A stretch of DNA of 64,000 nt from Azoarcus sp. Aa7 (lineage in GTDB: Bacteria > Pseudomonadota > Gammaproteobacteria > Burkholderiales > Rhodocyclaceae). The notes beneath the pieces are model-generated. The model was not told where the DNA came from and did not search any database. It was given only the letters and a program-made list of their open reading frames with translations. Made by a program: the position numbers and the translations under genes. This document shows, one piece after another, positions 1-64,000 of the stretch. Each line of letters starts with the position of its first letter. Within the stretch, counting starts at the first letter, position 1. Location of the stretch: NCBI RefSeq assembly GCF_014822185.1, contig NZ_QVLR01000009.1, positions 62,001 through 126,000 on the forward strand. Direction: 5' to 3'.

Positions 1-903
1 CCCCTGCAGCAGCGGCCCGATCGCGACCGCGCCGCCGACGCGCTCGGCCAGCTTGTAGCCGATGTTGCCCGCCTCGAGGTTCGGGAAGACCAGCACGTTC
101 GCCCGCCCCTTCACCTGGGACTCCGGCAGCTTGCGGTTCGCGATCTCGGCGACGATCGCCGCGTCGAGTTGCACGTCGCCGTCGATCGCGAGTCCGGGGC
201 GCATCTCGCGCACGCGCTGTGCGGCGGTCACCACCTTATCCACGGCCGCATGCTTCGCGCTGCCGCTCGTCGAGAACGACAGCATCGCGACACGCGGCTC
301 CTCCATCAGCAGGCTGCGCGCGCTGTCCGCGGCGGCCATCGCGATCTCGGACAGCTCCTCGGCATCCGGCTCGACCACCAGCCCGCAGTCGGAAAAGATC
401 AGCCCCCCCTTGAGGCTGTGGAAGGGTTCGCACAGCATCATCAGGAAGAAGCTCGACACGAGCTTGCACGACGGGTTCAGTCCGATGATCTGGATCGCAT
501 TGCGCACCACGTCGGCGGTCGTGCGCACCGCGCCCGACACCGATCCGTCGGCGTGGCCCAGGCGCACCATCAGGTTTGCGAAGCACAACGGGTCGAGCAC
601 GTCGTGCTGTGCCTGTTCCAGCGTCATGCCCTTGTGCGCGCGCAGGCGCAGCAGCACCCGCACGAAACCCTCGGTGAGATGCGAGCGCGCCGGATCGACC
701 AGCTCGATATCCGCCAGATCCAGCCCCTCACGGAAGGCACACGCCTCTATCGCGGCGCAGCTGCCGACGAGGACGATCTTCGCCGTGCCTTCGCGCGTCG
801 CGCGCACCGCGGCCTGCAGCACGCGCGGATCGTCGCCCTCGCTGAGGACGATCCGCTTCGGTGCCGCACGCGCCGTTTCGATGATCCGGTTGATCGCTTT
901 CAT
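1..903 (-). CDS. pta: phosphate acetyltransferase (5' part, cut by window start)
   Basis: Converts acetyl-CoA and phosphate to acetyl phosphate and CoA in the cytoplasm. The visible 301 N-terminal residues read as a PTA/PTB-family enzyme: an opening like MKAINRIIETARAAPKRIVL, then SEGDDPRVLQAA, and further on GLNPSCKLVSSFFLMM, which is typical of the phosphate acetyl/butyryltransferase domain. Translation is open to base 1, so the C-terminus lies outside the window. The ATG at 901-903 has a modest GGTGAG ribosome site just upstream. A hairpin with a U-run sits directly before that site (914-960). Phosphate butyryltransferase is the main alternative; the length seen and the sequence favour Pta. 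Confidence 0.85.
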   Translation of the reverse strand, partial: MKAINRIIETARAAPKRIVLSEGDDPRVLQAAVRATREGTAKIVLVGSCAAIEACAFREGLDLADIELVDPARSHLTEGFVRVLLRLRAHKGMTLEQAQHDVLDPLCFANLMVRLGHADGSVSGAVRTTADVVRNAIQIIGLNPSCKLVSSFFLMMLCEPFHSLKGGLIFSDCGLVVEPDAEELSEIAMAAADSARSLLMEEPRVAMLSFSTSGSAKHAAVDKVVTAAQRVREMRPGLAIDGDVQLDAAIVAEIANRKLPESQVKGRANVLVFPNLEAGNIGYKLAERVGGAVAIGPLLQG

Positions 904-1255
904 TCTGCTCACCAAAAAAATGCCGGAACCGCAGGGGTTGGGAGACGACACGGTTCCGGCCAGGTAACGGCCCCGTCCGGGTATGCGGGGCCGTGGAGGG
1001 AAATACCAAGGATGGAGCACCGCCGGAGGTGCGACGCAGGTCACGCGCCCGCCGACGTCGTCGCCCGCATGCCGGTCAGACACGGGGGCGGCAACACGCA
1101 TCAACAGCTTCAATTACAAACAATTTCGATACGATTAGTTCCGTTATTCGAAACTTGATCGAACTTTAGATGTAAACCCAGGGGCGGTCAACTAACATTC
1201 TTATAAACCGGTACGTGGTGTATTATTTATCGAAACTCATCTCATCGAGGTCACC
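904..1255. other. divergent pta / iclR-type intergenic region (352 bp)
   Basis: The pta side is GC-rich and holds two adjacent stem-loops: 969-993 (CGGCCCC / GGGGCCG arms) and the terminator-like hairpin at 914-960. The regulator side (1110-1240) is AT-rich and carries several TCGAAAC-like words (1147-1154, 1157-1164, 1228-1235, and inverted near 1123-1131). IclR proteins usually bind such palindromic words near their own promoters, so this may be the autoregulatory operator; that is inference. A possible -10 TATTAT lies at 1221-1226. Confidence 0.4.
914..960 (-). terminator. terminator-like hairpin in the pta leader
   Basis: On the minus strand a perfect 10-bp stem (GCCGGAACCG paired with CGGTTCCGGC, 922-931 with 951-960) with a 19-nt loop is followed by a run of seven T (914-920). 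The pta start codon lies 11 bases beyond the run. No minus-strand gene lies upstream, so this is not the end of a preceding CDS. It could be an attenuator of pta or the 3' end of a small RNA. Confidence 0.55.
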
Positions 1256-2074
1256 ATGAAGATCACCCGCAGCTCCGGATCGGAGCCCGCCCGCATCGAC
1301 GGCGACACCCCGACCATGCGGCTTTTCAGCCTGCTGGAAGTCATCGCAGCCAAGGACCAGACCTTCTCGCTGCAGGGCCTCGTCGAGGAAACGGGATTGC
1401 CCAAACCCACGCTGCACCGCATGCTGCAGCAGCTCGAATCGGAGGGGCTGCTGCATCGCGAAGGCGATGGTCGGCACTACAGCACCGGCGTGCGCCTGCG
1501 CCGCCTCGCGGAGAACCTGCTGCTCAACAGCACCACCCACGGCGCGCGCCATGTCGTGCTGCGCCAGCTGGTCGAAGAGGTCGGCGAGAGCTGCAACATC
1601 ACGGCCTTCTCGGGCAGCGAAGTGATGTACCTCGACCGCCTCGAATCGACCGCGCCGCTGCGCTTCTACCTGCATCCGGGTTCGCGCGTGCCGGCCCACT
1701 GCTCCGCCACCGGCAAGCTGTTCCTCGCCCAGATGACGCCCGCCCAGCGCCGGCGCCTGCTCGCCTCCGCGCCGCTGGAAAAGTTCACGCCGAACACGAT
1801 CACCGATCCGGGCGCCCTCGAACGCGAGATCGAGGAGGTCAAGCGCAACGGCTACGCGCTCGACAACGAGGAATTCCTGCCCGGCCTGCTGTGCATCGGC
1901 GTCCTCGTTCCGACGCAGCGCAAGCAGTCCAACATGGGCCTCGCGATCCAGGCGCCGATCATGCGGCTCACGCGCGAAAAGGCCTTGCAGTTCCTGCCTG
2001 CCCTGCAGCGCGCCGCAACGGCGCTCGCCAGCATCGAAGGGAACGAACCGGACGCGGAGGAGGCGGAGGCCTGA
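1256..2074 (+). CDS. IclR-family transcriptional regulator
   Basis: A 272-residue DNA-binding regulator. The N-terminal winged helix-turn-helix (about residues 20-80) contains TFSLQGLVEETGLPKPTLHR, followed by the linker and the IclR effector domain (about 90-260) with YLDRLES and the family segment RVPAHCSATGKLFLA around the conserved Cys. The start is set by GAGG at 1247-1250, five bases before ATG. It is divergent from pta, and IclR proteins often control a neighbouring divergent gene, but no metabolic target can be assigned here. The C-terminal tail is acidic (EPDAEEAEA). Confidence 0.88.
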   Translation: MKITRSSGSEPARIDGDTPTMRLFSLLEVIAAKDQTFSLQGLVEETGLPKPTLHRMLQQLESEGLLHREGDGRHYSTGVRLRRLAENLLLNSTTHGARHVVLRQLVEEVGESCNITAFSGSEVMYLDRLESTAPLRFYLHPGSRVPAHCSATGKLFLAQMTPAQRRRLLASAPLEKFTPNTITDPGALEREIEEVKRNGYALDNEEFLPGLLCIGVLVPTQRKQSNMGLAIQAPIMRLTREKALQFLPALQRAATALASIEGNEPDAEEAEA

Positions 2075-2095
2075 GGCTTCCCGCGGCCCGGCCGA

Positions 2096-2656
2096 TCAGG
2101 AACGCGTGGATCGATGGCGTCGCGCCCGTGACGCCCGGCGGCCCCACACGAACACGTACTGGGCGCCCGACCACACGATGGTCACGAAGGTCGCCAGCGT
2201 CAGGACGAAGATCCACGTGCCGCCGTCCACGAAGCCAGCACCGATCGCGAGGATGCTCGCGAGCAGCAGGAATTCCAGCGCCGTGTTGAGCTTCGATACC
2301 GTGCTCGGCGCCATTTCCACCGTCCCGATCAGGTAGTGATACGCGAGCGCCCCGCCGACAATCACGAGGTCCCGCGTCACGACGGCGGCGGCGAGCCACC
2401 ACGGCAGCCGCCCGTCGAAGGCCAGCAGCAGCGTCACCGTGAGCATCGTCAGCTTGTCGGCGACCGGATCGGCGATCGCGCCGAAACGCGTGCGCAGGTT
2501 CCAGCGGCGCGCGATCACGCCGTCGGCGAGATCCGACAGCGCCGAGACGATGAAGAGTGCCAGCGCGATCCCGAACTCGCCCTGGCGCAGCAGTGCGGCA
2601 AGCGGCGGAATCAACGCGACACGCAGCAGCGTGATGGTGTTGGGGACGTTGGGCAT
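2096..2656 (-). CDS. CDP-alcohol phosphatidyltransferase family protein (PgsA-like)
   Basis: A 186-residue integral membrane enzyme of phospholipid synthesis that transfers a phosphatidyl group from CDP-diacylglycerol to an alcohol. The full catalytic signature is present: D42, D45-G46, A49-R50, G59, D63 and D67. Several hydrophobic segments follow. The ATG at 2656 (MPNVPNTITLLR) is preferred because PgsA-like proteins begin this way; an in-frame ATG 33 bases upstream would add a non-homologous tail. Its length matches phosphatidylglycerophosphate synthase, but the acceptor alcohol cannot be read from sequence, so no symbol is given. It converges with the IclR gene. Confidence 0.85.
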   Translation of the reverse strand: MPNVPNTITLLRVALIPPLAALLRQGEFGIALALFIVSALSDLADGVIARRWNLRTRFGAIADPVADKLTMLTVTLLLAFDGRLPWWLAAAVVTRDLVIVGGALAYHYLIGTVEMAPSTVSKLNTALEFLLLASILAIGAGFVDGGTWIFVLTLATFVTIVWSGAQYVFVWGRRASRARRHRSTRS

Positions 2657-2741
2657 GTGGCCGGACCACCGTGGGCTCGTCGCCCACATTATGCATGGTC
2701 GGCCGCCGCGCTCCGCCGATGCTGCGGCGCGGTGCCCGGTA

Positions 2742-4604
2742 CTAACGCACGAAGCGCCTGCTTTCGCGCACCACCTCGTCGAGCAGCGCCTGCTTCTCCG
2801 CCAGCACCTGCTTGCCTTCCTCGCGCGCGACCGGGTGGTCCTGCGCGTCGAACACGCTGTAGCGGAAGAAGGAGCTGCGCGTATAGGGGAAGGAGATCTT
2901 GTGTTCGCCGTCGAAGATGCCCATGAAGTCGTACTCGCCCAGCACGAGGTTGTCCGCGGTGTGATCGAGCGTATCCGCGGAGCTGTAGCTGCGCGACGGC
3001 GCGGTGACGCCGAGGTATTCGAGCAGCGTCGGCGAAATCTGCAGATGCGAGGTGCGGTGCGTGACGACCTGCGGCTGCTGGCCCGGCATGCGGATCACCA
3101 GCGGCACGCGGATCTGCTCCTCGGGGAAGGTGTTGCCGTGGCCGTGGCCCCAGTGGCCCTTCTCCATGAATTCCTCGCCGTGGTCGCCGGTGAACAGGAT
3201 CACCGTGTTATCCAGTTCACCCTGCGCCCGCAGGTGCTCCAGCAGGCGTCCGATCTGCGCATCGACGTGATGCGCGGCGTTGATGTAGCGCGCGTGGATC
3301 GCGTCGATGTTGTCGCGCAGGTCGAGTTTCATGTAGTCGAGCTGACGCAGGTAGTCCTGGCGCAGCGCGGTTTCCTCCGGGAAGGTGTAGGGCGCGTGGG
3401 TCGACTCGAAGAACATGAAACCGTAGAAGGGCTGGTCGGCATGGCGACGGTCGAACTTGCCGATCAGGTCGTCGATGTTCTGCGCGTCGCGCCGCCACGG
3501 TTCGCCCTTCTGCAGTTCCTGCAGGTTCGCCTCGGGCACGCCGGTGAACACCGTGTGGCGCAGCTCCGGGTAGTCGAAGCTCTGGCTGGTGTGGATCGCG
3601 AGCTGGTAGTCGTGGTCGCGCAGGAAGTTCATCAGCGCGGGGGCGACGCGCTGCCGCTCGAAGCTGTACCAGTACGGCGCATACAGGCCGTAGAACATCG
3701 AGAACAGGCCCATGCGCGTGCGGTTGCCGCCGCTGTAGTGCTGCTCGTAGCGCGTACCCTGCTGCGACAGCTTCCACAGGTTGGGCGTGATCTCGGGGCT
3801 CAGCAGATCCCAGCGGAACGATTCGCCGACCAGCATGATGAGGTTGGGCCGCTTCGCGACCTCCTTCGCGGGGAGATCGTGGCCGGGGTAATCGACGGTG
3901 CCGCCCGCGAGACGCAGCTCCTTCACCGCTGCCTGCTCGATGCCCATGCGCTTGAACACCTTGCGCGCGCCGGTGTGCAGGTGGAAGGGAATCGCCTCGG
4001 CCGCCTGCAGGTAGTCCTCCTTGCCGACGTGCTCGCTGTAGGCATACACCACCTCCTCCACCGAGAGCACCGAAAACAGCACCATCACGGCGGTGACGAG
4101 GGAGCGCGGCGACGGCGCCCAGCCATGCGTCGCGTGGCGGTACAGCAGCACCAGCGCGGCGGCGCACAGGACCGGGAAGACGGACACCTGCATCGCCAAC
4201 GAACGCGTCGTCGCCTCGGTCGCGCCCAACGCCTCGACGCCGCCCGGCGTCGTGAGCAGGTTCCACACGAAGGCGTTGAAGTGGAACTGGTACAGCTCGT
4301 ACAGGCGGTAATCCGCAAAGATCGCCAGCAGCACGGCGCTGCCGCCGACGAAGGCCGCTGCGTAGGGCAACCGTACCCGCCATCCGGGGATGCTGCGCAG
4401 CAGCCGGGCCAGCGCCGAGCTGAGGATCCACAGCGGCGCAACGTACAAGGCCGCGTAGCCCGCCGTCGCCGCGACGAGGAACATGCGGGCGCCGGCCGAC
4501 GCCACTTCGGCATGCGGCCAGAAGAGCGCGATCATCGCGAAAACCGCGACGTAGAGCAGCGCGTAGTAGCGTCGCAGCACGAGCTGGGTCTGGGTGAAAG
4601 GCAT
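2742..4604 (-). CDS. YejM-like (DUF3413-type) membrane sulfatase-fold protein, paralogue 1
   Basis: An inner-membrane protein of 620 residues: about five N-terminal transmembrane segments (to about residue 190), then a periplasmic alkaline-phosphatase-superfamily domain. Visible motifs are LVGESFRWD (metal-site strand), the SGGNRTRMGLFSMFYG block with a candidate nucleophile Thr296, FFESTHAPY, NAAHHVD and GDHGEEF (473-479). The family includes YejM/PbgA, which senses lipopolysaccharide, and phosphoethanolamine or phosphoglycerol transferases. ATG 4604 is chosen over GTG 4640 because it has a GGGA ribosome site. A paralogue lies at 49875-51755, and both genes carry the same kind of upstream operator array. 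The substrate is unknown. Confidence 0.8.
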   Translation of the reverse strand: MPFTQTQLVLRRYYALLYVAVFAMIALFWPHAEVASAGARMFLVAATAGYAALYVAPLWILSSALARLLRSIPGWRVRLPYAAAFVGGSAVLLAIFADYRLYELYQFHFNAFVWNLLTTPGGVEALGATEATTRSLAMQVSVFPVLCAAALVLLYRHATHGWAPSPRSLVTAVMVLFSVLSVEEVVYAYSEHVGKEDYLQAAEAIPFHLHTGARKVFKRMGIEQAAVKELRLAGGTVDYPGHDLPAKEVAKRPNLIMLVGESFRWDLLSPEITPNLWKLSQQGTRYEQHYSGGNRTRMGLFSMFYGLYAPYWYSFERQRVAPALMNFLRDHDYQLAIHTSQSFDYPELRHTVFTGVPEANLQELQKGEPWRRDAQNIDDLIGKFDRRHADQPFYGFMFFESTHAPYTFPEETALRQDYLRQLDYMKLDLRDNIDAIHARYINAAHHVDAQIGRLLEHLRAQGELDNTVILFTGDHGEEFMEKGHWGHGHGNTFPEEQIRVPLVIRMPGQQPQVVTHRTSHLQISPTLLEYLGVTAPSRSYSSADTLDHTADNLVLGEYDFMGIFDGEHKISFPYTRSSFFRYSVFDAQDHPVAREEGKQVLAEKQALLDEVVRESRRFVR

Positions 4605-4666
4605 GTAGGGTTTCCCGGTGCGTGGTTCGGACGGATTCACAATCGCGACAGGATGGAGCGGGCGCC

Positions 4667-4705
4667 GTCAAACGCCCGTCGAACGCATGTCAAGACATCG
4701 TGAAA
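4667..4705 (-). promoter_or_regulatory. four-fold 11-bp-spaced operator array upstream of YejM-like paralogue 1
   Basis: Read on the minus strand, four half-sites TTTCAC, CTTGAC, TTCGAC and TTTGAC are separated by exactly five bases each (starts on the plus strand 4667, 4678, 4689, 4700). Eleven-base direct repeats like this are the usual binding pattern of OmpR-family response regulators. The array ends 62 bp before the start codon at 4604. It matches the array at 49791-49829. Confidence 0.65.
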
Positions 4706-4733
4706 TTCGCCCGCCCCGCGCACGGGACGCACC

Positions 4734-6029
4734 CTACCCCGCCCGGGTCGCCAGCAATGTCAGCGCATGCAGCAACAACCCGATCGCACCACCCACCAGC
4801 GTGCCGTTCACGCGGATGAACTGCAGGTCGCGCCCCACGCTCAGCTCCAGCTCGCGCACCAGGTCCTCGTCCTTCCAGCCGCGGATCGTCGACGCGATGT
4901 GGTCCGCCAGCCCGTCGCGAAAATCGTCCGCGAGCGCGACGACGGCCGACTGCAGGTGCTCGTCGAGCGATTCGTGCAGCGCCGGATTGGCGGCGAGGGT
5001 CGCCCCGAAGGCCATCGCGGCGCTGCGCAGCCGGGTCGCCAGATGCGAGTCGGCGCGCTGCAGATCGCTGCGCAGCCACGACTTCATATCGTCCCACAGG
5101 CCGTTCAGGTACTCCGCCATCGCCGGGTGCGCGAGCATGTCGCGCTTGGCGGCCTCGATGCGCGCCGCCAGGTCCGCGTCCGTCTTCAGGCGCTCGATGA
5201 ATTCCGCGACCGATTCGTCGAACGCCTGCCGGCGCGGATGCTGCGGGTCGTCGCCGATGTCGTGCAGCCAGCCGTTGATGCCGCGCACGATGCTCCCCGC
5301 GATGCGGCGCGAGAATTCCTCGGTGTCGGTCACGAGACCCACCGTCCGCAGCACCTTCGGATATTCCTTGCCCGCCACCTCGACGATCATCGCCGCGAAC
5401 GCCGCCTGCACGTCCGGGTCGTCCAGCCAGCGCGCCAGGCGCGCGAGCGCGGCGTCCAGCACCTCCTGATGGCGATCGTCGGCCGTCAGCGCATCGAGGA
5501 TCTTTCCCGACATCGCCGACAGGTCCATCTCCTTCAGCCGCCCGCGGATCGCCGCGGCAAGAAACCGCCGCACGCGCGCATCGTCGATGAAGTCCAGCCA
5601 GCCGGCAAGCGCCGACGCGAGCTTCCCGGCGATCAGCGCGGCGTTGTCCGGCTGCTGCAACCACAGCGCGAGGTGGCCGGCCGGATCGAAGGCGCGCATC
5701 TTGCGCACGATGGTGTCGGTGGCGAGGAACTTGTCGCGGATGAAAGCCGCCAGGTTGCCGGCGATGCGGTCCTTGTTCGCCGGGATGATCGCCGTGTGCG
5801 GGATCGGCAGGCCCAGCGGATGGCGGAACAGCGCGACGACGGCGAACCAGTCGGCGAGCGCGCCGATCATCGCCGCCTCGGCGAAGGCCGCGACCCAGCC
5901 CCAGATGCCCGCGCCGTGCTGCAGGCGCGCCAGCACGAACAGCAGCGTCACCGTCGCGAGCAGCGCCAGCGCCACCCGCTTCATTTTCGCCAGCTCGCGG
6001 GCCTTGAGCGCGGCCGCCGACCCGCTCAT
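4734..6029 (-). CDS. DUF445 family membrane protein (YjiN-like)
   Basis: A 431-residue protein of the DUF445 family, whose function is not established. Two hydrophobic N-terminal segments (about residues 18-60) contain the family signature GALADWFAVVALFRHPLGLPIPHTAI followed by IPANKDRIAGNLAAFI (shown here as separate pieces). A long helical middle region with repeated YLNGLWDDMK / IRGWKDEDLV-type elements follows, then a C-terminal hydrophobic hairpin. ATG 6029 (MSGSAAALK) fits the family N-terminus better than the longer frame. It may share a transcript with nothing obvious; the next gene downstream has its own promoter array. Confidence 0.8.
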   Translation of the reverse strand: MSGSAAALKARELAKMKRVALALLATVTLLFVLARLQHGAGIWGWVAAFAEAAMIGALADWFAVVALFRHPLGLPIPHTAIIPANKDRIAGNLAAFIRDKFLATDTIVRKMRAFDPAGHLALWLQQPDNAALIAGKLASALAGWLDFIDDARVRRFLAAAIRGRLKEMDLSAMSGKILDALTADDRHQEVLDAALARLARWLDDPDVQAAFAAMIVEVAGKEYPKVLRTVGLVTDTEEFSRRIAGSIVRGINGWLHDIGDDPQHPRRQAFDESVAEFIERLKTDADLAARIEAAKRDMLAHPAMAEYLNGLWDDMKSWLRSDLQRADSHLATRLRSAAMAFGATLAANPALHESLDEHLQSAVVALADDFRDGLADHIASTIRGWKDEDLVRELELSVGRDLQFIRVNGTLVGGAIGLLLHALTLLATRAG

Positions 6030-6579
6030 GCCGCCACCCCCGGCCCGAACCCGGAACAAACTCTCACAGTCCTGGAAAGCACACCTGCCATACTTCCGCG
6101 CTCCATGCCTCCGCACCATGCATTCAGCTTACACGCGCAAGCGCCGCACCGGACAGCACCCCGGTTTCGCGGCCCCGAAACGGATCACCCCACCGCGACC
6201 TTTCCTTACGTCGTGCGGCGGGCGCCATTCGTCGGCGGTGAAGTTGTAACAGGAGTCCCTTCGCGCTACATAGCGAAGGCCGCAGACCGCGCTCCACATG
6301 CTTCTCGGGCCAGCGGCGCCGGCACCGGAGGGGAAACCTTGCGGTCGCCTGGATTATGAAACATTTGCTTACATCCTCGCCTTTACCCCCTCCGAATGAG
6401 GATTAAACTAGCACTTGCAAATACGCGGGAATTTTTACCACGCCAATATGTTCACAGGACGGAGGCAGGCGGATCGCCCAGGCTCCGGGAACGAACAGGC
6501 GGCACCAACGGTAAGCATTTCCCGCAACGACGAAACAACGTCCCGAATTTCCCTGTAGAAGCTTGTTAGGAGACTGCAC
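6030..6579. other. 550-bp intergenic region upstream of the RTX gene
   Basis: No convincing gene is seen on either strand. The right half (6355-6430) is more AT-rich than its surroundings and probably contains the RTX promoter, though no strong -35/-10 pair stands out. A 7-bp inverted repeat (CCTTCGC 6258-6264, GCGAAGG 6273-6279) has no U-run. The region may be a long 5' leader. Confidence 0.4.
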
Positions 6580-8199
6580 ATGGCAACGATCACTACCACC
6601 CTGACCCATGACCAGGTTGAAGACCTGGTCGGCGACATCAGTTCTGCCACGATCATTGGCACACCTACGGCGACCGAGATCACGCTCAGCCTGACCTATC
6701 AGGGCGACGACCTGCCGCATGCCAGCACCCTCGTGATCACCGGCACCTCCCTCAGCAGCGACCTCAGCAGCGGCACGATCACCAGCCTCAACTTCCGCGA
6801 TGCGGGCGATGCTTCGCTGCTTCTGATCGCCGACCTGTCGCTTTCGACGACCGATCTGAACGCGATGCTTGCCGATACCGAGCTGTTCGAGGACTTCGTG
6901 GACCACATGGTCCCCGGCCTTGAATTCGACGATCACGGCGGCCACAAGGACGACGACACCTACAACGGCACCGGCGGCGATGACACCGTCCACTACGACG
7001 ATTCCTCGAAGAAGGTGACGGTCAACCTCACGAGCGGCACGTCCCGCGGCCAGGGCAATGACACGCTCGTCAGCATCGAGAACGTCGTCGGCTCGCGCGG
7101 CAGCGACAGCATCACCGGCAGTGACGTCAACAACGAACTCGACGGCAACGACGGCAACGACAAGATCTTCGGCCTGGCCGGCGACGACGACATCCTCGGC
7201 GGCAAGGGCAACGACCACCTCGACGGTGGTACCGGTGACGACGTCATCGAGGGCGGCGACGGCAACGACAAGCTGTTCGGCCGCGAAGGCTTCGACGACC
7301 TGATCGGCGGCAAGGGCAACGACCACCTCGACGGCGGCGCCGATGACGACTTCCTCGACGGCGGCGACGGCAACGACAAACTCACCGGCGGCGACGGCAA
7401 CGACGAGATCCTCGGCGGCAACGGCAACGACAACATCATTGCCGGGGCAGGCCTCAACGAGGTCTTCGGCGACGGCGGCAACGACAAGATCACCGCCGGT
7501 GACGACGCCGACATCATCGACGGCGGCTCGGGCAACGACACGATCATGTCCGGCGGCGGCAACGACACCATCTTCGGCGGATCCGGCAAGGACAACATCA
7601 AGGCCGGCGCGGGCGACGACTTCATCGACGGCGGCGCGAATGCCGACAACATGGCCGGCGGCGCGGGCAACGACACCTACGTGGTCGACAACGCCAAGGA
7701 CAAGATCGTCGAGAAGGCCGGCGAAGGTTCCGACACGGTCGTGTCCTCGTCCGACTTCAGCCTCGCCAAGCTGGTCAACGTCGAGAACATCACGCTGACG
7801 GGCTCGGCCGACAGCGACGCCACGGGCAACGCCGGCGCCAACGTCCTGAACGGTAACGAGGGCGCCAACGTCCTCACCGGCGGCGCGGGTGCCGACATCT
7901 TCGTGTTCGACAATTTCGGCGGTGTGGACACCATCACCGACTTCGTCCATGGCACCGACACCATCGCGTTCGACAACAGCGTGTTCACCGCCCTGACGAC
8001 GGATGGCGACCTCGCGGCCGGCAACTTCGTCAGCGGCGCAGGTGCCGTCGCCCTCGACGGCGATGACGTCCTCGTCTTCGACAGCACCAGCGGCGCGCTG
8101 TACTACGACGCGGACGGCAACGCGGCCGGCGCGGCAGTGCTCATCGCCAACGTCAATGTCGGCTCGGGCCTCGCCTTCGACGACGTCACCGTCATCTAA
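6580..8199 (+). CDS. RTX calcium-binding repeat protein, probable type I secretion substrate
   Basis: A 539-residue acidic protein without an N-terminal signal peptide. Residues 1-115 form a unique N-terminal region. Residues about 172-368 are a run of GGxGxDxUx nonapeptide repeats (for example [27 protein letters not shown]), which bind Ca2+ and form a parallel beta-roll. The C-terminal part ([31 protein letters not shown]) resembles the secretion region of type I substrates, which is uncleaved. TAGGAG at 6567-6572 sets the start. No ABC exporter, HlyD or TolC gene is nearby, so it must use a distant system. The role could be adhesion, S-layer-like surface coating or an enzyme-less matrix protein. 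Confidence 0.85.
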
Positions 8200-8217
8200 G
8201 TCGCGACAGGCTCACCC

Positions 8218-8263
8218 CGGGGCAAGCACTCCCGCCACTCTGGCGGGGTGCTTGCCCCGTTTC
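8218..8263 (+). terminator. rho-independent terminator of the RTX gene
   Basis: A 19-bp stem with one bulged T (arms 8218-8237 and 8241-8259) and a three-base loop is followed by TTTCC. It starts 18 bases after the RTX stop codon. Confidence 0.85.
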
Positions 8264-8283
8264 CGTTCACGGCGGCGCCGTCC

Positions 8284-9273
8284 TCAGGCCCCGCGCCCCT
8301 CGGCCGCAGTCTCCGCCGCGCCCGCGCTCCGGCGCAACGACAGCACGATCGCGCCCCCGATGATCGCTGCCACGACGCCAAGCGACACCGCCGCCGGGAT
8401 CTTGATCACGTCGACGAGCAGCATCTTCGTGCCGATGAACACCAGCACCAGCGCCAGGCCGTACTTCAGCAGCGAGAAGCGGTCGGCCATGCCCGCCAGC
8501 AGGAAGTACATCGCCCGCAGGCCCAGGATCGCGAACACGTTGGACGTCAGCACGATGAAGGGGTCGGTCGTGATCGCGAAGATCGCGGGGATCGAATCGA
8601 CCGCGAAGATCACGTCGGAGGCCTCCACCAGCACCAGCGCGAGGAACAGCGGCGTCACGTAGCGCACGAGGCGCCCGCTTTCGTGGCGCATGACGAAGAA
8701 GCGCTCGCCCTCGAGGCGCTCCGTGATGCGCATGTGCCCGCGCAGCCAGCGGATCAACGGATTGTTCGCAAGGTCCGGCTGCGCCTCGGCGAACCACCAC
8801 ATCTTCACGCCGGTGAGCAGCAGGAAGGCGCCGAACACGTACAGGATCCAGTGGAACTTCGCGATCAGCCACACGCCGGCGAAGATCATCGCCGTACGCA
8901 GCACGATCGCGCCGATCACGCCGAACGCCAGCACGCGCTTCTGCAGCTCCAGCGGCACGGCGAAGAAGCCGAACAGCATCAGCCACACGAACAGGTTGTC
9001 GACCGCGAGCGACTTCTCGATCAGGTAGCCGGTGAGGAATTCCAGCGCCTTCTGGTTCGCGACCTCACGCCCGAGCGAACCGTCTAGATAGCCCCACAGG
9101 CCGGCCGCAAACGCGAGTGAAACGGCCACCCAGACCGCAGACCATGTCGCCGCTTCGCGAAAGCTCACGCGATGCTGCCGCCCGCCGCCGACGACGAACA
9201 GGTCCACCGCGAGCATCGCCAGCACGATGCTGAAGAAGCCCGTCCACATCCACCATGTTCCGATCGTTTCCAT
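8284..9273 (-). CDS. TerC-family integral membrane protein (probable Mn2+ exporter, Alx/MeeF type)
   Basis: A 329-residue polytopic membrane protein of the TerC family. It has about nine hydrophobic segments and the family acidic motifs: [10 protein letters not shown] near residue 90, [19 protein letters not shown] near 218-236, and [10 protein letters not shown] near 290. Several members (Alx, MeeF, YceF/YkoY) export manganese. The upstream yybP-ykoY riboswitch, an Mn2+ sensor, supports that role strongly here. AGGAGG at 9281-9286 is an optimal ribosome site for ATG 9273. It has its own promoter inside the end of the kinase gene upstream. Confidence 0.9.
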
Positions 9274-9324
9274 GAGATTCCCTCCTTGCCGGATCCGCCA
9301 GCCCGTCCTGCCCGCGCCGCAGGC

Positions 9325-9368
9325 GCAAAAACAGAACGGCCCTTTGTCCTGCGAGGACGAAGGGCCGT
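9325..9368 (-). terminator. intrinsic terminator of the Mn2+ riboswitch expression platform
   Basis: On the minus strand the stem arms (ACGGCCCTTCGTCC and its near-complement, 9336-9350 with 9355-9368) close a four-base loop. A short spacer and TTTTT (9327-9331) follow. It lies between the aptamer and the terC-family ribosome site, where ligand binding to the aptamer would be expected to relieve termination. Confidence 0.85.
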
Positions 9369-9380
9369 GGATCTGACACA

Positions 9381-9515
9381 GGGGACCTCCGCCATCGCGG
9401 CAAAGGTCTTGCTCGCAGCCGTCAGGAAACGACTGCCCGGGCGCCGGGCAACCCCTGCATGGGGACTGCCGGATTGACGACGCCGCAGCGGAGAGCTACT
9501 CCCCCTTGGGACTTA
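9381..9515 (-). ncRNA. yybP-ykoY manganese riboswitch aptamer
   Basis: The minus strand carries the conserved elements in order: GGGGGAGTAGC near the 5' end, CGTCAAT in the three-way junction region, GGGGTTGCCCGG, and GACCTTTGCC in the second conserved loop, closed by CCCC pairing with the initial GGGG. These are the L1/L3 A-minor and metal-site sequences of the class. The aptamer is followed by an intrinsic terminator and then a TerC-family gene, the classical arrangement for Mn2+-induced export. Confidence 0.92.
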
Positions 9516-9518
9516 GAA

Positions 9519-9547
9519 AACATAGAACGCGCGGCGCCATCAGTCAA
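9519..9547 (-). promoter_or_regulatory. sigma70-type promoter of the riboswitch-terC transcript
   Basis: On the minus strand TTGACT (9542-9547) and TATGTT (9519-9524) are separated by exactly 17 bases. The predicted start falls a few bases before the aptamer. The -35 box overlaps the stop codon of the kinase gene at 9540. Confidence 0.75.
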
Positions 9548-10907
9548 GCGGCAGGGCCAGCTCGACGGCGAGCCCCGGATCGGCGTTGCGCGCCGCCACG
9601 CGCCCGCCGTGGGCTTCGACGATGCCCCGCACCAGCGCCAGCCCGACCCCGGCCCCGTCGGCCGCGCTGCGGCTCTCGTCGAGGCGGAAGAAGCGCTCGA
9701 ACAGCCGCGGCAGCGCGGCGTCGGGAACGCCCGCGCCATGGTCGCGCACGCTCAGCACGACACCGCCCTCGCCCGCCGCAAGATCCAGCGCGATCGTCCC
9801 CGCCCCGTGCCTGAGGGCGTTCTCGATCAGGTTCTGCAACACCTGGAACAGCAGGTCGTGGTCGCCGCGCACGGCAGCCGGAGCGAGCGTGCCGACGAGC
9901 TCCCTGCCCTCGGCCGCGGCGAGCGGTTCGTAGAGCTCGATGGCGTCGGCCGCGAGGGCGGCGAGATCCACCGGCTGCCACTTCGGTCCGAGCGCGCCGG
10001 CCTCGATCCGCGCCAGGCTCAGTAGCGCCGCGAAGGTGCGCAGCAGCGCGTCCGTCTGCGCCCCCAACCCTTCGAGCCGCTCGCGCAGGATGCGGTCCGC
10101 GGCGGCGGCCTCGCGCGCCTCGTCGATCGCCCGCCGCAACGCGATCAGGGGCCGGCGCATGTCGTGCGCGATCGCGCTGGAGACGTGTCGCGACGCATCG
10201 ACGAGCCGTTCGATCTCGTCGAAGGCGCGATTGAAGCGCCGCGCCAGCGCGTCCAGCTCGTCGTTGCGCGCACTGAGGCTCAGGCGCTGCGCGAGGTGGC
10301 CTTCCTGGATGCGGGCCGCCTCGCGCGCCAGCGTCTCGAGCCGGCGGTGCAGGTGCTGCATAAAGAACCAGCCGATCGCAGCCGCCACGACGATGATCAG
10401 CACCGCGGATCCCCACAGCCGGGTGGTCATGTGCTCCTGGTAGGACTCCAGCGGCGAGTGGCGCCCGACCAGCAGGCGGTCGCCGCCGAACAGCACGAAC
10501 ACCTGCCCTTCCAGCGTGCTGCCGTCGGCCGCGCCGACGTGGAACCACGCCTCGTCGGTCACCGGCACGCCGTCGGGCCAGGCGGCCAGGTTGCCGACCA
10601 CGCCCCGCCCGTCGCGGTCGGTCAGCAGATACACGGCGTCGCGGTCCGCCGCAGCATCGACGCGGCGCTGCAGGGCGTCGCGCAATCCCGCCAGTCCGCG
10701 CTCGTGGAAGTGTTCGTCCAGACCGTTGATCTCGAGCGCGATCGCGGCGCGCACCTCGTTGCGGATATGCCCTTCGGCCTCGCGGAAGAGCGGGTAGAAC
10801 AGCGCCGCGACGATCAGTGCGATCGCGGCCGGCAGGGCGATGGCGAAGCGGTGGAACGGGCTGCCTAACCAGGCGCGCAGCCCGCCCGGCCGGGCCTCAT
10901 GCGACAT
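9540..10907 (-). CDS. sensor histidine kinase
   Basis: A 455-residue membrane kinase. A transmembrane segment (about 20-42), a periplasmic sensor of about 120 residues, a second segment (about 165-185) and a HAMP region precede the phosphoacceptor motif AIAHDMRRPL, with the His in the H-box. The catalytic domain has NLIENALRHG (N box), DHGAGVP (G1) and GAGVGLALV (G2). Sequence with RRPL in place of RTPL is a variant of the usual H-box. ATG 10907 has GAG five bases upstream and overlaps the regulator's stop by 11 bases; GTG 10913 is possible. It pairs with the response regulator at 10897-11586. Confidence 0.88.
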   Translation of the reverse strand: MSHEARPGGLRAWLGSPFHRFAIALPAAIALIVAALFYPLFREAEGHIRNEVRAAIALEINGLDEHFHERGLAGLRDALQRRVDAAADRDAVYLLTDRDGRGVVGNLAAWPDGVPVTDEAWFHVGAADGSTLEGQVFVLFGGDRLLVGRHSPLESYQEHMTTRLWGSAVLIIVVAAAIGWFFMQHLHRRLETLAREAARIQEGHLAQRLSLSARNDELDALARRFNRAFDEIERLVDASRHVSSAIAHDMRRPLIALRRAIDEAREAAAADRILRERLEGLGAQTDALLRTFAALLSLARIEAGALGPKWQPVDLAALAADAIELYEPLAAAEGRELVGTLAPAAVRGDHDLLFQVLQNLIENALRHGAGTIALDLAAGEGGVVLSVRDHGAGVPDAALPRLFERFFRLDESRSAADGAGVGLALVRGIVEAHGGRVAARNADPGLAVELALPLD

Positions 10908-11586
10908 CGGCACTCAGGCGATAGCCGGCGCCACGCACCGTATGGATCAGCGGCGGCAACCCCGGCAGGTCGATCTTCGCGCGCAGGTTGGAGATATGCA
11001 CGTCGATGACATTGGTCTGGGGATCGAAATGGTAGTTCCACACGGCCTCGAGCAGCATCGCGCGCGTGACGACCTGCTCCGAATGGCGCAGCAGGAATTC
11101 CAGCAACTGGAACTCCTTCGGCTTCAGGTCGATCTTCCGTCCGCCGCGTGCGACGCTGCGGCGCAGGAGATCCATCTCCAGGTCGGCCACGGCGAGCCGC
11201 GTGTTCGGCGCCCCTTCCCGGGACGCCGCCCCCCTGCGCGCCAGCGCTTCCAGACGCGCGACGAGCTCGATCAGCGAGAACGGCTTCACGAGGTAGTCGT
11301 CGCCGCCCGCGCGCAGGCCGGCGACCCGGTCGTCGACTTCGCCCAGCGCGCTGAGGATCACGACCGGCGTCGCGACGTTCGACGCGCGCAGCGTGCGCAG
11401 CACCGTGAGGCCGTCCACGCGCGGCAGCATGCGGTCGAGGACGAGCACGTCGTAGCTTTCGGTGGTGGCGAGAAACAGCCCGTCGCGCCCGTCGGCGGCG
11501 ACATCGACGATGTGCCCCGCTTCCTGCAGCCCCTTGCGGATGTAGGCGGCCTGCTGCGGATCGTCTTCGACGAGGAGTATCTTCAT
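10897..11586 (-). CDS. OmpR-family response regulator
   Basis: A 229-residue regulator with a receiver domain (residues 1-120: acidic pair EDD at 7-9, phosphoacceptor Asp in LVLDRMLP, the switch residue in VILSA, Lys in LVKPF) and a C-terminal winged helix (from about 130) with KEFQLLEFLLRH and VRGAGYRL. The sequence resembles the CopR/CusR metal-response branch, but no copper genes lie here, so the signal is unknown. It overlaps the kinase downstream and is divergent from a second two-component pair at 11740. Confidence 0.9.
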   Translation of the reverse strand: MKILLVEDDPQQAAYIRKGLQEAGHIVDVAADGRDGLFLATTESYDVLVLDRMLPRVDGLTVLRTLRASNVATPVVILSALGEVDDRVAGLRAGGDDYLVKPFSLIELVARLEALARRGAASREGAPNTRLAVADLEMDLLRRSVARGGRKIDLKPKEFQLLEFLLRHSEQVVTRAMLLEAVWNYHFDPQTNVIDVHISNLRAKIDLPGLPPLIHTVRGAGYRLSADVA

Positions 11587-11739
11587 TTGCTTCTGCGCGG
11601 TCCGGCGTCGTGGATCAGGCGGACGACCACGCCACCGTCCGGGGTGATCGCACTCGCGCGCAGTGTATCAATGCCACGATGTACGCAGGGCATTCGCATA
11701 GAATGTCCGCACAGGGCTACGCGCGCCACATTCACCATC

Positions 11740-12402
11740 ATGAGACTGCTGCTGATCGAAGACGACCCGATGATCGGTGCCGGCGTGCAGCAGGCGCTGC
11801 GCCAGGACGGCTATGCCGTCGACTGGGTGCGCGACGGCGTGGCCGGCGAACTCGCGGCACGCGACAACCCCTACGAGCTGCTGCTGCTCGACATCGGTCT
11901 GCCGCGCCGTGACGGCATCGAGCTGCTGCAGCGCCTGCGCACGGCCGGCCATGCGATGCCGGTGCTCGTGCTCACGGCCCGCGACGCCGTCGCCGACCGC
12001 ATCCGCGGGCTGGATGCCGGCGCGGACGACTACCTCGTCAAACCCTTCGACCTCGACGAGCTCTCGGCGCGCGTGCGGGCGCTGCTGCGCCGCCAGCGCG
12101 GCCAGGCCAGTCCGGTCCAGACGCTGGGCGCGCTGCAGGTCGATCCCGCAAGCCGCGCGGTGACGCTCGCGGGCGCGCCGGTGCGGCTCTCGGCGCGCGA
12201 ATTCGCGCTGCTGTCTGCGCTGCTGGAACACCCCGGCCGGCCGCTGTCGCGCAGCCAGATCGAGGAGCGCGTCTACGGCTGGGACGAAGAGGTCGACAGC
12301 AATGCCGTAGAGGTGCATATCCACTCGCTGCGGCGCAAGCTCGGCGCGGACTGGATCCGCAACCTGCGCGGCGTCGGCTATTACGTGCCGGAGCGGCCAT
12401 GA
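11740..12402 (+). CDS. OmpR-family response regulator (QseB/PmrA-like)
   Basis: A 220-residue regulator: receiver (MRLLLIEDDPMIGAG, LLLLDIGLP with the phosphoacceptor Asp, VLTA, LVKPFDLDEL) and a winged-helix output domain (SAREFALLSALLEHPG, NAVEVHIHSLRRKLG, LRGVGYYV). Among families it is closest to the QseB/PmrA type. Its stop overlaps the kinase start (ATGA). A CTTAAG-type tandem box, the kind QseB and PmrA bind, lies beyond the kinase before the DegP gene at 13732-13748, which suggests that DegP is a target. Confidence 0.9.
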   Translation: MRLLLIEDDPMIGAGVQQALRQDGYAVDWVRDGVAGELAARDNPYELLLLDIGLPRRDGIELLQRLRTAGHAMPVLVLTARDAVADRIRGLDAGADDYLVKPFDLDELSARVRALLRRQRGQASPVQTLGALQVDPASRAVTLAGAPVRLSAREFALLSALLEHPGRPLSRSQIEERVYGWDEEVDSNAVEVHIHSLRRKLGADWIRNLRGVGYYVPERP

Positions 12403-13709
12403 ACTCGCTGCGCCGCACGCTGTTGTTCTCGCTGCTCGGTGCGTTGGTGCTGGTGTTCGCGATCGGCGGCATCGCGACCTACCGCATGGCGCACAACGAG
12501 ATCGACGCGCTGATGGACTACAACCTGCGCCAGTTCGCGCTCTCGCTACGCGACCGGCGCCTGTCGGGCCCGAACGTCGGCCCCCTCGCGCCGCCCGAGG
12601 AATCGCTGGATCTGGTGATCCAGATCTGGGACGACACCGGCGTGCGCCTCTACCTCTCGCACCCGCACACCGCCCTGCCCGCCCGCGCGCAGCTCGGCTA
12701 TACGACCGTCACCACCGCGGAGGGCGACTGGCGCGTGTATTCCATTCCGCTGCTCGACCACGTGATCCAGATCGCCCAGCCGATGGCCGTGCGCAGCCGC
12801 CTCGCCGCCCACGCGGCGCTGCGCACGCTGATCCCGCTGGTGGCGCTGATGCCGCTGCTGGGCGCGCTGATCTGGTATCTGGTCGGCCGCGGCCTGCGCC
12901 CGCTGGAGCGGCTCGCGCAGGAGGTGGCCACGCGCCGCGCCGATTCGCTCGACGCCCTGCCGCTGAAGGGCATCCCCGACGAGGCGCAGCCGCTGGTGCG
13001 GGCGCTGAACGAACTGCTCGAACAGCTGCAGCAGGCGATCAGCGTGCAGCGCGCCTTCGTCGCCGACGCCGCGCACGAGCTGCGCACGCCGCTGGCGGCG
13101 CTGCAGATCCAGCTGCAGCTGTGCGAACGGGCCCGCGACGAAACGGCACGCGCGGCGGCGCTCGGGGAGTTGCGCACGGGGCTGGCGCGGGCGGCGCATC
13201 TGGTGCAGCAGCTGCTGACGCTCGCCCGCCAGGAGCCCGGCGAGGGCGCGGCCGAGCAGCACGAGCGCGTCGTGCTCGCCGACATCGCGCGCAAGTCGCT
13301 CGCCGACCACACGACGCAGGCACACGAACGGGGCATCGATCTCGGCGCCGACCTGCTCGACGACGACCTCGCAACGCGGGGCGACCCCGCTGCGCTGCGC
13401 ACGCTGGCGGGCAACCTGATCGACAATGCGATCCGCTACACGCCCCCCGGGGGGCGTGTGGACGTGTCGGTCGGCAAGGGCGAAGGCCGGTGCTGGCTGC
13501 GCGTTGACGACAGCGGACCGGGCATCCCGCCCGAGGAACGCGACCGCGTGCTGGACCGGTTCTACCGCCCGGCCGGCCAGCAGGAGTCGGGCAGCGGCCT
13601 CGGACTGGCGATCGTCGACAGCATCGCCCGGCGCCATGATGCGCGCGTCGTTCTGAACGCCTCGCCGCTCGGCGGCCTGCGCATCGCGGTGGGATTCCCG
13701 CGCGCGTGA
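12399..13709 (+). CDS. sensor histidine kinase (QseC-like)
   Basis: A 436-residue inner-membrane kinase. The N-terminal segment (about 8-30), a periplasmic sensor, a second segment (about 145-168) and a HAMP linker lead to the H-box FVADAAHELRTPLAAL. The ATPase region has NLIDNAIRYTPPGG, DDSGPGIPPEERDRV and GSGLGLAIV. The layout and H-box are those of the QseC/PmrB group. It overlaps the regulator by four bases (ATGA), so the two are translationally coupled. Confidence 0.9.
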   Translation: MNSLRRTLLFSLLGALVLVFAIGGIATYRMAHNEIDALMDYNLRQFALSLRDRRLSGPNVGPLAPPEESLDLVIQIWDDTGVRLYLSHPHTALPARAQLGYTTVTTAEGDWRVYSIPLLDHVIQIAQPMAVRSRLAAHAALRTLIPLVALMPLLGALIWYLVGRGLRPLERLAQEVATRRADSLDALPLKGIPDEAQPLVRALNELLEQLQQAISVQRAFVADAAHELRTPLAALQIQLQLCERARDETARAAALGELRTGLARAAHLVQQLLTLARQEPGEGAAEQHERVVLADIARKSLADHTTQAHERGIDLGADLLDDDLATRGDPAALRTLAGNLIDNAIRYTPPGGRVDVSVGKGEGRCWLRVDDSGPGIPPEERDRVLDRFYRPAGQQESGSGLGLAIVDSIARRHDARVVLNASPLGGLRIAVGFPRA

Positions 13710-13719
13710 GGCGCGGCAA

Positions 13720-13765
13720 TTTAAGCGCTTTCTTAAGTTTGATTTAAGTCAGACGCCCGTAGAGT
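13720..13765 (+). promoter_or_regulatory. TTTAAG / CTTAAG / TTTAAG box and -10 before the DegP gene
   Basis: Half-sites TTTAAG (13720-13725), CTTAAG (13732-13737) and TTTAAG (13743-13748) lie 12 and 11 bases apart. CTTAAG-N5-TTTAAG fits the known PmrA/QseB recognition pattern. A -10-like TAGAGT (13760-13765) follows 11 bases later, so the box would overlap the -35 region as expected for an activator. Confidence 0.55.
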
Positions 13766-13813
13766 GTCCACATCGTCCCGCTCCCTGCATGCGGGATGGG
13801 GAGGAACCGGATC

Positions 13814-15277
13814 ATGTCATTACAGGCGCTCAAATTACCCGTCATTGCCGCGGCGATCGCCGCGACGCTGTGGGGCGGCTATGAAATCGGCCGCTCCGTC
13901 GACCCGTCCCCTGCTGCGGCCACCCCCACGGTCGCACGCAAGGCGGGCCAGCCGTACGCGGCGGCGTCACTGCCGGATTTCGGCAGCATCGTCGAATCCT
14001 ACGGTCCCGCGGTCGTGAACATCAGCGTCGAGGGCACCGTGAAGACCGCCGCGCGCGGGCGCACGCCCTTCGGCCAGCTCGACCCGGACGACCCGTTCTC
14101 CGAGTTCTTCCGCCGCTTCGCGCCACGCGGGCAGGGCAAGCCGGGCGAGCAGATCACGCACGGCCAGGGCTCGGGCTTCATCGTCAGCACCGACGGCATC
14201 GTGCTCACCAACGCGCACGTCGTCGCCAACGCCGACCATGTCACGGTGAAGCTCACGGACAAGCGCGAGTTCACCGCCAAGGTCATCGGCATCGACAAGC
14301 CGACCGACATCGCGGTGCTGCGCATCGACGCGCAGGACCTGCCGACCGTGCCGCTCGGCGACCCCACGGACATCCGCGTCGGCGACTGGGTGCTGGCAAT
14401 CGGCTCGCCCTTCGGTTTCGAGAACAGCGTCACCGCAGGCATCGTGTCGGCGAAATCGCGCTCGCTGCCGGACGAGGGCTACGTGCCCTTCATCCAGACC
14501 GACGTCGCGATCAACCCCGGCAACTCGGGCGGACCGCTGCTCAATCTGAAGGGCGAAGTGGTCGGCATCAATTCGCAGATCTACAGTCAGTCCGGCGGCT
14601 ATCAGGGACTGTCCTTCGCGATCCCGATCAGCGTCGCGGCGCACGTGAAGGACCAGCTGCTCGCCCAGGGCAAGGTCACGCGCGGGCGTCTGGGCATCGC
14701 GATCCAGGATCTGAACCAGGGTCTCGCCGATTCGTTCGGACTTGCCGTCGCGCGCGGCGCGCTCGTGAGCCATGTCGAGCCGGGGAGCCCCGCGGCGGCG
14801 GCCGGAATCGAGCCGGGTGACGTCGTGCTGAAGTTCAACGGCGAGGCGATCGCATCGTCGGCCGAACTGCCGCCGCGCGTCGCCCTCATCACCCCCGGCA
14901 AGCCGGCAAAACTGGAGATCTGGCGCAAGCACAAGGCGCAGGAGATCACCGTCATGGTGGGCGAGCAGCAGCCCGAGAAGGTGGCGGCCGAGGAAACCCC
15001 ACCCGACGACGGCGGCCGCCTCGGGGTGTCGGTGCGCCCGCTGACGGCGGACGAACAGAAGGAGGCCGAAACGCGGGGCGGACTTCTGGTGCTAGACTCG
15101 TACGGTCCGGCGGCTCGCGCCGGCATCGAGGAAGGCGACGTGATCCTCGCGGTGAATGGCAAGCACGTGAATCGCGTGGACGATCTGCGCAAGCAGCTCA
15201 CCGACGCCGGCAAGCACGTCGCGCTGCTGATCCAGCGCGGCGACGCGCGCATCTTCGTGCCGATCGAACTGGGCTGA
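13814..15277 (+). CDS. periplasmic serine endoprotease of the DegP/DegQ (HtrA) family
   Basis: A 487-residue Do-like protease for envelope quality control. An N-terminal hydrophobic signal anchor (about 5-25) precedes the trypsin-like domain with the full triad: His135 (TNAHVV), Asp165 (TDIAV) and Ser238 (GNSGGP). Two PDZ domains follow (about 280-370 and 395-480). Start ATG 13814 has GAGGAA at 13801-13806 with a seven-base spacer; the in-frame ATG 18 bases upstream lacks one. It follows a QseBC-like pair and a matching operator, which fits stress-controlled expression. Confidence 0.92.
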   Translation: MSLQALKLPVIAAAIAATLWGGYEIGRSVDPSPAAATPTVARKAGQPYAAASLPDFGSIVESYGPAVVNISVEGTVKTAARGRTPFGQLDPDDPFSEFFRRFAPRGQGKPGEQITHGQGSGFIVSTDGIVLTNAHVVANADHVTVKLTDKREFTAKVIGIDKPTDIAVLRIDAQDLPTVPLGDPTDIRVGDWVLAIGSPFGFENSVTAGIVSAKSRSLPDEGYVPFIQTDVAINPGNSGGPLLNLKGEVVGINSQIYSQSGGYQGLSFAIPISVAAHVKDQLLAQGKVTRGRLGIAIQDLNQGLADSFGLAVARGALVSHVEPGSPAAAAGIEPGDVVLKFNGEAIASSAELPPRVALITPGKPAKLEIWRKHKAQEITVMVGEQQPEKVAAEETPPDDGGRLGVSVRPLTADEQKEAETRGGLLVLDSYGPAARAGIEEGDVILAVNGKHVNRVDDLRKQLTDAGKHVALLIQRGDARIFVPIELG

Positions 15278-15487
15278 TCCGCCACGATTGCCGACTGTCG
15301 CCCTGCGTCAGTGCCCCGGGGGACGACAGGTTGTCAGCCTGAGGGGCACCGCATGGACGGCCGGGCAGGCGTCGCCCCCCCTGACACCTGCCCGGCCGAG
15401 TCCTGCTGCTCTCGAACGGACGGTGCGGGCAGGCGCCGGCACGGCGCCCCCTTGCCCCCTACCCCCTCCTCCCATCCGATTTCCCCC

Positions 15488-16057
15488 ATGTTCTTCGCCC
15501 GCATCGAAGCCCTGCTCTATCGCATCCTGCGCTTCGCCGAGGCGGGACATCGCCTGCTGCTCGCCTGCGTCGCGCTGTCCTTCCTCGGCACGCTGACGGC
15601 GGCCTGGCCGGTGACCGCGGTGGTGGTGCCGGCAACGCTGATGGCGGCAGGGCGCTGGCGCGCGATCACCGGGGTGTCGGCGCTGGGCAGCGCGATCGGC
15701 GCGACCGTGCTGATGCTGGTCTTTCACCACCTCGGCTGGACGCAGCTCTACGAGCGCTTCCCGGAACTCGCGACCGATCCGTCCTGGGCGCGGATCATCG
15801 ACTGGGGGACGCGCTACGGCACCGCCGCGCTGTTCCTGATCGCCGCATCGCCGCTGCCGCAGACCCCGGCGCTGATGTTCTTCGGCGCGGTACGCCAGGA
15901 TTACGCCAGCGTGTTCGTCGCGATGCTCGCCGGCAAGCTGCTGAAGTACGGCGCCTTCGCGTGGGCCTCCAGCCATTTCCCCGAGCGCGTCGGCAAGTCG
16001 CTCGGCGCCCTGCTGCGGCGCGGCCGCAAACAGGGCACGGACGACGGCGACGTATAG
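15488..16057 (+). CDS. small membrane protein, possibly DedA/YqaA-like
   Basis: A 189-residue protein with hydrophobic segments at about 20-60, 65-85, 110-130 and 140-165. The segment SPLPQTPALMFFGAVRQDYASVFVAMLAGKLLKYG resembles (in pieces) the SNARE-associated / DedA-like YqaA pattern, where a Pro-rich turn precedes a small-residue helix. That resemblance is weak, and the function is unknown. No clear ribosome site is seen before ATG 15488. It stands alone after the protease, with a 210-bp gap that contains nothing recognisable. Confidence 0.65.
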   Translation: MFFARIEALLYRILRFAEAGHRLLLACVALSFLGTLTAAWPVTAVVVPATLMAAGRWRAITGVSALGSAIGATVLMLVFHHLGWTQLYERFPELATDPSWARIIDWGTRYGTAALFLIAASPLPQTPALMFFGAVRQDYASVFVAMLAGKLLKYGAFAWASSHFPERVGKSLGALLRRGRKQGTDDGDV

Positions 16058-16063
16058 CGCGCC

Positions 16064-16678
16064 TCAGGACTTCGCGCCCTGCTGCGGGTCCTCGATCTCC
16101 TCCCAGCCGGTGATCATCGCCTTGAGATGGCTGCTCCAGGTGTGGCCGGTGGTGATCACATATACATGCACGACGAGGAAGGCGAGCATCAGGAAGGCGC
16201 CGATCGTGTGCACAAGCGCGACGACGCCCAGGTCCAGCCCGAAACCGACGGCGTTGATCTCGTTGTAATAGAGATACGCGAGCCCGCTCAGCCAGATCAG
16301 CGGGTTGATCATCAGCTTCACCCCGAGGTAGGCGAGACGCTGCAACGGGTTGTGCTTTCTCAGCTGCGTCAGGCGGAACGGATGAGGCGCATGCGTGAAG
16401 ATGCCGCTCATGTAGTAGCGCAGCATCGCGACGAGATTCTCCGTGGTCGGGATGTACTGCCGCCATTCGCCGGTGGTGAAGTGCCAGAAGATCGCGAACA
16501 CCCACAGCGCGATCAGCGCCCAGGCCGCGCTGGTGTGCAGTGCGCTGGCGTCGCCGTAGCCCAGCAGGGTGTAGGTGCCGTGGATCTCGAAGCCGGTGAC
16601 CATCATCAGGATGATCAGCAGCGCCTGCGACCAGTGCCAGAAGCGTTCGAAGCGCTTGAAGATGTAGATGCGTTCCAT
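16064..16678 (-). CDS. cytochrome b subunit (b561 / formate dehydrogenase gamma-type)
   Basis: A 204-residue membrane cytochrome b with four main transmembrane helices. Candidate haem-ligand His residues lie in RFWHWSQALL, ALHTSAAWAL, VHTIGAF and VVHVYVITTGH. Such subunits pass electrons between quinol and a periplasmic multihaem partner. GGGAGA precedes ATG 16678. It is the last gene of an operon with an octahaem cytochrome, a triple rhodanese and a monohaem cytochrome c, so it probably links that system to the quinone pool. Confidence 0.85.
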   Translation of the reverse strand: MERIYIFKRFERFWHWSQALLIILMMVTGFEIHGTYTLLGYGDASALHTSAAWALIALWVFAIFWHFTTGEWRQYIPTTENLVAMLRYYMSGIFTHAPHPFRLTQLRKHNPLQRLAYLGVKLMINPLIWLSGLAYLYYNEINAVGFGLDLGVVALVHTIGAFLMLAFLVVHVYVITTGHTWSSHLKAMITGWEEIEDPQQGAKS

Positions 16679-16700
16679 GGTGATCTCTCCCTGGCTGCGT

Positions 16701-18317
16701 TCAGCCGTTGCGCCGCACGATGCGCAGCCCGCCATGCACCAGCGCGCCCAGCAGCGCGCCGCCTGCCATCAGCCAGCCGAAAAGGTCGATGAGGGGATTG
16801 GCGTCGCGGCCCGGGATGTATACGCCCCCGACCGCCTCGAGGCGCCCGCCCTTCATGTGGCATTCGCCGCAGCGCACCGCTTTTTCCTTCGGTGCGACCA
16901 TGTGCGTGATCGGCCACGACATCTCGGTGCGGACGAAGTCGACCTGGCCCGAGAACGCCGCGCCCGACACCTGCATGCCGGTCTTGATCGCCTTCTCCCA
17001 ACCGAAGTTCTTCCAGTAGGCGGTGTCGTCGTTGCCCGCGGTGTGCGGCGTCACCAGCGTGCGGTTCACCGGGTCGTAGGGCTGCACGCCGACGAACACC
17101 TTCATCGGCCAGATCAGGGATTTTCCGTCCGTCGCGCTGCCGCCGAGGCGGTTGATGCGCGTCACGCCCTCGCTCTTGTCGACCTTGTCGCCCAGCAGCG
17201 TGTAGGTGACCTCGCCGTTGAACCAGCGGTATTCGGGCGCGACGTTCTCGCCGAGCACGAAGTCGCCCTTCTTCGAGTCGTAGATCACCCGCCCCGCCTC
17301 GTCCTTCTTCAGCATCGGCTTGCCGTCGGGCCCCATCTGCCCGGCGGTCGACCAGTCCCAGCTCATCTTGGTCGCGACGCCGCCGCGCGCGATCTGCGGG
17401 ATGTGACAGGTCTGGCATGCGACGACGTCGGTGTGGTCGTTGAGCTTCGCCGCATGCCCGCCGCCCTTGTGCGGCGCCTGGCCGTGGCACGCGGGACAGG
17501 TCGCCGGCAGCGAGTCGTCCTCACGGCCCGGGATGTGCGCACCTTCGGTGTCGCGCGCGACCGGCGTGTAGCGGCTGCCCGGAACGTCGTGGCTCGACGT
17601 GCGGTGGCAAGTGCCGCAGGTGAAGTCGAGGCCCGTGGCGTCCATGTGCACGTCCAGCTCCCGGTCTGGCGCCGCCAGCGACGAGTCCATGTCGCCATGC
17701 TTGACGCCGTCGCCGCCACCGCCGAAGAAGTGGCACGCACCGCAGGTGTCGCGGCTGGTCCGGCCGACCTTCTGCGCGACCTTGGTCAGGTCCACCGCCT
17801 TCGCGAACTTGCCCGATCCCGGCGGGATCTCGGTGTCCTGGTAGGGCGGATGGCCGGCAAGGCCCGGCAGCTTGCGGTAGCTGCCGGTGGTGTCGTGGCA
17901 CACCAGGCAGTCGACGTTCTCCTCGGCCGTGAAGTCGAAGTTCGCGTCCTTCCAGCCGTAACCGACGTGGCAGCTCGTGCAGAAGGGGTAGTTCGACGGC
18001 ACCGAGATGCAGAAGTTGTTGATGACGTTCTTCTTGCCGAGTTTCTGGTCGGTGGCGGGATTGAGGAATTCCCAGCTCCAGTGCTTGGTGCTGTGCACCT
18101 GCTTGGCGGCTTCGGTGTGGCAGATCAGGCAGGCCTTGGTGACCTCGGGTCCGGACGCGAAGCTCTGCTGCAGCTCCTTGAACTTGGCGTGATCGGCAGT
18201 GCTGGCCTTCGCCGCGGCGAGCGCCCCGCTCCCCGCGAGCGCAGCGCCGGCGAGTGCGAAGACGAGCATCAGGCCCCGCCACGGCGGGACGCGACGGATG
18301 GATCGATTCGTTGTCAT
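16701..18317 (-). CDS. octahaem c-type cytochrome of the tetrathionate reductase (OTR) family
   Basis: A 538-residue periplasmic cytochrome with a signal peptide (about 1-36), eight CxxCH haem sites (Cys63, 113, 137, 192, 234, 274, 301, 483) and a C-terminal membrane anchor (about 512-532). Number, spacing and anchor fit the OTR family. Known members reduce tetrathionate, nitrite and hydroxylamine in vitro through a Lys-ligated active-site haem; the physiological substrate is often unclear. GGGGAG precedes ATG 18317. The neighbouring rhodanese and cytochrome b suggest a sulfur-oxyanion or polysulfide role here, but nitrogen compounds remain possible. Confidence 0.9.
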   Translation of the reverse strand: MTTNRSIRRVPPWRGLMLVFALAGAALAGSGALAAAKASTADHAKFKELQQSFASGPEVTKACLICHTEAAKQVHSTKHWSWEFLNPATDQKLGKKNVINNFCISVPSNYPFCTSCHVGYGWKDANFDFTAEENVDCLVCHDTTGSYRKLPGLAGHPPYQDTEIPPGSGKFAKAVDLTKVAQKVGRTSRDTCGACHFFGGGGDGVKHGDMDSSLAAPDRELDVHMDATGLDFTCGTCHRTSSHDVPGSRYTPVARDTEGAHIPGREDDSLPATCPACHGQAPHKGGGHAAKLNDHTDVVACQTCHIPQIARGGVATKMSWDWSTAGQMGPDGKPMLKKDEAGRVIYDSKKGDFVLGENVAPEYRWFNGEVTYTLLGDKVDKSEGVTRINRLGGSATDGKSLIWPMKVFVGVQPYDPVNRTLVTPHTAGNDDTAYWKNFGWEKAIKTGMQVSGAAFSGQVDFVRTEMSWPITHMVAPKEKAVRCGECHMKGGRLEAVGGVYIPGRDANPLIDLFGWLMAGGALLGALVHGGLRIVRRNG

Positions 18318-18333
18318 GGCTGCTCCCCGCGGC

Positions 18334-19476
18334 TCAGTTCTTCTCGACGATCGTGTAACTGCCGTCGCGCGCCCACTTGATGTCGGCATTGAGGAAGAAG
18401 GTCTTCAGCGCCGGCTTGTACAGCTGCACCATGTCGTGCGCCTCGCCGCTGCGCCCACCGGCGCCGCAGAAGAACACGATGGGCTTGTCGGCCGGCAGCT
18501 CCTCGATGCGCTTCTCGAGCGCATTCACCGGGACGTTGATCGCGCCCTTGAAGGTGCCCGCGGCGAACTCGTTCGGCTCGCGCACGTCGACCAGGTGGAT
18601 CGTGGCAGGCGCCTCCCTGTAGATCTTCTCGAAGGACGCGACCGTGATCGTGCCGCTCTCCTTGCCGGCCTGGATGGCCGGCTTCGCCGCCGCGCCTTCC
18701 GCAGCCGGGCCAGCGCCGTACAGGCGCTCCCATTCCGGATAGCCTTCGGGCACCACCTTCACCTGCGTGTAGCCCAGTTTCACGGCCTTCGCGGCCGAAT
18801 CCGAACTCAGCTTGCAGCTCAGGCCTTCGCAGTAGAAGTACAGCGGGCTCGCCTTGTCGGCCGGCAGGCGGTCGACGAGCTTGTCGAACTGCAGATCGGG
18901 AATGCTGATCGCACCCGGGATGTGGCCCTTGTCGTACTTGCGCTCCTTCGGGCGCGAGTCGATCAGCGTCAGCGGTGCGCCTTCGTCCATCAGCTTCTTC
19001 AGCTGGGGCACCGAGATCGCCGCCATGTGGCCGGCCTTGACCCAGTCCGGGAAGCCCGCCGCATACACGCGGATGTTCGTGTAGCCCAGCTTCTCCGCGC
19101 GGAAGGCCGAGTTGTGGCTCAACATGCATTCCAGCCCGTCGCAGTAGAAGATCAGCAGCGTGGCCTTGTCCTGCGGCAGCTTGTCGACGAGCTTGTCGAA
19201 CTGGCTGTCGGGGATGCTGAGCGCGGTCGGGATGTGGCCCGGATCGTATTTGCGCGCGGTCGGGCGCGAGTCGATGATCTGCGCGCCTTCCGGCTTCGGC
19301 AGCACGGCATGGCGGGCGACGAACTCGGCGTCGACGATCTGGCCGTACCAGCCCGCCTTCGCCTCTGCGACAGCCGGGGCATCCGCGGCGATCGCCGCGC
19401 CGCTCTCGAACGGGATCGGGGCGGCGCCCAGCGCCGCAAGCAGGGCCGCGAGGGCCAAGGTGCGATGGAGTTTCAT
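18334..19476 (-). CDS. periplasmic protein with three rhodanese domains
   Basis: A 380-residue exported protein: signal peptide (about 1-31), then three rhodanese-homology domains (about 45-150, 150-255 and 275-370). Each keeps a cysteine at the active-site position: Cys112 (YCDGLEC), Cys216 (YCEGLSC) and Cys337 (FCGAGGRSGE). Domains 1 and 2 carry an unusual second Cys five residues later, so they may form a disulfide or a persulfide relay. Rhodaneses carry sulfane sulfur. Placed between a cytochrome c and an octahaem cytochrome, it may bring or remove sulfur. GGGAG precedes ATG 19476. Confidence 0.9.
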   Translation of the reverse strand: MKLHRTLALAALLAALGAAPIPFESGAAIAADAPAVAEAKAGWYGQIVDAEFVARHAVLPKPEGAQIIDSRPTARKYDPGHIPTALSIPDSQFDKLVDKLPQDKATLLIFYCDGLECMLSHNSAFRAEKLGYTNIRVYAAGFPDWVKAGHMAAISVPQLKKLMDEGAPLTLIDSRPKERKYDKGHIPGAISIPDLQFDKLVDRLPADKASPLYFYCEGLSCKLSSDSAAKAVKLGYTQVKVVPEGYPEWERLYGAGPAAEGAAAKPAIQAGKESGTITVASFEKIYREAPATIHLVDVREPNEFAAGTFKGAINVPVNALEKRIEELPADKPIVFFCGAGGRSGEAHDMVQLYKPALKTFFLNADIKWARDGSYTIVEKN

Positions 19477-19553
19477 GATAGCTCCCTGAACGATGGCGGG
19501 CGCCTCCCGCGGCGACCGCGGACGGACGTCCGAAGATGCGTGAAAGCGGGTGG

Positions 19554-19946
19554 TCAGCTGCAGCTGGCCGGCGCGTCGCCGTCCTTGGCGCCCTTGATGA
19601 CGAAGGCCTTGACGTCCTCGAGCAGCTCGGCGTCGGGCACGTCGGCGAACTTGTCGGCCGCCTTGTTCTGCGAGCGGATGCTGGCGCGGTAGTCCTTGCC
19701 GACGTACTTCTTCAGCGAGTCCTTGCCGGCGGCGTGCTTGTCGGCCTTGAGGTAGCTCTCCCACTGCGCCATCGTCATGGTGCTGGGGGCGATGGAGCCG
19801 CCTGTCTGGGCGGCGTGGCAAGACGTGCAGACGCTGCGGTAGTAGATGCGGCCGCGCTTCCAGTCGGCGTCGTAGGCGGCGGCGCCGAAACTCGCGCCGA
19901 TGAGGCCTGCCGCGAAGGCCGTGAGCAACAGTTGCCGGGTTTTCAT
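19554..19946 (-). CDS. monohaem cytochrome c
   Basis: A 130-residue periplasmic cytochrome with a signal peptide (about 1-24) and one haem site, CTSCH at 40-44. The conserved helix segment DAELLEDVKAFV lies near the C-terminus, which ends in an extra Cys (SCS). A distal Met can be proposed in TMTMAQWE. It is the first gene of the octahaem operon and is likely to shuttle electrons for it. The ATG at 19946 gives a clean signal peptide; upstream in-frame codons do not. Confidence 0.85.
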   Translation of the reverse strand: MKTRQLLLTAFAAGLIGASFGAAAYDADWKRGRIYYRSVCTSCHAAQTGGSIAPSTMTMAQWESYLKADKHAAGKDSLKKYVGKDYRASIRSQNKAADKFADVPDAELLEDVKAFVIKGAKDGDAPASCS

Positions 19947-20259
19947 GACATGACACTCCGGTTTGCGGAAACTGTCTTCGCCTGCCCGTCGGCCCGCTTC
20001 CAGGTCGCAGCCCGGGGAACCCAAGGGCATACGAAATCTGGAGCCATTCTATCAGCATTAAATTCGCATTTAATAATTCTCTTATTTAACTGTGATCCAG
20101 ATCACTTCGCGGCGCGTTTTCCCGGCAAGCCCGGGGGATCGGGTGTAAACTTTTAAATTCTTGTGCGCCGCAACGAATCCGTCGTCCCGGGCAGTTGGGC
20201 GCAGTTTTGCCAGACCCGATTCATCCGCGGCACCGGCCGTTCCCTGCTCCGCCCCTTCC
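19947..20259. other. divergent region, octahaem operon / RlmN-like gene (313 bp)
   Basis: The stretch 20040-20090 is strikingly AT-rich compared with its flanks and carries the leftward promoter and the CRP-type palindrome. The part from 20107 to 20259 is GC-rich leader of the rightward gene; translation is open through it, but no homology to RlmN is seen before ATG 20260. Confidence 0.5.
20046..20106 (-). promoter_or_regulatory. CRP-type site and promoter of the octahaem cytochrome operon
   Basis: TGTGA-N6-TCACT at 20091-20106 contains the perfect palindrome GTGATC-CA-GATCAC. On the minus strand an extended -10, TGATAGAAT (hexamer 20046-20051), gives a predicted start near 20039. The palindrome centre then lies about 60 bases upstream of the start, the class I position. 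GTGA half-sites point to CRP/Vfr more than to FNR. The site could also serve the rightward RlmN-like gene. Confidence 0.6.
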
Positions 20260-21318
20260 ATGCGTATCGAACAACTCCGCCAGCGCCTGCGCGACCTCGG
20301 CGCCAAGCCCTGCCACGAACAGGCGATCCTGCGCGCATGGGCCCAGGCGCGACCGCTCGACAGCGGCCGCAAGCGTGCCGACGGCTTCCTCTCGCCGCGC
20401 ATCCTCGGTGCCCTGCCGGCGCTGGGCGAGGAGCTGAAAGGGCTCGCGCGCGTGCTATCGGAACACCCGGGCGAGGACGGCTCGGCGCGCCTGCTGGTGC
20501 AGCTCGCCGACGGCCAGTCGGTCGAAAGCGTCCTGCTGCTGCGCGACGGCGTGTGCGTATCCTCGCAGGTCGGCTGTGCGGTAGGCTGCACCTTCTGCAT
20601 GACCGGCCGCGACGGCCTCATCCGCCAGCTCGGCAGCGCCGAGATCGTCGCCCAGGTGGTGCTCGCGCGCACCCGCCGCTTTGTGAAGAAAGTCGTGTTC
20701 ATGGGCATGGGCGAGCCGGCGCACAACATCGACAACGTGCTGGAAGCGATCGACTTCCTCGGCACCGAGGGCGGCATCGGACACAAGAACCTGGTGTTCT
20801 CGACGGTGGGCGACCACCGCGTATTCGAGCGCCTGCCGCAGGGGCGCGTGAAGCCCGCACTCGCGCTGTCGCTGCACACGACGCGGCCCGAGCTGCGCGA
20901 ACGGCTGCTGCCGCGCGCCCCGTGCATCACCCCCGCGGAGCTCGTCGAGCGCGGCGAAGAGTACGCACGCGCGACCGGCTATCCGATCCAGTACCAGTGG
21001 ACGCTGCTCGCCGGCATCAACGACACCGACGAGGAGATCGACGGCATCGTGCGTCTGCTCGCGGGCAAGTACGCGATCATGAACATGATCCCGTGGAACA
21101 GCGTCGAAGGCTTCGGCTTCGCGCGGCCCGAACGCGAGCACGCCGAGGCGATCGCACGCCGGCTGCACGAACGCGGCGTGCTCACCAAGCTGCGCCAGTC
21201 CGCGGGACAGGACGTCGACGGCGGTTGCGGCCAGCTGCGCGCGCGCATCGTCGTGCCGCGCACGCCGGCCGTGCTGCGGCGCGTTCCCGCAACCGACGCG
21301 GATCTGCGGGCAGACTGA
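20260..21318 (+). CDS. RlmN/Cfr-family radical SAM RNA methyltransferase paralogue
   Basis: A 352-residue radical SAM enzyme. The 4Fe-4S motif CAVGCTFC (Cys106, 110, 113) and both catalytic cysteines of the family are present: Cys99 in GVCVSSQVGC and Cys323 in GQDVDGGCGQL. GMGEP is also present. RlmN methylates C2 of A2503 in 23S rRNA and A37 in some tRNAs. Other family blocks differ from ordinary RlmN (LVFSTVGDHR, SLHTTRPELRERLLP, MNMIPWNSVEGFGFARPE), so this is a divergent paralogue whose RNA target is uncertain. ATG 20260 is preferred to the TTG at 20161. Confidence 0.82.
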   Translation: MRIEQLRQRLRDLGAKPCHEQAILRAWAQARPLDSGRKRADGFLSPRILGALPALGEELKGLARVLSEHPGEDGSARLLVQLADGQSVESVLLLRDGVCVSSQVGCAVGCTFCMTGRDGLIRQLGSAEIVAQVVLARTRRFVKKVVFMGMGEPAHNIDNVLEAIDFLGTEGGIGHKNLVFSTVGDHRVFERLPQGRVKPALALSLHTTRPELRERLLPRAPCITPAELVERGEEYARATGYPIQYQWTLLAGINDTDEEIDGIVRLLAGKYAIMNMIPWNSVEGFGFARPEREHAEAIARRLHERGVLTKLRQSAGQDVDGGCGQLRARIVVPRTPAVLRRVPATDADLRAD

Positions 21319-21342
21319 TCCGCTCTCGGTGCTCCTTGCCGC

Positions 21343-22503
21343 TCAGTGCTCCTTGCCGTCGACGCGCGGCGCGAGCAGGAAGGGGATGTAGCGCCAGCCG
21401 AGGATCGCGAAGCACGTGGCCCATGCAAGGGCGGCGAGATGGATCCAGCCCGTGTAGGCGGCGGGCACGAGCTGCGGCAGCACGACGCGCGCGATGAAGG
21501 CGGCGATCATGATCCACAGCACGAGCTTGTCGCCCGCGTCGAACACGACCTTGCGCCCGGTATGCCCCTTCGAGATGCGCACCAGCATCGCAGGGATGAT
21601 GAGCCCCATCACGCCGAACGTGAACACATGCACCGACAGGCTCCCGACCCAGGCCGGCGTCGCGCGCAACGCCGCAAATTCGAGCAGCAGCTGTATGACG
21701 ATCGCCGCGTAACCGAGGTACATCACCGCCAGATCCAGCCGGCGCATCGCGAGCTGCGGCTTCCAGAAGACCAGTCGCGCGACGAGCAGGAAGGCGAGCA
21801 CGACCAGCAGGGCCCCGGCCATGGGCTTGGGCATCCAGGCGACAAAGACCAGCGACAGTGCGGTCAGCTTGATCGGGTTGTCCAGCAGCGGATGGCGCCG
21901 GATCTCGGCCTGGAACACCCCCTTCATGAACTGCGTCAGCGTGCGTTCCAGCATCACGAGGAAGGCGACGCGAAAAAGCCCGATCGCCATCGTCACACCG
22001 GACTGGAAGCTGTCGCCGCCCAGCATCAGCAGCTTCGCGGCGATGAAGAGCGGCAGCGCGACGAGGAAGAAGTAGTTGTCGCGGAAACTGTCCTGGCTGC
22101 GGTAGCGGATCAGCGTCCACAGCAGCATCGCGACGATGGAGCCGAGAAAGACCGTGTTCGACAGCCAGAACAAGGCCGCGGGCCACGCGCCGCCCCAGGC
22201 CATGCCGATGCGCTCGAACAGCCACGCAGCGGCGAGCCACATCAGCGCAGCGCCGTGATAGCCGCGGATCTGCACCCAGTTCTTCGACGCCGTGAGCAGG
22301 AAACCGCCCATCACGGCCCAGCCGAAGCCGAAGAACATCTCGTGCGCGTGCCACTGCACCGGCGTGAATCGCCCCGCCGGCGCTGGCAGGGCGCCGCTGA
22401 ACATCAGCGCCCACAGGAGCGGCAGGCTCAGCCCCGCGAGGCACGCGAGGCTGAAGAAGGGACGAAAACCGACGAGCCAGAGGGGGTGGGCGACGAGCTT
22501 CAT
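21343..22503 (-). CDS. nnrS: NnrS family protein
   Basis: A 386-residue haem- and copper-containing membrane protein with about twelve transmembrane helices. It shows the family N-terminus (HPLWLVGFRPFFSLA), the WHAHEMFFGFGWAVMGGFLLTA block in pieces, and HVFTFGVMGLIIPAMLVRISKGHTGR near residue 290. NnrS proteins relieve nitric oxide stress and accompany denitrification genes. ATG 22503 is taken over an in-frame GTG 18 bases upstream. It converges with the RlmN-like gene and diverges from the MFS gene. Confidence 0.9.
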   Translation of the reverse strand: MKLVAHPLWLVGFRPFFSLACLAGLSLPLLWALMFSGALPAPAGRFTPVQWHAHEMFFGFGWAVMGGFLLTASKNWVQIRGYHGAALMWLAAAWLFERIGMAWGGAWPAALFWLSNTVFLGSIVAMLLWTLIRYRSQDSFRDNYFFLVALPLFIAAKLLMLGGDSFQSGVTMAIGLFRVAFLVMLERTLTQFMKGVFQAEIRRHPLLDNPIKLTALSLVFVAWMPKPMAGALLVVLAFLLVARLVFWKPQLAMRRLDLAVMYLGYAAIVIQLLLEFAALRATPAWVGSLSVHVFTFGVMGLIIPAMLVRISKGHTGRKVVFDAGDKLVLWIMIAAFIARVVLPQLVPAAYTGWIHLAALAWATCFAILGWRYIPFLLAPRVDGKEH

Positions 22504-22666
22504 GCGAAGGGCTAAAGGCACTGGAAACGGATGACCGGAGGAAACCGCTGCCGATTCTGGGCGAGGTCCGCGCGCCTCTCCTTGATCTGCGACATTTCGC
22601 GACTGTCATTTCGCTGGCCCGCGGTGCATGACAGAATGCCGGCAACGCTTCGACCCGGTACCGCAC

Positions 22667-23863
22667 ATGAACCACGCATCGCCTGCGCCGTCCGCGGCCC
22701 GGCCGAAACTGCCGGCCGCGATCTGGATGCTCGGCTTCGTCAGCCTGCTGATGGACGTCTCCTCCGAGTTGATCCACAGCCTGCTGCCGGTGTTCCTCGT
22801 CACCTCGCTCGGCGCCGGCGCGCTCGCGGTCGGCCTCATCGAAGGCGCGGCGGAAGCGACCGCGCTGATCGTGAAGGTCTTCTCCGGCGCGCTCTCGGAC
22901 TACTGGGGCAAGCGCAAGCCGCTCGCGGTGCTCGGTTACGGCCTCGGCGCGATCTCCAAGCCGCTGTTCGCGCTGGCGACGGGTTCGGGCATGGTGCTCG
23001 CCGCGCGCCTGATCGACCGCGTCGGCAAGGGAATCCGCGGCGCGCCACGCGATGCGCTGGTCGCCGACATCGCCCCGCCGCAGATGCGCGGTGCGGCCTT
23101 CGGGCTGCGCCAGTCGCTCGACACGGTCGGCGCCTTCCTCGGCCCGCTGCTCGCGATGGGGCTGATGCTGCTGTGGGCGAACGACTTCCGTGCGGTGTTC
23201 TGGGTCGCGATCATCCCGGGCGTCCTCTCGGTCGCGCTGCTGTTCTTCGGCGTGCGCGAACCCGAGCGCCCGCCGGGCACGCCGGTGCTCAACCCGATCC
23301 GCCGCGAGAACCTGCGCCTCTTGCCGCGCGCCTACTGGTGGGTCGTCGGCATCGGCGCGCTGTTCGCGCTGGCGCGCTTCTCGGAGGCCTTCCTCGTCCT
23401 GCGCGCCCTCGACGCCGGCCTGCCGGTCGCCTACACCCCGTTGGTGCTGATCGGCATGAACGTCGTCTATTCGCTCACCGCCTACCCCTTCGGACGCCTC
23501 GCGGACGGCATGAGCCACGCACGCCTGCTCGCGCTCGGGCTCGTCGTGCTGATCGCGGCCGACCTCGCGCTGGCGCGCGGCGCCGACTGGCCCTGGCCCT
23601 GGCTCGTCGCCGGCATCGCGCTGTGGGGCCTGCACATGGGCATGAGCCAGGGCCTGCTCGCAACGATGATCGCCGACACCGCACCGGCCGCGCTGCGCGG
23701 CACCGCCTACGGCGTCTTCAACCTCGTCAGCGGCATCGGCCTGCTGCTCGCGAGCGCGCTCGCAGGCCTGTTGTGGGAAAGCCTCGGTGCCTCGTGGACC
23801 TTCCACGCCGGCGCCGCGCTGGGCGGTGCGACGCTGTTCGTCGTGCTGATGCAACGACGCTGA
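22667..23863 (+). CDS. MFS transporter
   Basis: A 398-residue major facilitator protein with twelve predicted helices. The loop 2-3 motif is GALSDYWGKRKPL, a form of the family GxLaDrxGrkxxl. Helix 4 contains RLIDRVGKGIRGAPRDALV and a second copy of the motif is PFGRLADGMSHARLL. The GKGIRGAPRDAL signature occurs in a group of uncharacterised MFS proteins in proteobacteria. The substrate cannot be read. ATG 22667 and ATG 22628 are both possible. Confidence 0.82.
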   Translation: MNHASPAPSAARPKLPAAIWMLGFVSLLMDVSSELIHSLLPVFLVTSLGAGALAVGLIEGAAEATALIVKVFSGALSDYWGKRKPLAVLGYGLGAISKPLFALATGSGMVLAARLIDRVGKGIRGAPRDALVADIAPPQMRGAAFGLRQSLDTVGAFLGPLLAMGLMLLWANDFRAVFWVAIIPGVLSVALLFFGVREPERPPGTPVLNPIRRENLRLLPRAYWWVVGIGALFALARFSEAFLVLRALDAGLPVAYTPLVLIGMNVVYSLTAYPFGRLADGMSHARLLALGLVVLIAADLALARGADWPWPWLVAGIALWGLHMGMSQGLLATMIADTAPAALRGTAYGVFNLVSGIGLLLASALAGLLWESLGASWTFHAGAALGGATLFVVLMQRR

Positions 23864-23907
23864 CGGGGAGCCCCTGCCAAGCGACGGCCCCAGGGCCGGC
23901 TTTGCAG

Positions 23908-23933
23908 GACGGGAGTAGCGCAGCGTATCCCGC
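23908..23933 (+). repeat. REP-like repeat, copy 1
   Basis: GGGAGTAGCGCAGCGTATCC within 23911-23930 recurs, inverted, at 23964-23994 and, direct, at 25042-25073. Together with copy 2 it forms a long imperfect palindrome between the MFS gene and miaA. Confidence 0.7.
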
Positions 23934-23963
23934 TATGAGGACGTATCACGCCCCACCCCGGTG

Positions 23964-23994
23964 GCGGGATACGCCTTCGGCTACTCCCGCCCTA
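23964..23994 (-). repeat. REP-like repeat, copy 2 (inverted)
   Basis: Reverse complement of the element: reading the minus strand it begins GTAGGGCGGGAGTAGC and ends GTATCCCGC. It pairs with copy 1 across a 30-base spacer and could fold as a cruciform or an RNA hairpin. Confidence 0.7.
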
Positions 23995-24082
23995 CGCCGG
24001 CTCGTGCGATTTCCCTTCCTTTTCGGGTCGGCACGTTTCGTCGCTACAATCGCGGCCTCAGCCCCGCTCACGCGCCCGACCG

Positions 24083-25030
24083 ATGCATCCGCCCGCCCTG
24101 CTCCTCCTCGGCCCCACCGCCAGCGGCAAGACCGCATCCGCGCTCGCGCTCGCGCGCATCCTCCCGATCGAGATCGTCAGCGTCGACTCGGCCCTCGTCT
24201 ATCGCAACATGGACATCGGCACGGCCAAGCCGACGGCGGAGGAACGGGCGGCCTGCCCGCATCACCTGATCGACATCGTCACGCCGGAAGAAAGCTACTC
24301 GGCCGCCCAGTTCCGCGCCGACGCCCTGCGCCTGATGGACGAGATCACCGCGCGCGGCCGCATCCCGCTGCTCGCCGGCGGCACGATGCTGTACTTCAAG
24401 GCGCTGCGTGACGGACTGTCCGACCTCCCGGCCGCCGACGCCGCGCTGCGCGCGGAGATCGACGCCGAAGCGGCGAAACACGGTTGGCCGGCGCTGCACG
24501 CGGAGCTTGCGCGCCTCGATCCTGACGCCGCCGCGCGGCTCGAACCGGGCGATTCGCAACGCATCCAGCGCGCGCTCGAGATCGTCCGCCTCACCGGCCG
24601 GCCGCTCGCCGACAGCTACGCGCGGCGCGAGATGGCGCCGCCGCCCTTCCGCCTGCTGCCGATCGCGCTCGCGCCGTCCGACCGCGCGGTGCTGCACGCG
24701 CGCATCGAACAGCGCTTCGACGCGATGCTCGCCGCCGGCCTCATCGACGAGGTGCGCGGCCTGCGCGAACGCTACCGCCTGGAGCTGACGATGCCCTCGA
24801 TGCGCTGCGTCGGCTACCGGCAGGCATGGGAATACCTCGACCGCACCGACGACTATGACACGATGCGCTTCAAGGGCATCGCCGCGACGCGCCAGCTCGC
24901 GAAGCGCCAGCTCACTTGGCAACGCCAGTTCCGCGACACCTGGCCGGAACTGGTCGAACTCGACTGCCTGCGCCCGGACTTGGCCGATGCGGTCACGACA
25001 ACCGTGCAGCGCCTGCTCGCAACCGCGTAG
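24083..25030 (+). CDS. miaA: tRNA dimethylallyltransferase
   Basis: Adds a dimethylallyl group from DMAPP to N6 of A37 in tRNAs that read UNN codons. The 315-residue protein has the P-loop GPTASGKT (10-17), the [16 protein letters not shown] block near 36-50, HHLID, the [11 protein letters not shown] helix and [14 protein letters not shown] in the C-terminal third. Length is that of the bacterial family. It lies between two repeat elements and is probably monocistronic; the gene downstream converges. Confidence 0.96.
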
Positions 25031-25041
25031 CACTGCGCTGT

Positions 25042-25073
25042 CGTAGGGCGGGAGCAGCGCAGCGTATCCCGCC
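25042..25073 (+). repeat. REP-like repeat, copy 3
   Basis: A third copy (CGTAGGGCGGGAGCAGCGCA followed by GCGTATCCCGCC) lies 11 bases after the miaA stop, between convergent genes, a common REP position. It differs from the others by AGC for AGT in the centre. Confidence 0.7.
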
Positions 25074-25142
25074 GAAACGGCGTATGGCGCCACCCGACCT
25101 GCGTTTGCCGGTATCCGCGGAAGCCCTCTACGACCGGCGTGC

Positions 25143-26471
25143 TCAAAGCAGCCCGCGCCACGCCCCCACGACGATCAGCCACAGCGACGCCAGCACATAA
25201 CTCGCCAGGCAATAGCGCAAATTTCCCCGCGCCAGCGCCACGGCCGACAGCCCGAAGCGCCCCTGCAGCGACAGGTGCACGCCCGCCATCGGATTGAGCG
25301 CGAGGCCGATGCTCCAGGCCATCAGGAAGATCTGCGCGAGCAGCATCGGGTCGGGCGACAGCGGCGCAAGCCAAGTCGCCGCGATCACGATCGTGATCAC
25401 CGTATGCACGCCGATCGCCGCGAGCGCCACCATCGCGCCCAGCACCAGCGCCGCCTCCACCGGACCGAAGCGGTTAAACGGCGTCCAGCCCGCGTCTCCC
25501 TGCATCAGCGCCTGCAGCCCCGTCGCGAACACGCCGGCAGCCAGGAACAGCATCAGCTCGCCCGACATCGCCGGCAGGCGGCGCAGCGCATGGGCGGACA
25601 GGCGTTCGACGCCATCGACCGGCCCGCTCGCCACCAACACCGACACGACACTGATCGCGAGCGCTGAGCCGCTGATCACCGCAAGCGACGACCAGCCGGG
25701 CAGCCACGCCAGACCCGCCGACACCATCGCAGTCAGCACCAGCGGCAGCCACAGCGAGGACGCACGCATCGGGAAACCGACGAAGCCGCTCACGTCCCCG
25801 TCCGCCGCCACCGGCAGGGTCCGCGTGAGAAGCCACAGCAGCAGCGCCGCGAGAGGCAGGCCGGCCAGCACGAGGTCCTCGAGGCGCGCGCCCGGCGCAT
25901 AGGTCAGGGCCACCGCCATCGCGCCGAAGAACGGCGACCACAGCGCCGCGAGGAGGAAGCCGCGCGCGAGCAGCGCCGCCTGCGCCGCGCTCAGGCGCCC
26001 GCCCTGGGCGATGCGCTCGGCGATGATGAACACGACCGACATGTTGATGACCGCCCCGAGCACATGCACGCCCGCGAGCGTCTGCCACAGCGCCCGCCGC
26101 CCGCGCGGCAGGGGCCGGTCGCCGTCCTTGACGAATCCCACCAGCTGCAGGAAGCTGACCGCGGCCAGCATCCCGAGCAAGGCGGTGTTTTGCGTCAGCA
26201 GCGCACGCCACGCCGGGGTGGCGCCACGCCACACGGCCGCGAGCAGGGCCAGCCCACCCAGCCCGCACAGGATCAGCGCGAAGCGTCGCTGCTTGCCGTC
26301 GAGGCGCGGCCACAACGCGACGCCCGCCCCCCACGCGGCAAGCCCCGCCGGCCACGCCGGCAGTCCCATGCGCGCGCCGTGCGCGAACGACAACAGCACG
26401 AGCCCCGCCATCAGCCAGGCGGCGAGGACCGTGCGCGGACGGGAAAGCGTCTGGAGATGGCCGTCGGACAC
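25143..26471 (-). CDS. uncharacterised polytopic membrane protein
   Basis: A 442-residue very hydrophobic protein with about twelve predicted transmembrane segments, ending VLASLWLIVVGAWRGLL. I do not recognise the family. Paired re-entrant-like stretches (ALWSPFFGAMAVAL near 150-165 and MAWSIGLALNPMAGVHLSLQG near 390-410) recall ion or anion permeases of the IT superfamily, but that is a guess. The GTG start at 26471 lies 11 bases after the RND gene, so it is probably the last gene of the efflux operon. Translation is open much further upstream, but that part is a shadow of the RND gene. Confidence 0.6.
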   Translation of the reverse strand: MSDGHLQTLSRPRTVLAAWLMAGLVLLSFAHGARMGLPAWPAGLAAWGAGVALWPRLDGKQRRFALILCGLGGLALLAAVWRGATPAWRALLTQNTALLGMLAAVSFLQLVGFVKDGDRPLPRGRRALWQTLAGVHVLGAVINMSVVFIIAERIAQGGRLSAAQAALLARGFLLAALWSPFFGAMAVALTYAPGARLEDLVLAGLPLAALLLWLLTRTLPVAADGDVSGFVGFPMRASSLWLPLVLTAMVSAGLAWLPGWSSLAVISGSALAISVVSVLVASGPVDGVERLSAHALRRLPAMSGELMLFLAAGVFATGLQALMQGDAGWTPFNRFGPVEAALVLGAMVALAAIGVHTVITIVIAATWLAPLSPDPMLLAQIFLMAWSIGLALNPMAGVHLSLQGRFGLSAVALARGNLRYCLASYVLASLWLIVVGAWRGLL

Positions 26472-26482
26472 GTCGCGGACGA

Positions 26483-29400
26483 TCAGGCCGAAGCGGGCGC
26501 GCCGTCCTCGACTGCGAGCCGATTGCGTTCGCGCCGCGCAAGCAGCGTGTAGACGGTCGGCACGACGAACAGCGTGAAGAAGGTCCCCAACAGCAGTCCG
26601 CCGACGATCACCCAGCCGATCTGCTGGCGGCTTTCCGCCCCTGCACCCGTCGCCAGCGCGAGAGGGATCGAGCCCAGCACCATGGCGCCGGTGGTCATCA
26701 GAATGGGCCGCAGGCGCAGCACGGACGCTTCGACGACCGCGTCGCGCAGGGCAGCCCCCCGATCGCGCAGCTGGTTGGCGAACTCCACGATCAGGATGCC
26801 GTGCTTGGTGATCAGCCCGACCAGCGTCACCAGCCCGATCTGGCTGTAGACGTTGAGCGTGCCCCCGGCCAAATACAGCGCCGCGAGCGCCCCGGTCATC
26901 GACAGCGGCACCGTCAGCATGATGATGAAGGGGTCGCGGAAGCTCTCGAACTGCGCTGCCAGCACGAGGTAGATGAAGGCCAGCGCGAGCACGAAGGTCA
27001 GCGCGAGGCTCGCCGAACTGGTCCGGAACTCGCGCGACTGGCCGTCGTAATCGACCGCATAGCCGGCCGGCAGCACGCGCGCCGCGGCTTCGTCGAGCCA
27101 CGCCAGCGCCTCGCCCATCGCGAACCCGGGTGCGAGGTTCGCGGAGATCGTCACCGAGCGCCGCTGCCCGAAGTGATTCAGTTCGCGCGGGCTGACGCGG
27201 TCCTGCACCGTGACGAGGTTCGCCAGCGGCACCATCTCGCCGTTCCTGGCGCGCACGTAGATCTTCCGGATGTCGCGCGCGACCACCCGGCTCGGTGCCG
27301 CCACCTGCACGATCACGTCGTACTGCTCGGCATCCTGCTTGTAGCGCGTCACCTGCCGTCCGCCGAGCATGGTCTCCAGCGTGCGCCCGATCACATCGAC
27401 GGGGATGCCGAGATCGGCTGCCTTTTCCCGATCGACGTCGACCGCCAGTTCCGGCTTGGTCAGCTTCAGGTCGGTATCCGGCGACACGAAACCGGGCTGC
27501 GTACGCATCTCGTCGAGGATCAGGTCGGTGTAGCGCGCCAGCTCGTCGTACGCCTCCGAAGTCGTGATCACGAAGCTGATCGGCCGCGTGCGCGGACTCT
27601 GGCCGAAGGACGCCGGCAGCACCGGGAAGGCCTGCAGGCCGGGAATCGCCGCGAGCTTTGGTCGCATTTCGCCGGCAATGGCGCTCGAATTGCGCTGGCG
27701 CTCCTTCCAGTCCGTGAATCCCGCGAACGAGATGCCCTGCGACACCGTCGGATTGCCCGAGATCACGAGGTAGCGGTCGACCTCGGCGGTTTGCGCGTAG
27801 ATCGCCTCCAGTTGCGTCGCGTAGCGCGCCATGAAGTCGATCGTCGCCCCTTCCGGTCCGGAGAAGATGCCCACGACGCGGCCGCGATCCTCGACCGGTG
27901 CGAGCTCGGTCTTCAGCGTCTTCAGCAGCACCAGCGAGGAGCCCGCGACCAGCGCGAAGGCGAGCATCACAAGCCCGCGCCGGTTCAGCGCCATGCCCAG
28001 CACGCGCCGATACCCCGCCGTCAGCCAGCCGAGGAAACCCTCGATGGCGTTATACACGCGGCCGTGCTTCTTCTCGTGGCGCAGGAGCTTCGAGCACATC
28101 ATCGGCGACAGCGTCAGCGCGACGAAGCCCGACACGATCACGGCCCCCGCGAGGGTCAGCGCGAACTCGGTGAACAGCTTGCCCGTGCGCCCGGTCATGA
28201 ACGCCACCGGCGCATACACCGCCGCCAGCGTGATCGTCATCGCCACCACCGCGAAGCCGATCTCCCTTGCCCCGCGGAAGGCCGCCTGCAGCGGTTCCAT
28301 GCCCTCCTCGACATGGCGGTAGATGTTCTCCAGCACCACGATCGCGTCATCCACGACGAGGCCGATCGCCAGCACCAGCGCGAGCAGCGTCAGCGTGTTG
28401 ATCGAGAAGCCGAACACGAGCATCAGCGCGAACGCCCCCACCAGCGACACCGGGATCGTCACCAGCGGCACCAACATCGCGCGCCAATTGCGCAGGAAGA
28501 AGAAGCAGATCACCGCGACCAGCAGTACCGCCTCCCAGATCGTGCTGAACACCGACGCGATCGAGCGGTCGATGAACACCGTCGTGTCGTTGGCGATGTT
28601 CATGCGCATGCCTTCCGGCAGTTCGGCCTCCAGCACCGGCAACATTTCGACCAGGCCGCGCTTGAGGTCCAGCGGATTCGCCACCGACTGCTTGATCAGC
28701 CCGATCGACACCGCCGGCTTGCCCATGAAGCGCACCAGCGTGCGCTCATTCTGCGCCGCCACCTCCACGCGGCCGACGTCGCGGATGCGCACGGCGTAGC
28801 CGCCGGCCGTCTGCGGCTGGCGCACGACGATCGACTCGAACTCCTGCGGCGTGTCGAGATCGGTCTGCGCCACCACCGCGAATTCGCGCTCGCGGCTCTC
28901 GATGCGCCCTGCCGGCAGCTCCACGTTCTGCCGCCGGATCGCGTCCTCGACATCCTGCGGCGTCAGGCGGAAGGCCGCCAGCCGGTCGCGATCCAGCCAG
29001 ATGCGCATCGAATAGCGGCGCTCGCCGAACATGCGCGCGTCGGCCGCACCGGACAGGGTCTGCAGGCGCGGCTTCACGACCCGGCTGGCGAAATCGGAGA
29101 GTTCCAGCGGCGAATGCCGGTCCGACGAGAACGCGATCCAGATGATCGGGTTCGCATCCGCCTCGACCTTCGAGATCACCGGCTCCTCGATGTCATCCGG
29201 CAGGCGCCAGCGCACCCGCGACACGCGGTCGCGCACGTCCGCGGCGGCGCTGTCGGCACTGCGCTCGACGCGGAAGCGCACCGTGATCTGGCTGCGCTCC
29301 TGGCGGCTGATCGACTGCAGCACGTCCACGCCCTCGATGCCCGCGAGCGAATCCTCCAGCGGCTTGGTCACCTGCGACTCGACGATCTCCGCGCTCGCGC

Positions 29401-29557
29401 CGGTATAGGTCGTGTCCACGGTCACGACCGGCTCGTCGATGTTCGGATACTCGCGCACCGTCAGGCGCGAATACGACATCAGCCCGATCAGCAGCACCAG
29501 CAACGACAGCACCGTCGCAAAGACCGGGCGCTTGATGCAGATTTCCGACAGGACCAT
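26483..29557 (-). CDS. RND efflux transporter, inner-membrane permease (HAE1-like)
   Basis: A 1024-residue proton-driven pump subunit with twelve transmembrane helices and two large periplasmic loops. It opens MVLSEICIKRPVFATVLSLL, as in this family. Helix 4 carries LVVDDAIVVLENIYRH with the adjacent Asp pair that carries protons. The second half repeats the fold, with LITKHGILIVEFANQLRDRG near residue 940. Such pumps work with a periplasmic adaptor (next gene upstream) and an outer-membrane channel, which is not encoded here. The substrate is not predictable. Confidence 0.93.
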   Translation of the reverse strand: MVLSEICIKRPVFATVLSLLVLLIGLMSYSRLTVREYPNIDEPVVTVDTTYTGASAEIVESQVTKPLEDSLAGIEGVDVLQSISRQERSQITVRFRVERSADSAAADVRDRVSRVRWRLPDDIEEPVISKVEADANPIIWIAFSSDRHSPLELSDFASRVVKPRLQTLSGAADARMFGERRYSMRIWLDRDRLAAFRLTPQDVEDAIRRQNVELPAGRIESREREFAVVAQTDLDTPQEFESIVVRQPQTAGGYAVRIRDVGRVEVAAQNERTLVRFMGKPAVSIGLIKQSVANPLDLKRGLVEMLPVLEAELPEGMRMNIANDTTVFIDRSIASVFSTIWEAVLLVAVICFFFLRNWRAMLVPLVTIPVSLVGAFALMLVFGFSINTLTLLALVLAIGLVVDDAIVVLENIYRHVEEGMEPLQAAFRGAREIGFAVVAMTITLAAVYAPVAFMTGRTGKLFTEFALTLAGAVIVSGFVALTLSPMMCSKLLRHEKKHGRVYNAIEGFLGWLTAGYRRVLGMALNRRGLVMLAFALVAGSSLVLLKTLKTELAPVEDRGRVVGIFSGPEGATIDFMARYATQLEAIYAQTAEVDRYLVISGNPTVSQGISFAGFTDWKERQRNSSAIAGEMRPKLAAIPGLQAFPVLPASFGQSPRTRPISFVITTSEAYDELARYTDLILDEMRTQPGFVSPDTDLKLTKPELAVDVDREKAADLGIPVDVIGRTLETMLGGRQVTRYKQDAEQYDVIVQVAAPSRVVARDIRKIYVRARNGEMVPLANLVTVQDRVSPRELNHFGQRRSVTISANLAPGFAMGEALAWLDEAAARVLPAGYAVDYDGQSREFRTSSASLALTFVLALAFIYLVLAAQFESFRDPFIIMLTVPLSMTGALAALYLAGGTLNVYSQIGLVTLVGLITKHGILIVEFANQLRDRGAALRDAVVEASVLRLRPILMTTGAMVLGSIPLALATGAGAESRQQIGWVIVGGLLLGTFFTLFVVPTVYTLLARRERNRLAVEDGAPASA

Positions 29558-29567
29558 CGCGCTACCC

Positions 29568-30713
29568 TCAGCTTGCCGGTTTTGCCGATCCGGCTGCGGG
29601 GGAGACCTGGGCCCCGCCCGCGCCCACGATCTTCACCGCCGCACCGTCGCGCAACTTCAACTGCCCGGCGGTGACGATCACGTCCCCCGCCTGCACGCCC
29701 TGGACGATCTCCACGCGGGCGCCGCGCCGCGCCCCGGTCTTCACCTCGACGCGCTGCGCCTTGCCATCGACCACGCGATAGACGAACTGCACGTCGCCCG
29801 GCGCCGGCACCAGCGCCTCCTCGGGAACCACCGCGACGTTCGCACGCTCCTCCAGGATCAGCCGCACGCGCGCGAACATCCCGGGGCGCAGGCGCAGGCC
29901 CTCGTTCTGTAGCGTCGCGCGCATCGCCACCGCCCGCCCCTGCTCGTCGACGAGCGGATCGATCGCGCTCACCACTGCCGCGAAATCCCGGCCCTCGACC
30001 GCATCGGACGCAAGTTCCAGCCTCTGCCCCGGCCGGATCTGCGCGAGGTAGATCTCGGGCAGCCGGAAATCCACCTTCAGCGTCGCGATGTCCTCCAGAT
30101 TGACGAGATCCTCGCCCTCCTTGACGTAGTCGCCGACGCTCACGTTGCGGATGCCGACGATGCCGGCGAAGGGCGCGCGGATGCGCATCTTGTCCAGCCG
30201 CGCCTCGGCCAGTGCCATGTTCGCGCGCGCCACTTCCAGCCGCGACGCCGCCTCGTCGCGCGCGCTCTGGCTCAGGAACTTGCGGTTGAAGAGGTCTTCG
30301 GTGCGGCCGAAATTGGCCTGCGCCAGCGCGAGGTTCGCCTTCGCCTGCTGCACCTCGGCCCGCTGCACGGCGGCGTCGAACTCGACCAGCACATCGCCGC
30401 GGCGGACGGGGCTGCCCTCACGGAAGCGGATCGCGTCGATGCGCCCGGCGACCTCGGGTCGCAGCACGACGGACTCGTTCGAGCGCAGCGTTCCCACCGC
30501 CGTCACATCGTCCGCCATCGACTCGGCCAGCACCGTCACCGTTTCGACGTCGGCCGGCCCCTGCGCGGCCGTCGCATTGGCGCCCGCCGCCGGCTTCGCG
30601 CCGGACACCGGCTGCACCGTTCCGACACTGCGATTCGCGTAGTACGCATAACCCGCAAGGGCGGCGATTCCGGCAAGGCTGACGGCGGCAATCAGGCGAC
30701 GACGGACGGGCAT
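29568..30713 (-). CDS. RND efflux periplasmic adaptor (membrane fusion protein)
   Basis: A 381-residue periplasmic adaptor with an N-terminal membrane anchor (about 8-27). The lipoyl halves flank a coiled-coil hairpin (about 130-190), with RPEVAGRIDAIRFREGSPVRRG and RIRAPFAGIVGIRNVSVGDYV in pieces as the family signatures, followed by beta-barrel and proximal domains. ATG 30713 (MPVRRRL) gives the anchor directly at the N-terminus. It lies 10 bases upstream of the permease gene in the same operon. A terminator at 30748-30780 isolates it from purM. Confidence 0.92.
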   Translation of the reverse strand: MPVRRRLIAAVSLAGIAALAGYAYYANRSVGTVQPVSGAKPAAGANATAAQGPADVETVTVLAESMADDVTAVGTLRSNESVVLRPEVAGRIDAIRFREGSPVRRGDVLVEFDAAVQRAEVQQAKANLALAQANFGRTEDLFNRKFLSQSARDEAASRLEVARANMALAEARLDKMRIRAPFAGIVGIRNVSVGDYVKEGEDLVNLEDIATLKVDFRLPEIYLAQIRPGQRLELASDAVEGRDFAAVVSAIDPLVDEQGRAVAMRATLQNEGLRLRPGMFARVRLILEERANVAVVPEEALVPAPGDVQFVYRVVDGKAQRVEVKTGARRGARVEIVQGVQAGDVIVTAGQLKLRDGAAVKIVGAGGAQVSPAAGSAKPAS

Positions 30714-30747
30714 CTTCGGCGAGCACTCGAACTGGGACGTGATCCGG

Positions 30748-30780
30748 AAAAAAAACGAGCGCACCCCGTTCGGTGCGCTC
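30748..30780 (-). terminator. rho-independent terminator of purM
   Basis: On the minus strand the perfect 9-bp stem GAGCGCACC / GGTGCGCTC (30757-30765, 30772-30780) with a six-base loop is followed by CG and eight T (30748-30755). It lies 81 bases after the purM stop and before the RND adaptor gene. Confidence 0.9.
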
Positions 30781-30860
30781 CCTGCATACTGCTGACAATC
30801 CACCCGGCAACAAAGTTGCACGGGCGGCGGGGCCCCGCATCATGCGCGCCCCCGGAAAAC

Positions 30861-31907
30861 TCAGGCCACCGTCGTCTGCGCCACGCCTTCCGCGCGCGCC
30901 TCGATGCGGCCGAGGCGATACACCGTCTCGCCCGCTGCTTCGAGATTCGCGACCGCCGCATCGGCCTGCTCGGCCGACACGATCACGACCATGCCGACGC
31001 CGCAGTTGAACACGCGGTACATCTCCTGGTCGGCGACGTTGCCTTCCTGCTTCAGCCACTGGAACAGCGGCGGCAGCGTCCACGACGACGCGTCGAGGCG
31101 CGCGGTCAGGTTGTCGGCGAGGATGCGCGGCACGTTCTCCAGCAGGCCGCCGCCGGTGATGTGCGCCATGCCCTTCACGACGCCCGGGATCGCGCGCATC
31201 AGGCCCAGCATCGACTTCACGTACAGGCGGGTCGGCTCCAGCACCACGTCGCGGAAGGGGCGGCCGTGGAAGTCCGCATCCAGGTCCGGGTTCGCACGCT
31301 CGATGATCTTGCGGATCAGCGAATAGCCGTTCGAATGCGCGCCGCTCGACGCCAGTCCCAGCACCACGTCGCCCGGCACGATACGGGAGCCGTCGATGAT
31401 CTCGGACTTCTCCACCGCACCAACCGCGAAACCAGCGAGATCGTACTCGCCGTCCGGGTACATGCCCGGCATCTCGGCGGTCTCGCCGCCGATCAGCGCG
31501 CAGCCCGACAGCTCGCAGCCGCGCGCAATGCCGCCGACGACCGCAGCCGCGGTATCGACATCGAGCTTCCCGCAGGCGAAGTAATCGAGGAAGAACAGCG
31601 GTTCGGCGCCCTGCACGAGGATGTCGTTCACGCTCATCGCAACGAGATCCTGGCCGACCGTGTCGTGCTTGTTCAGCTGGAACGCGAGCTTCAGCTTCGT
31701 GCCGACACCGTCGGTGCCGGACACCAGCACCGGCTCGCGGAACTTCTTCGACAGCTCGAACAGCGCGCCGAAGCCGCCGATGCCGCCCAGCACCTCGGGG
31801 CGCATGGTGCGTTTCGCGAGCGGCTTGATGCGGTCGACGAGGGCGTCGCCGGCATCGATATCGACACCGGCATCACGGTAGGAAAGCGAAGGTTTTGCGG
31901 AGCTCAA
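30861..31907 (-). CDS. purM: phosphoribosylformylglycinamidine cyclo-ligase
   Basis: Makes AIR from FGAM with ATP, step five of purine synthesis. The 348-residue protein shows [30 protein letters not shown], the [20 protein letters not shown] block in pieces, [11 protein letters not shown], and [13 protein letters not shown]. The start is TTG at 31905-31907: GAGGA lies seven bases upstream and the family N-terminus begins here; there is no ATG nearby. It diverges from the AI-2E-family permease gene. Confidence 0.95.
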
Positions 31908-32046
31908 GATCGTTCCTCAGGCTTGCGGAATGCGCGTTGGGGCCGGCCCGGCAGACGGCCGAACTTGAGACCTCAACGGCAAGTGGCTACATTTACGGGT
32001 TTCGCAGCCGCCCTGCGGCCGCGCCAAGTACTCGATTTTACTCGAA

Positions 32047-33138
32047 ATGAACCCATCCCGCGCCGACCGTCTGCAAACCGCCGCCTGGGCCGGCGTCGCC
32101 CTGGCGCTGGGGGCACTGTTCTACGCCCTGTCGCCCATCCTCGCGCCCTTCGCGATCGCCGCCGTCTTCGCCTACATCTGCGATCCGGCGGTCAACTGGA
32201 TGGTCGCGCGCCGCATCCCGCGCCCGGCCGCCGTGCTGTTCGTGATCCTCGGCGCCGGCCTGCTGCTCGTGCTGCTGTTCCTGATCCTCGCCCCGATGAT
32301 CTGGCGCGAGGCGATCGCGCTGGTCCGCCGCCTGCCCGATCTCATCGAACTCCTCAACGCCCGCGTCGCCCCGGTGCTGCAGGCGCGCTTCGACATCGAC
32401 TTCCAGCTCGACGCCGCCTTCGTGCGCACCTGGATCGCCGAACACTGGGACAGCGCGCAGGACCTCATCCCCGTGATCCTCGGCCAGCTGCGCCAGGGCG
32501 GCCTCGCGCTGCTGGGCGCCGCCGCCAGCGTCTTCCTCGTGCCGGTCGTGATGTTCTACCTGCTGCAGGAATGGCCGCGCATCCTCGACAGCCTGCAGAC
32601 CGTGATCCCGCGCCCGATGCTCGAACGCACGATGCGCATCATCAACGACATCGACCGCGTGCTCTCCGAATTCCTGCGCGGCCAGCTCTCGGTGATGCTG
32701 CTGCTGGCCGTCTACTACAGCGTCGGCCTGTGGATCGCCGGCCTCAAGTTCGCGCTGCCCGTCGGCGTCATCACCGGCCTGCTCGTCTTCATCCCCTACG
32801 TCGGCTTCGGCGGCGGCCTGCTGCTCGCGATCCTCACCGCCCTGCTGCAGGCCGAAGGCTGGCCGCCGCTGATCGGCGTCGCGATCGTCTTCGGCCTCGG
32901 CCAGCTCATCGAGAGCTTCGCGCTCACCCCCTACCTCGTCGGCGAGCGCATCGGCCTGCACCCGCTCGCCGTGATCTTCGCGCTGATGGCCTTCGGCCAG
33001 CTCTTCGGCTTCGTCGGCATCCTCGTCGCCCTGCCCGCGAGCGCCGCCATCCTCGTCGGCCTGCGAGAAGTGCGCACGGCCTGGCTCGCGAGCCGCATCT
33101 ATCTCGGCGACACCCCTGCCGACGGCCCCCCGCAATGA
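32047..33138 (+). CDS. AI-2E family transporter (PerM/YdgG-type permease)
   Basis: A 363-residue membrane protein with about eight transmembrane helices. N-terminal segments (10-85), a long amphipathic middle region (about 95-150) and C-terminal motifs ITGLLVFIPYVGFGGGLLLA and SFALTPYLVGERIGLHPLAVI are those of the family. Members include an autoinducer-2 exporter and Na+/H+ antiporters, so the substrate is open. Its stop overlaps the hda start (ATGA at 33135-33138). The order purM / this gene / hda is common in betaproteobacteria. Confidence 0.9.
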   Translation: MNPSRADRLQTAAWAGVALALGALFYALSPILAPFAIAAVFAYICDPAVNWMVARRIPRPAAVLFVILGAGLLLVLLFLILAPMIWREAIALVRRLPDLIELLNARVAPVLQARFDIDFQLDAAFVRTWIAEHWDSAQDLIPVILGQLRQGGLALLGAAASVFLVPVVMFYLLQEWPRILDSLQTVIPRPMLERTMRIINDIDRVLSEFLRGQLSVMLLLAVYYSVGLWIAGLKFALPVGVITGLLVFIPYVGFGGGLLLAILTALLQAEGWPPLIGVAIVFGLGQLIESFALTPYLVGERIGLHPLAVIFALMAFGQLFGFVGILVALPASAAILVGLREVRTAWLASRIYLGDTPADGPPQ

Positions 33139-33875
33139 AACAGCTCGTCCTCGACATCCGTCCCGACGCGCCGCCCACCCTCGACAACTTCGTCGTCGGC
33201 GGCAACGAAGAACTCGTCGCCACGCTGGGCGCCATCGCCGCGCCCTCAGTTGCCTCCTCAGTTGCCTCCTCAGTTGCCTCCTCAGGCGCCCCCATCGCCG
33301 CTCCCGCGGCTGCCCCCCTCCCCGGCCACATCTACCTGTGGGGCCCGGCCGGCAGCGGCCGCAGCCACCTGCTGCGCGGCACCCTCGCCGCCGCGGGCGG
33401 TCGGCCGACGGCCTGCCTCGCTGCCGCCGAGGTCGGCCACGAACTGCCGCAGACGCCGGGCCTGCTGCTCGCCGTCGACGACGTCGACCGCCTCGGCGAC
33501 GACGCCCAGATCGCCCTCTTCAACGCCTTCAACCGCTCGCGCGGCCTCGGCCAGACGCTGCTCCTCGCAGGCAAGGAAGCCCCGCGCCAGCTCGCGCTGC
33601 GCGAGGACCTGCGCACCCGCATCGGCCAATGCCTGATCTACGAGGTGCGCCCGCTCGACGACGAATCGCGTGCGGCCATCCTCGCGACACTGGCGGCGCG
33701 CCGCGGCCTGCGCCTCGCCGACGAGGTCATCGATTTCCTGATGCGCCACGGCCGCCGCGACCTGCCCAGCCTGCTCGCGGTGCTGGACGCCCTCGACAAC
33801 GCCTCCCTCGAACGCAAGCGCGCCGTCACACTGCCGCTGCTGCGCGAAATGATGCAGGCCGGCCTCGACATCTGA
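33135..33875 (+). CDS. hda: DnaA regulatory inactivator Hda-like ATPase
   Basis: A 246-residue AAA+ protein that with the beta clamp stimulates hydrolysis of DnaA-ATP. The N-terminal clamp-binding motif is QLVLDI (residues 3-8). A Walker A-like GPAGSGRSHLL (about 70-80), Walker B LLLAVDDVDRL (about 111-121) and the Arg-finger region follow. A low-complexity Ser-Val-Ala insert (about 37-62), encoded by a 12-bp tandem repeat, lies between the first strand and the P-loop, so the protein is longer than E. coli Hda. The P-loop Lys is replaced by Arg (GSGRS), as is frequent in Hda. Confidence 0.88.
   Translation: MKQLVLDIRPDAPPTLDNFVVGGNEELVATLGAIAAPSVASSVASSVASSGAPIAAPAAAPLPGHIYLWGPAGSGRSHLLRGTLAAAGGRPTACLAAAEVGHELPQTPGLLLAVDDVDRLGDDAQIALFNAFNRSRGLGQTLLLAGKEAPRQLALREDLRTRIGQCLIYEVRPLDDESRAAILATLAARRGLRLADEVIDFLMRHGRRDLPSLLAVLDALDNASLERKRAVTLPLLREMMQAGLDI
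33246..33285 (+). repeat. 12-bp tandem repeat inside hda
   Basis: The unit TCAGTTGCCTCC occurs three times (33246-33281) plus a four-base partial. It encodes repeats of Ser-Val-Ala-Ser. The unit is a multiple of three, so copy-number change keeps the frame. Confidence 0.9.
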
Positions 33876-33909
33876 GCCGGCCGCACGCCCCACCCCCAAG
33901 GAATCACAC

Positions 33910-34572
33910 GTGGATCTCGTCCTCTTCGACCTCGACAACACCCTGCTCAACGGCGACTCCGACTTCGCCTGGGCGCAATTCCTCATCGCCAAGGGCGTCC
34001 TCGACCGCGAAGTACAGGAAGCCAGGAACGTCGCCTTCTACGAACAGTACAAGGCCGGCACGCTCGACATCTTCGAGTTCCTCGACTTCCAGCTCGCGCC
34101 GCTCGCCCGCCATTCGCGCGACCAGCTCGACGCCTGGCACCGCGAATTCATGGCGACAGCGGTCGCCCCGATGATCACCGACAAGGCGCGCGCGCTGGTG
34201 CGCCAACACGCCGACCGCGGCGCACTGGTCGCCGTCGTTACCGCGACAAACAGCTTCGTCACCGGCCCCATCGTGCGCGAATTCGGCATCCCGCACCTCG
34301 TCGCGACCATCCCCGCGCAGGAGAACGGCGCCTTCACCGGCAAGCCGCGCGGCATGCCCGCCTTCAAGGCCGGCAAGATCGAACGCGTCGACGCCTGGCT
34401 CGAATCCCTCGGCCTCTACGCCGGCAGCTTCGCTCGCTCGTGGTTCTACAGCGACTCGCACAACGACCTGCCCCTGATGTCGCGCGTCACCGACCCCGTC
34501 GCCGTCGACCCCGACGACACCCTGCGCACCCACGCACTGAAGGCCGGCTGGCCGGTCATCTCGCTGCGCTGA
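33910..34572 (+). CDS. HAD-superfamily phosphatase (SerB-like, subfamily IB)
   Basis: A 220-residue cytoplasmic hydrolase. Motif I is DLDNTLL with nucleophile Asp6 and acid/base Asp8. Motif II is VTATNS (about 110-115), and motif III/IV is WFYSDSHNDLPLMSRV near residues 177-192. The cap insert fits subfamily IB, which includes phosphoserine phosphatase, but substrate is not certain; homologues in this position are often called histidinol-phosphatase-like. The start is GTG 33910 with AAGGA seven bases upstream. Confidence 0.87.
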   Translation: MDLVLFDLDNTLLNGDSDFAWAQFLIAKGVLDREVQEARNVAFYEQYKAGTLDIFEFLDFQLAPLARHSRDQLDAWHREFMATAVAPMITDKARALVRQHADRGALVAVVTATNSFVTGPIVREFGIPHLVATIPAQENGAFTGKPRGMPAFKAGKIERVDAWLESLGLYAGSFARSWFYSDSHNDLPLMSRVTDPVAVDPDDTLRTHALKAGWPVISLR

Positions 34573-34659
34573 ACGCCCCTCGTCCGCCGCCGTGGCTGCG
34601 GGCGGACGCCGCATCGGTTATGATTCGCAGCTTATGTTGACCGCCCCCCCTTCCATCCA

Positions 34660-36024
34660 ATGATCCGCAAGCTGCTGCGCAAGGTCTTCCGCCGCGCCGC
34701 CTCGCCCATCAACACCGAACCTGCGCTGGTCCCTGTCACCCAGCACGGTATCCGTCGCGAACAGATCTCGCCCGCCGCCCGCAAGGTGTGCACCGTGCTG
34801 CAGGAAAGCGGCCACAAGGCGTTCGTCGTGGGCGGCGCCGTGCGCGACCTGCTGGTCGGCCATCCGCCCAAGGACTACGACGTCGCCACGAGCGCAACGC
34901 CCGAGGAAGTGCGCGCGCTGTTCCGCCGCTCGCGCATCATCGGCCGCCGCTTCAAGATCGTGCACGTCATGAGCGGCCCGGAAACGATCGAAGTCTCGAC
35001 CTTCCGCGCCAGCCAGACCGCCGAGGACGCCGACACCGACGAGCACGGACGCGTGCTGCGCGACAACGTGTACGGTTCGCAGGCCGAGGACGCCACACGC
35101 CGCGACTTCACCGTCAACGCGCTGTACTACGACCCGACCACCGAACAGATCCTCGACTACCACCACGGCGTCGCCGACCTCAAGCAGAAGACGCTGCGCA
35201 TCATCGGCGATCCGCGCGCGCGCTATCGCGAGGACCCGGTGCGCATGCTGCGCGGCGTGCGCCTCGGCGCCAAGCTCGGCCTCACGCTCGACCCGGCCGC
35301 GCGCAACCCCATCCGCGAGATGGCGGAACTCCTCGAGAACGTGCCTGCGGCGCGCCTCTTCGACGAGATGCTCAAGCTGCTGTTCTCCGGCTACGCGGTC
35401 AAATGCCTGAAACAGCTGCGCGAAGAAGGCCTGCACCACGGCCTGCTGCCGCTCCTCGACGTGATTCTCGAGCAGCCCATGGGCGAGCGCTTCGTGTGGC
35501 TGTCGCTGGAAAACACCGACGATCGCGTGCGCGCCGACAAACCCGTGTCCCCCGGCTTCCTGTTCGCGACCCTGCTGTGGCACGAAGTGCTCGCCAACTG
35601 GGAAGCACGCAAGGCGAATGGCGAACACACCCAGCCCGCGCTCTTCGCGGCGATGGACGAAGTACTCGACGCCCAGGCCGGCAAGCTCGCGATCACCAAG
35701 CGTATCGTCGGCGACATCAAGGAAATCTGGGCCCTGCAGCCGCGCTTCGAAAAGTGCAGCGGCAAGGCGCCGTACCGCCTCATCGAACAGCCGCGCTACC
35801 GCGCTGCGTGGGACTTCCTGCGCCTGCGCGCCCAGTCCGGCGAGCTCGACGCAGCGTTGCCCGACTGGTGGGACAGCTTCGCCCACGCCGGCCACGACGC
35901 ACGCGAAGCGCTCCTCGCCGACGCGCCGACCGCCGGCGAGGCCCCCGAACGCAAGCGACGCCGCCGGCGCCGCAAGCCGTCCGCGGCCGGAGCCGAGGCT
36001 ACGGCAAGCAGCGACGCATCATGA
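34660..36024 (+). CDS. pcnB: poly(A) polymerase
   Basis: Adds 3' poly(A) tails to RNA and so promotes decay. The 454-residue class II nucleotidyltransferase has FVVGGAVRDLLVG, KDYDVATSATP with the metal-binding Asp pair, RRDFTVNALYYDP and YREDPVRMLRGVRLGAKLG. The C-terminus is strongly basic (about 425-440, KRRRRRRK), typical of PcnB rather than of CCA-adding enzymes. It overlaps folK by four bases (ATGA). Confidence 0.94.
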   Translation: MIRKLLRKVFRRAASPINTEPALVPVTQHGIRREQISPAARKVCTVLQESGHKAFVVGGAVRDLLVGHPPKDYDVATSATPEEVRALFRRSRIIGRRFKIVHVMSGPETIEVSTFRASQTAEDADTDEHGRVLRDNVYGSQAEDATRRDFTVNALYYDPTTEQILDYHHGVADLKQKTLRIIGDPRARYREDPVRMLRGVRLGAKLGLTLDPAARNPIREMAELLENVPAARLFDEMLKLLFSGYAVKCLKQLREEGLHHGLLPLLDVILEQPMGERFVWLSLENTDDRVRADKPVSPGFLFATLLWHEVLANWEARKANGEHTQPALFAAMDEVLDAQAGKLAITKRIVGDIKEIWALQPRFEKCSGKAPYRLIEQPRYRAAWDFLRLRAQSGELDAALPDWWDSFAHAGHDAREALLADAPTAGEAPERKRRRRRRKPSAAGAEATASSDAS

Positions 36025-36533
36025 CTGGCCGCCGTCCGCCACCGGGCCCCGGCCCGGTGCGCGCGTTCGTCGCGCTCGGCGCCAACCTGGGTGACGCCGC
36101 CGCAGCGCTCGACAGCGCCTTCGCCGCGCTCGATGCCCTGCCCGGCACCCGCCTCGTCGGGCGCTCCAGCCTCTACCGCACCGCGCCGATCGGCGTCACC
36201 GGCCACCCCGACTACCTCAACGCCGTCGCCGCGATCGACACGGCGCTGACCGCGCCGGACCTGCTCGCGGCGCTGCTCGGCCTCGAAAGTTCGCACGGGC
36301 GCCGGCGCGAGACCGAACTCGCTCCGCGCACACTGGACCTCGACCTGATCCTCTACGGCGACGCGACGATCGCCCTGCCCGGCCTCGACGTCCCGCACCC
36401 GCGCATGCACCTGCGCGCCTTCGTGCTCGTCCCGCTCGCGGAGATCGCGCCCGACACCGACATCCCCGGCCGCGGCCGCGCCGCGGACCTGCTCGACGCC
36501 GTGCGCGACCAACGCATCGAGCGCGTTCGCTGA
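36021..36533 (+). CDS. folK: 2-amino-4-hydroxy-6-hydroxymethyldihydropteridine pyrophosphokinase
   Basis: Transfers pyrophosphate from ATP to hydroxymethyl-dihydropterin in folate synthesis. The 170-residue protein has FVALGANLGDA, SSLYRTAPIGVTGHPDYLNAV, the catalytic SSHGRRRETELAPRTLDLDL block in pieces, LYGD and PHPRMHLRAFVL. The N-terminus is Pro-rich (RRPPPGPGP). It starts inside the pcnB stop and is translationally coupled to it. Confidence 0.94.
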   Translation: MTGRRPPPGPGPVRAFVALGANLGDAAAALDSAFAALDALPGTRLVGRSSLYRTAPIGVTGHPDYLNAVAAIDTALTAPDLLAALLGLESSHGRRRETELAPRTLDLDLILYGDATIALPGLDVPHPRMHLRAFVLVPLAEIAPDTDIPGRGRAADLLDAVRDQRIERVR

Positions 36534-36557
36534 CCCGTCCGCAACGCCGAATTGCCC

Positions 36558-36920
36558 ATGACCGCCTGGATGCAGACCCTGCCCGCCTGGGTGCAGACCG
36601 CGATGCTGCTCACCGCATCGAACGTCTTCATGACCTTCGCGTGGTACGGTCATCTCAAGAACATGCAGTCCAAGGCCTGGTTCGTCGCCGCCATCGTCAG
36701 CTGGGGCATCGCGCTGTTCGAATACCTGCTGCAGGTGCCGGCCAACCGCATCGGCGCGACCGAGCTGAGCCTCGCCCAGCTCAAGATCATGCAGGAAGTG
36801 ATCACCCTGCTCGTCTTCATCCCCTTCGTCGTGCTGTATATGAAGCAACCGATCAAGCTTGACTATCTCTGGGCCGCCCTGTGTATGCTTGGCGCGGTAT
36901 ATTTCATCTTCAGAAACTAA
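36558..36920 (+). CDS. DUF486 family small membrane protein
   Basis: A 120-residue protein with four predicted transmembrane helices: MLLTASNVFMTFAWYGHL, SKAWFVAAIVSWGIALFEY, VITLLVFIPFVVLYM and YLWAALCMLGAVYFIF. The motif EYLLQVPANRIG is a hallmark of DUF486, a relative of the small multidrug/DMT transporters. Its function is not known. It lies between folK and the nucleoside kinase, close enough to share a transcript. Confidence 0.85.
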   Translation: MTAWMQTLPAWVQTAMLLTASNVFMTFAWYGHLKNMQSKAWFVAAIVSWGIALFEYLLQVPANRIGATELSLAQLKIMQEVITLLVFIPFVVLYMKQPIKLDYLWAALCMLGAVYFIFRN

Positions 36921-36935
36921 AGGCGACGTTCCTGC

Positions 36936-37577
36936 ATGTTCGACAAGGCACGCTACATCGTGGTCGAAGGCCCCATCGGCGCGGGCAAGACCTCGCTCGC
37001 CCGACGGCTTGCAGAACGCCTCGACGCGCGGGCGCTGTTCGAGCAGCCGGAACTCAACCCCTTCCTCGGCCGCTTCTACCAGGACGCCGACCGCTGGGCG
37101 ATGTCGACCCAGTTGCACTTCCTGTTCCAGCGCTTCGACCAGCTCGGCATCGTCGCCGAGGCGATGGAACAGCAGCAACGCGTGGTGTCCGACTTCGTGC
37201 TGGACAAGGATCCCCTGTTCGCCGCGCTGAACCTCGCGCCCGACGAACTCGCGCTCTACCAGCGCGTATTCGACGCGATGAAACCCGCTTCGCCACCCAA
37301 GCCGGACCTCATCATCTATCTGCAGGCCAAACCCGAAACGCTGGTCGAACGCGTCCGCCGGCGCGGCCTCGACACCGAACGGCGCATCACCGAGCAATAT
37401 CTCGAACGCGTCGCAGAGCGTTACGCACGCTTTTTCTACCAGTACGATGCCGCGCCGCTGTTCATCGTCGATGCCGAAGTCCTCAACCCGGTCGACCACG
37501 ATGACGACTTCGAACTCCTGCTCGATCGCCTGCGCAACATGCGCAGCTATCGCGAATTCTTCGGTTACGCCGCCTGA
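36936..37577 (+). CDS. deoxynucleoside kinase family protein
   Basis: A 213-residue kinase of the deoxyadenosine/deoxyguanosine kinase family (salvage of deoxynucleosides with ATP). The P-loop is GPIGAGKTS (12-20), and QPELNPFLGRFYQD, FLFQRFDQL, DFVLDKDPLFAAL (a DRS/ERS-like block with D-K-D here) and the LID RVRRRGLDTERRI follow. Homologues sit between folK and panB in many betaproteobacteria, which suggests a pathway link with pterin or pantothenate genes not yet explained. Confidence 0.88.
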   Translation: MFDKARYIVVEGPIGAGKTSLARRLAERLDARALFEQPELNPFLGRFYQDADRWAMSTQLHFLFQRFDQLGIVAEAMEQQQRVVSDFVLDKDPLFAALNLAPDELALYQRVFDAMKPASPPKPDLIIYLQAKPETLVERVRRRGLDTERRITEQYLERVAERYARFFYQYDAAPLFIVDAEVLNPVDHDDDFELLLDRLRNMRSYREFFGYAA

Positions 37578-39329
<1,752 letters not shown>

Positions 39330-39462
39330 CGCCCGCGGCGCCGATACGGCCCTGCAGGGCACTGCACACTTGCATCCGCGCCCGGTTCGTTTCAAGCTAT
39401 GCCAGCATGCTCCCGAACAAGGGGAGAGCGGCGTGAATGCCTAACACGAAAGGAGGGACACG

Positions 39463-39915
39463 ATGCTTGCGACAACTGTGACAGTGCGACAGATTCTTGA
39501 ACAGAAGGGCGCGACGACGCACTCGGTGACGCCCGCCGTCAGCGTCCTCGACGCCCTGGCGATGATGGCCAAACACGACATCGGCTCGGTGCTGGTGCTC
39601 GAGAACGACCGCCTCGTCGGCATCTTCACCGAACGCGACTATGCGCGAAAACTCGTCCTCAAGGGCCTCAACTCGCGCGAAGCCACCGTAGGCGACGTGA
39701 TGACGCCCAACGTGTGCACGATCACCCCGTCGCTGGCGATCGACGCGGTGATGAACATCATGACGGAGAACCGCTTCCGTCACCTGCCGGTGGTCGAGCA
39801 GGGGCGCATCGTCGGCATCGTCACGATCGGCGACGTCGTCAAATCCATCATCGACCAGCAGGAAAAGACGATCAGCCACCTGTCGAACTACATCGCCGGC
39901 GAGTTGACCACCTGA
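39463..39915 (+). CDS. CBS-domain pair protein
   Basis: A 150-residue cytoplasmic protein made only of two CBS motifs (about 18-65 and 82-135), with IGSVLVLENDRLVGIFTERDYARKLVLKG and FRHLPVVEQGRIVGIVTIGDVVKSII in pieces as the two cores. Stand-alone CBS pairs bind adenosyl ligands such as AMP, ATP or SAM and often sense energy state. AGGAGG at 39451-39456 is an optimal ribosome site, so it is probably well expressed. Partner unknown. Confidence 0.9.
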   Translation: MLATTVTVRQILEQKGATTHSVTPAVSVLDALAMMAKHDIGSVLVLENDRLVGIFTERDYARKLVLKGLNSREATVGDVMTPNVCTITPSLAIDAVMNIMTENRFRHLPVVEQGRIVGIVTIGDVVKSIIDQQEKTISHLSNYIAGELTT

Positions 39916-39971
39916 ACATCCAGCGGGCCGCGGACACCGCGACCCGCCAGTCGTGTCGGCGCCGCGGACGC

Positions 39972-42659
39972 TCAGTCCGCAAGCGCCTTGCCGACGATCT
40001 CCGCGACGTCGGGCGACAGCCCCGGCGTCGCGGCAACCCGCGCGATCTGCGCGCGGATACTCTGCCGCAATGCAGGAGTGAAGCGCCGCCAGTTCTCCAG
40101 CGCCCGCGCCATGCGGGCCGCGACCTGCGGATTGCGGCTGTCGAGCGCGACCACCTGATCGGCCCAGAACGCATGCCCGCTGCCGTCCGGCGCATGGAAT
40201 TCGGCCGGGTTCGCACGGAAGAAGCTTCCCAGCAGCGCATACACCTTGTTCGGATTGGCGAGGCTGAAAGCCGGGTCGTCCATCAACTCACGCACACGCT
40301 CCAGCACCGGCGCCGCGGCGGCATCCCAGCGCCAGGCCGAGGCCTGCAGCGCGAACCATTTGTCGAGCACCAGCGCATCGTCACGATAGCGCTCATGGAA
40401 GCGCGACAGCGCGGCCTCGCGCACGGGGCTCGCGCTCTGGACCAGGGCAGCGAGCGCGCCGAAGCCCTCGGTCATGTTGCCGAAGCGCGCGAACTGCGCC
40501 TCCGCGCGCGCCAGCCCGCCGGTCACGCCGGCGGCCGAGAGGTACTTCAGCGCGAGGTTGGCCAGCGCACGCCGGCCCGCGTCGCCCGGGTGATAGCGGT
40601 ATTCGCCCGGCACCTCCATCGCCACGCAGACCGCCTGCCAGTCCGGCGCCAGCCCCTTGCCCAGTTCGCGCATCAGATGCATCAGCGCAGCGCGCAGCGC
40701 GGCCGGATCGGCAGGTTCCATCCGTTCGAGCAGATAGGTCTCCGACGGCAGCGCCGCCGCCTGCGCGCGGAAGGCCGGATCGAGCGCAGCGTCGTTCAGC
40801 AACGCACGGAAGGCCTGTGCGAAGGCCGCCGGCAGCGCAAGCGCACGCCCGGCGGCGGCATCCGCCGCAAGCGCGAGGATCACGCGCTCCGCATAGCGCT
40901 GCGCCGCGTCCCAGCGATTGAAGGCATCGGCGTCGTGCGCCATGCGGAAGGCGAGCCGCTCGTCGCCCTCGTCGAGTTCGAGGATCACCGGCGCCGAGAA
41001 CCCGCGCAACACCGAGGGCACCGGCTCGGCGTCGAGGCCGACGAAGCGGAACGTCTGCTCCGCCTCCGCAAGCACCAGCACGCGGGTCGTCGCGCCGCCG
41101 TGGTTTTCCCCGTCCAGGTTCAGTGGCAGATCCCTGCCGTCGGGTCCGATGAGGCCCACCGCGACCGGGATCACCAGCGGCGCCTTATCGGCCTGCCCCG
41201 GCGTCGGCGGCGTGTGCTGCGACAGGGTCAGCGTGTAGCTGCCGCTCGCCGCATCCCACGCGCCGGCCGCCTTCACGCGCGGCGTGCCCGCCTGGCTGTA
41301 CCACCGCATGAACTGGTCGAGGTCGTAGCCGTTCGCCTCCGCCATGCAATCGACGAAATCGTCGCAGGTCACGGCCTGGCCGTCGTGGTAGCTGAAGTAC
41401 AGGTCCATGCCGTTGCGGAAGCCCTCCGCGCCCAGCAGGGTATGCAGCATGCGGATGACTTCCGCGCCCTTCTCATACACCGTCGCGGTGTAGAAGTTGT
41501 TGATCTCCTGGTAGCTCTCCGGCCGGATCGGGTGGGCCATCGGCCCCGCATCCTCGGGGAACTGCGCCGCACGCAGCACGCGCACGTCATCGATGCGCTT
41601 GACCGCACGCGCCGACGCCGCCCCCGCGTCGCCCGCGGCCTGTGCGAGCATGTCCGCGGAGAACTGCTGGTCGCGGAACACCGTCAACCCTTCCTTGAGC
41701 GTGAGCTGGAACCAGTCGCGGCAGGTCACACGGTTGCCGGTCCAGTTGTGGAAGTACTCGTGTGCGACCACGCTCTCGATGTTCTCGTAGTCGACGTCGG
41801 TCGCCGTGTCCGGCTTCGCGAGCACGTACTTCGCGTTGAAGATGTTGAGCCCCTTGTTCTCCATCGCGCCCATGTTGAAGTCGCTGACGGCGACGATCAT
41901 GAAGCGGTCGAGGTCGAGCTCCAGACCGAACACCTCCTCGTCCCAACGCATCGCATGCACCAGCGAATCCATCGCGTGCGGGGTGCGGTCGAGATTGCCC
42001 TCCTCCACCCACACCTGCAGCAGCACCTCGCGCCCGGAAGCGGTCGTGACGCGACGCTCCAGCGCGACCAGCTTCGCCGCGACCAGCGCGAAGAGATACG
42101 ACGGCTTGGGGAAAGGATCGATCCATTTCGCAAAGTGGCGACCGCCTTCGAGCGTCCCCTGTGCGACGAGGTTGCCGTTCGACAGCAGCACCGGGCACTC
42201 CGCAGCATCGGCCTCCAGCGTCACGGCGAAGCGCGTCATCGCATCGGGACGGTCCGGGAACCAGGTGATGCGGCGAAAGCCCTCGGCCTCGCACTGCGTG
42301 AAGAAACCGCCGCGCGACACGTAGAGGCCGGACAGCGCGGTGTTCGCCTGCGGGTTGATGCGCGTGACGATGCAGACCTCGGCCCGGGCGGCATCGAGCG
42401 CGATCTCGATCCAGCCCTCGCCCCGGGTCAGCTGCCCGGCCCCGGCCGGCACGCCGTCGATGCTCACGCTCACGAGCTCGAGTTCCTCGCCCAGCAGGCG
42501 CAGGGGCTCCACGCGCGACGAGCGCCGCGCACAGCGCAGCCGGCTCGTCACCAGCGTTGCCGCAGGGTCGAGCGCGAAATGCAGCTCGATGTCGTCGATG
42601 GTCCACGCCAGTGGCGTGTAGTCGGATCGTTGAATGGTCGGGGCGTGTTCGCTTTTCAT
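39972..42659 (-). CDS. pepN: aminopeptidase N
   Basis: An M1-family zinc aminopeptidase of 895 residues that removes N-terminal residues from peptides in the cytoplasm. The substrate-anchoring GAMEN (264-268), zinc motif HEYFH at 300-304 and the third ligand Glu323 are present, followed by the DQQFSADM segment of the bacterial PepN group. The C-terminal helical domain (about 540-895) is complete. It converges with the CBS gene. The length fits E. coli PepN (870). Confidence 0.96.
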   Translation of the reverse strand: MKSEHAPTIQRSDYTPLAWTIDDIELHFALDPAATLVTSRLRCARRSSRVEPLRLLGEELELVSVSIDGVPAGAGQLTRGEGWIEIALDAARAEVCIVTRINPQANTALSGLYVSRGGFFTQCEAEGFRRITWFPDRPDAMTRFAVTLEADAAECPVLLSNGNLVAQGTLEGGRHFAKWIDPFPKPSYLFALVAAKLVALERRVTTASGREVLLQVWVEEGNLDRTPHAMDSLVHAMRWDEEVFGLELDLDRFMIVAVSDFNMGAMENKGLNIFNAKYVLAKPDTATDVDYENIESVVAHEYFHNWTGNRVTCRDWFQLTLKEGLTVFRDQQFSADMLAQAAGDAGAASARAVKRIDDVRVLRAAQFPEDAGPMAHPIRPESYQEINNFYTATVYEKGAEVIRMLHTLLGAEGFRNGMDLYFSYHDGQAVTCDDFVDCMAEANGYDLDQFMRWYSQAGTPRVKAAGAWDAASGSYTLTLSQHTPPTPGQADKAPLVIPVAVGLIGPDGRDLPLNLDGENHGGATTRVLVLAEAEQTFRFVGLDAEPVPSVLRGFSAPVILELDEGDERLAFRMAHDADAFNRWDAAQRYAERVILALAADAAAGRALALPAAFAQAFRALLNDAALDPAFRAQAAALPSETYLLERMEPADPAALRAALMHLMRELGKGLAPDWQAVCVAMEVPGEYRYHPGDAGRRALANLALKYLSAAGVTGGLARAEAQFARFGNMTEGFGALAALVQSASPVREAALSRFHERYRDDALVLDKWFALQASAWRWDAAAAPVLERVRELMDDPAFSLANPNKVYALLGSFFRANPAEFHAPDGSGHAFWADQVVALDSRNPQVAARMARALENWRRFTPALRQSIRAQIARVAATPGLSPDVAEIVGKALAD

Positions 42660-42732
42660 TATTTCTCCGGCTGTCCGGCCGCGTACGGGACAAACCGCGA
42701 GTATACGCCCCCCGCGCTGCCCGACGCCCGCG

Positions 42733-43248
42733 TCAGGGCAGCAGCACGATCCGCGTGCCGGCGAGGCGGTCGTGCAGGAACTGGCGATCGCGATCGACCA
42801 GCGCCCACGCGAGCCCCAGACCGAAGCACAGCAGCGACGGCCACGCGAGCGTGTAGCGCAGCCAAACGGTCGCCACGCCGGGCGCGTGACCGTCGGCCGT
42901 CACCAGGCGCAGCTTCCAGGTCTGCATCGCGAGCGTCTGGCCGCGCCGGCGCCAGTACCAGATGAAATACGCACCCAGCACGACGTAGATGTGCAGCCAT
43001 GCCACCCACCCCGCCGGCGCGATGCCGAACACGACGCCGAGCACGAGGTAGGGCACCAGGAAGGCGAGCGCGAGCACACCCAGCAGCAGCAAGCCCTCGT
43101 ACAGCAGGCTCGCAAGCCGGCGGCGCAGGCCGGCGAGCTCGACAACCTGAGCGACGACCTGCGCGGCAACCTGCGCGTGGTTTGCGGAACGGGATTCGGC
43201 GTTGCGGGACGGGGCCGGGGTGTTGCGCCTGGGGTTTTGTTTCTTCAT
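42733..43248 (-). CDS. RDD family membrane protein
   Basis: A 171-residue protein with three or four transmembrane helices and the family signature: RRLASLLYEGLLLLGVLAL with the Arg and a Glu in place of the usual Asp, then WRRRGQTLAMQTWKLRLV and RFL-type end DRDRQFLHDRLAGTRIV. RDD proteins are of mostly unknown function, some linked to ion exchange. It overlaps the DUF3106 gene (ATGA at 43245-43248) and ends the sigma-factor operon. Confidence 0.88.
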   Translation of the reverse strand: MKKQNPRRNTPAPSRNAESRSANHAQVAAQVVAQVVELAGLRRRLASLLYEGLLLLGVLALAFLVPYLVLGVVFGIAPAGWVAWLHIYVVLGAYFIWYWRRRGQTLAMQTWKLRLVTADGHAPGVATVWLRYTLAWPSLLCFGLGLAWALVDRDRQFLHDRLAGTRIVLLP

Positions 43249-43697
43249 TCCTTGTTGCCGCGCACGGGCGGTCGCTGTAAGGGGCGCACGATGCGCGGGC
43301 CGGACTTGAGCTGGCGCTCTTCCGGCGGGATGCTGCGGTAGCGCTGCCATTGTTCCTGCAGCGACTCGCGCCGCTCGCGCGGGATGCTGCGCAACGCGCG
43401 GTACTGGTCGCGCGCGCGCTCGCGCTGGTCCGGCCGCAGGTTCGCCCAGTCGCGCATGCGCGCACTGATGCGAGCCTGCTCTTCCGGCGTCAGGCGCGAA
43501 TAGCGGTTGGCAACCCCCAGCCAGCGCTGGCGCTGCACTTCGCTCATCGAATTCCAGTCGTCCGACAGCGGCGCGAGCACCGAACGCTGGGAAGCCGTCA
43601 GACCGGACCACGAGGGCGCACCGATCGGCGCGACCGCGAGGACCGGACCGCTCAGGGCGGCCACCAGGATCAGGATTGCGAGTCGTCCTGCAGCCAT
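43245..43697 (-). CDS. DUF3106 protein, exported
   Basis: A 150-residue protein with a signal peptide (about 1-21). The mature part is Arg- and Gln-rich and helical, with repeats of the kind SxxQRxxLxxLxxxW: LTASQRSVLAPLSDDW, MSEVQRQRWLGVANRY, LTPEEQARISARMRDW, LRPDQRERARDQYRAL. This spaced pattern recalls CpxP/Spy-like and zinc-resistance periplasmic chaperones, but DUF3106 has no proven role. It overlaps the DUF3619 gene by 28 bases and the RDD gene by four. Confidence 0.85.
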   Translation of the reverse strand: MAAGRLAILILVAALSGPVLAVAPIGAPSWSGLTASQRSVLAPLSDDWNSMSEVQRQRWLGVANRYSRLTPEEQARISARMRDWANLRPDQRERARDQYRALRSIPRERRESLQEQWQRYRSIPPEERQLKSGPRIVRPLQRPPVRGNKE

Positions 43698-44041
43698 GCC
43701 TTGAAGTCCGAGTCCAGGTAAGCGTCGATCGGCAGGTCGTCGATCAGCAGCGCCGTATCGACCTCCTCCATCTCGCTCACGCGCAGCCAGGTGGTCCAGT
43801 AATCGCCCGCCAGCACCGCGACGAGGATCGCCGCCGCCACCGCCGCCGGGCGCATCATGGGCGGGAACAGGCGCCGCAGGGCGCTGCCGATCTTCGCGCC
43901 GAACCCCGGCTGCGCCGTCCGATGCGCAGCGAGGGCGCGCTCGCGTGCGAGCCGCAGGCGTTCCGCGATATCACCGTCCACGCCGCGCGCCGCCGCCGAC
44001 AGGTGGACGGCGACCCTGCGGGCAAAAGCTTCGTCGTTCAT
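43670..44041 (-). CDS. DUF3619 protein, candidate anti-sigma factor
   Basis: A 123-residue protein with one transmembrane helix (about 62-80, RPAAVAAAILVAVLAG). About 60 cytoplasmic residues come before it and an acidic tail (VDTALLIDDLPIDAYLDSDF) after it. Its start overlaps the stop of the ECF sigma gene (ATGA at 44038-44041). Gene order and topology fit a membrane anti-sigma factor, though DUF3619 is not shown to be one and no ZAS zinc motif (HxxxCxxC) is present. Inference only. Confidence 0.8.
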   Translation of the reverse strand: MNDEAFARRVAVHLSAAARGVDGDIAERLRLARERALAAHRTAQPGFGAKIGSALRRLFPPMMRPAAVAAAILVAVLAGDYWTTWLRVSEMEEVDTALLIDDLPIDAYLDSDFKAWLQDDSQS

Positions 44042-44607
44042 AACTCGATTCCCTTGGCTTTCAGGGCCGCCGCCAGCGTCTGCGTGGCGCGCGAACAATG
44101 CGTCTTCACGCTCCCCTCGGAACAGCCCATCGCGGCAGCCGTCTCGGCAATATCCATCTCTTCCCAGTAACGCATGAGGAAGGCTTCCCGTTGACGGGGA
44201 GGCAGCCGCCCGATTTCCCGTTCGATGGCGGCCAGCGTGCGCACACGCTCGTACTGCCCGTGCGGCGTATCGGCCTTCGCTTCGTCGGGCTCGCCGGCAA
44301 GGGTGTCGAGCGGATCGTTGTCGCCGTCCTGCTCGTCGTCGCCGACGAAGGACGACAGCAGCGTCGTCCAGGTGTTGCGCACCTTCTGCCGCCGCAGCGC
44401 GTCGTAGATGACGTTCTGCAGGATGCGCTGGAACAGCATCGGATATTCGCTCGCGGGGCGCTCGCCATAGCTGACCGAGAGCTTGAGCATCGCATCCTGC
44501 ACCGCATCCAGGGCCGCGTCGTCGTTGCGCAGCGCGTACACCGCCTGCTTGAACGCACGCTTTTCGACACCCTGGAGAAAGGCGGAGAGTTCTGCCCGGT
44601 TAGCCAG
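44038..44607 (-). CDS. ECF sigma factor (RpoE-like), probable CTG start
   Basis: A 189-residue sigma factor: region 2 from about residue 10 to 85 (KRAFKQAVYALRNDDAALDAVQDAML, in pieces, then QRILQNVIYDALRR) and region 4 from about 130 (LPPRQREAFLMRYWEEMDIAETAA, in pieces, then GCSEGSVKTHCSRA). An ORF starting at the first standard codon (GTG 44541) lacks the first helix of region 2. Upstream codons read ANRAELSAFLQGVEKRAFKQA, in pieces, as in relatives. The only codon that fits is CTG at 44605-44607, with AAGGA seven bases before it; an in-frame stop lies just beyond. Confidence 0.8.
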   Translation of the reverse strand: MANRAELSAFLQGVEKRAFKQAVYALRNDDAALDAVQDAMLKLSVSYGERPASEYPMLFQRILQNVIYDALRRQKVRNTWTTLLSSFVGDDEQDGDNDPLDTLAGEPDEAKADTPHGQYERVRTLAAIEREIGRLPPRQREAFLMRYWEEMDIAETAAAMGCSEGSVKTHCSRATQTLAAALKAKGIEL

Positions 44608-44727
44608 TTCTGGATCCTTATGAAAACCGGTTATTCAGGCCGTTGTGCGATGCCGCAGCAGCCTTGACCAAACTGCGCCTGACCGGTAACGTTCAGCGTT
44701 TCGGACCGTAAGAATAGCGAGTTTGCG

Positions 44728-46437
44728 ATGGTGCTGAGTGGAGCAGAAATTGTAATCAGGTGTCTGCAGGAAGAAAAGGTCGATTACGTCTTCGGCTATC
44801 CCGGCGGCGCGGTACTCTACATCTATGACGCGCTGTTCAATCAGGACAAGGTGCGCCACGTGCTGGTGCGCCACGAACAGGCCGCCGTGCATGCCGCGGA
44901 CGGCTACGCCCGCAGCACCGAGAACGTCGGCGTCGCGCTCGTGACCTCCGGCCCCGGCGCCACCAATGCCGTCACCGGTATCGCCACCGCCTACTGCGAC
45001 TCGATCCCGATGGTCATCATCAGCGGCCAGGTTCCGACCGCCGCGATCGGCCAGGACGCGTTCCAGGAAGTCGACACCGTCGGCATCACCCGTCCCTGCG
45101 TGAAGCACAACTTCCTCGTCAAGGACGTGCGCGACATCGCCGCGACGATCAAGAAGGCCTTCTACCTCGCGAAGACCGGTCGCCCGGGCCCGGTGCTGGT
45201 CGACATCCCGAAGGATGTGAGCGCACACAAGTGCGAATTCGAGTACCCGAAAGAGGTCTCGATGCGCTCGTACAACCCGGTCGTGAAGGGCCACCAGGGC
45301 CAGATCCGCAAGGCCGTGCAACTGCTGCTCGAAGCCAAGCGCCCGATGATCTACACCGGCGGCGGCGTGGTCCTCGCGAACGCGGCCGAACAGCTCACCA
45401 AGCTCACGCGCATGCTGGGCTTCCCGATCACGAACACGCTGATGGGGCTGGGCGGCTATCCCGCCAGCGACCGCCAGTACCTCGGCATGCCCGGCATGCA
45501 CGGCACCTACGAAGCGAACATGGCGATGCACTACAGCGACGTGCTGCTCGCCGTCGGCGCCCGCTTCGACGACCGCGTGATCGGCAATCCGGACCACTTC
45601 GCCGAAGAGCCGCGCAAGATCATCCACGTCGACATCGACCCGTCGTCGATCTCGAAGCGCGTGCGGGTCGACGTGCCCATCGTCGGCGACCTCAAGGATG
45701 TGCTCGAGGAGATGATCCGCCAGCTCGAGGCCAATGCCGCCCGCCCGAACCCCGACACGCTCGGCTCGTGGTGGAAGCAGGTCGATGAGTGGCGCAGCCG
45801 CGAGTGCATGAAGTACAAAAATTCGGACGAGATCATCAAGCCGCAGTTCGTGATCCAGAAACTGTGGGAAGTCACCGGCGGCGAAGCGATCGTCACCTCG
45901 GACGTCGGCCAGCACCAGATGTGGGCCTCGCAGTACTACCGCTTCGACAAGCCGCGTCGCTGGCTGAACTCGGGCGGCCTCGGCACGATGGGCGTGGGCC
46001 TGCCCTACGCGATGGGTGCCCAGCTCGCGCACCCGGGCGCGCAGGTCGCGTGCGTGACCGGCGAGGCCTCGATCCAGATGAACATCCAGGAACTGTCGAC
46101 CTGCAAGCAGTTCCGCCTGCCGATCAAGATCTGCAACCTGAACAACCGCTACCTCGGCATGGTGCGCCAGTGGCAGCAGCTCTTCCACGGCGAGCGCTAT
46201 TCCGAGTCCTATATGGACTCGTTGCCCGACTTCGCGAAGCTGGCCGAGGCCTACGGCCACGTGGGCCTGCGCATCGACCGCCCGTCGGACGTCGAGGGCG
46301 CGCTGCGCGAGGCCTTCGCACGCAAGAACGATCTGGTATTCCTCGACTTCCAGATCGACCAGACCGAAAACGTGTACCCCATGGTTCAGGGCGGCAAGGG
46401 GCTCACCGAGATGATCCTGTCCGCCGAAGACCTGTAA
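44728..46437 (+). CDS. ilvB: acetolactate synthase, large (catalytic) subunit
   Basis: A ThDP- and FAD-dependent enzyme that makes acetolactate or acetohydroxybutyrate from pyruvate for branched-chain amino acids. The 569-residue protein has the ThDP glutamate in VRHEQAAVHAADGYAR, SGPGATNAVTGIATAY, the FAD region and the C-terminal NNRYLGMVRQWQ. The cofactor-binding GDGS is here GEAS (VTGEASIQMNIQEL), so the metal Asp is Glu. The ribosome site is weak (GAG). ilvH and ilvC follow. Confidence 0.95.
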   Translation: MVLSGAEIVIRCLQEEKVDYVFGYPGGAVLYIYDALFNQDKVRHVLVRHEQAAVHAADGYARSTENVGVALVTSGPGATNAVTGIATAYCDSIPMVIISGQVPTAAIGQDAFQEVDTVGITRPCVKHNFLVKDVRDIAATIKKAFYLAKTGRPGPVLVDIPKDVSAHKCEFEYPKEVSMRSYNPVVKGHQGQIRKAVQLLLEAKRPMIYTGGGVVLANAAEQLTKLTRMLGFPITNTLMGLGGYPASDRQYLGMPGMHGTYEANMAMHYSDVLLAVGARFDDRVIGNPDHFAEEPRKIIHVDIDPSSISKRVRVDVPIVGDLKDVLEEMIRQLEANAARPNPDTLGSWWKQVDEWRSRECMKYKNSDEIIKPQFVIQKLWEVTGGEAIVTSDVGQHQMWASQYYRFDKPRRWLNSGGLGTMGVGLPYAMGAQLAHPGAQVACVTGEASIQMNIQELSTCKQFRLPIKICNLNNRYLGMVRQWQQLFHGERYSESYMDSLPDFAKLAEAYGHVGLRIDRPSDVEGALREAFARKNDLVFLDFQIDQTENVYPMVQGGKGLTEMILSAEDL

Positions 46438-46457
46438 GCATCGACCAGAGACACACC

Positions 46458-46949
46458 ATGAGACACGTCATCTCCCTGCTGATCGAGAACGAATCTGGCG
46501 CCCTGTCGCGCGTGTCGGGCCTGTTTTCAGCCCGCGGCTACAACATCGAATCCCTGACCGTCGCGCCGACCGAGGACGCCTCGATGTCGCGCATGACCAT
46601 CGTCACCACCGGATCGGACGACATCATCGAACAGATCACCAAGCAGCTGAACAAGCTGGTCGAAGTGGTCAAGGTCGTCGATATCTCTGAGGCCGCGCAC
46701 ATCGAGCGCGAGCTGATGCTCACCAAGGTCCGCGCAACCGGCAAGGACCGCGAGGAGATGAAGCGCATGGCGGAGATCTTCCGCGCGCGCATCATCGACG
46801 TTACCGACACGTCCTACGTCATCGAACTGACCGGCAACCAGTCGAAGCTCGATGCCTTCATCAGCGCCATCGACCCGGCGCTGGTCCTGGAAACGGTGCG
46901 CTCCGGCGTCTGCGGCGTCGGCCGCGGCGACCGCATCCTGAAGGTCTGA
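46458..46949 (+). CDS. ilvH: acetolactate synthase, small (regulatory) subunit
   Basis: Regulates the catalytic subunit and confers feedback inhibition by valine. The 163-residue protein begins with the ACT domain ([20 protein letters not shown], then [19 protein letters not shown]), with the asparagine of the valine site, and a C-terminal domain with [20 protein letters not shown] and the final [11 protein letters not shown]. The start lies 20 bases after the ilvB stop. Confidence 0.96.
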
Positions 46950-47065
46950 CCTCCGGCCGCAGGACACCCTTCCGGGCAAGCACCCAACCGTTTGCGACCG
47001 GCACGCCCGCCCTTATCATGGCGGCGGCCGGGCAACATCCCCACCGAAAGCGAAAAAGGAAAAGC

Positions 47066-48082
47066 ATGAAAGTCTATTACGACAAGGACGCCGACCTCTC
47101 CCTCATCAAGGGCAAGAAGATCAGCATCATCGGCTACGGCTCGCAGGGCCACGCTCACGCCCAGAACCTGAAGGAATCCGGCTGCAAGATCACCGTCGGC
47201 CTGCGCAAGGACGGCGCGTCGTGGAAGAAGGCCGAAGCGGCCGGCCTCAAGGTCGAGGAAGTCGCCAAGGCGGTCAAGGGCGCCGACGTCGTGATGATCC
47301 TGCTGCCGGACGAGAACATCCCGGGCGTGTATTACAACGACATCGAGCCGAACATCAAGAAGGGTGCAACGCTCGCCTTCGCGCACGGCTTCAACGTGCA
47401 TTACAACCAGGTCGTCCCGCGTGAAGATCTGGACGTGATCATGGTCGCCCCCAAGGGCCCCGGCCACACCGTGCGTTCGGAGTACCTCAAGGGCGGCGGC
47501 GTTCCCTCGCTGATCGCGGTGCATCAGGACCGCTCGGGCAAGGCCAAGGACATCGCGCTGTCGTACGCTGCAGCCAACGGCGGCACCAAGGGCGGCGTGA
47601 TCGAGACCAACTTCCGCGAAGAGACCGAGACCGACCTGTTCGGCGAGCAGGCCGTGCTGTGCGGCGGTGCCGTCGAACTGGTGAAGATGGGCTTCGAGAC
47701 GCTGACCGAAGCGGGCTACGCGCCGGAAATGGCCTACTTCGAGTGCCTGCACGAACTGAAGCTGATCGTCGACCTGATGTACGAGGGCGGCATCGCGAAC
47801 ATGAACTACTCGATCTCGAACAACGCCGAGTACGGCGAGTACGTGACCGGTCCCGAAGTCATCAACGCCGCTTCGCGCGAAGCCATGCGCGCCGCCCTGA
47901 AGCGCATTCAGACCGGCGAATACGCCAAGATGTTCATCCAGGAAGGCAAGACCAACTACCCGTCGATGACGGCGCGTCGTCGCCTCAACGCCGCCCACCC
48001 GATCGAGCAGGTCGGTGGACAGCTGCGCGACATGATGCCGTGGATCAAGAAGAACAAGCTGGTCGACCAGTCGAAGAACTGA
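47066..48082 (+). CDS. ilvC: ketol-acid reductoisomerase, class I
   Basis: Isomerises and reduces acetolactate with NADPH and Mg2+. The 338-residue class I enzyme has the Rossmann motif [15 protein letters not shown], then [12 protein letters not shown] with the NADPH-selecting Arg and Ser, [15 protein letters not shown], the metal residues in [21 protein letters not shown] in pieces, and the [16 protein letters not shown] helix. AAAAAGGA precedes ATG 47066 by five bases; a longer in-frame start is rejected. Confidence 0.97.
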
Positions 48083-48098
48083 GCCGCATCGGCATAAC

Positions 48099-48136
48099 AG
48101 GCCGGGCTGCGCCGTGCGCGCGGGCCCGGCCTTTTT
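48099..48136 (+). terminator. rho-independent terminator after ilvC
   Basis: A 9-bp stem (AGGCCGGGC, 48100-48108, with GCCCGGCCT, 48124-48132) is followed by TTTTT (48132-48136). Only 15 bases separate it from the psd start codon at 48152, so part of psd expression would depend on read-through. Confidence 0.8.
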
Positions 48137-48151
48137 CATATCGGGTACGCC

Positions 48152-48802
48152 ATGTCCAACAGCAACTATCCTCATCCCATCCTGGCACGCGAAGGCTGGC
48201 CGTTCATCGCGATCGCGCTGGTCGTGGTGCTGGTGATCAACACCTCGGCCGGTTTCGCCTGGGCCCTGCCCTTCTGGATCGTGTTCGCGTTCGTCGTGCA
48301 GTTCTTCCGCGACCCGCCCCGCCCGATCCCGCAAGGCGCCAAGGATGTCCTGTCGCCGGCCGACGGCCGCATCGTGGCGATCGAGCCGGTGCGCGACCCC
48401 TATCTCGACCGCGACTGCGTGAAGATCAGCGTATTCATGAACGTCTTCAACGTCCATTCGAACCGCATTCCCGTCGACGGCGAAGTCAAGCAGCGCTGGT
48501 ACAACGCAGGACGCTTCGTGAACGCCGCGCTCGACAAGGCCTCGGTCGAGAATGAACGCAACGCCCTGCACCTGGTCACGCGCGACGGCCAGGACGTGAC
48601 CTGCGTACAGGTCGCCGGCCTCGTTGCACGCCGCATCCTGTGCTACGTCGAACCGGGCGCCAAGGTCGCGCGCGGGCAGCGCTACGGCTTCATCCGCTTC
48701 GGCTCGCGCGTCGACCTCTACCTGCCGCCGGGAACGCGTGCGCGCGTGACGATCGGCGACAAGGTCTCGGCCTCGAGCACCGTCCTCGCCGAACTGCCCT
48801 GA
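48152..48802 (+). CDS. psd: phosphatidylserine decarboxylase proenzyme (short type)
   Basis: Decarboxylates phosphatidylserine to phosphatidylethanolamine in the inner membrane. The 216-residue proenzyme has an N-terminal hydrophobic segment (about 17-50), [24 protein letters not shown] with the conserved His, and the self-cleavage site at Gly184-Ser185 ([11 protein letters not shown]), where Ser185 becomes the pyruvoyl group. It belongs to the short archaetidylserine-like group. pssA follows 103 bases later. Confidence 0.95.
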
Positions 48803-48905
48803 TCGCCCGCCTCCGACGGGGTGGTCATCCCGGCCACCCCGCGCTGCGTTAGAATCGGCAACCGGCCACCACGCGCACCCGCCCTGCGCAGGAACGTCAT
48901 ATTCC

Positions 48906-49709
48906 ATGCCACTGATCTCGAACGAAAAACGCCGCCGCGGCATCTACATCCTGCCCAATCTATTCACCACCGCTGCCCTGTTCGCCGGCTTCTATGCGAT
49001 CGTGCAGGCGATGAATCAACGCTTCGAGGTGGCGGCCGTGGCGATCTTCGTTGCCATGGTGCTCGACGGCCTGGACGGCCGCGTCGCGCGCCTGACGCGC
49101 ACGCAGAGCGCCTTCGGCGCCGAATACGACTCGCTGTCCGACATGGTGTCGTTCGGCGCGGCCCCCGCGCTGGTGGTGTACGAATGGGCGCTCAAGGACA
49201 CCGGGAAATTCGGCTGGATCGCGGCCTTCATCTATTGCGCGGGCGCCGCGCTGCGCCTGGCCCGTTTCAATACCAACATCGACGTCATCGACAAGCGCTT
49301 CTTCCAGGGCCTGCCGAGTCCGGCAGCGGCCGCGCTGGTGGCCGGCCTGGTGTGGGTCGTCACCGACCTGGGGCTCGCCGGCCAGGACGTGCGCTGGCTT
49401 GCCGGCATGCTCACGATCTTCGCGGGCGTGTCGATGGTCAGCAACGTGCTGTTCTGGAGCGGCAAGGACATCAACCTGCGCAAGAGCGTGCCCTTCATCG
49501 TCGTGATCGCGCTGGTGATGGCGTTCGCGCTGGTATCCAGCTACCCGCCGGGGGTGCTCTTCGGGCTCTTCCTGGTCTACGCCGGCTCCGGCTACGTCGT
49601 GTACGTGATGCGCTGGATGAAGAAACGGCGCGCGGGCGCGAGCCCCGCCGCGCCCGCGCCGGAGGCCGCTGGCAGCGCCGAGGACGAAGCGGACTCCACT
49701 CCGAAGTAG
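48906..49709 (+). CDS. pssA: CDP-diacylglycerol-serine O-phosphatidyltransferase
   Basis: Makes phosphatidylserine from CDP-diacylglycerol and serine in the membrane. The 267-residue polytopic protein has ILPNLFTTAALFAGFYAIV and the full CDP-alcohol signature D54, D57-G58, A61-R62, G71, D75, D79 within DGLDGRVARLTRTQSAFGAEYDS. A charged C-terminal tail (ASPAAPAPEAAGSAEDEAD) follows the last helix. It supplies the substrate of Psd just upstream. Confidence 0.95.
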   Translation: MPLISNEKRRRGIYILPNLFTTAALFAGFYAIVQAMNQRFEVAAVAIFVAMVLDGLDGRVARLTRTQSAFGAEYDSLSDMVSFGAAPALVVYEWALKDTGKFGWIAAFIYCAGAALRLARFNTNIDVIDKRFFQGLPSPAAAALVAGLVWVVTDLGLAGQDVRWLAGMLTIFAGVSMVSNVLFWSGKDINLRKSVPFIVVIALVMAFALVSSYPPGVLFGLFLVYAGSGYVVYVMRWMKKRRAGASPAAPAPEAAGSAEDEADSTPK

Positions 49710-49790
49710 ACTCGGCATGGCGGCGGACGCCCGGACGTCCGCCTGCCCTCCCCGCCCGCATCCGCGGGCCGGGACGCCCGTCTCCCGGGC

Positions 49791-49829
49791 CTTCACGAAT
49801 TCTTCACCAGGTCTTGAGCGCCGCTTGAC
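49791..49829 (+). promoter_or_regulatory. four-fold 11-bp-spaced operator array upstream of YejM-like paralogue 2
   Basis: Half-sites CTTCAC (49791), CTTCAC (49802), CTTGAG (49813) and CTTGAC (49824) are each separated by exactly five bases. The array ends 45 bases before the start codon at 49875. The pattern is that of an OmpR-family operator and matches the array at 4667-4705. The regulator encoded at 51802-52473 is the natural candidate. Confidence 0.7.
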
Positions 49830-49874
49830 GGCCGGACTGCGAGCATCCTCGCCTGCCCGCATCCGGAGTCCTGC

Positions 49875-51755
49875 ATGTCCGCCCTGCCCTCATCGCGCAA
49901 GCTCAACGCCTACTTCCTGATCACCTGGCTGGTGGCGCTCGTGCAGCTGTTGTCGCAGCAGGGCGCGGGCGACTACGCAAGCCCCGCGGTGGCCGGATGG
50001 ACGCTCGCAGCGACGCTGTCCTACGCCTTCATGTACCTGCTGCCGAGCGTCGCGATCGGACACGCGCTGCGCACGCTGCTGGCCAGCCGCAAGACGTTTC
50101 GACGCGGGCCGGCGATCCTCGGCACGACGATGATCGTGCTGACGGGGCTCACGCAGGTGCTGCTCTTCTCGGACCGCGTGATCCACGAGATGTACGGCTT
50201 CCACATCAACGGCTTCGTCGTGAATCTGGTGTTCACGCCGGGCGGCATCGCCTCGCTCGGCGCCAGCCGCAGCACCGAAATCACCGCCGGCGCGATCATC
50301 CTCGCGCTGTGTGCGCTGCAGGCGGCGGCGTGGGTGTGGGTGGCGCGGCGCGGCACGAGCGCAGGCGGGTGGAGGCTGCGCGGGGCGTGGGCGCTCGCGC
50401 TGTTCTTCGTGCTGACCACCGGCGAGCGCATCGCCTACGGCTACAGCGAGATGTCGAACTACCAGCCCATCCTGTTCGCCAGCGAGCGTTTCCCGCTGTA
50501 TCAGCCGCTGACCTTCCGCAACTTCGCGCAGAACCTGGGCTTCAAGGTGGATCAGGCCACCGCGCGCAGCATGCAAGTGCGCGAAGAGAGCCTGAGCTAT
50601 CCGCAGCAGCCGCTGCGCGTGAAGGCGCCGGAGAAGCCCATGAACATCGTGTGGCTGGTCGCCGAGTCGCTGCGCTTCGATATGCTCGACCCGAAGATCA
50701 TGCCGCGCCTGTGGACGTTCTCGAACGACGCCGTGCGCCTGGAAAAGCACTTCAGCGGCGGCAACATGACACAGATGGGCGTGTTCTCGATGTTCTACGG
50801 CCTGTACGGCAACTACTGGTTCCCGATGCTGGCCGCGCGCCGCGCGCCGGTGCTGATGGACGTGCTGCAGCAGCAGAACTACCAGTTCAGCCTGAACACG
50901 AGCCAGCGCTTCACCTACCCCGCCTTCGACAAGACGGTGTTCGCCAACATGCGGCCGGAAGACCTGCACCCGCTCGAAGGCGGCGCGCCGGCCTGGCAGC
51001 GCGACGTGCGCAACATCGACGGGCTGATCGACTTCATCGACCGGCGCGATCCGGCCCGGCCATTCATGACGTACATGTTCTTCGAGTCGACGCACGCGAA
51101 CTACGACTATCCGCCCGAGGCCGAGATCGCCACCCCGGTGCTGCAGGACTTCAACTACCTGACAGCGGACTTCGGCGCGCAGATCGGGCAGATCAAGAAC
51201 CGCTACATCAACGCGGCGCATCATGTCGACAGCCAGATCGGGCGCATGATCGACCACCTGCAGAAGCGCGGCCTGCTCGACGACACCATCGTGATCGTGC
51301 TCGGCGATCACGGCGAGGAGTTCATGGAGCGCAGCCGCTGGGGTCACAGCGCGGAGTTCAACCGCTTCCAGACGAGCACGCCGGCGGTCATCCGCGTGCC
51401 CGGCCACGCGCCGCGCGTCGTCGCCGGCATCACCAGCCACCTGGACATTCCCGCTACCCTGATGCCGCTGCTGGGAGTACAGAATCCCGTTGAGGACTAC
51501 TCGCTGGGCCACGATCTGCTCGCGCCGGATTTTCACCGCGACTACGCCGTGGCCGCAGACTGGAACCGACTCGCCTACATCGGCGACGACTACAAGGTGA
51601 CTTTCCCGGTCAATGCGATCGGCGCCGTGCGCAACGAGGCGACCGACGGCGATGATCGCCCGCTCGCCAGCGCGGACGAGGCGATCGCATCGATTCGCTC
51701 GGCGATGGTCGAGATCATGGCGAATCTGGCGCGATTCAGCCGACACCGCGGATAA
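49875..51755 (+). CDS. YejM-like (DUF3413-type) membrane sulfatase-fold protein, paralogue 2
   Basis: A 626-residue inner-membrane protein with about five N-terminal transmembrane helices (to about 190) and a periplasmic alkaline-phosphatase-fold domain: LVAESLRFDML, SGGNMTQMGVFSMFYGLYG with candidate nucleophile Thr299, FFESTHANY, NAAHHVD and GDHGEEF (477-483). It is clearly homologous along its length to 2742-4604. The two may sense or modify lipids or lipopolysaccharide. It is followed after 46 bases by a response regulator and kinase, probably in one operon, under the array at 49791-49829. Confidence 0.82.
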   Translation: MSALPSSRKLNAYFLITWLVALVQLLSQQGAGDYASPAVAGWTLAATLSYAFMYLLPSVAIGHALRTLLASRKTFRRGPAILGTTMIVLTGLTQVLLFSDRVIHEMYGFHINGFVVNLVFTPGGIASLGASRSTEITAGAIILALCALQAAAWVWVARRGTSAGGWRLRGAWALALFFVLTTGERIAYGYSEMSNYQPILFASERFPLYQPLTFRNFAQNLGFKVDQATARSMQVREESLSYPQQPLRVKAPEKPMNIVWLVAESLRFDMLDPKIMPRLWTFSNDAVRLEKHFSGGNMTQMGVFSMFYGLYGNYWFPMLAARRAPVLMDVLQQQNYQFSLNTSQRFTYPAFDKTVFANMRPEDLHPLEGGAPAWQRDVRNIDGLIDFIDRRDPARPFMTYMFFESTHANYDYPPEAEIATPVLQDFNYLTADFGAQIGQIKNRYINAAHHVDSQIGRMIDHLQKRGLLDDTIVIVLGDHGEEFMERSRWGHSAEFNRFQTSTPAVIRVPGHAPRVVAGITSHLDIPATLMPLLGVQNPVEDYSLGHDLLAPDFHRDYAVAADWNRLAYIGDDYKVTFPVNAIGAVRNEATDGDDRPLASADEAIASIRSAMVEIMANLARFSRHRG

Positions 51756-51801
51756 TGCAGAGGGCGTGACGTCCCGCGTCCGACTGGAGACTGGAATCCG
51801 C

Positions 51802-52473
51802 ATGCGGCTACTGTTGGTGGAAGACAACCGCGACATTCTTGCGAATCTCGCGGATTACCTCGCGCTGAAGGGCTACGAGGTGGATTGCGCGCAGGACGGG
51901 CTGACCGGCCTGCATCTCGCCGCGACCCAGCAGTACGACCTGATCGTGCTCGACGTGATGCTGCCCGGCATGGACGGCTTCACGCTGTGCCAGCGCCTGC
52001 GCGACAGCGAGCGCAGCCACGTGCCGGTCATCATGCTGACCGCGCGCGACACGCTCGACGACCGGCTGCAGGGCTTCCGCACCGGCGCGGACGACTACCT
52101 GACCAAACCCTTCGCCCTGTCCGAACTGGCGGCCCGCATCGCCGCGGTGCTCAAGCGCAGCCGGGGCGGCGGTCGGCGCGTACTCGGCGTCGCGGACCTG
52201 CAGTTCGACCTCGACACGCTCGCGGTCACGCGCGCCGGGCAGACCCTGCACGTCGGGCCGATCGGTCTGAAGCTCCTCGAACTGCTGATGCAGAAGAGCC
52301 CCAGCGTCGTCCGGCGCGAGGCACTCGAGAGCGCGCTATGGGGCGATTCGCCCCCCGACAGCGACAGCCTGCGCAGCCACATCCACACACTGCGGCAGCA
52401 GATCGACAAACCCTTCGGCTCCCCGCTGCTGCATACCGTGCACGGGGTCGGCTACCGGCTGGCCTCGGCCTAG
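51802..52473 (+). CDS. OmpR-family response regulator
   Basis: A 223-residue regulator: receiver (MRLLLVEDNRDILANLADYL, LIVLDVMLPGMDGF with phosphoacceptor Asp, MLTARD, LTKPFALSEL) and winged helix (IGLKLLELLMQKSP, SLRSHIHTLRQQID, VHGVGYRL). The recognition segment contains SLRSHIHTLRQ. It lies in the YejM-like paralogue 2 operon, whose promoter has an OmpR-type array, so autoregulation is likely. No SD of note is seen (ACTGGAATCCGC). Confidence 0.92.
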   Translation: MRLLLVEDNRDILANLADYLALKGYEVDCAQDGLTGLHLAATQQYDLIVLDVMLPGMDGFTLCQRLRDSERSHVPVIMLTARDTLDDRLQGFRTGADDYLTKPFALSELAARIAAVLKRSRGGGRRVLGVADLQFDLDTLAVTRAGQTLHVGPIGLKLLELLMQKSPSVVRREALESALWGDSPPDSDSLRSHIHTLRQQIDKPFGSPLLHTVHGVGYRLASA

Positions 52474-52541
52474 GCCCGGAATGAAGCGCTCCGGCGAAAC
52501 CCCGCGCGCATTTCCGCCCGCATCGCAGCGAAATAGCTGAC

Positions 52542-53810
52542 ATGACGGCACCGCAGAGCCTCGCGTCGCGCATCGTCGCGGCTTTCGTCCTGATGGCCGC
52601 CGTCGTTGCGGGCGTCTTCGCGCTGATCGTCGTCAACGCGATCGACATGGTGGAAACCCGCCTCGTCAGCGATGCGATGAACCGCCAGCTCGATTTCATC
52701 ATCGAGGAATCGGACGAGGGACGGTTTCCGGCGCTCGGCCCCGGTCTGGACCTGTATGTCGCACCGGTCGGCGCGAGTGCCTCGCTGCCCGCATGGCTCG
52801 CCCCGCTGCAGGAAGGGCTGCATGAAACCGAGAACGACGACGAGGCCTATCACGTGCTGGTGCGCGACCGCAGCGGCAAGCGCCATGTCCTCGTGCTCGA
52901 CCAGGAGGACTTCGAGCGGCGCGAGACCATGCTGTTCGTCGCGGTCACCGCCGGAGTCGTGATTTCCATCCTCGCCGCGGCCGTGCTCGGCCGGGCGCTC
53001 GCCCGCACGGTGATCTCGCCGGTCGTGCGCCTGTCGGGCCAAGTGCAGCACCGCGACCAGCTGCTGCCGCTCGCACCGCCACTCGCCGCCGAATACGCAG
53101 AGGACGAGGTCGGCAAGCTCGCCGCGGCGTTCGACGAGACGCTCGGAAGCCTGCGCGCGGCGCTGGAACGCGAACAGCTCTTCACCAGCGATGTGAGTCA
53201 CGAGCTGCGCACGCCGCTGATGGTGATCGCCAGCTCCTGCGAACTGCTCGAGGCGCAGGAACTGGCATCGCCACAGCGCGCACAGGTCGAACGTATCGCC
53301 CGCGCCTGCGCGGAGATGCAGGAGCTGGTAGAGACGTTCCTGGGCCTCGCGCGCGCGCCGCAGGAGCGCGGCACGAAGCTCGCCGGCACCTCGCTCGCCG
53401 CTGTGGCGTCCGAGCAGCTGCACCGTTGGCAACCCGAGGCGGCAGCGCGCGGCCTCGCGCTGGATCTCGTCAGCGAGAGCGCGGACGACGGGGTCTATCC
53501 GGCCCCCCTGTTGCGCGCGGTGCTGACGAACCTCGTGCGCAACGCGATCCACTACACCGATGACGGCTTCGTGCGCGTGGTGCTGCGCGATGGCGGCTTT
53601 TCGGTGCTCGATTCCGGCGTAGGGATTCCTGAGGCGGAGCGGGCGTTGGTGTTCCGGTCGTTCGCGCGCGGGGGCAGCACGCGCGGGGACGGCATCGGCA
53701 TCGGACTGTCGCTGGTGCAGCGCATCTGCGACCGGCAGGGGTGGCGGATCACCCTGTCTCCCCGCGAAGGCTGCGGCTGCGAGTTTCGCGTCGAGCTGCG
53801 CACCTCGTGA
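52542..53810 (+). CDS. sensor histidine kinase
   Basis: A 422-residue kinase. Transmembrane segment 1 (about 13-33), a periplasmic sensor of about 100 residues that is acidic (ETENDDEAYHVL), segment 2 (about 130-152), a HAMP-like linker and the H-box FTSDVSHELRTPLMVIAS follow. The ATPase domain has NLVRNAIHYTDDGF, DSGVGIPEAE and GDGIGIGLSLV. An acidic periplasmic patch is a feature of PhoQ-like cation or peptide sensors, though this is inference. It is the partner of 51802-52473. Confidence 0.9.
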   Translation: MTAPQSLASRIVAAFVLMAAVVAGVFALIVVNAIDMVETRLVSDAMNRQLDFIIEESDEGRFPALGPGLDLYVAPVGASASLPAWLAPLQEGLHETENDDEAYHVLVRDRSGKRHVLVLDQEDFERRETMLFVAVTAGVVISILAAAVLGRALARTVISPVVRLSGQVQHRDQLLPLAPPLAAEYAEDEVGKLAAAFDETLGSLRAALEREQLFTSDVSHELRTPLMVIASSCELLEAQELASPQRAQVERIARACAEMQELVETFLGLARAPQERGTKLAGTSLAAVASEQLHRWQPEAAARGLALDLVSESADDGVYPAPLLRAVLTNLVRNAIHYTDDGFVRVVLRDGGFSVLDSGVGIPEAERALVFRSFARGGSTRGDGIGIGLSLVQRICDRQGWRITLSPREGCGCEFRVELRTS

Positions 53811-53846
53811 GGCGAATGCCGGACCGCCGTGGCGGCCGGCGGCCGC

Positions 53847-54797
53847 TCAGCGCGTGAGTTCGCCCGTCAGCTTCTTCAGGTCCAGCGTACGTGCACGCTC
53901 CGCGATTTCGGGCGCGTAGCGCTGCTGCAGGCCCTTGGCGTTGTCGAAGAGCTGGCCGAAGGCGGCCTTGAGCGCCGTCCCGTCCAGGCGCCGCCCGTCC
54001 GTGTAGTAGCGCTTCGCGACGTGTCCCAGCGCATAGGTCGTCGCGAAGGAAAACGCCGAACCGGTCGCCTCGCTGCCTATCGTGCGGCCGACCTTGCCGA
54101 GCACCTTGCCCAGCAGGCCGCCGACGAGCTTGCGGCCGAACTGCTCGACGTACTGCGAGGTGAGGCCGACGCCGACCGTCGCGAGAAAATCGGTAATGTG
54201 GCCACGGTCGAGCTCGAAGCCGTGGGCCTTGCCGACGCGATACACGAGGCGCGTCTGCAGCGGGATGATCGCCATCGACGCGAGCGACTCGGGCAGCAGT
54301 TCGAGCGCGCCGTTGAGGATCGCCGCATTCAGGATCATCTTGTCGAGTTCGGCCTGATCGGGCCCTGCAGGCGCAGCCGGCACCGGGACGGCAGGCATCT
54401 CCGGCAGGGGCTTGTCGACGGGCGCCCCGGCGAGCGCGTCGGCCTCGCTCACGATCGCGGCCGCCTCGCTGCGCCCGAGCTGCAACAGGGCGCCGAGACG
54501 CTCGAGGAAGGCCGTCTCGCCGGCATTATGTACGCCGTCGGCATCGCACACGCCGACCGCCATCTCGAAGGCGAGCTGGCGCAGCTCGGGCGTATCCAGC
54601 CCGGCAACGGCCTGCTCGAGCGTCACGCGCTTCAGCAGCACGTCCTGGTACAGCGACATGACGTCGAGGCCGGCACCGGCCGACAGCGACTCGGCCGTGC
54701 GTCGCACGTGGTCGCGTTCGCGCGGATCGTTGTGGCCGTCGGCAAAGGCCGCCATCAGGCAGATGGTGATCAGGGAGCGGTTCTGTTCGGGAGTCAT
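53847..54797 (-). CDS. TerB-like / DUF697-like protein
   Basis: A 316-residue protein in two parts. The N-terminal part (about 1-125) is an acidic helical TerB-like domain with ICLMAAFADGHNDPRERDHVRR and VCDADGVHNAGETAFLERLGALL, in which Asp/Glu clusters can bind a metal. A Pro/Ala linker (about 130-155) precedes a C-terminal DUF697-like domain (about 160-290) with GALELLPESLASMAIIPLQTRLVYRVGKAHG in pieces, and DFLATVGVGLTSQYVEQFGRKLVGG. The role is unknown; both halves occur in stress-related membrane proteins. ATG 54797 is chosen for its TerB N-terminus. Confidence 0.75.
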   Translation of the reverse strand: MTPEQNRSLITICLMAAFADGHNDPRERDHVRRTAESLSAGAGLDVMSLYQDVLLKRVTLEQAVAGLDTPELRQLAFEMAVGVCDADGVHNAGETAFLERLGALLQLGRSEAAAIVSEADALAGAPVDKPLPEMPAVPVPAAPAGPDQAELDKMILNAAILNGALELLPESLASMAIIPLQTRLVYRVGKAHGFELDRGHITDFLATVGVGLTSQYVEQFGRKLVGGLLGKVLGKVGRTIGSEATGSAFSFATTYALGHVAKRYYTDGRRLDGTALKAAFGQLFDNAKGLQQRYAPEIAERARTLDLKKLTGELTR

Positions 54798-54853
54798 ATT
54801 TTCTCTTCTCGCAACAACAATAGGGTTTTCAGTTGGGGGCAGACCGGACGATC

Positions 54854-56212
54854 TCAAGCGGCGGGCAGGACCAGCGCAGCACGCAGCCCGCCAGCCGGCG
54901 CCTGCCCCAGTTCGATACGGCCGCCGTAAAGCTGGGCGAGGTCGCGCACGATGCCGAGGCCGAGGCCGGAACCGGGCCTCTCTTCGTCGGCGCGCGCGCC
55001 GCGGGCGAACATCGCCTCGCGCGCGTCAGCCGGCAGGCCGGGGCCGTCGTCGTCGATGACGATCGCGACTTCACCTTCGCGCACGGAGACGCTCACCCCC
55101 ACCTCGCGTCGCGCCCACTTGCACGCGTTGTCGATGAGATTACCGAGCATTTCCTGCAGATCCTGCTCCTCGCCGCGGAAGACCGCATCGTCGGGAATCG
55201 CTTCGATCGCGAAGCGCAGATTGCGTTCCGCATGCACGCGCTGCATCACGCGCACCAGCCCCTCGACGGCCGGCCGCAGCGCGCTGCGCAGCCCCGGTAC
55301 CTGGGTAGCCGCGGCGGCACGCGCACGCGCGAGGTGGTAATCGACCTGGCGCTGGGCCGTCGCGACCTGCTCGGCCACGAGGCGCGCGAGGGCTCCCTCC
55401 TCGCGCAGCGCGGCATTGCCCAGCACCGCGAGCGGCGTCTTGATCGCGTGCGCGAGATTGCCGGCCTGCGTACGTGCGCGCTCGACGACCTCGGCATCGT
55501 GCTGCAGCACCGCGTTGAGTTCGTCTACCAACGGCCGGACCTCGTTCGGAAAGACGCCCGCGAGCCGCCGGCTGCGGCCGTCGCGCACCTCGGCAAGCTG
55601 CTCGCGCAGACGCTTCAGCGGGGCGAGGCCCACCGACACCTGCAGCAGCACCGCGGCGATCACGCCGGCCGCGAGCACGCCCAGCGCGATTACGAGGAGC
55701 CCGACGAACTCGCGCACCGGACTCGTCATGCCGCGCTCGTCGGCGGCGACGATCAGCCGCAGGGGCTGCGCGGCCGCTTCCTCCGGCCGCACGATGCGTT
55801 CCATCATCACCAGGCGTTCGCGATCCGGCCCGTCGATGCGATGCACATGCACCTCGCCGTCGCGCGGACCGTCGGCCGGAACGGCGAGCGTCGCATCCCA
55901 CAGGGAGCGCGAGCGCAGCACGCCACGCGCGGCGTCCCCGCCCTCGCGGTCCACCTGCCAATACAGCCCGGACAGGGGTTTGCGCAGGCGCGGGTCGCTC
56001 AGGTCGGTGCGCAGGGCCAAGCCCGCGTCGGGGGCGAGTTCGACGCTCGCGGTGAGCTGGTCGAGGTGGATGCGCAGCTCCGCCTCGAAGCGGTCCTCCA
56101 CGTGGCGGCGGAAGAGATCGCCGAGCACGCAGCCGGTGACGGTCAGCGTTCCCAGGATCCACACCAGGCTGCCGGCCAGCAGCCGCGCACGCAGCGAGCC
56201 CCGCCCGCTCAT
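54854..56212 (-). CDS. sensor histidine kinase (PhoQ-like)
   Basis: A 452-residue kinase with two transmembrane segments (about 13-35 and 170-190) around a periplasmic sensor, then HAMP and the H-box NLAHAIKTPLAVLGNA, in which HAIKTPLAVL is the PhoQ-type form. The ATPase has NLIDNACKWA, DDGPGLPADAREA and GSGLGLGIV. It overlaps the regulator's stop (ATGA); ATG 56221 is also possible. It forms an operon with the regulator and a PepSY protein and diverges from the SHP cytochrome operon. Confidence 0.9.
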   Translation of the reverse strand: MSGRGSLRARLLAGSLVWILGTLTVTGCVLGDLFRRHVEDRFEAELRIHLDQLTASVELAPDAGLALRTDLSDPRLRKPLSGLYWQVDREGGDAARGVLRSRSLWDATLAVPADGPRDGEVHVHRIDGPDRERLVMMERIVRPEEAAAQPLRLIVAADERGMTSPVREFVGLLVIALGVLAAGVIAAVLLQVSVGLAPLKRLREQLAEVRDGRSRRLAGVFPNEVRPLVDELNAVLQHDAEVVERARTQAGNLAHAIKTPLAVLGNAALREEGALARLVAEQVATAQRQVDYHLARARAAAATQVPGLRSALRPAVEGLVRVMQRVHAERNLRFAIEAIPDDAVFRGEEQDLQEMLGNLIDNACKWARREVGVSVSVREGEVAIVIDDDGPGLPADAREAMFARGARADEERPGSGLGLGIVRDLAQLYGGRIELGQAPAGGLRAALVLPAA

Positions 56213-56871
56213 TCCGGACATGCGAGGCGGTACCCCAGGCCGCGCACGGTCTCGATCAGGCCCGGCGGCAGCTTCTTGCGCAGACGCCCGACGAAGACCT
56301 CGATCGTGTTCGAGTCGCGCTCGAAGTCCTGCGCATAGATGTGCTCGGTCAGCTCGGCGCGCGACACGACCTCCCCTTGGCGGTGCATCAGGTAGCTCAG
56401 CACGCGCAGCTCGTGGCTGGTCAGCGTCACCGCCTGCCCTTCGACCGTGACGCGCCCGCCGCGCGTGTCGAGCAGCACCGGGCCGCAGCGCAGCTCGGCG
56501 CTCGCATGCCCCGCACTGCGCCGGATCAGCGCGCGCAGGCGGGCGAGCAGTTCCTCCATGTGGAAGGGCTTGGTCAGGTAATCGTCGGCACCGGCGTCGA
56601 TGCCGGCGACCTTCTCGTGCCAGTTGTCGCGTGCGGTCAGGATCAGCACCGGCATCGTCCGCCCCGCCGCGCGCCACTTCTTCAGCACCGTCAGCCCGTC
56701 CATCTGCGGCAGGCCGAGGTCCAGCACGACCGCATCGAGCGCTTCGACCTCGCCCATGAAATGCGCATCGCGCCCGTTGTCGGCGCAATCGACCGCATAG
56801 CCCGCCTCGCGCAGCGCCTGTGCGAGCTGCGCCGCCAGCGTCGGCTCGTCTTCCACGACGAGGATGTGCAT
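56209..56871 (-). CDS. OmpR-family response regulator (PhoP-like)
   Basis: A 220-residue regulator: receiver (MHILVVEDEPTLAAQLAQAL, VVLDLGLPQMDGL with phosphoacceptor Asp, ILTARDNWHEKVAGIDAGADDY in pieces, LTKPFHMEEL) and a winged helix (LTSHELRVLSYLMHRQG, DSNTIEVFVGRLRKKL, VRGLGYRLACPE). The HEKVAGIDAGADDYLTKPFHMEE stretch in pieces is typical of PhoP. It is coupled to the PepSY gene (TGATG) upstream. The array at 57276-57314 is a likely binding site. Confidence 0.92.
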   Translation of the reverse strand: MHILVVEDEPTLAAQLAQALREAGYAVDCADNGRDAHFMGEVEALDAVVLDLGLPQMDGLTVLKKWRAAGRTMPVLILTARDNWHEKVAGIDAGADDYLTKPFHMEELLARLRALIRRSAGHASAELRCGPVLLDTRGGRVTVEGQAVTLTSHELRVLSYLMHRQGEVVSRAELTEHIYAQDFERDSNTIEVFVGRLRKKLPPGLIETVRGLGYRLACPE

Positions 56872-57206
56872 CAGCGCTTCCCTCCCTTGCCGTCGCGCGA
56901 ACGGACGCCGAGCACGGATCCGTCGCGCGCATCGACGTCCAGCCGCACGAGCGCGCCGCCGCTGCGCAGCAGGCGGATCTCGTAGATCCAGCGCCCGTGC
57001 TCGCGTTCGAGCTCGACCTCGACGACTTTGCCCGGATGCTCGCGCTCGACCTTGTCGAGGATAGTGCGCAGCGGCAGCACCTCCCCGCGCTCGAGGGCCG
57101 CACGCGCGCGGTCATGATCGTGGTCGTCACCGCCGGCCGCGACCGGACCGATCGACAAGACTGCGACGACCATCCCCACGACAGCCGATGTCACAAGCGC
57201 GCGCAT
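56871..57206 (-). CDS. PepSY-domain periplasmic protein
   Basis: A 111-residue exported protein with a signal peptide (about 1-24). The mature part has HDHDRARAALERGEVLPL, ILDKVEREHPGKVVEVELER and IYEIRLLRSGGALVRLDVDARDG in pieces, which is the PepSY fold. PepSY proteins next to two-component systems may modulate the kinase. Its His/Asp-rich N-terminus (GGDDHDHD) could bind metal. It is the first gene of the operon, one base overlapping the regulator. Confidence 0.85.
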   Translation of the reverse strand: MRALVTSAVVGMVVAVLSIGPVAAGGDDHDHDRARAALERGEVLPLRTILDKVEREHPGKVVEVELEREHGRWIYEIRLLRSGGALVRLDVDARDGSVLGVRSRDGKGGKR

Positions 57207-57275
57207 CGATTCCTCCCATCCAGGCCGCGCGCACCGTGCGCGCCGCCCTCCGGCATCCGTTGTAGGGCTGTCCGA

Positions 57276-57314
57276 CTGAACCGCAGCTGAACGCCGTCTT
57301 CACCGTGCGTTCAG
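57276..57314. promoter_or_regulatory. 11-bp-spaced operator array between PepSY-PhoPQ-like and SHP operons
   Basis: CTGAAC (57276), CTGAAC (57287), CTTCAC (57298) and GTTCAG (57309) start exactly 11 bases apart. The outer elements are inverted, so both divergent transcripts may be controlled. The array lies 70 bases from the PepSY start and 95 from the SHP-like start. Confidence 0.55.
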
Positions 57315-57408
57315 GCTCCGCCGCGCAAAGTACGTTCCGAAGCCAGAGCGGACACTCCGGCGATCCGATTCCAAAGACATTGTTCCACCATCAGCGAAAG
57401 GAGCAAAC

Positions 57409-57822
57409 ATGCAAAGCCACTCCCTGCGGATGTTCCTGGCCGGCGCCGCCTTGCTCGCGAGCGGATTCGCCAGCGCGGAGACGCCCGCCGACTTCCTCTC
57501 CCGCTATCAGACCGAGGCGCGGCAATCCGCGCCGGGCTTCAGCGCGTCGGCCGAACGCGGCGAAAAGTTCTTCACCGCCACGCACGGCGGCGAGTGGAGC
57601 TGCTCCACCTGCCACACCAAAAATCCCGCGGCACGCGGCAAGCACGCCAGCACCGGCAAGGCGATCGAGCCGATGGCGCCGGCAGCCAATCCCGAGCGCC
57701 TCGCGAGCACTCGCGCAGTCGAGAAGTGGTTCGGGCGCAACTGCAAGGACGTGCTCGGCCGCACCTGCACGCCCGCAGAGAAGGCCGACGTCGTCGCCTG
57801 GCTGATGAATTCCCCCCGCTGA
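57409..57822 (+). CDS. SHP-like (DUF1924) monohaem cytochrome c
   Basis: A 137-residue periplasmic cytochrome with signal peptide (about 1-23), one haem site CSTCH at 65-69 and the DUF1924 tail. Asn111-Cys112 followed by Cys120 (GRNCKDVLGRTC) fits the sphaeroides haem protein (SHP), in which an Asn is the weak distal ligand and a nearby disulfide is formed. SHP binds oxygen or nitric oxide when reduced. AAAGGAG precedes the ATG by five bases. The diheme cytochrome and cytochrome b561 follow. The Asn assignment is by analogy. Confidence 0.85.
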   Translation: MQSHSLRMFLAGAALLASGFASAETPADFLSRYQTEARQSAPGFSASAERGEKFFTATHGGEWSCSTCHTKNPAARGKHASTGKAIEPMAPAANPERLASTRAVEKWFGRNCKDVLGRTCTPAEKADVVAWLMNSPR

Positions 57823-57842
57823 CCCACACGGAGCGCCACAAC

Positions 57843-58358
57843 ATGACCGCCACCTTCCCCGCCCGCGCCCTGCGCGCACTCGCCCTTGCCATCGCCGCCG
57901 GCGCAGCCGGCCTCGCGCTCGCCGACGACGACGAAAACAAGCGCCTGAACATCAATCACCCCGAGTATCGCAGCGAATGCGGCAGCTGCCACATTGCCTT
58001 CCCGCCCGCGCTGCTGGGCGCCGACTCGTGGCGCGCAATGATGGCCGGGCTCGACAAGCACTTCGGCTCCGACGCCAGCCTCGACGCCGAAACCTCTGCA
58101 GTGATCACGAAGTTCCTCGTCGCCAACGCCGCGCGGCGCGACTCCGCCGGCAGCGACGGCCGCCCGCTGCTGCGCATCAGCGACACCCGCTGGTTCCGCA
58201 AGGAGCACCGCGACGGCCACGACGGCATCACGCCCGGCATCTTCCGCAGCGAGGCCGTCAAGAGCGCCGCCAACTGCGCCGCCTGCCACCGCAACGCCGC
58301 CGCGGGCGACTTCAGCGAACGCGACATCCGCATCCCGAAAAACGGAGCCCGCTCATGA
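57843..58358 (+). CDS. diheme cytochrome c (DHC-like)
   Basis: A 171-residue periplasmic cytochrome with signal peptide (about 1-27) and two haem sites, CGSCH at 46-50 and CAACH at 145-149. This arrangement fits the diheme cytochrome that reduces SHP. The stretch LNINHPEYRSECGSCHIAFPP, in pieces, is typical. Its stop overlaps the cytochrome b start (ATGA). The operon would pass electrons from quinol through b561 and this protein to SHP. Confidence 0.88.
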   Translation: MTATFPARALRALALAIAAGAAGLALADDDENKRLNINHPEYRSECGSCHIAFPPALLGADSWRAMMAGLDKHFGSDASLDAETSAVITKFLVANAARRDSAGSDGRPLLRISDTRWFRKEHRDGHDGITPGIFRSEAVKSAANCAACHRNAAAGDFSERDIRIPKNGARS

Positions 58359-59089
58359 ACACCAGCATCACCTCATCGAGCGCCGCAGACGGGACATCGC
58401 GGGCCGCCGACACGGCCACCACCGTGCGCGTGTGGGACGTCCCGACGCGCGTCTTCCACTGGAGCTTCGCGCTGTGCTTCGCCGGCGCCTGGCTGACGTC
58501 CGACTCCGAACGGCTGCGCGACCTGCACGTGATGCTCGGCTACACCTTCGCCGGTCTCGCCGTGTTCCGCCTGCTGTGGGGCCTCGTCGGCACCCGCTAC
58601 GCACGCTTCGCGAGCTTCATCTATTCCCCGCGCGAACTCGTGTCCTACCTGAAATCGCTGCTGGCGATGAAGCCTCGGCATTACCTCGGCCACAACCCCG
58701 CCGGCGCTGTCGCGATCTTCGCGATGCTGGGCCTGGGCGCGCTGATCGCCCTGAGCGGCTTTGCGACCTATCAGGACATTGGCGGCGAATGGCTCGAGAA
58801 ACTGCACGAAGGGGCCGCCAGCACCATGCTCGCCATCGTCTTCGTGCATATCGCCGGAGTCCTCGTCAGCAGCCTGCTGCACCGCGAGAACCTCGCGCGC
58901 GCGATGCTCACCGGCCGCAAGTCCGGCAAGCCAGCCGAGAGCATCCGCCACGCGCACCGCTTCGTCGGCACGGCCCTCCTGGTCGCCGTGCTGGGCTTCT
59001 GGTGGGCCTACCAGAGCGGCGCGGCCGACGCGTGGCTGCCGCAGCCCACCACGACCGCCGACGCGCGGGACCGGCACCACGACGACTAG
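58355..59089 (+). CDS. cytochrome b561 family protein
   Basis: A 244-residue membrane protein with four or more transmembrane helices. Candidate haem ligands are His in VWDVPTRVFHWSFAL, DLHVMLGYTFAG, IVFVHIAGVLVSSLLHREN and HAHRFVGTALL. VWDxPTRxFHW is the signature of the cytochrome b561 (Ni/Fe-hydrogenase-type) domain. A disordered Ser/Ala/Thr-rich N-terminus (about 1-25) is unusual. It is the quinol-side partner in the SHP-DHC operon. Confidence 0.9.
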   Translation: MNTSITSSSAADGTSRAADTATTVRVWDVPTRVFHWSFALCFAGAWLTSDSERLRDLHVMLGYTFAGLAVFRLLWGLVGTRYARFASFIYSPRELVSYLKSLLAMKPRHYLGHNPAGAVAIFAMLGLGALIALSGFATYQDIGGEWLEKLHEGAASTMLAIVFVHIAGVLVSSLLHRENLARAMLTGRKSGKPAESIRHAHRFVGTALLVAVLGFWWAYQSGAADAWLPQPTTTADARDRHHDD

Positions 59090-59221
59090 GCGGGCATCTC
59101 ACCCGCGCCTGCGCAGGCCGCTCCGGCTTCCCGGCCCGAGCGGCCATTCGTGCGTCCCGGCTGTCACCGATGGATAGCCGGCGGCAATCGCCCCCATATC
59201 CCGCGAGCGGTCGCTCCGTCC

Positions 59222-59251
59222 TTGCGTTCGGCCAAATCCACGGTTTATAGT
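59222..59251 (+). promoter_or_regulatory. leuA promoter
   Basis: TTGCGT (59222-59227) and TATAGT (59246-59251) are separated by 18 bases. The predicted start, seven to eight bases on, falls at or just before the ATG of the leader peptide at 59259. Confidence 0.55.
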
Positions 59252-59258
59252 CGTAAAT

Positions 59259-59351
59259 ATGAACTCCGTCAGCGACCACCTCCTCCTGTCGCTACGCCTT
59301 CTCCCGGCGGGCCTGCTGCTGCTCGGTCCGCTGCTGCGCCCCGCGCGCTAA
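59259..59351 (+). CDS. leucine-rich leader peptide of leuA
   Basis: A 30-codon frame, ATG to TAA, that reads [20 protein letters not shown] and ends [10 protein letters not shown]: twelve of 30 residues are Leu, with runs LLL, LL, LLLL and LL. It has no Shine-Dalgarno sequence and seems to start at the transcription start, so it may be translated leaderless. Leu codons 8-10 (CTCCTCCTG) contain CTCCTG (59283-59288), exactly complementary to the leuA ribosome site CAGGAG (59438-59443). This suggests a translational attenuator. The peptide itself has no other likely role. Confidence 0.65.
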
Positions 59352-59449
59352 ATCAGACCCCCTCCCCTCGTGTTGTCCGACTTCCGCCAGCGTCCCGACG
59401 CAGGCCGCTTGTCATATCCGGTATTCCAACCTCCCAGCAGGAGCCGACG

Positions 59450-60985
59450 ATGAAAGACCAGTTGATCATTTTCGATACCACCTTGCGCGACGGCGAACAG
59501 AGCCCGGGTGCCTCGATGACACAGGAAGAAAAGCTGCGCATCGCCCGTCAGCTCGAACGCATGCGCGTCGACGTGATCGAGGCGGGCTTCCCCGCGGCGT
59601 CGAACGGCGACTTCGAAGCGGTCCGCGCGATCGCCGAGACGATCAAGGAATCGACCGTGTGCGCGCTGGCCCGCGCCAACGAAAACGACATCCGGCGCTC
59701 CGGCGAAGCGATCCGCCCCGCCGCGCGCGGCCGCATCCATACCTTCATCGCGACCAGCCCGATCCACATGGAGAAGAAGCTGCGCATGACGCCCGATCAA
59801 GTCGTCGAGCAGGCGGTGAAGGCGATCGGCTGGGCCAGGGAATACACCGACGACATCGAGTTCTCCGCCGAGGATGCCGGCCGCTCCGAGATCGACTTCC
59901 TCGTGCGCATCTTCACGGCGGTCATCGAGGCGGGCGCGAAGACGATCAACGTCCCCGACACGGTCGGCTACAACGTGCCGACGCAGTACGCGAACACCCT
60001 CCGCACCCTGATCGAGCGCGTGCCCGACTCCGACAAGGTGATCTGGTCGGTGCACTGCCACAACGACCTCGGCCTCGCGGTCGCCAACTCGCTGGCCGCG
60101 GTGCTGGCCGGCGCACGCCAGGTCGAATGCACGATCAACGGCCTCGGCGAACGGGCCGGAAACGCCGCGCTCGAGGAAATCGTCATGGCCGTGCGCACCC
60201 GCCAGGACGTCTTCCCCTGCGACACGCGCATCGACACAACGCAGATCGTCCCCGCCTCCAAGCTCGTGTCCGGCGTCACCGGCTTCCCGGTGCAGCCCAA
60301 CAAGGCCATCGTCGGCGCCAACGCCTTCTCGCACGAATCCGGCATCCACCAGGACGGAGTGCTCAAGCACCGCGAGACCTACGAGATCATGCGCGCCGAG
60401 GACGTGGGCTGGGGTGCCAACAAGCTCGTGCTCGGCAAGCACTCGGGCCGCAACGCCTTCCGCAGCCGCCTGCAGGAGATCGGCATCGTCGTCGCGTCGG
60501 AGGATCAGCTGAACCACGCCTTCGCGCACTTCAAGGAGCTCGCCGACAAGAAGCACGAGATCTTCGACGAAGACCTCCACGCGCTGATGAGCGATGAGGG
60601 CGTCACCCCCGAGCACGAGCACTTCCGCCTGCTCGCCTCGCGCTTCCACTCGGAGACCGGCGAAACCCCGCAGGCCGAACTCACGATCGCCGTCGGCGGC
60701 AAGGAAACCCGCACCAGCGCCCAGGGGTCGGGCCCGGTCGACGCCGCCTTCAAGGCGATCGAGGCGGTCGCCAAGAGCGGCACCGAACTGCTGCTGTACT
60801 CGGTGAACGCGATCACCACCGGCACCGACGCGCAGGGCGAAGTGACCGTGCGCCTGGCGCAGGACGGCAAGATCGTGAACGGCCAGGGCGCCGATACCGA
60901 CATCATCGTCGCATCGGCGAAGGCCTACCTCAACGCACTGAACAAGCTGCACGGCAAGTTCGAGAAACTGAACCCGCAGCTCTGA
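59450..60985 (+). CDS. leuA: 2-isopropylmalate synthase
   Basis: Condenses acetyl-CoA with 2-ketoisovalerate, the first committed step to leucine. The 511-residue protein begins [20 protein letters not shown] with the metal Asp and Arg, and has [20 protein letters not shown] and the [20 protein letters not shown] block, in pieces. The C-terminal regulatory domain (about 390-511) binds leucine. CAGGAG lies six bases before ATG 59450; a long in-frame upstream extension (from 59150) is rejected because it does not resemble LeuA. A leucine-rich leader precedes it. Confidence 0.97.
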
Positions 60986-61026
60986 CCGGGTGCGGGCCGC
61001 GGGCAATCGTCCGCAGCCCGCACCGG
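60986..61026. terminator. strong hairpin between convergent leuA and DUF2069 genes
   Basis: Two stacked stems (GGTGCGGGC / GCCCGCACC and inner GCGG / CCGC) form a long GC-rich hairpin right after the leuA stop. There is no U-run on either strand, so intrinsic termination is uncertain. Confidence 0.4.
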
Positions 61027-61052
61027 ACGGGATCCGGTCGCCCCGTACCGGA

Positions 61053-62038
<986 letters not shown>

Positions 62039-62079
62039 TTATAGCCGCCCCTTCAGCCCCGCCCGACCGCACCCTCTGC

Positions 62080-63303
62080 ATGCCCGCCGTGCCGTTGAAC
62101 TCCGCGCGCGATTTCCTGCGCCTACTCGCACAACGCTTCGTCGCGACCCGCTGTCCGCAGGTCGCCGGAAGCCTCGCCTTCACGACACTGCTCGCGCTGG
62201 TGCCCCTCGTCACCGTCGTGATCGCGCTCTTCAGCAACTTCCCGGCGTTCTCCGAGCTCGGAACTTCGCTGAAGATCTTCCTGCTCGAAAACCTCCTGCC
62301 CGACCGTGCCGGCAAGATCATCGCCACCTACGCCTTCCAGTTTTCGCAGAAGGCCGCCAAGCTCACGCTGATCGGCACCGGCGCGCTGGTCGTCACCGCA
62401 CTGATGCTGCTGATGACGATAGACCGCGTGTTCAACCAGATCTGGGGCGTGCACCGCCCGCGTCCGCTGCTCACGCGCCTGACCGTGCACTGGTCGACCC
62501 TCACGCTGGGCCCGGTCGCGCTCGGCGCCAGCGCGCTCGCGACCGGCCACCTCGTCGCCAGCTCCGTCGCCCTCGCCGGCCAGGGTTCCTGGGTCGTCGA
62601 AGCCTTCTCGACGCTGGTGTCGGCAGCGCTGCTGTGCGTCGTGTTCACCTTCCTCTACTACGCGATCCCCAACCACAAGGTGCGCCCGACCCATGCGCTC
62701 GCCGGCGGTACCACCGCGGCGTTGGCCTTCCTGCTGATGCAGCAGCTCTTCGCCCTCTTCCTCGCGCGCATCCCGACCTACACGCTGATTTACGGCACCT
62801 TTGCGACCGTGCCGATCTTCCTGCTGTGGCTCTACCTGTCGTGGGTCGTGATCCTGCTCGGGGCGATCCTGTGCGCGTCGCTGCCCGGCTTCTTCGAACG
62901 TACGCGCGTGCTCGCCCCCTTCGCCGGCGACCGTGCGTGGGCGGCGACCACGGTATTGACGATGCTCGCGCGCGCGCAGGCCGAAGGCCGCACCGTAGCA
63001 TTCGAACCGCTCGTCGGAGCGGCCCGCCTCAACGGCAACGAAGGCGAAAGCCTGCTCGGCGAGCTGTGCGAGGCCGGCTGGGTCGCCCGCACCGAGGACG
63101 GCAACTGGCTGCTCACACGCGACGCCGCCGGCATCGGGCTCGCCGACGTGCTGTGCCGGCTCGCGCTGTCACCCGCAGCGTGGCGCAAGGCCGGCCGCAA
63201 CGACCTGTCGCGCGACACCGCCGAACGCATCGAGACCGCATTGCGCGCCGCGGACATCTCGATCGCGGCACTCGCCGCGGAGAGAACCCAAGTGAGAAGC
63301 TAA
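62080..63303 (+). CDS. YihY family inner-membrane protein
   Basis: A 407-residue protein with six transmembrane helices in the N-terminal 280 residues (SLAFTTLLALVPLVTVVIAL, then LIYGTFATVPIFLLWLYLSW and VILLGAILCASLP) and a soluble C-terminal region (about 285-405) that resembles a winged helix. The family was once called RNase BN but is a membrane protein of uncertain role. No clear ribosome site is seen. Its TAA stop shares bases with the TAG of the convergent gene. Confidence 0.88.
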   Translation: MPAVPLNSARDFLRLLAQRFVATRCPQVAGSLAFTTLLALVPLVTVVIALFSNFPAFSELGTSLKIFLLENLLPDRAGKIIATYAFQFSQKAAKLTLIGTGALVVTALMLLMTIDRVFNQIWGVHRPRPLLTRLTVHWSTLTLGPVALGASALATGHLVASSVALAGQGSWVVEAFSTLVSAALLCVVFTFLYYAIPNHKVRPTHALAGGTTAALAFLLMQQLFALFLARIPTYTLIYGTFATVPIFLLWLYLSWVVILLGAILCASLPGFFERTRVLAPFAGDRAWAATTVLTMLARAQAEGRTVAFEPLVGAARLNGNEGESLLGELCEAGWVARTEDGNWLLTRDAAGIGLADVLCRLALSPAAWRKAGRNDLSRDTAERIETALRAADISIAALAAERTQVRS

Positions 63304-64000
63304 ATCGGGTAAGGATCGACCTCGTACTGGAACAGCTCGACGTTCGCCGTCTGCATGTCGAGACTCAGCACGCGGGCCTGCGCCACATAGAGGTGCTCGC
63401 CTTCGTGCACCAGCACGAAACGGCGCGACGCATAGGTGCCCGCCGGCGCCAGGATCGCCTGATTGCGGCGCAAGGCGGGCAGCGGCGGCAGGATGAGCGC
63501 GTGCGTCGTCGAACTCACCTCGGCACCGCGAAAACCGATCGTCACCGGCGTACAGGTCTGCGCGACGAGCTGCAGGCCGAGTTCGACCTGCCCGGGGCTG
63601 TCGCTGCGGATCCAGCGCACGATGCACACCGCCCACGGATGTCCGGCGTCGCGGCGCAGCGCGACCGCCATGCCGGCGCTCAGACTGCCCGTCACGCCCT
63701 CCACGGACATCAATGCATACCCGCCGGGGCTCTCGTTGTACACCATCCATTCCGAGATGCGTTCCGTCGCGCCATCGGACCGGGCGACCTCCCATACCGC
63801 GCGCAGGCCCACGCACACCTGCACCGAATACCGGTACGCACGGCGCGACTGCCCCCGATTCGGCGGCAGCGCCCAGCGGTCACGCATGCGCTGGAGCAGC
63901 GAGACCATCTCCACCGGCGTCAGGCCGACCGGCAATCCGGACGCATCGGGCTCGAGCAGTTCGCCGTCGCGCTCCAGCCCCACTGCTTCGGCCTCGGCAA
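63300..64000 (-). CDS. PilZ-like domain protein (cut by window end)
   Basis: The visible 233 codons are open to the right edge and continue beyond it (upstream codons read AEAEAVGLERDGELLEPD, so GTG 63983 need not be the start). RRAYR followed by NESPGG, with 36 residues between, fits the RxxxR and (D/N)xSxxG c-di-GMP binding motifs of PilZ, and the surrounding beta-strands (VCVGLRAVWEV, MAVALRRD, AVCIVRWIRS, VELGLQLV) fit the fold. The full domain layout is not visible. It would link c-di-GMP to an unknown output. Confidence 0.65.
   Translation of the reverse strand, partial: AEAEAVGLERDGELLEPDASGLPVGLTPVEMVSLLQRMRDRWALPPNRGQSRRAYRYSVQVCVGLRAVWEVARSDGATERISEWMVYNESPGGYALMSVEGVTGSLSAGMAVALRRDAGHPWAVCIVRWIRSDSPGQVELGLQLVAQTCTPVTIGFRGAEVSSTTHALILPPLPALRRNQAILAPAGTYASRRFVLVHEGEHLYVAQARVLSLDMQTANVELFQYEVDPYPI

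Follow-up and report, generated by a model that had tools for sequence, protein, structure and literature searches.

Direct repeats with an 11-bp period are common in the OmpR family of response regulators. In Enterobacteriaceae, the PmrA box is made up of 11-bp tandem hexamers with the half-site YTTAAK, and pmrCAB consists of a phosphoethanolamine-transferase-superfamily gene followed by genes for a response regulator (RR) and a histidine kinase; the 'cre tag' of CreB is TTCAC-N6-TTCAC. For ColR of Pseudomonas putida, the published consensus, YYNASNNYTTTTTSAC, is a TTSAC repeat with an 11-bp period, and the sequences of seven footprints are tabulated (PMC2689224, Table 1). The ExxE motif of the partner kinase ColS is reported to be required for zinc and iron sensing, and expression of P. 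putida colRS itself is described as not metal-responsive (PMC4074579). In Xanthomonas, the ColRS orthologue RaxRH lies beside alkaline-phosphatase-superfamily and ArnT-type genes in an eptA-lpxE-arnT cluster (PMC8306577), and ColRS control of EptA, LpxE and ArnT-type genes has already been described (PMC8306577, PMC9952513).

The window, by which we mean the whole stretch of 64,000 nucleotides from Azoarcus sp. Aa7 analysed here, contains two repeat arrays of this general kind. An initial annotation had noted four minus-strand half-sites exactly 11 bp apart before a YejM-like gene (yejM1, 2742–4604, minus strand), with a twin array 45 kb away before a second such gene (yejM2, 49875–51755, plus strand), and both are present as described. 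Read along the minus strand from 4705 to 4667, the yejM1 array consists of TTTCAC, CTTGAC, TTCGAC and TTTGAC, separated by gatgt, atgcg and gggcg; the yejM2 array (49791–49829, plus strand) consists of CTTCAC, CTTCAC, CTTGAG and CTTGAC, separated by gaatt, caggt and cgccg. The consensus proposed for both, YTT[CG]AC, is matched exactly by six of the eight half-sites, but the third site of each array (TTCGAC and CTTGAG) deviates from it. The arrays have 18/24 bases in common in their half-sites and 7/15 in their spacers. Their flanks are unrelated (18/60 identical bases upstream, 16/60 downstream), so the two are not one recently duplicated promoter fragment. The last half-site lies 62 bp from the ATG of yejM1 and 45 bp from that of yejM2. 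Both arrays are intergenic between genes backed by Pfam or third-codon-position GC, and the four open frames that overlap them (2439–4703 and 48821–49828, plus; 3217–4671 and 48960–49862, minus) do not have a coding-like GC pattern.

Repeats of this regularity were very rare in randomized sequence. A three-site pattern allowing at most two mismatches matched the window four times, always inside the two arrays, whereas shuffled versions gave a mean of 0.04 matches and never more than one. Across the whole genome, allowing at most one mismatch gave 6 matches, located at 4 places, and a reversed control pattern gave 0; with two mismatches allowed, the counts (8 against 6 for reversed controls) were near background. 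The initial annotation had asked whether such arrays are as frequent within coding regions as before genes. All four places found with at most one mismatch are intergenic between supported genes, one of them (on contig C106) with a 111-aa open frame overlapping the array, but half-site pairs in the same genome showed no enrichment (9 against 12 reversed controls). The two-mismatch matches lie within a called ORF (C80:79086) and between called ORFs (C103:131118). One array-like match, before an OmpW-like gene (C62:79296 on; positions 1501–1545 of locus L005), was not counted as a target because it overlaps the palindrome TTGACattcGTCAA, which we take to be an FNR/Dnr-type motif, although the match is kept in three other genomes (G001, G002 and G016). 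Elsewhere in the window, TGAAC, TGAAC, TTCAC and TTCAG follow one another at an 11-bp period (57276–57314); read on the minus strand, they are GTTCA repeats before a PhoQ-like kinase and its RR, and are perhaps another OmpR-family operator.

The RR encoded immediately behind yejM2 (51802–52473, plus strand) had been named as the probable regulator of both paralogues. We compared it with a set of ColR loci, the best 80 of 547 confirmed relatives, comprising 64 Pseudomonas-type loci and 16 non-Pseudomonas loci (L081–L096), here called beta loci, which include four from Aromatoleum and one titled Pseudomonadota only (L088). Within these best 80, this OmpR/PhoB-family RR is 96–98% identical to that of the four named Aromatoleum genomes, which makes it probable that the window belongs to this genus. 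The identity is 80–85% to twelve further loci, titled for the most part Rhodocyclales or Betaproteobacteria, and 76–78% over 222–223 aa to the 64 Pseudomonas-type loci (172/223 residues for two P. putida loci). The 14 other full-length RR relatives in its own genome are 32–45% identical to it. We therefore call it a ColR orthologue, an assignment made by pairwise identity rather than from a tree. The adjoining sensor kinase (52542–53810, plus strand) is 49–60% identical to the kinases of 21 listed non-Aromatoleum loci, and its ERRE motif, just before TM2, aligns with the EERE of Pseudomonas ColS in an alignment of 12 kinases, which marks it as a ColS orthologue. A regular-expression search found an ExxE-type motif in 77/81 kinases, the exceptions being L087, L091, L095 and L096.

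Curated models gave the RR no other name: among the 25 of 99 NCBIfam matches listed, it fell below every cut-off, the best being a heavy-metal CzcR/CopR-type model at 192.6 of 279.2 bits. QseB was rejected because the RR is under its curated cut-off. The locus resembles the PmrA box and pmrCAB in its 11-bp tandem hexamers and in having a phosphoethanolamine-transferase-superfamily gene followed by RR and kinase genes, but the half-site is YTTSAC here rather than YTTAAK and the RR scores far under the PmrA cut-off (177.9 against 330 bits). The cre tag has a near-identical half-site and period, but the RR is also under the CreB model's cut-off (135 against 273 bits).

The initial annotation had by implication treated the operator as new, yet both the regulator family and the consensus had been described (PMC2689224). 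In keeping with ColRS targets, the promoters carry an 11-bp direct repeat of TTSAC. We built a half-site matrix from the seven P. putida footprints alone (PMC2689224), with no sequence from the window, and the two arrays ranked first (yejM2, 27.4) and second (yejM1, 25.1) in the window; the next separate match scored 16.9, and the maximum over 60 first-order Markov windows was 15.3. The exact YYNASNNYTTTTTSAC 16-mer is not in the window, each array having two mismatches to it, in the T-tract, whereas it lies inside the arrays of 8/16 beta loci and in 42/64 Pseudomonas-type loci (best 80 of 547). Outside their core, the P. putida footprints themselves scored best at -11 (six usable of seven) and +22 (7/7), which suggests that additional weak half-sites are characteristic of ColR sites.

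Conservation of the arrays follows that of the regulator within the genus. An array precedes yejM1 in 8/8 same-genus genomes with the gene and yejM2 in 8/8, as well as in G026, and all eight same-genus genomes carrying this RR at 89% identity or more have both. One genome (G034) encodes a 62% YejM2 homologue and no RR at E <= 1e-80, and its array score is -5.2. Among the best 80 of 547 loci, all 12 beta loci with a complete region have the array upstream of yejM2 (scores 21.3–28.8). Four-site scores of at least 20 occurred at period 11 in 16/16 beta loci and at periods 7–10 and 12–15 in 0/16; three-site scores of at least 18 occurred at period 11 in 44/64 Pseudomonas-type loci and in none at the other periods examined. 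The latter loci are partly circular as a test, because PP0900 and PP0903 of P. putida contributed sites to the matrix. Of their 48 three-site matches, 45 are found some 100 bp upstream of colR on the opposite strand, the PP0900 position (again among the best 80). Strict four-site arrays (score at least 20) are rare there (9/64 of the same set). In one further genome (G010), which has a ColR at 78%, no array beside colRS reached our thresholds.

A broader survey of 61 relatives, in which one array may count as two or more matches, gave three-site matches in 10/12 genomes with an RR at E <= 1e-80 (49 matches, 4 controls) and in 15/49 without (23 matches, 9 controls). Similar sites may be used by other OmpR-type regulators, or part of these counts may be background. 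In the fetched loci, where gene calls came from an ORF/GC3 script, several individual arrays stood out. Two (G022 and G050; L058 1930–1968 and L061 4347–4385) come right after RR-kinase pairs of a ColR-like subfamily and precede an OmpA-family gene and a sulfate-permease-family gene. Five 11-bp-phased TTT[CGA]AC units occur in G055 (L060 4835–4884, minus strand), which lacks this ColR. In G011 and G004 (L164 6237–6263 and L165 6232–6258, minus strand), an array separates the 67% ColR relative from a divergently oriented sulfatase-family gene and is followed after 11 bp by an A2/T6 hexamer, an arrangement like that in Pseudomonas. Finally, a three-site array scoring 23.0 precedes a tyrosine-phosphatase-like gene (P0003) in one species only (G016:C14; L067 5217–5244, minus strand).

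The arrays are also held at a fixed distance from a -10-like hexamer. In the window, CATCCT (4650–4655, minus strand) and GAGCAT (49841–49846, plus strand) each begin 11 bp past the last half-site. At exactly this distance, 40/40 beta arrays had a hexamer whose second base is A and whose sixth is T, compared with at most 6/40 at any other offset from 0 to 29. These 40 arrays were picked by score (at least 20, 16 or 13, depending on the group) and not by their -10, and are mostly orthologues representing about five promoter types: yejM2, yejM1, the gene behind colS, the methyltransferase gene and the ArnT-like gene. In 46 Pseudomonas arrays such a hexamer lay one additional turn away, at offset 22, in 45, but also at offset 5 in 33, which makes the Pseudomonas -10 less certain. 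A 17-bp spacer would place the -35 between half-sites 3 and 4, where neither window promoter has a -35-like hexamer (cgccgc and gggcgt). PhoB reportedly stands in for the -35 contact at its promoters. Given the -10 phasing and the lack of a -35 hexamer, ColR is likely to act as an activator here, and by analogy the layout is probably one of PhoB-type activation in which ColR replaces the -35 element.

Together, these comparisons very probably identify 4667–4705 and 49791–49829 as operators of the ColRS two-component system. The choice of the RR at 51802–52473 as regulator of both paralogues also held up, in that ColR orthology, the footprint-like layout and arrays in 8 genomes make it the best candidate from sequence. 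We propose that ColS would use its ExxE motif to sense metal ions in excess and then phosphorylate ColR, and that phosphorylated ColR dimers would bind head to tail on the four TTSAC half-sites, which recur every 11 bp. With the last half-site 11 bp before a weak -10 hexamer, ColR would substitute for a -35 element. At yejM2-colR-colS this would amount to positive autoregulation; the other targets would be yejM1 with a CDP-alcohol phosphatidyltransferase gene and an ArnT-like glycosyltransferase locus, all with envelope-lipid functions. ColR, already known as a regulator of metal stress, is likely to activate a minimum of three gene groups involved in envelope remodelling.

We weighed several alternatives to this reading. 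The arrays could serve another OmpR-family regulator of the genome, for example those encoded at about 10912–11586 (minus), 11740–12384 (plus) or, beside the PhoQ-like kinase, 56221–56871 (minus), with the position of colR behind yejM2 being incidental. The genome does hold 14 full-length relatives at 32–45% identity, 11-bp direct repeats are a common feature of the family, and some relatives lacking an RR at E <= 1e-80 have three-site matches too. We nevertheless consider this unlikely, as the matrix that picked out the arrays was derived from ColR footprints alone, array presence tracks this ColR within the genus at three promoters, and arrays lie beside colRS in 16/16 beta and 44/64 Pseudomonas-type loci (best 80 of 547).

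A second alternative accepts ColR as the regulator and reverses its effect: lying across the -35 region, it would block transcription of yejM1 and yejM2. ColR is reported to repress some P. putida promoters, PP0268 and PP0737 (PMC4074579), but in the window no -35 hexamer stands where the conserved -10 would place it, and phasing at exactly 11 bp in 40/40 arrays is in line with an activator, which leaves repression improbable. That the repeats are accidental, or are -35 hexamers (TTGAC) that happen to be in phase, has a negligible probability. The last half-site is -35-like and half-site pairs alone are at background, but the shuffles, the footprint matrix, the restriction of arrays to one period and their conservation across genera all contradict this reading, and the last TTGAC is only 11 bp from the -10-like hexamer. 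The claim of the initial annotation that two such four-site arrays are hard to explain by chance was therefore upheld, both by the shuffles and by footprint-matrix scores set against simulated windows.

The two membrane proteins behind the arrays are 36% identical to each other. Both exceed the Pfam gathering scores for DUF3413 (31.2 for yejM1 and 63.8 for yejM2; cut-off 27.1) and Sulfatase (PF00884; 153 and 130; cut-off 25). Against the YejM/LapC/PbgA model (NCBIfam NF038282) they score 139 and 186 bits with a cut-off of 825, so they are YejM-like rather than YejM. Aligned by eye with the catalytic residues of Neisseria meningitidis EptA as reference (PMC8306577), both keep the catalytic E, T and D-H (E264, GGNxT and D478-H479 in yejM2). 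Where yejM1 and yejM2 have GDHG, the solved YejM chain in the alignment has AGRG; with their catalytic set intact, the two proteins may, from sequence, be active transferases. A CDP-alcohol phosphatidyltransferase gene adjoins each: one (2096–2689, minus strand; PF01066, E 2.7e-30) begins 52 bp past the yejM1 stop, and the other (48906–49709, plus strand) stops 81 bp short of the yejM2 array.

The two-gene regulon originally proposed proved too small. Judging from gene order, colR and colS are probably transcribed together with yejM2, with likely autoregulation of ColRS, and the CDP-alcohol phosphatidyltransferase gene behind yejM1 is a probable operon partner, predicted to be co-transcribed with it. 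A third target candidate is a three-site array on another contig (C106:26616–26643) before an ArnT-like gene, which is followed by a gene of the SdiA-regulated family. The ArnT-like product scores above the PMT_2 threshold, and at 81.5 bits it is below the cut-off of 567 for ArnT (NF009784). Eleven genomes of the genus encode this glycosyltransferase; in the 7/7 of them that also have this ColR, the array is present (scores 7.5–20.7) with TAGAGT 11 bp downstream, whereas the promoter score is 1.5 in the other four, two of them without ColR (G006, G008) and two with the 67% relative (G004, G011). The weakest operator, in G005, has two good half-sites and scores 7.5, compared with up to 6.6 at other periods.

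We also considered how two such promoters came to lie 45 kb apart. Among the 12 non-Aromatoleum beta loci (best 80 of 547), three (L085, L086 and L089) have a yejM1 orthologue inside the colRS cluster, 59–61% identical to yejM1 of the window compared with 35–37% to yejM2. The L089 cluster runs [array]-yejM2-colR-colS-[array]-yejM1; between the second array and yejM1, L085 and L086 carry a methyltransferase-type gene (by Pfam in L085, by eye in L086). An EptA-type gene follows yejM1 in L085, where it is cut by the locus end, and in L089, and a CptA-type gene follows the second array in L056/L090, L088 and L094; the remaining beta loci have other genes at this position or are cut short or unclassified. 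The four Aromatoleum loci (L081–L084) have no array scoring at least 20 after colS, and in the five genomes with yejM1 and yejM2 on one contig, 45–49 kb separate the two genes. With both paralogues and their arrays in one colRS cluster in 3/12 relatives, the two operators probably descend from a single such cluster; the simplest history would be that the yejM1 part, preceded by an operator, was separated from it in Aromatoleum. The gene after colS in the window is of the TerB/DUF533 type, and there is no PP0903-type methyltransferase or PAP2 gene beside colRS. A methyltransferase gene lies beside colRS in L161 (G010) and L085 by Pfam and in L093 below the Pfam cut-off, and a PAP2-like gene does so in G004 and G011, by eye.

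Compared with ColRS of P. putida and P. aeruginosa, the system described here has an orthologous RR, a kinase with ExxE at the same position, TTSAC half-sites 11 bp apart, and envelope and lipopolysaccharide targets (PMC2689224, PMC4074579). It differs in that colRS follows a YejM-like gene that has a ColR-type array in front of it, with predicted autoregulation; as P. putida colRS is reported not to be metal-induced, such autoregulation would itself be a difference. The targets here are YejM-like and ArnT-like, and the published 16-mer has a T-tract that is missing from the window arrays. An EptA query (E <= 1e-10) found no EptA/CptA relative in the genome analysed (G000) or in G001, G002 and G016, nor any relative in G034; in G026 it found one EptA and one CptA match. 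RaxRH is alike in being a ColRS orthologue beside alkaline-phosphatase-superfamily and ArnT-type genes (PMC8306577). Its gene set is different, and the comparison covers genes, the term 'binding site' being absent from the main text of that paper. In open-licence PMC full texts, no paper contained both 'ColR' and 'YejM', the search pairing ColR with this name rather than with its synonyms PbgA or LapC, and among those mentioning ColR with direct repeats only PMC2689224 concerns ColRS, the others being judged by their listing.

What appears to be new, from sequence comparison, are additional ColRS targets and four-site operators. A wider reading, which we put forward tentatively and regard as possible rather than likely, is that ColR operators are three-to-four-site 11-bp arrays phased with the -10, the published 16-mer being just their upstream half, and that in Aromatoleum an autoregulated ColRS would drive two catalytically intact YejM-like transferases that replace the missing EptA/CptA, with metal stress controlling a YejM-type enzyme. 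We marked this reading down because of the 9/64 four-site arrays among Pseudomonas-type loci (best 80 of 547) and the peak at offset 5. The analysis gives an otherwise anonymous repeat a candidate regulator, ColR, and takes ColRS, with a different set of targets, beyond Pseudomonas and Xanthomonas to Rhodocyclales. It also suggests that the published ColR consensus of two half-sites is part of a longer, -10-phased array, and that YejM-like proteins with an intact active site may be controllable by a metal-sensing two-component system.
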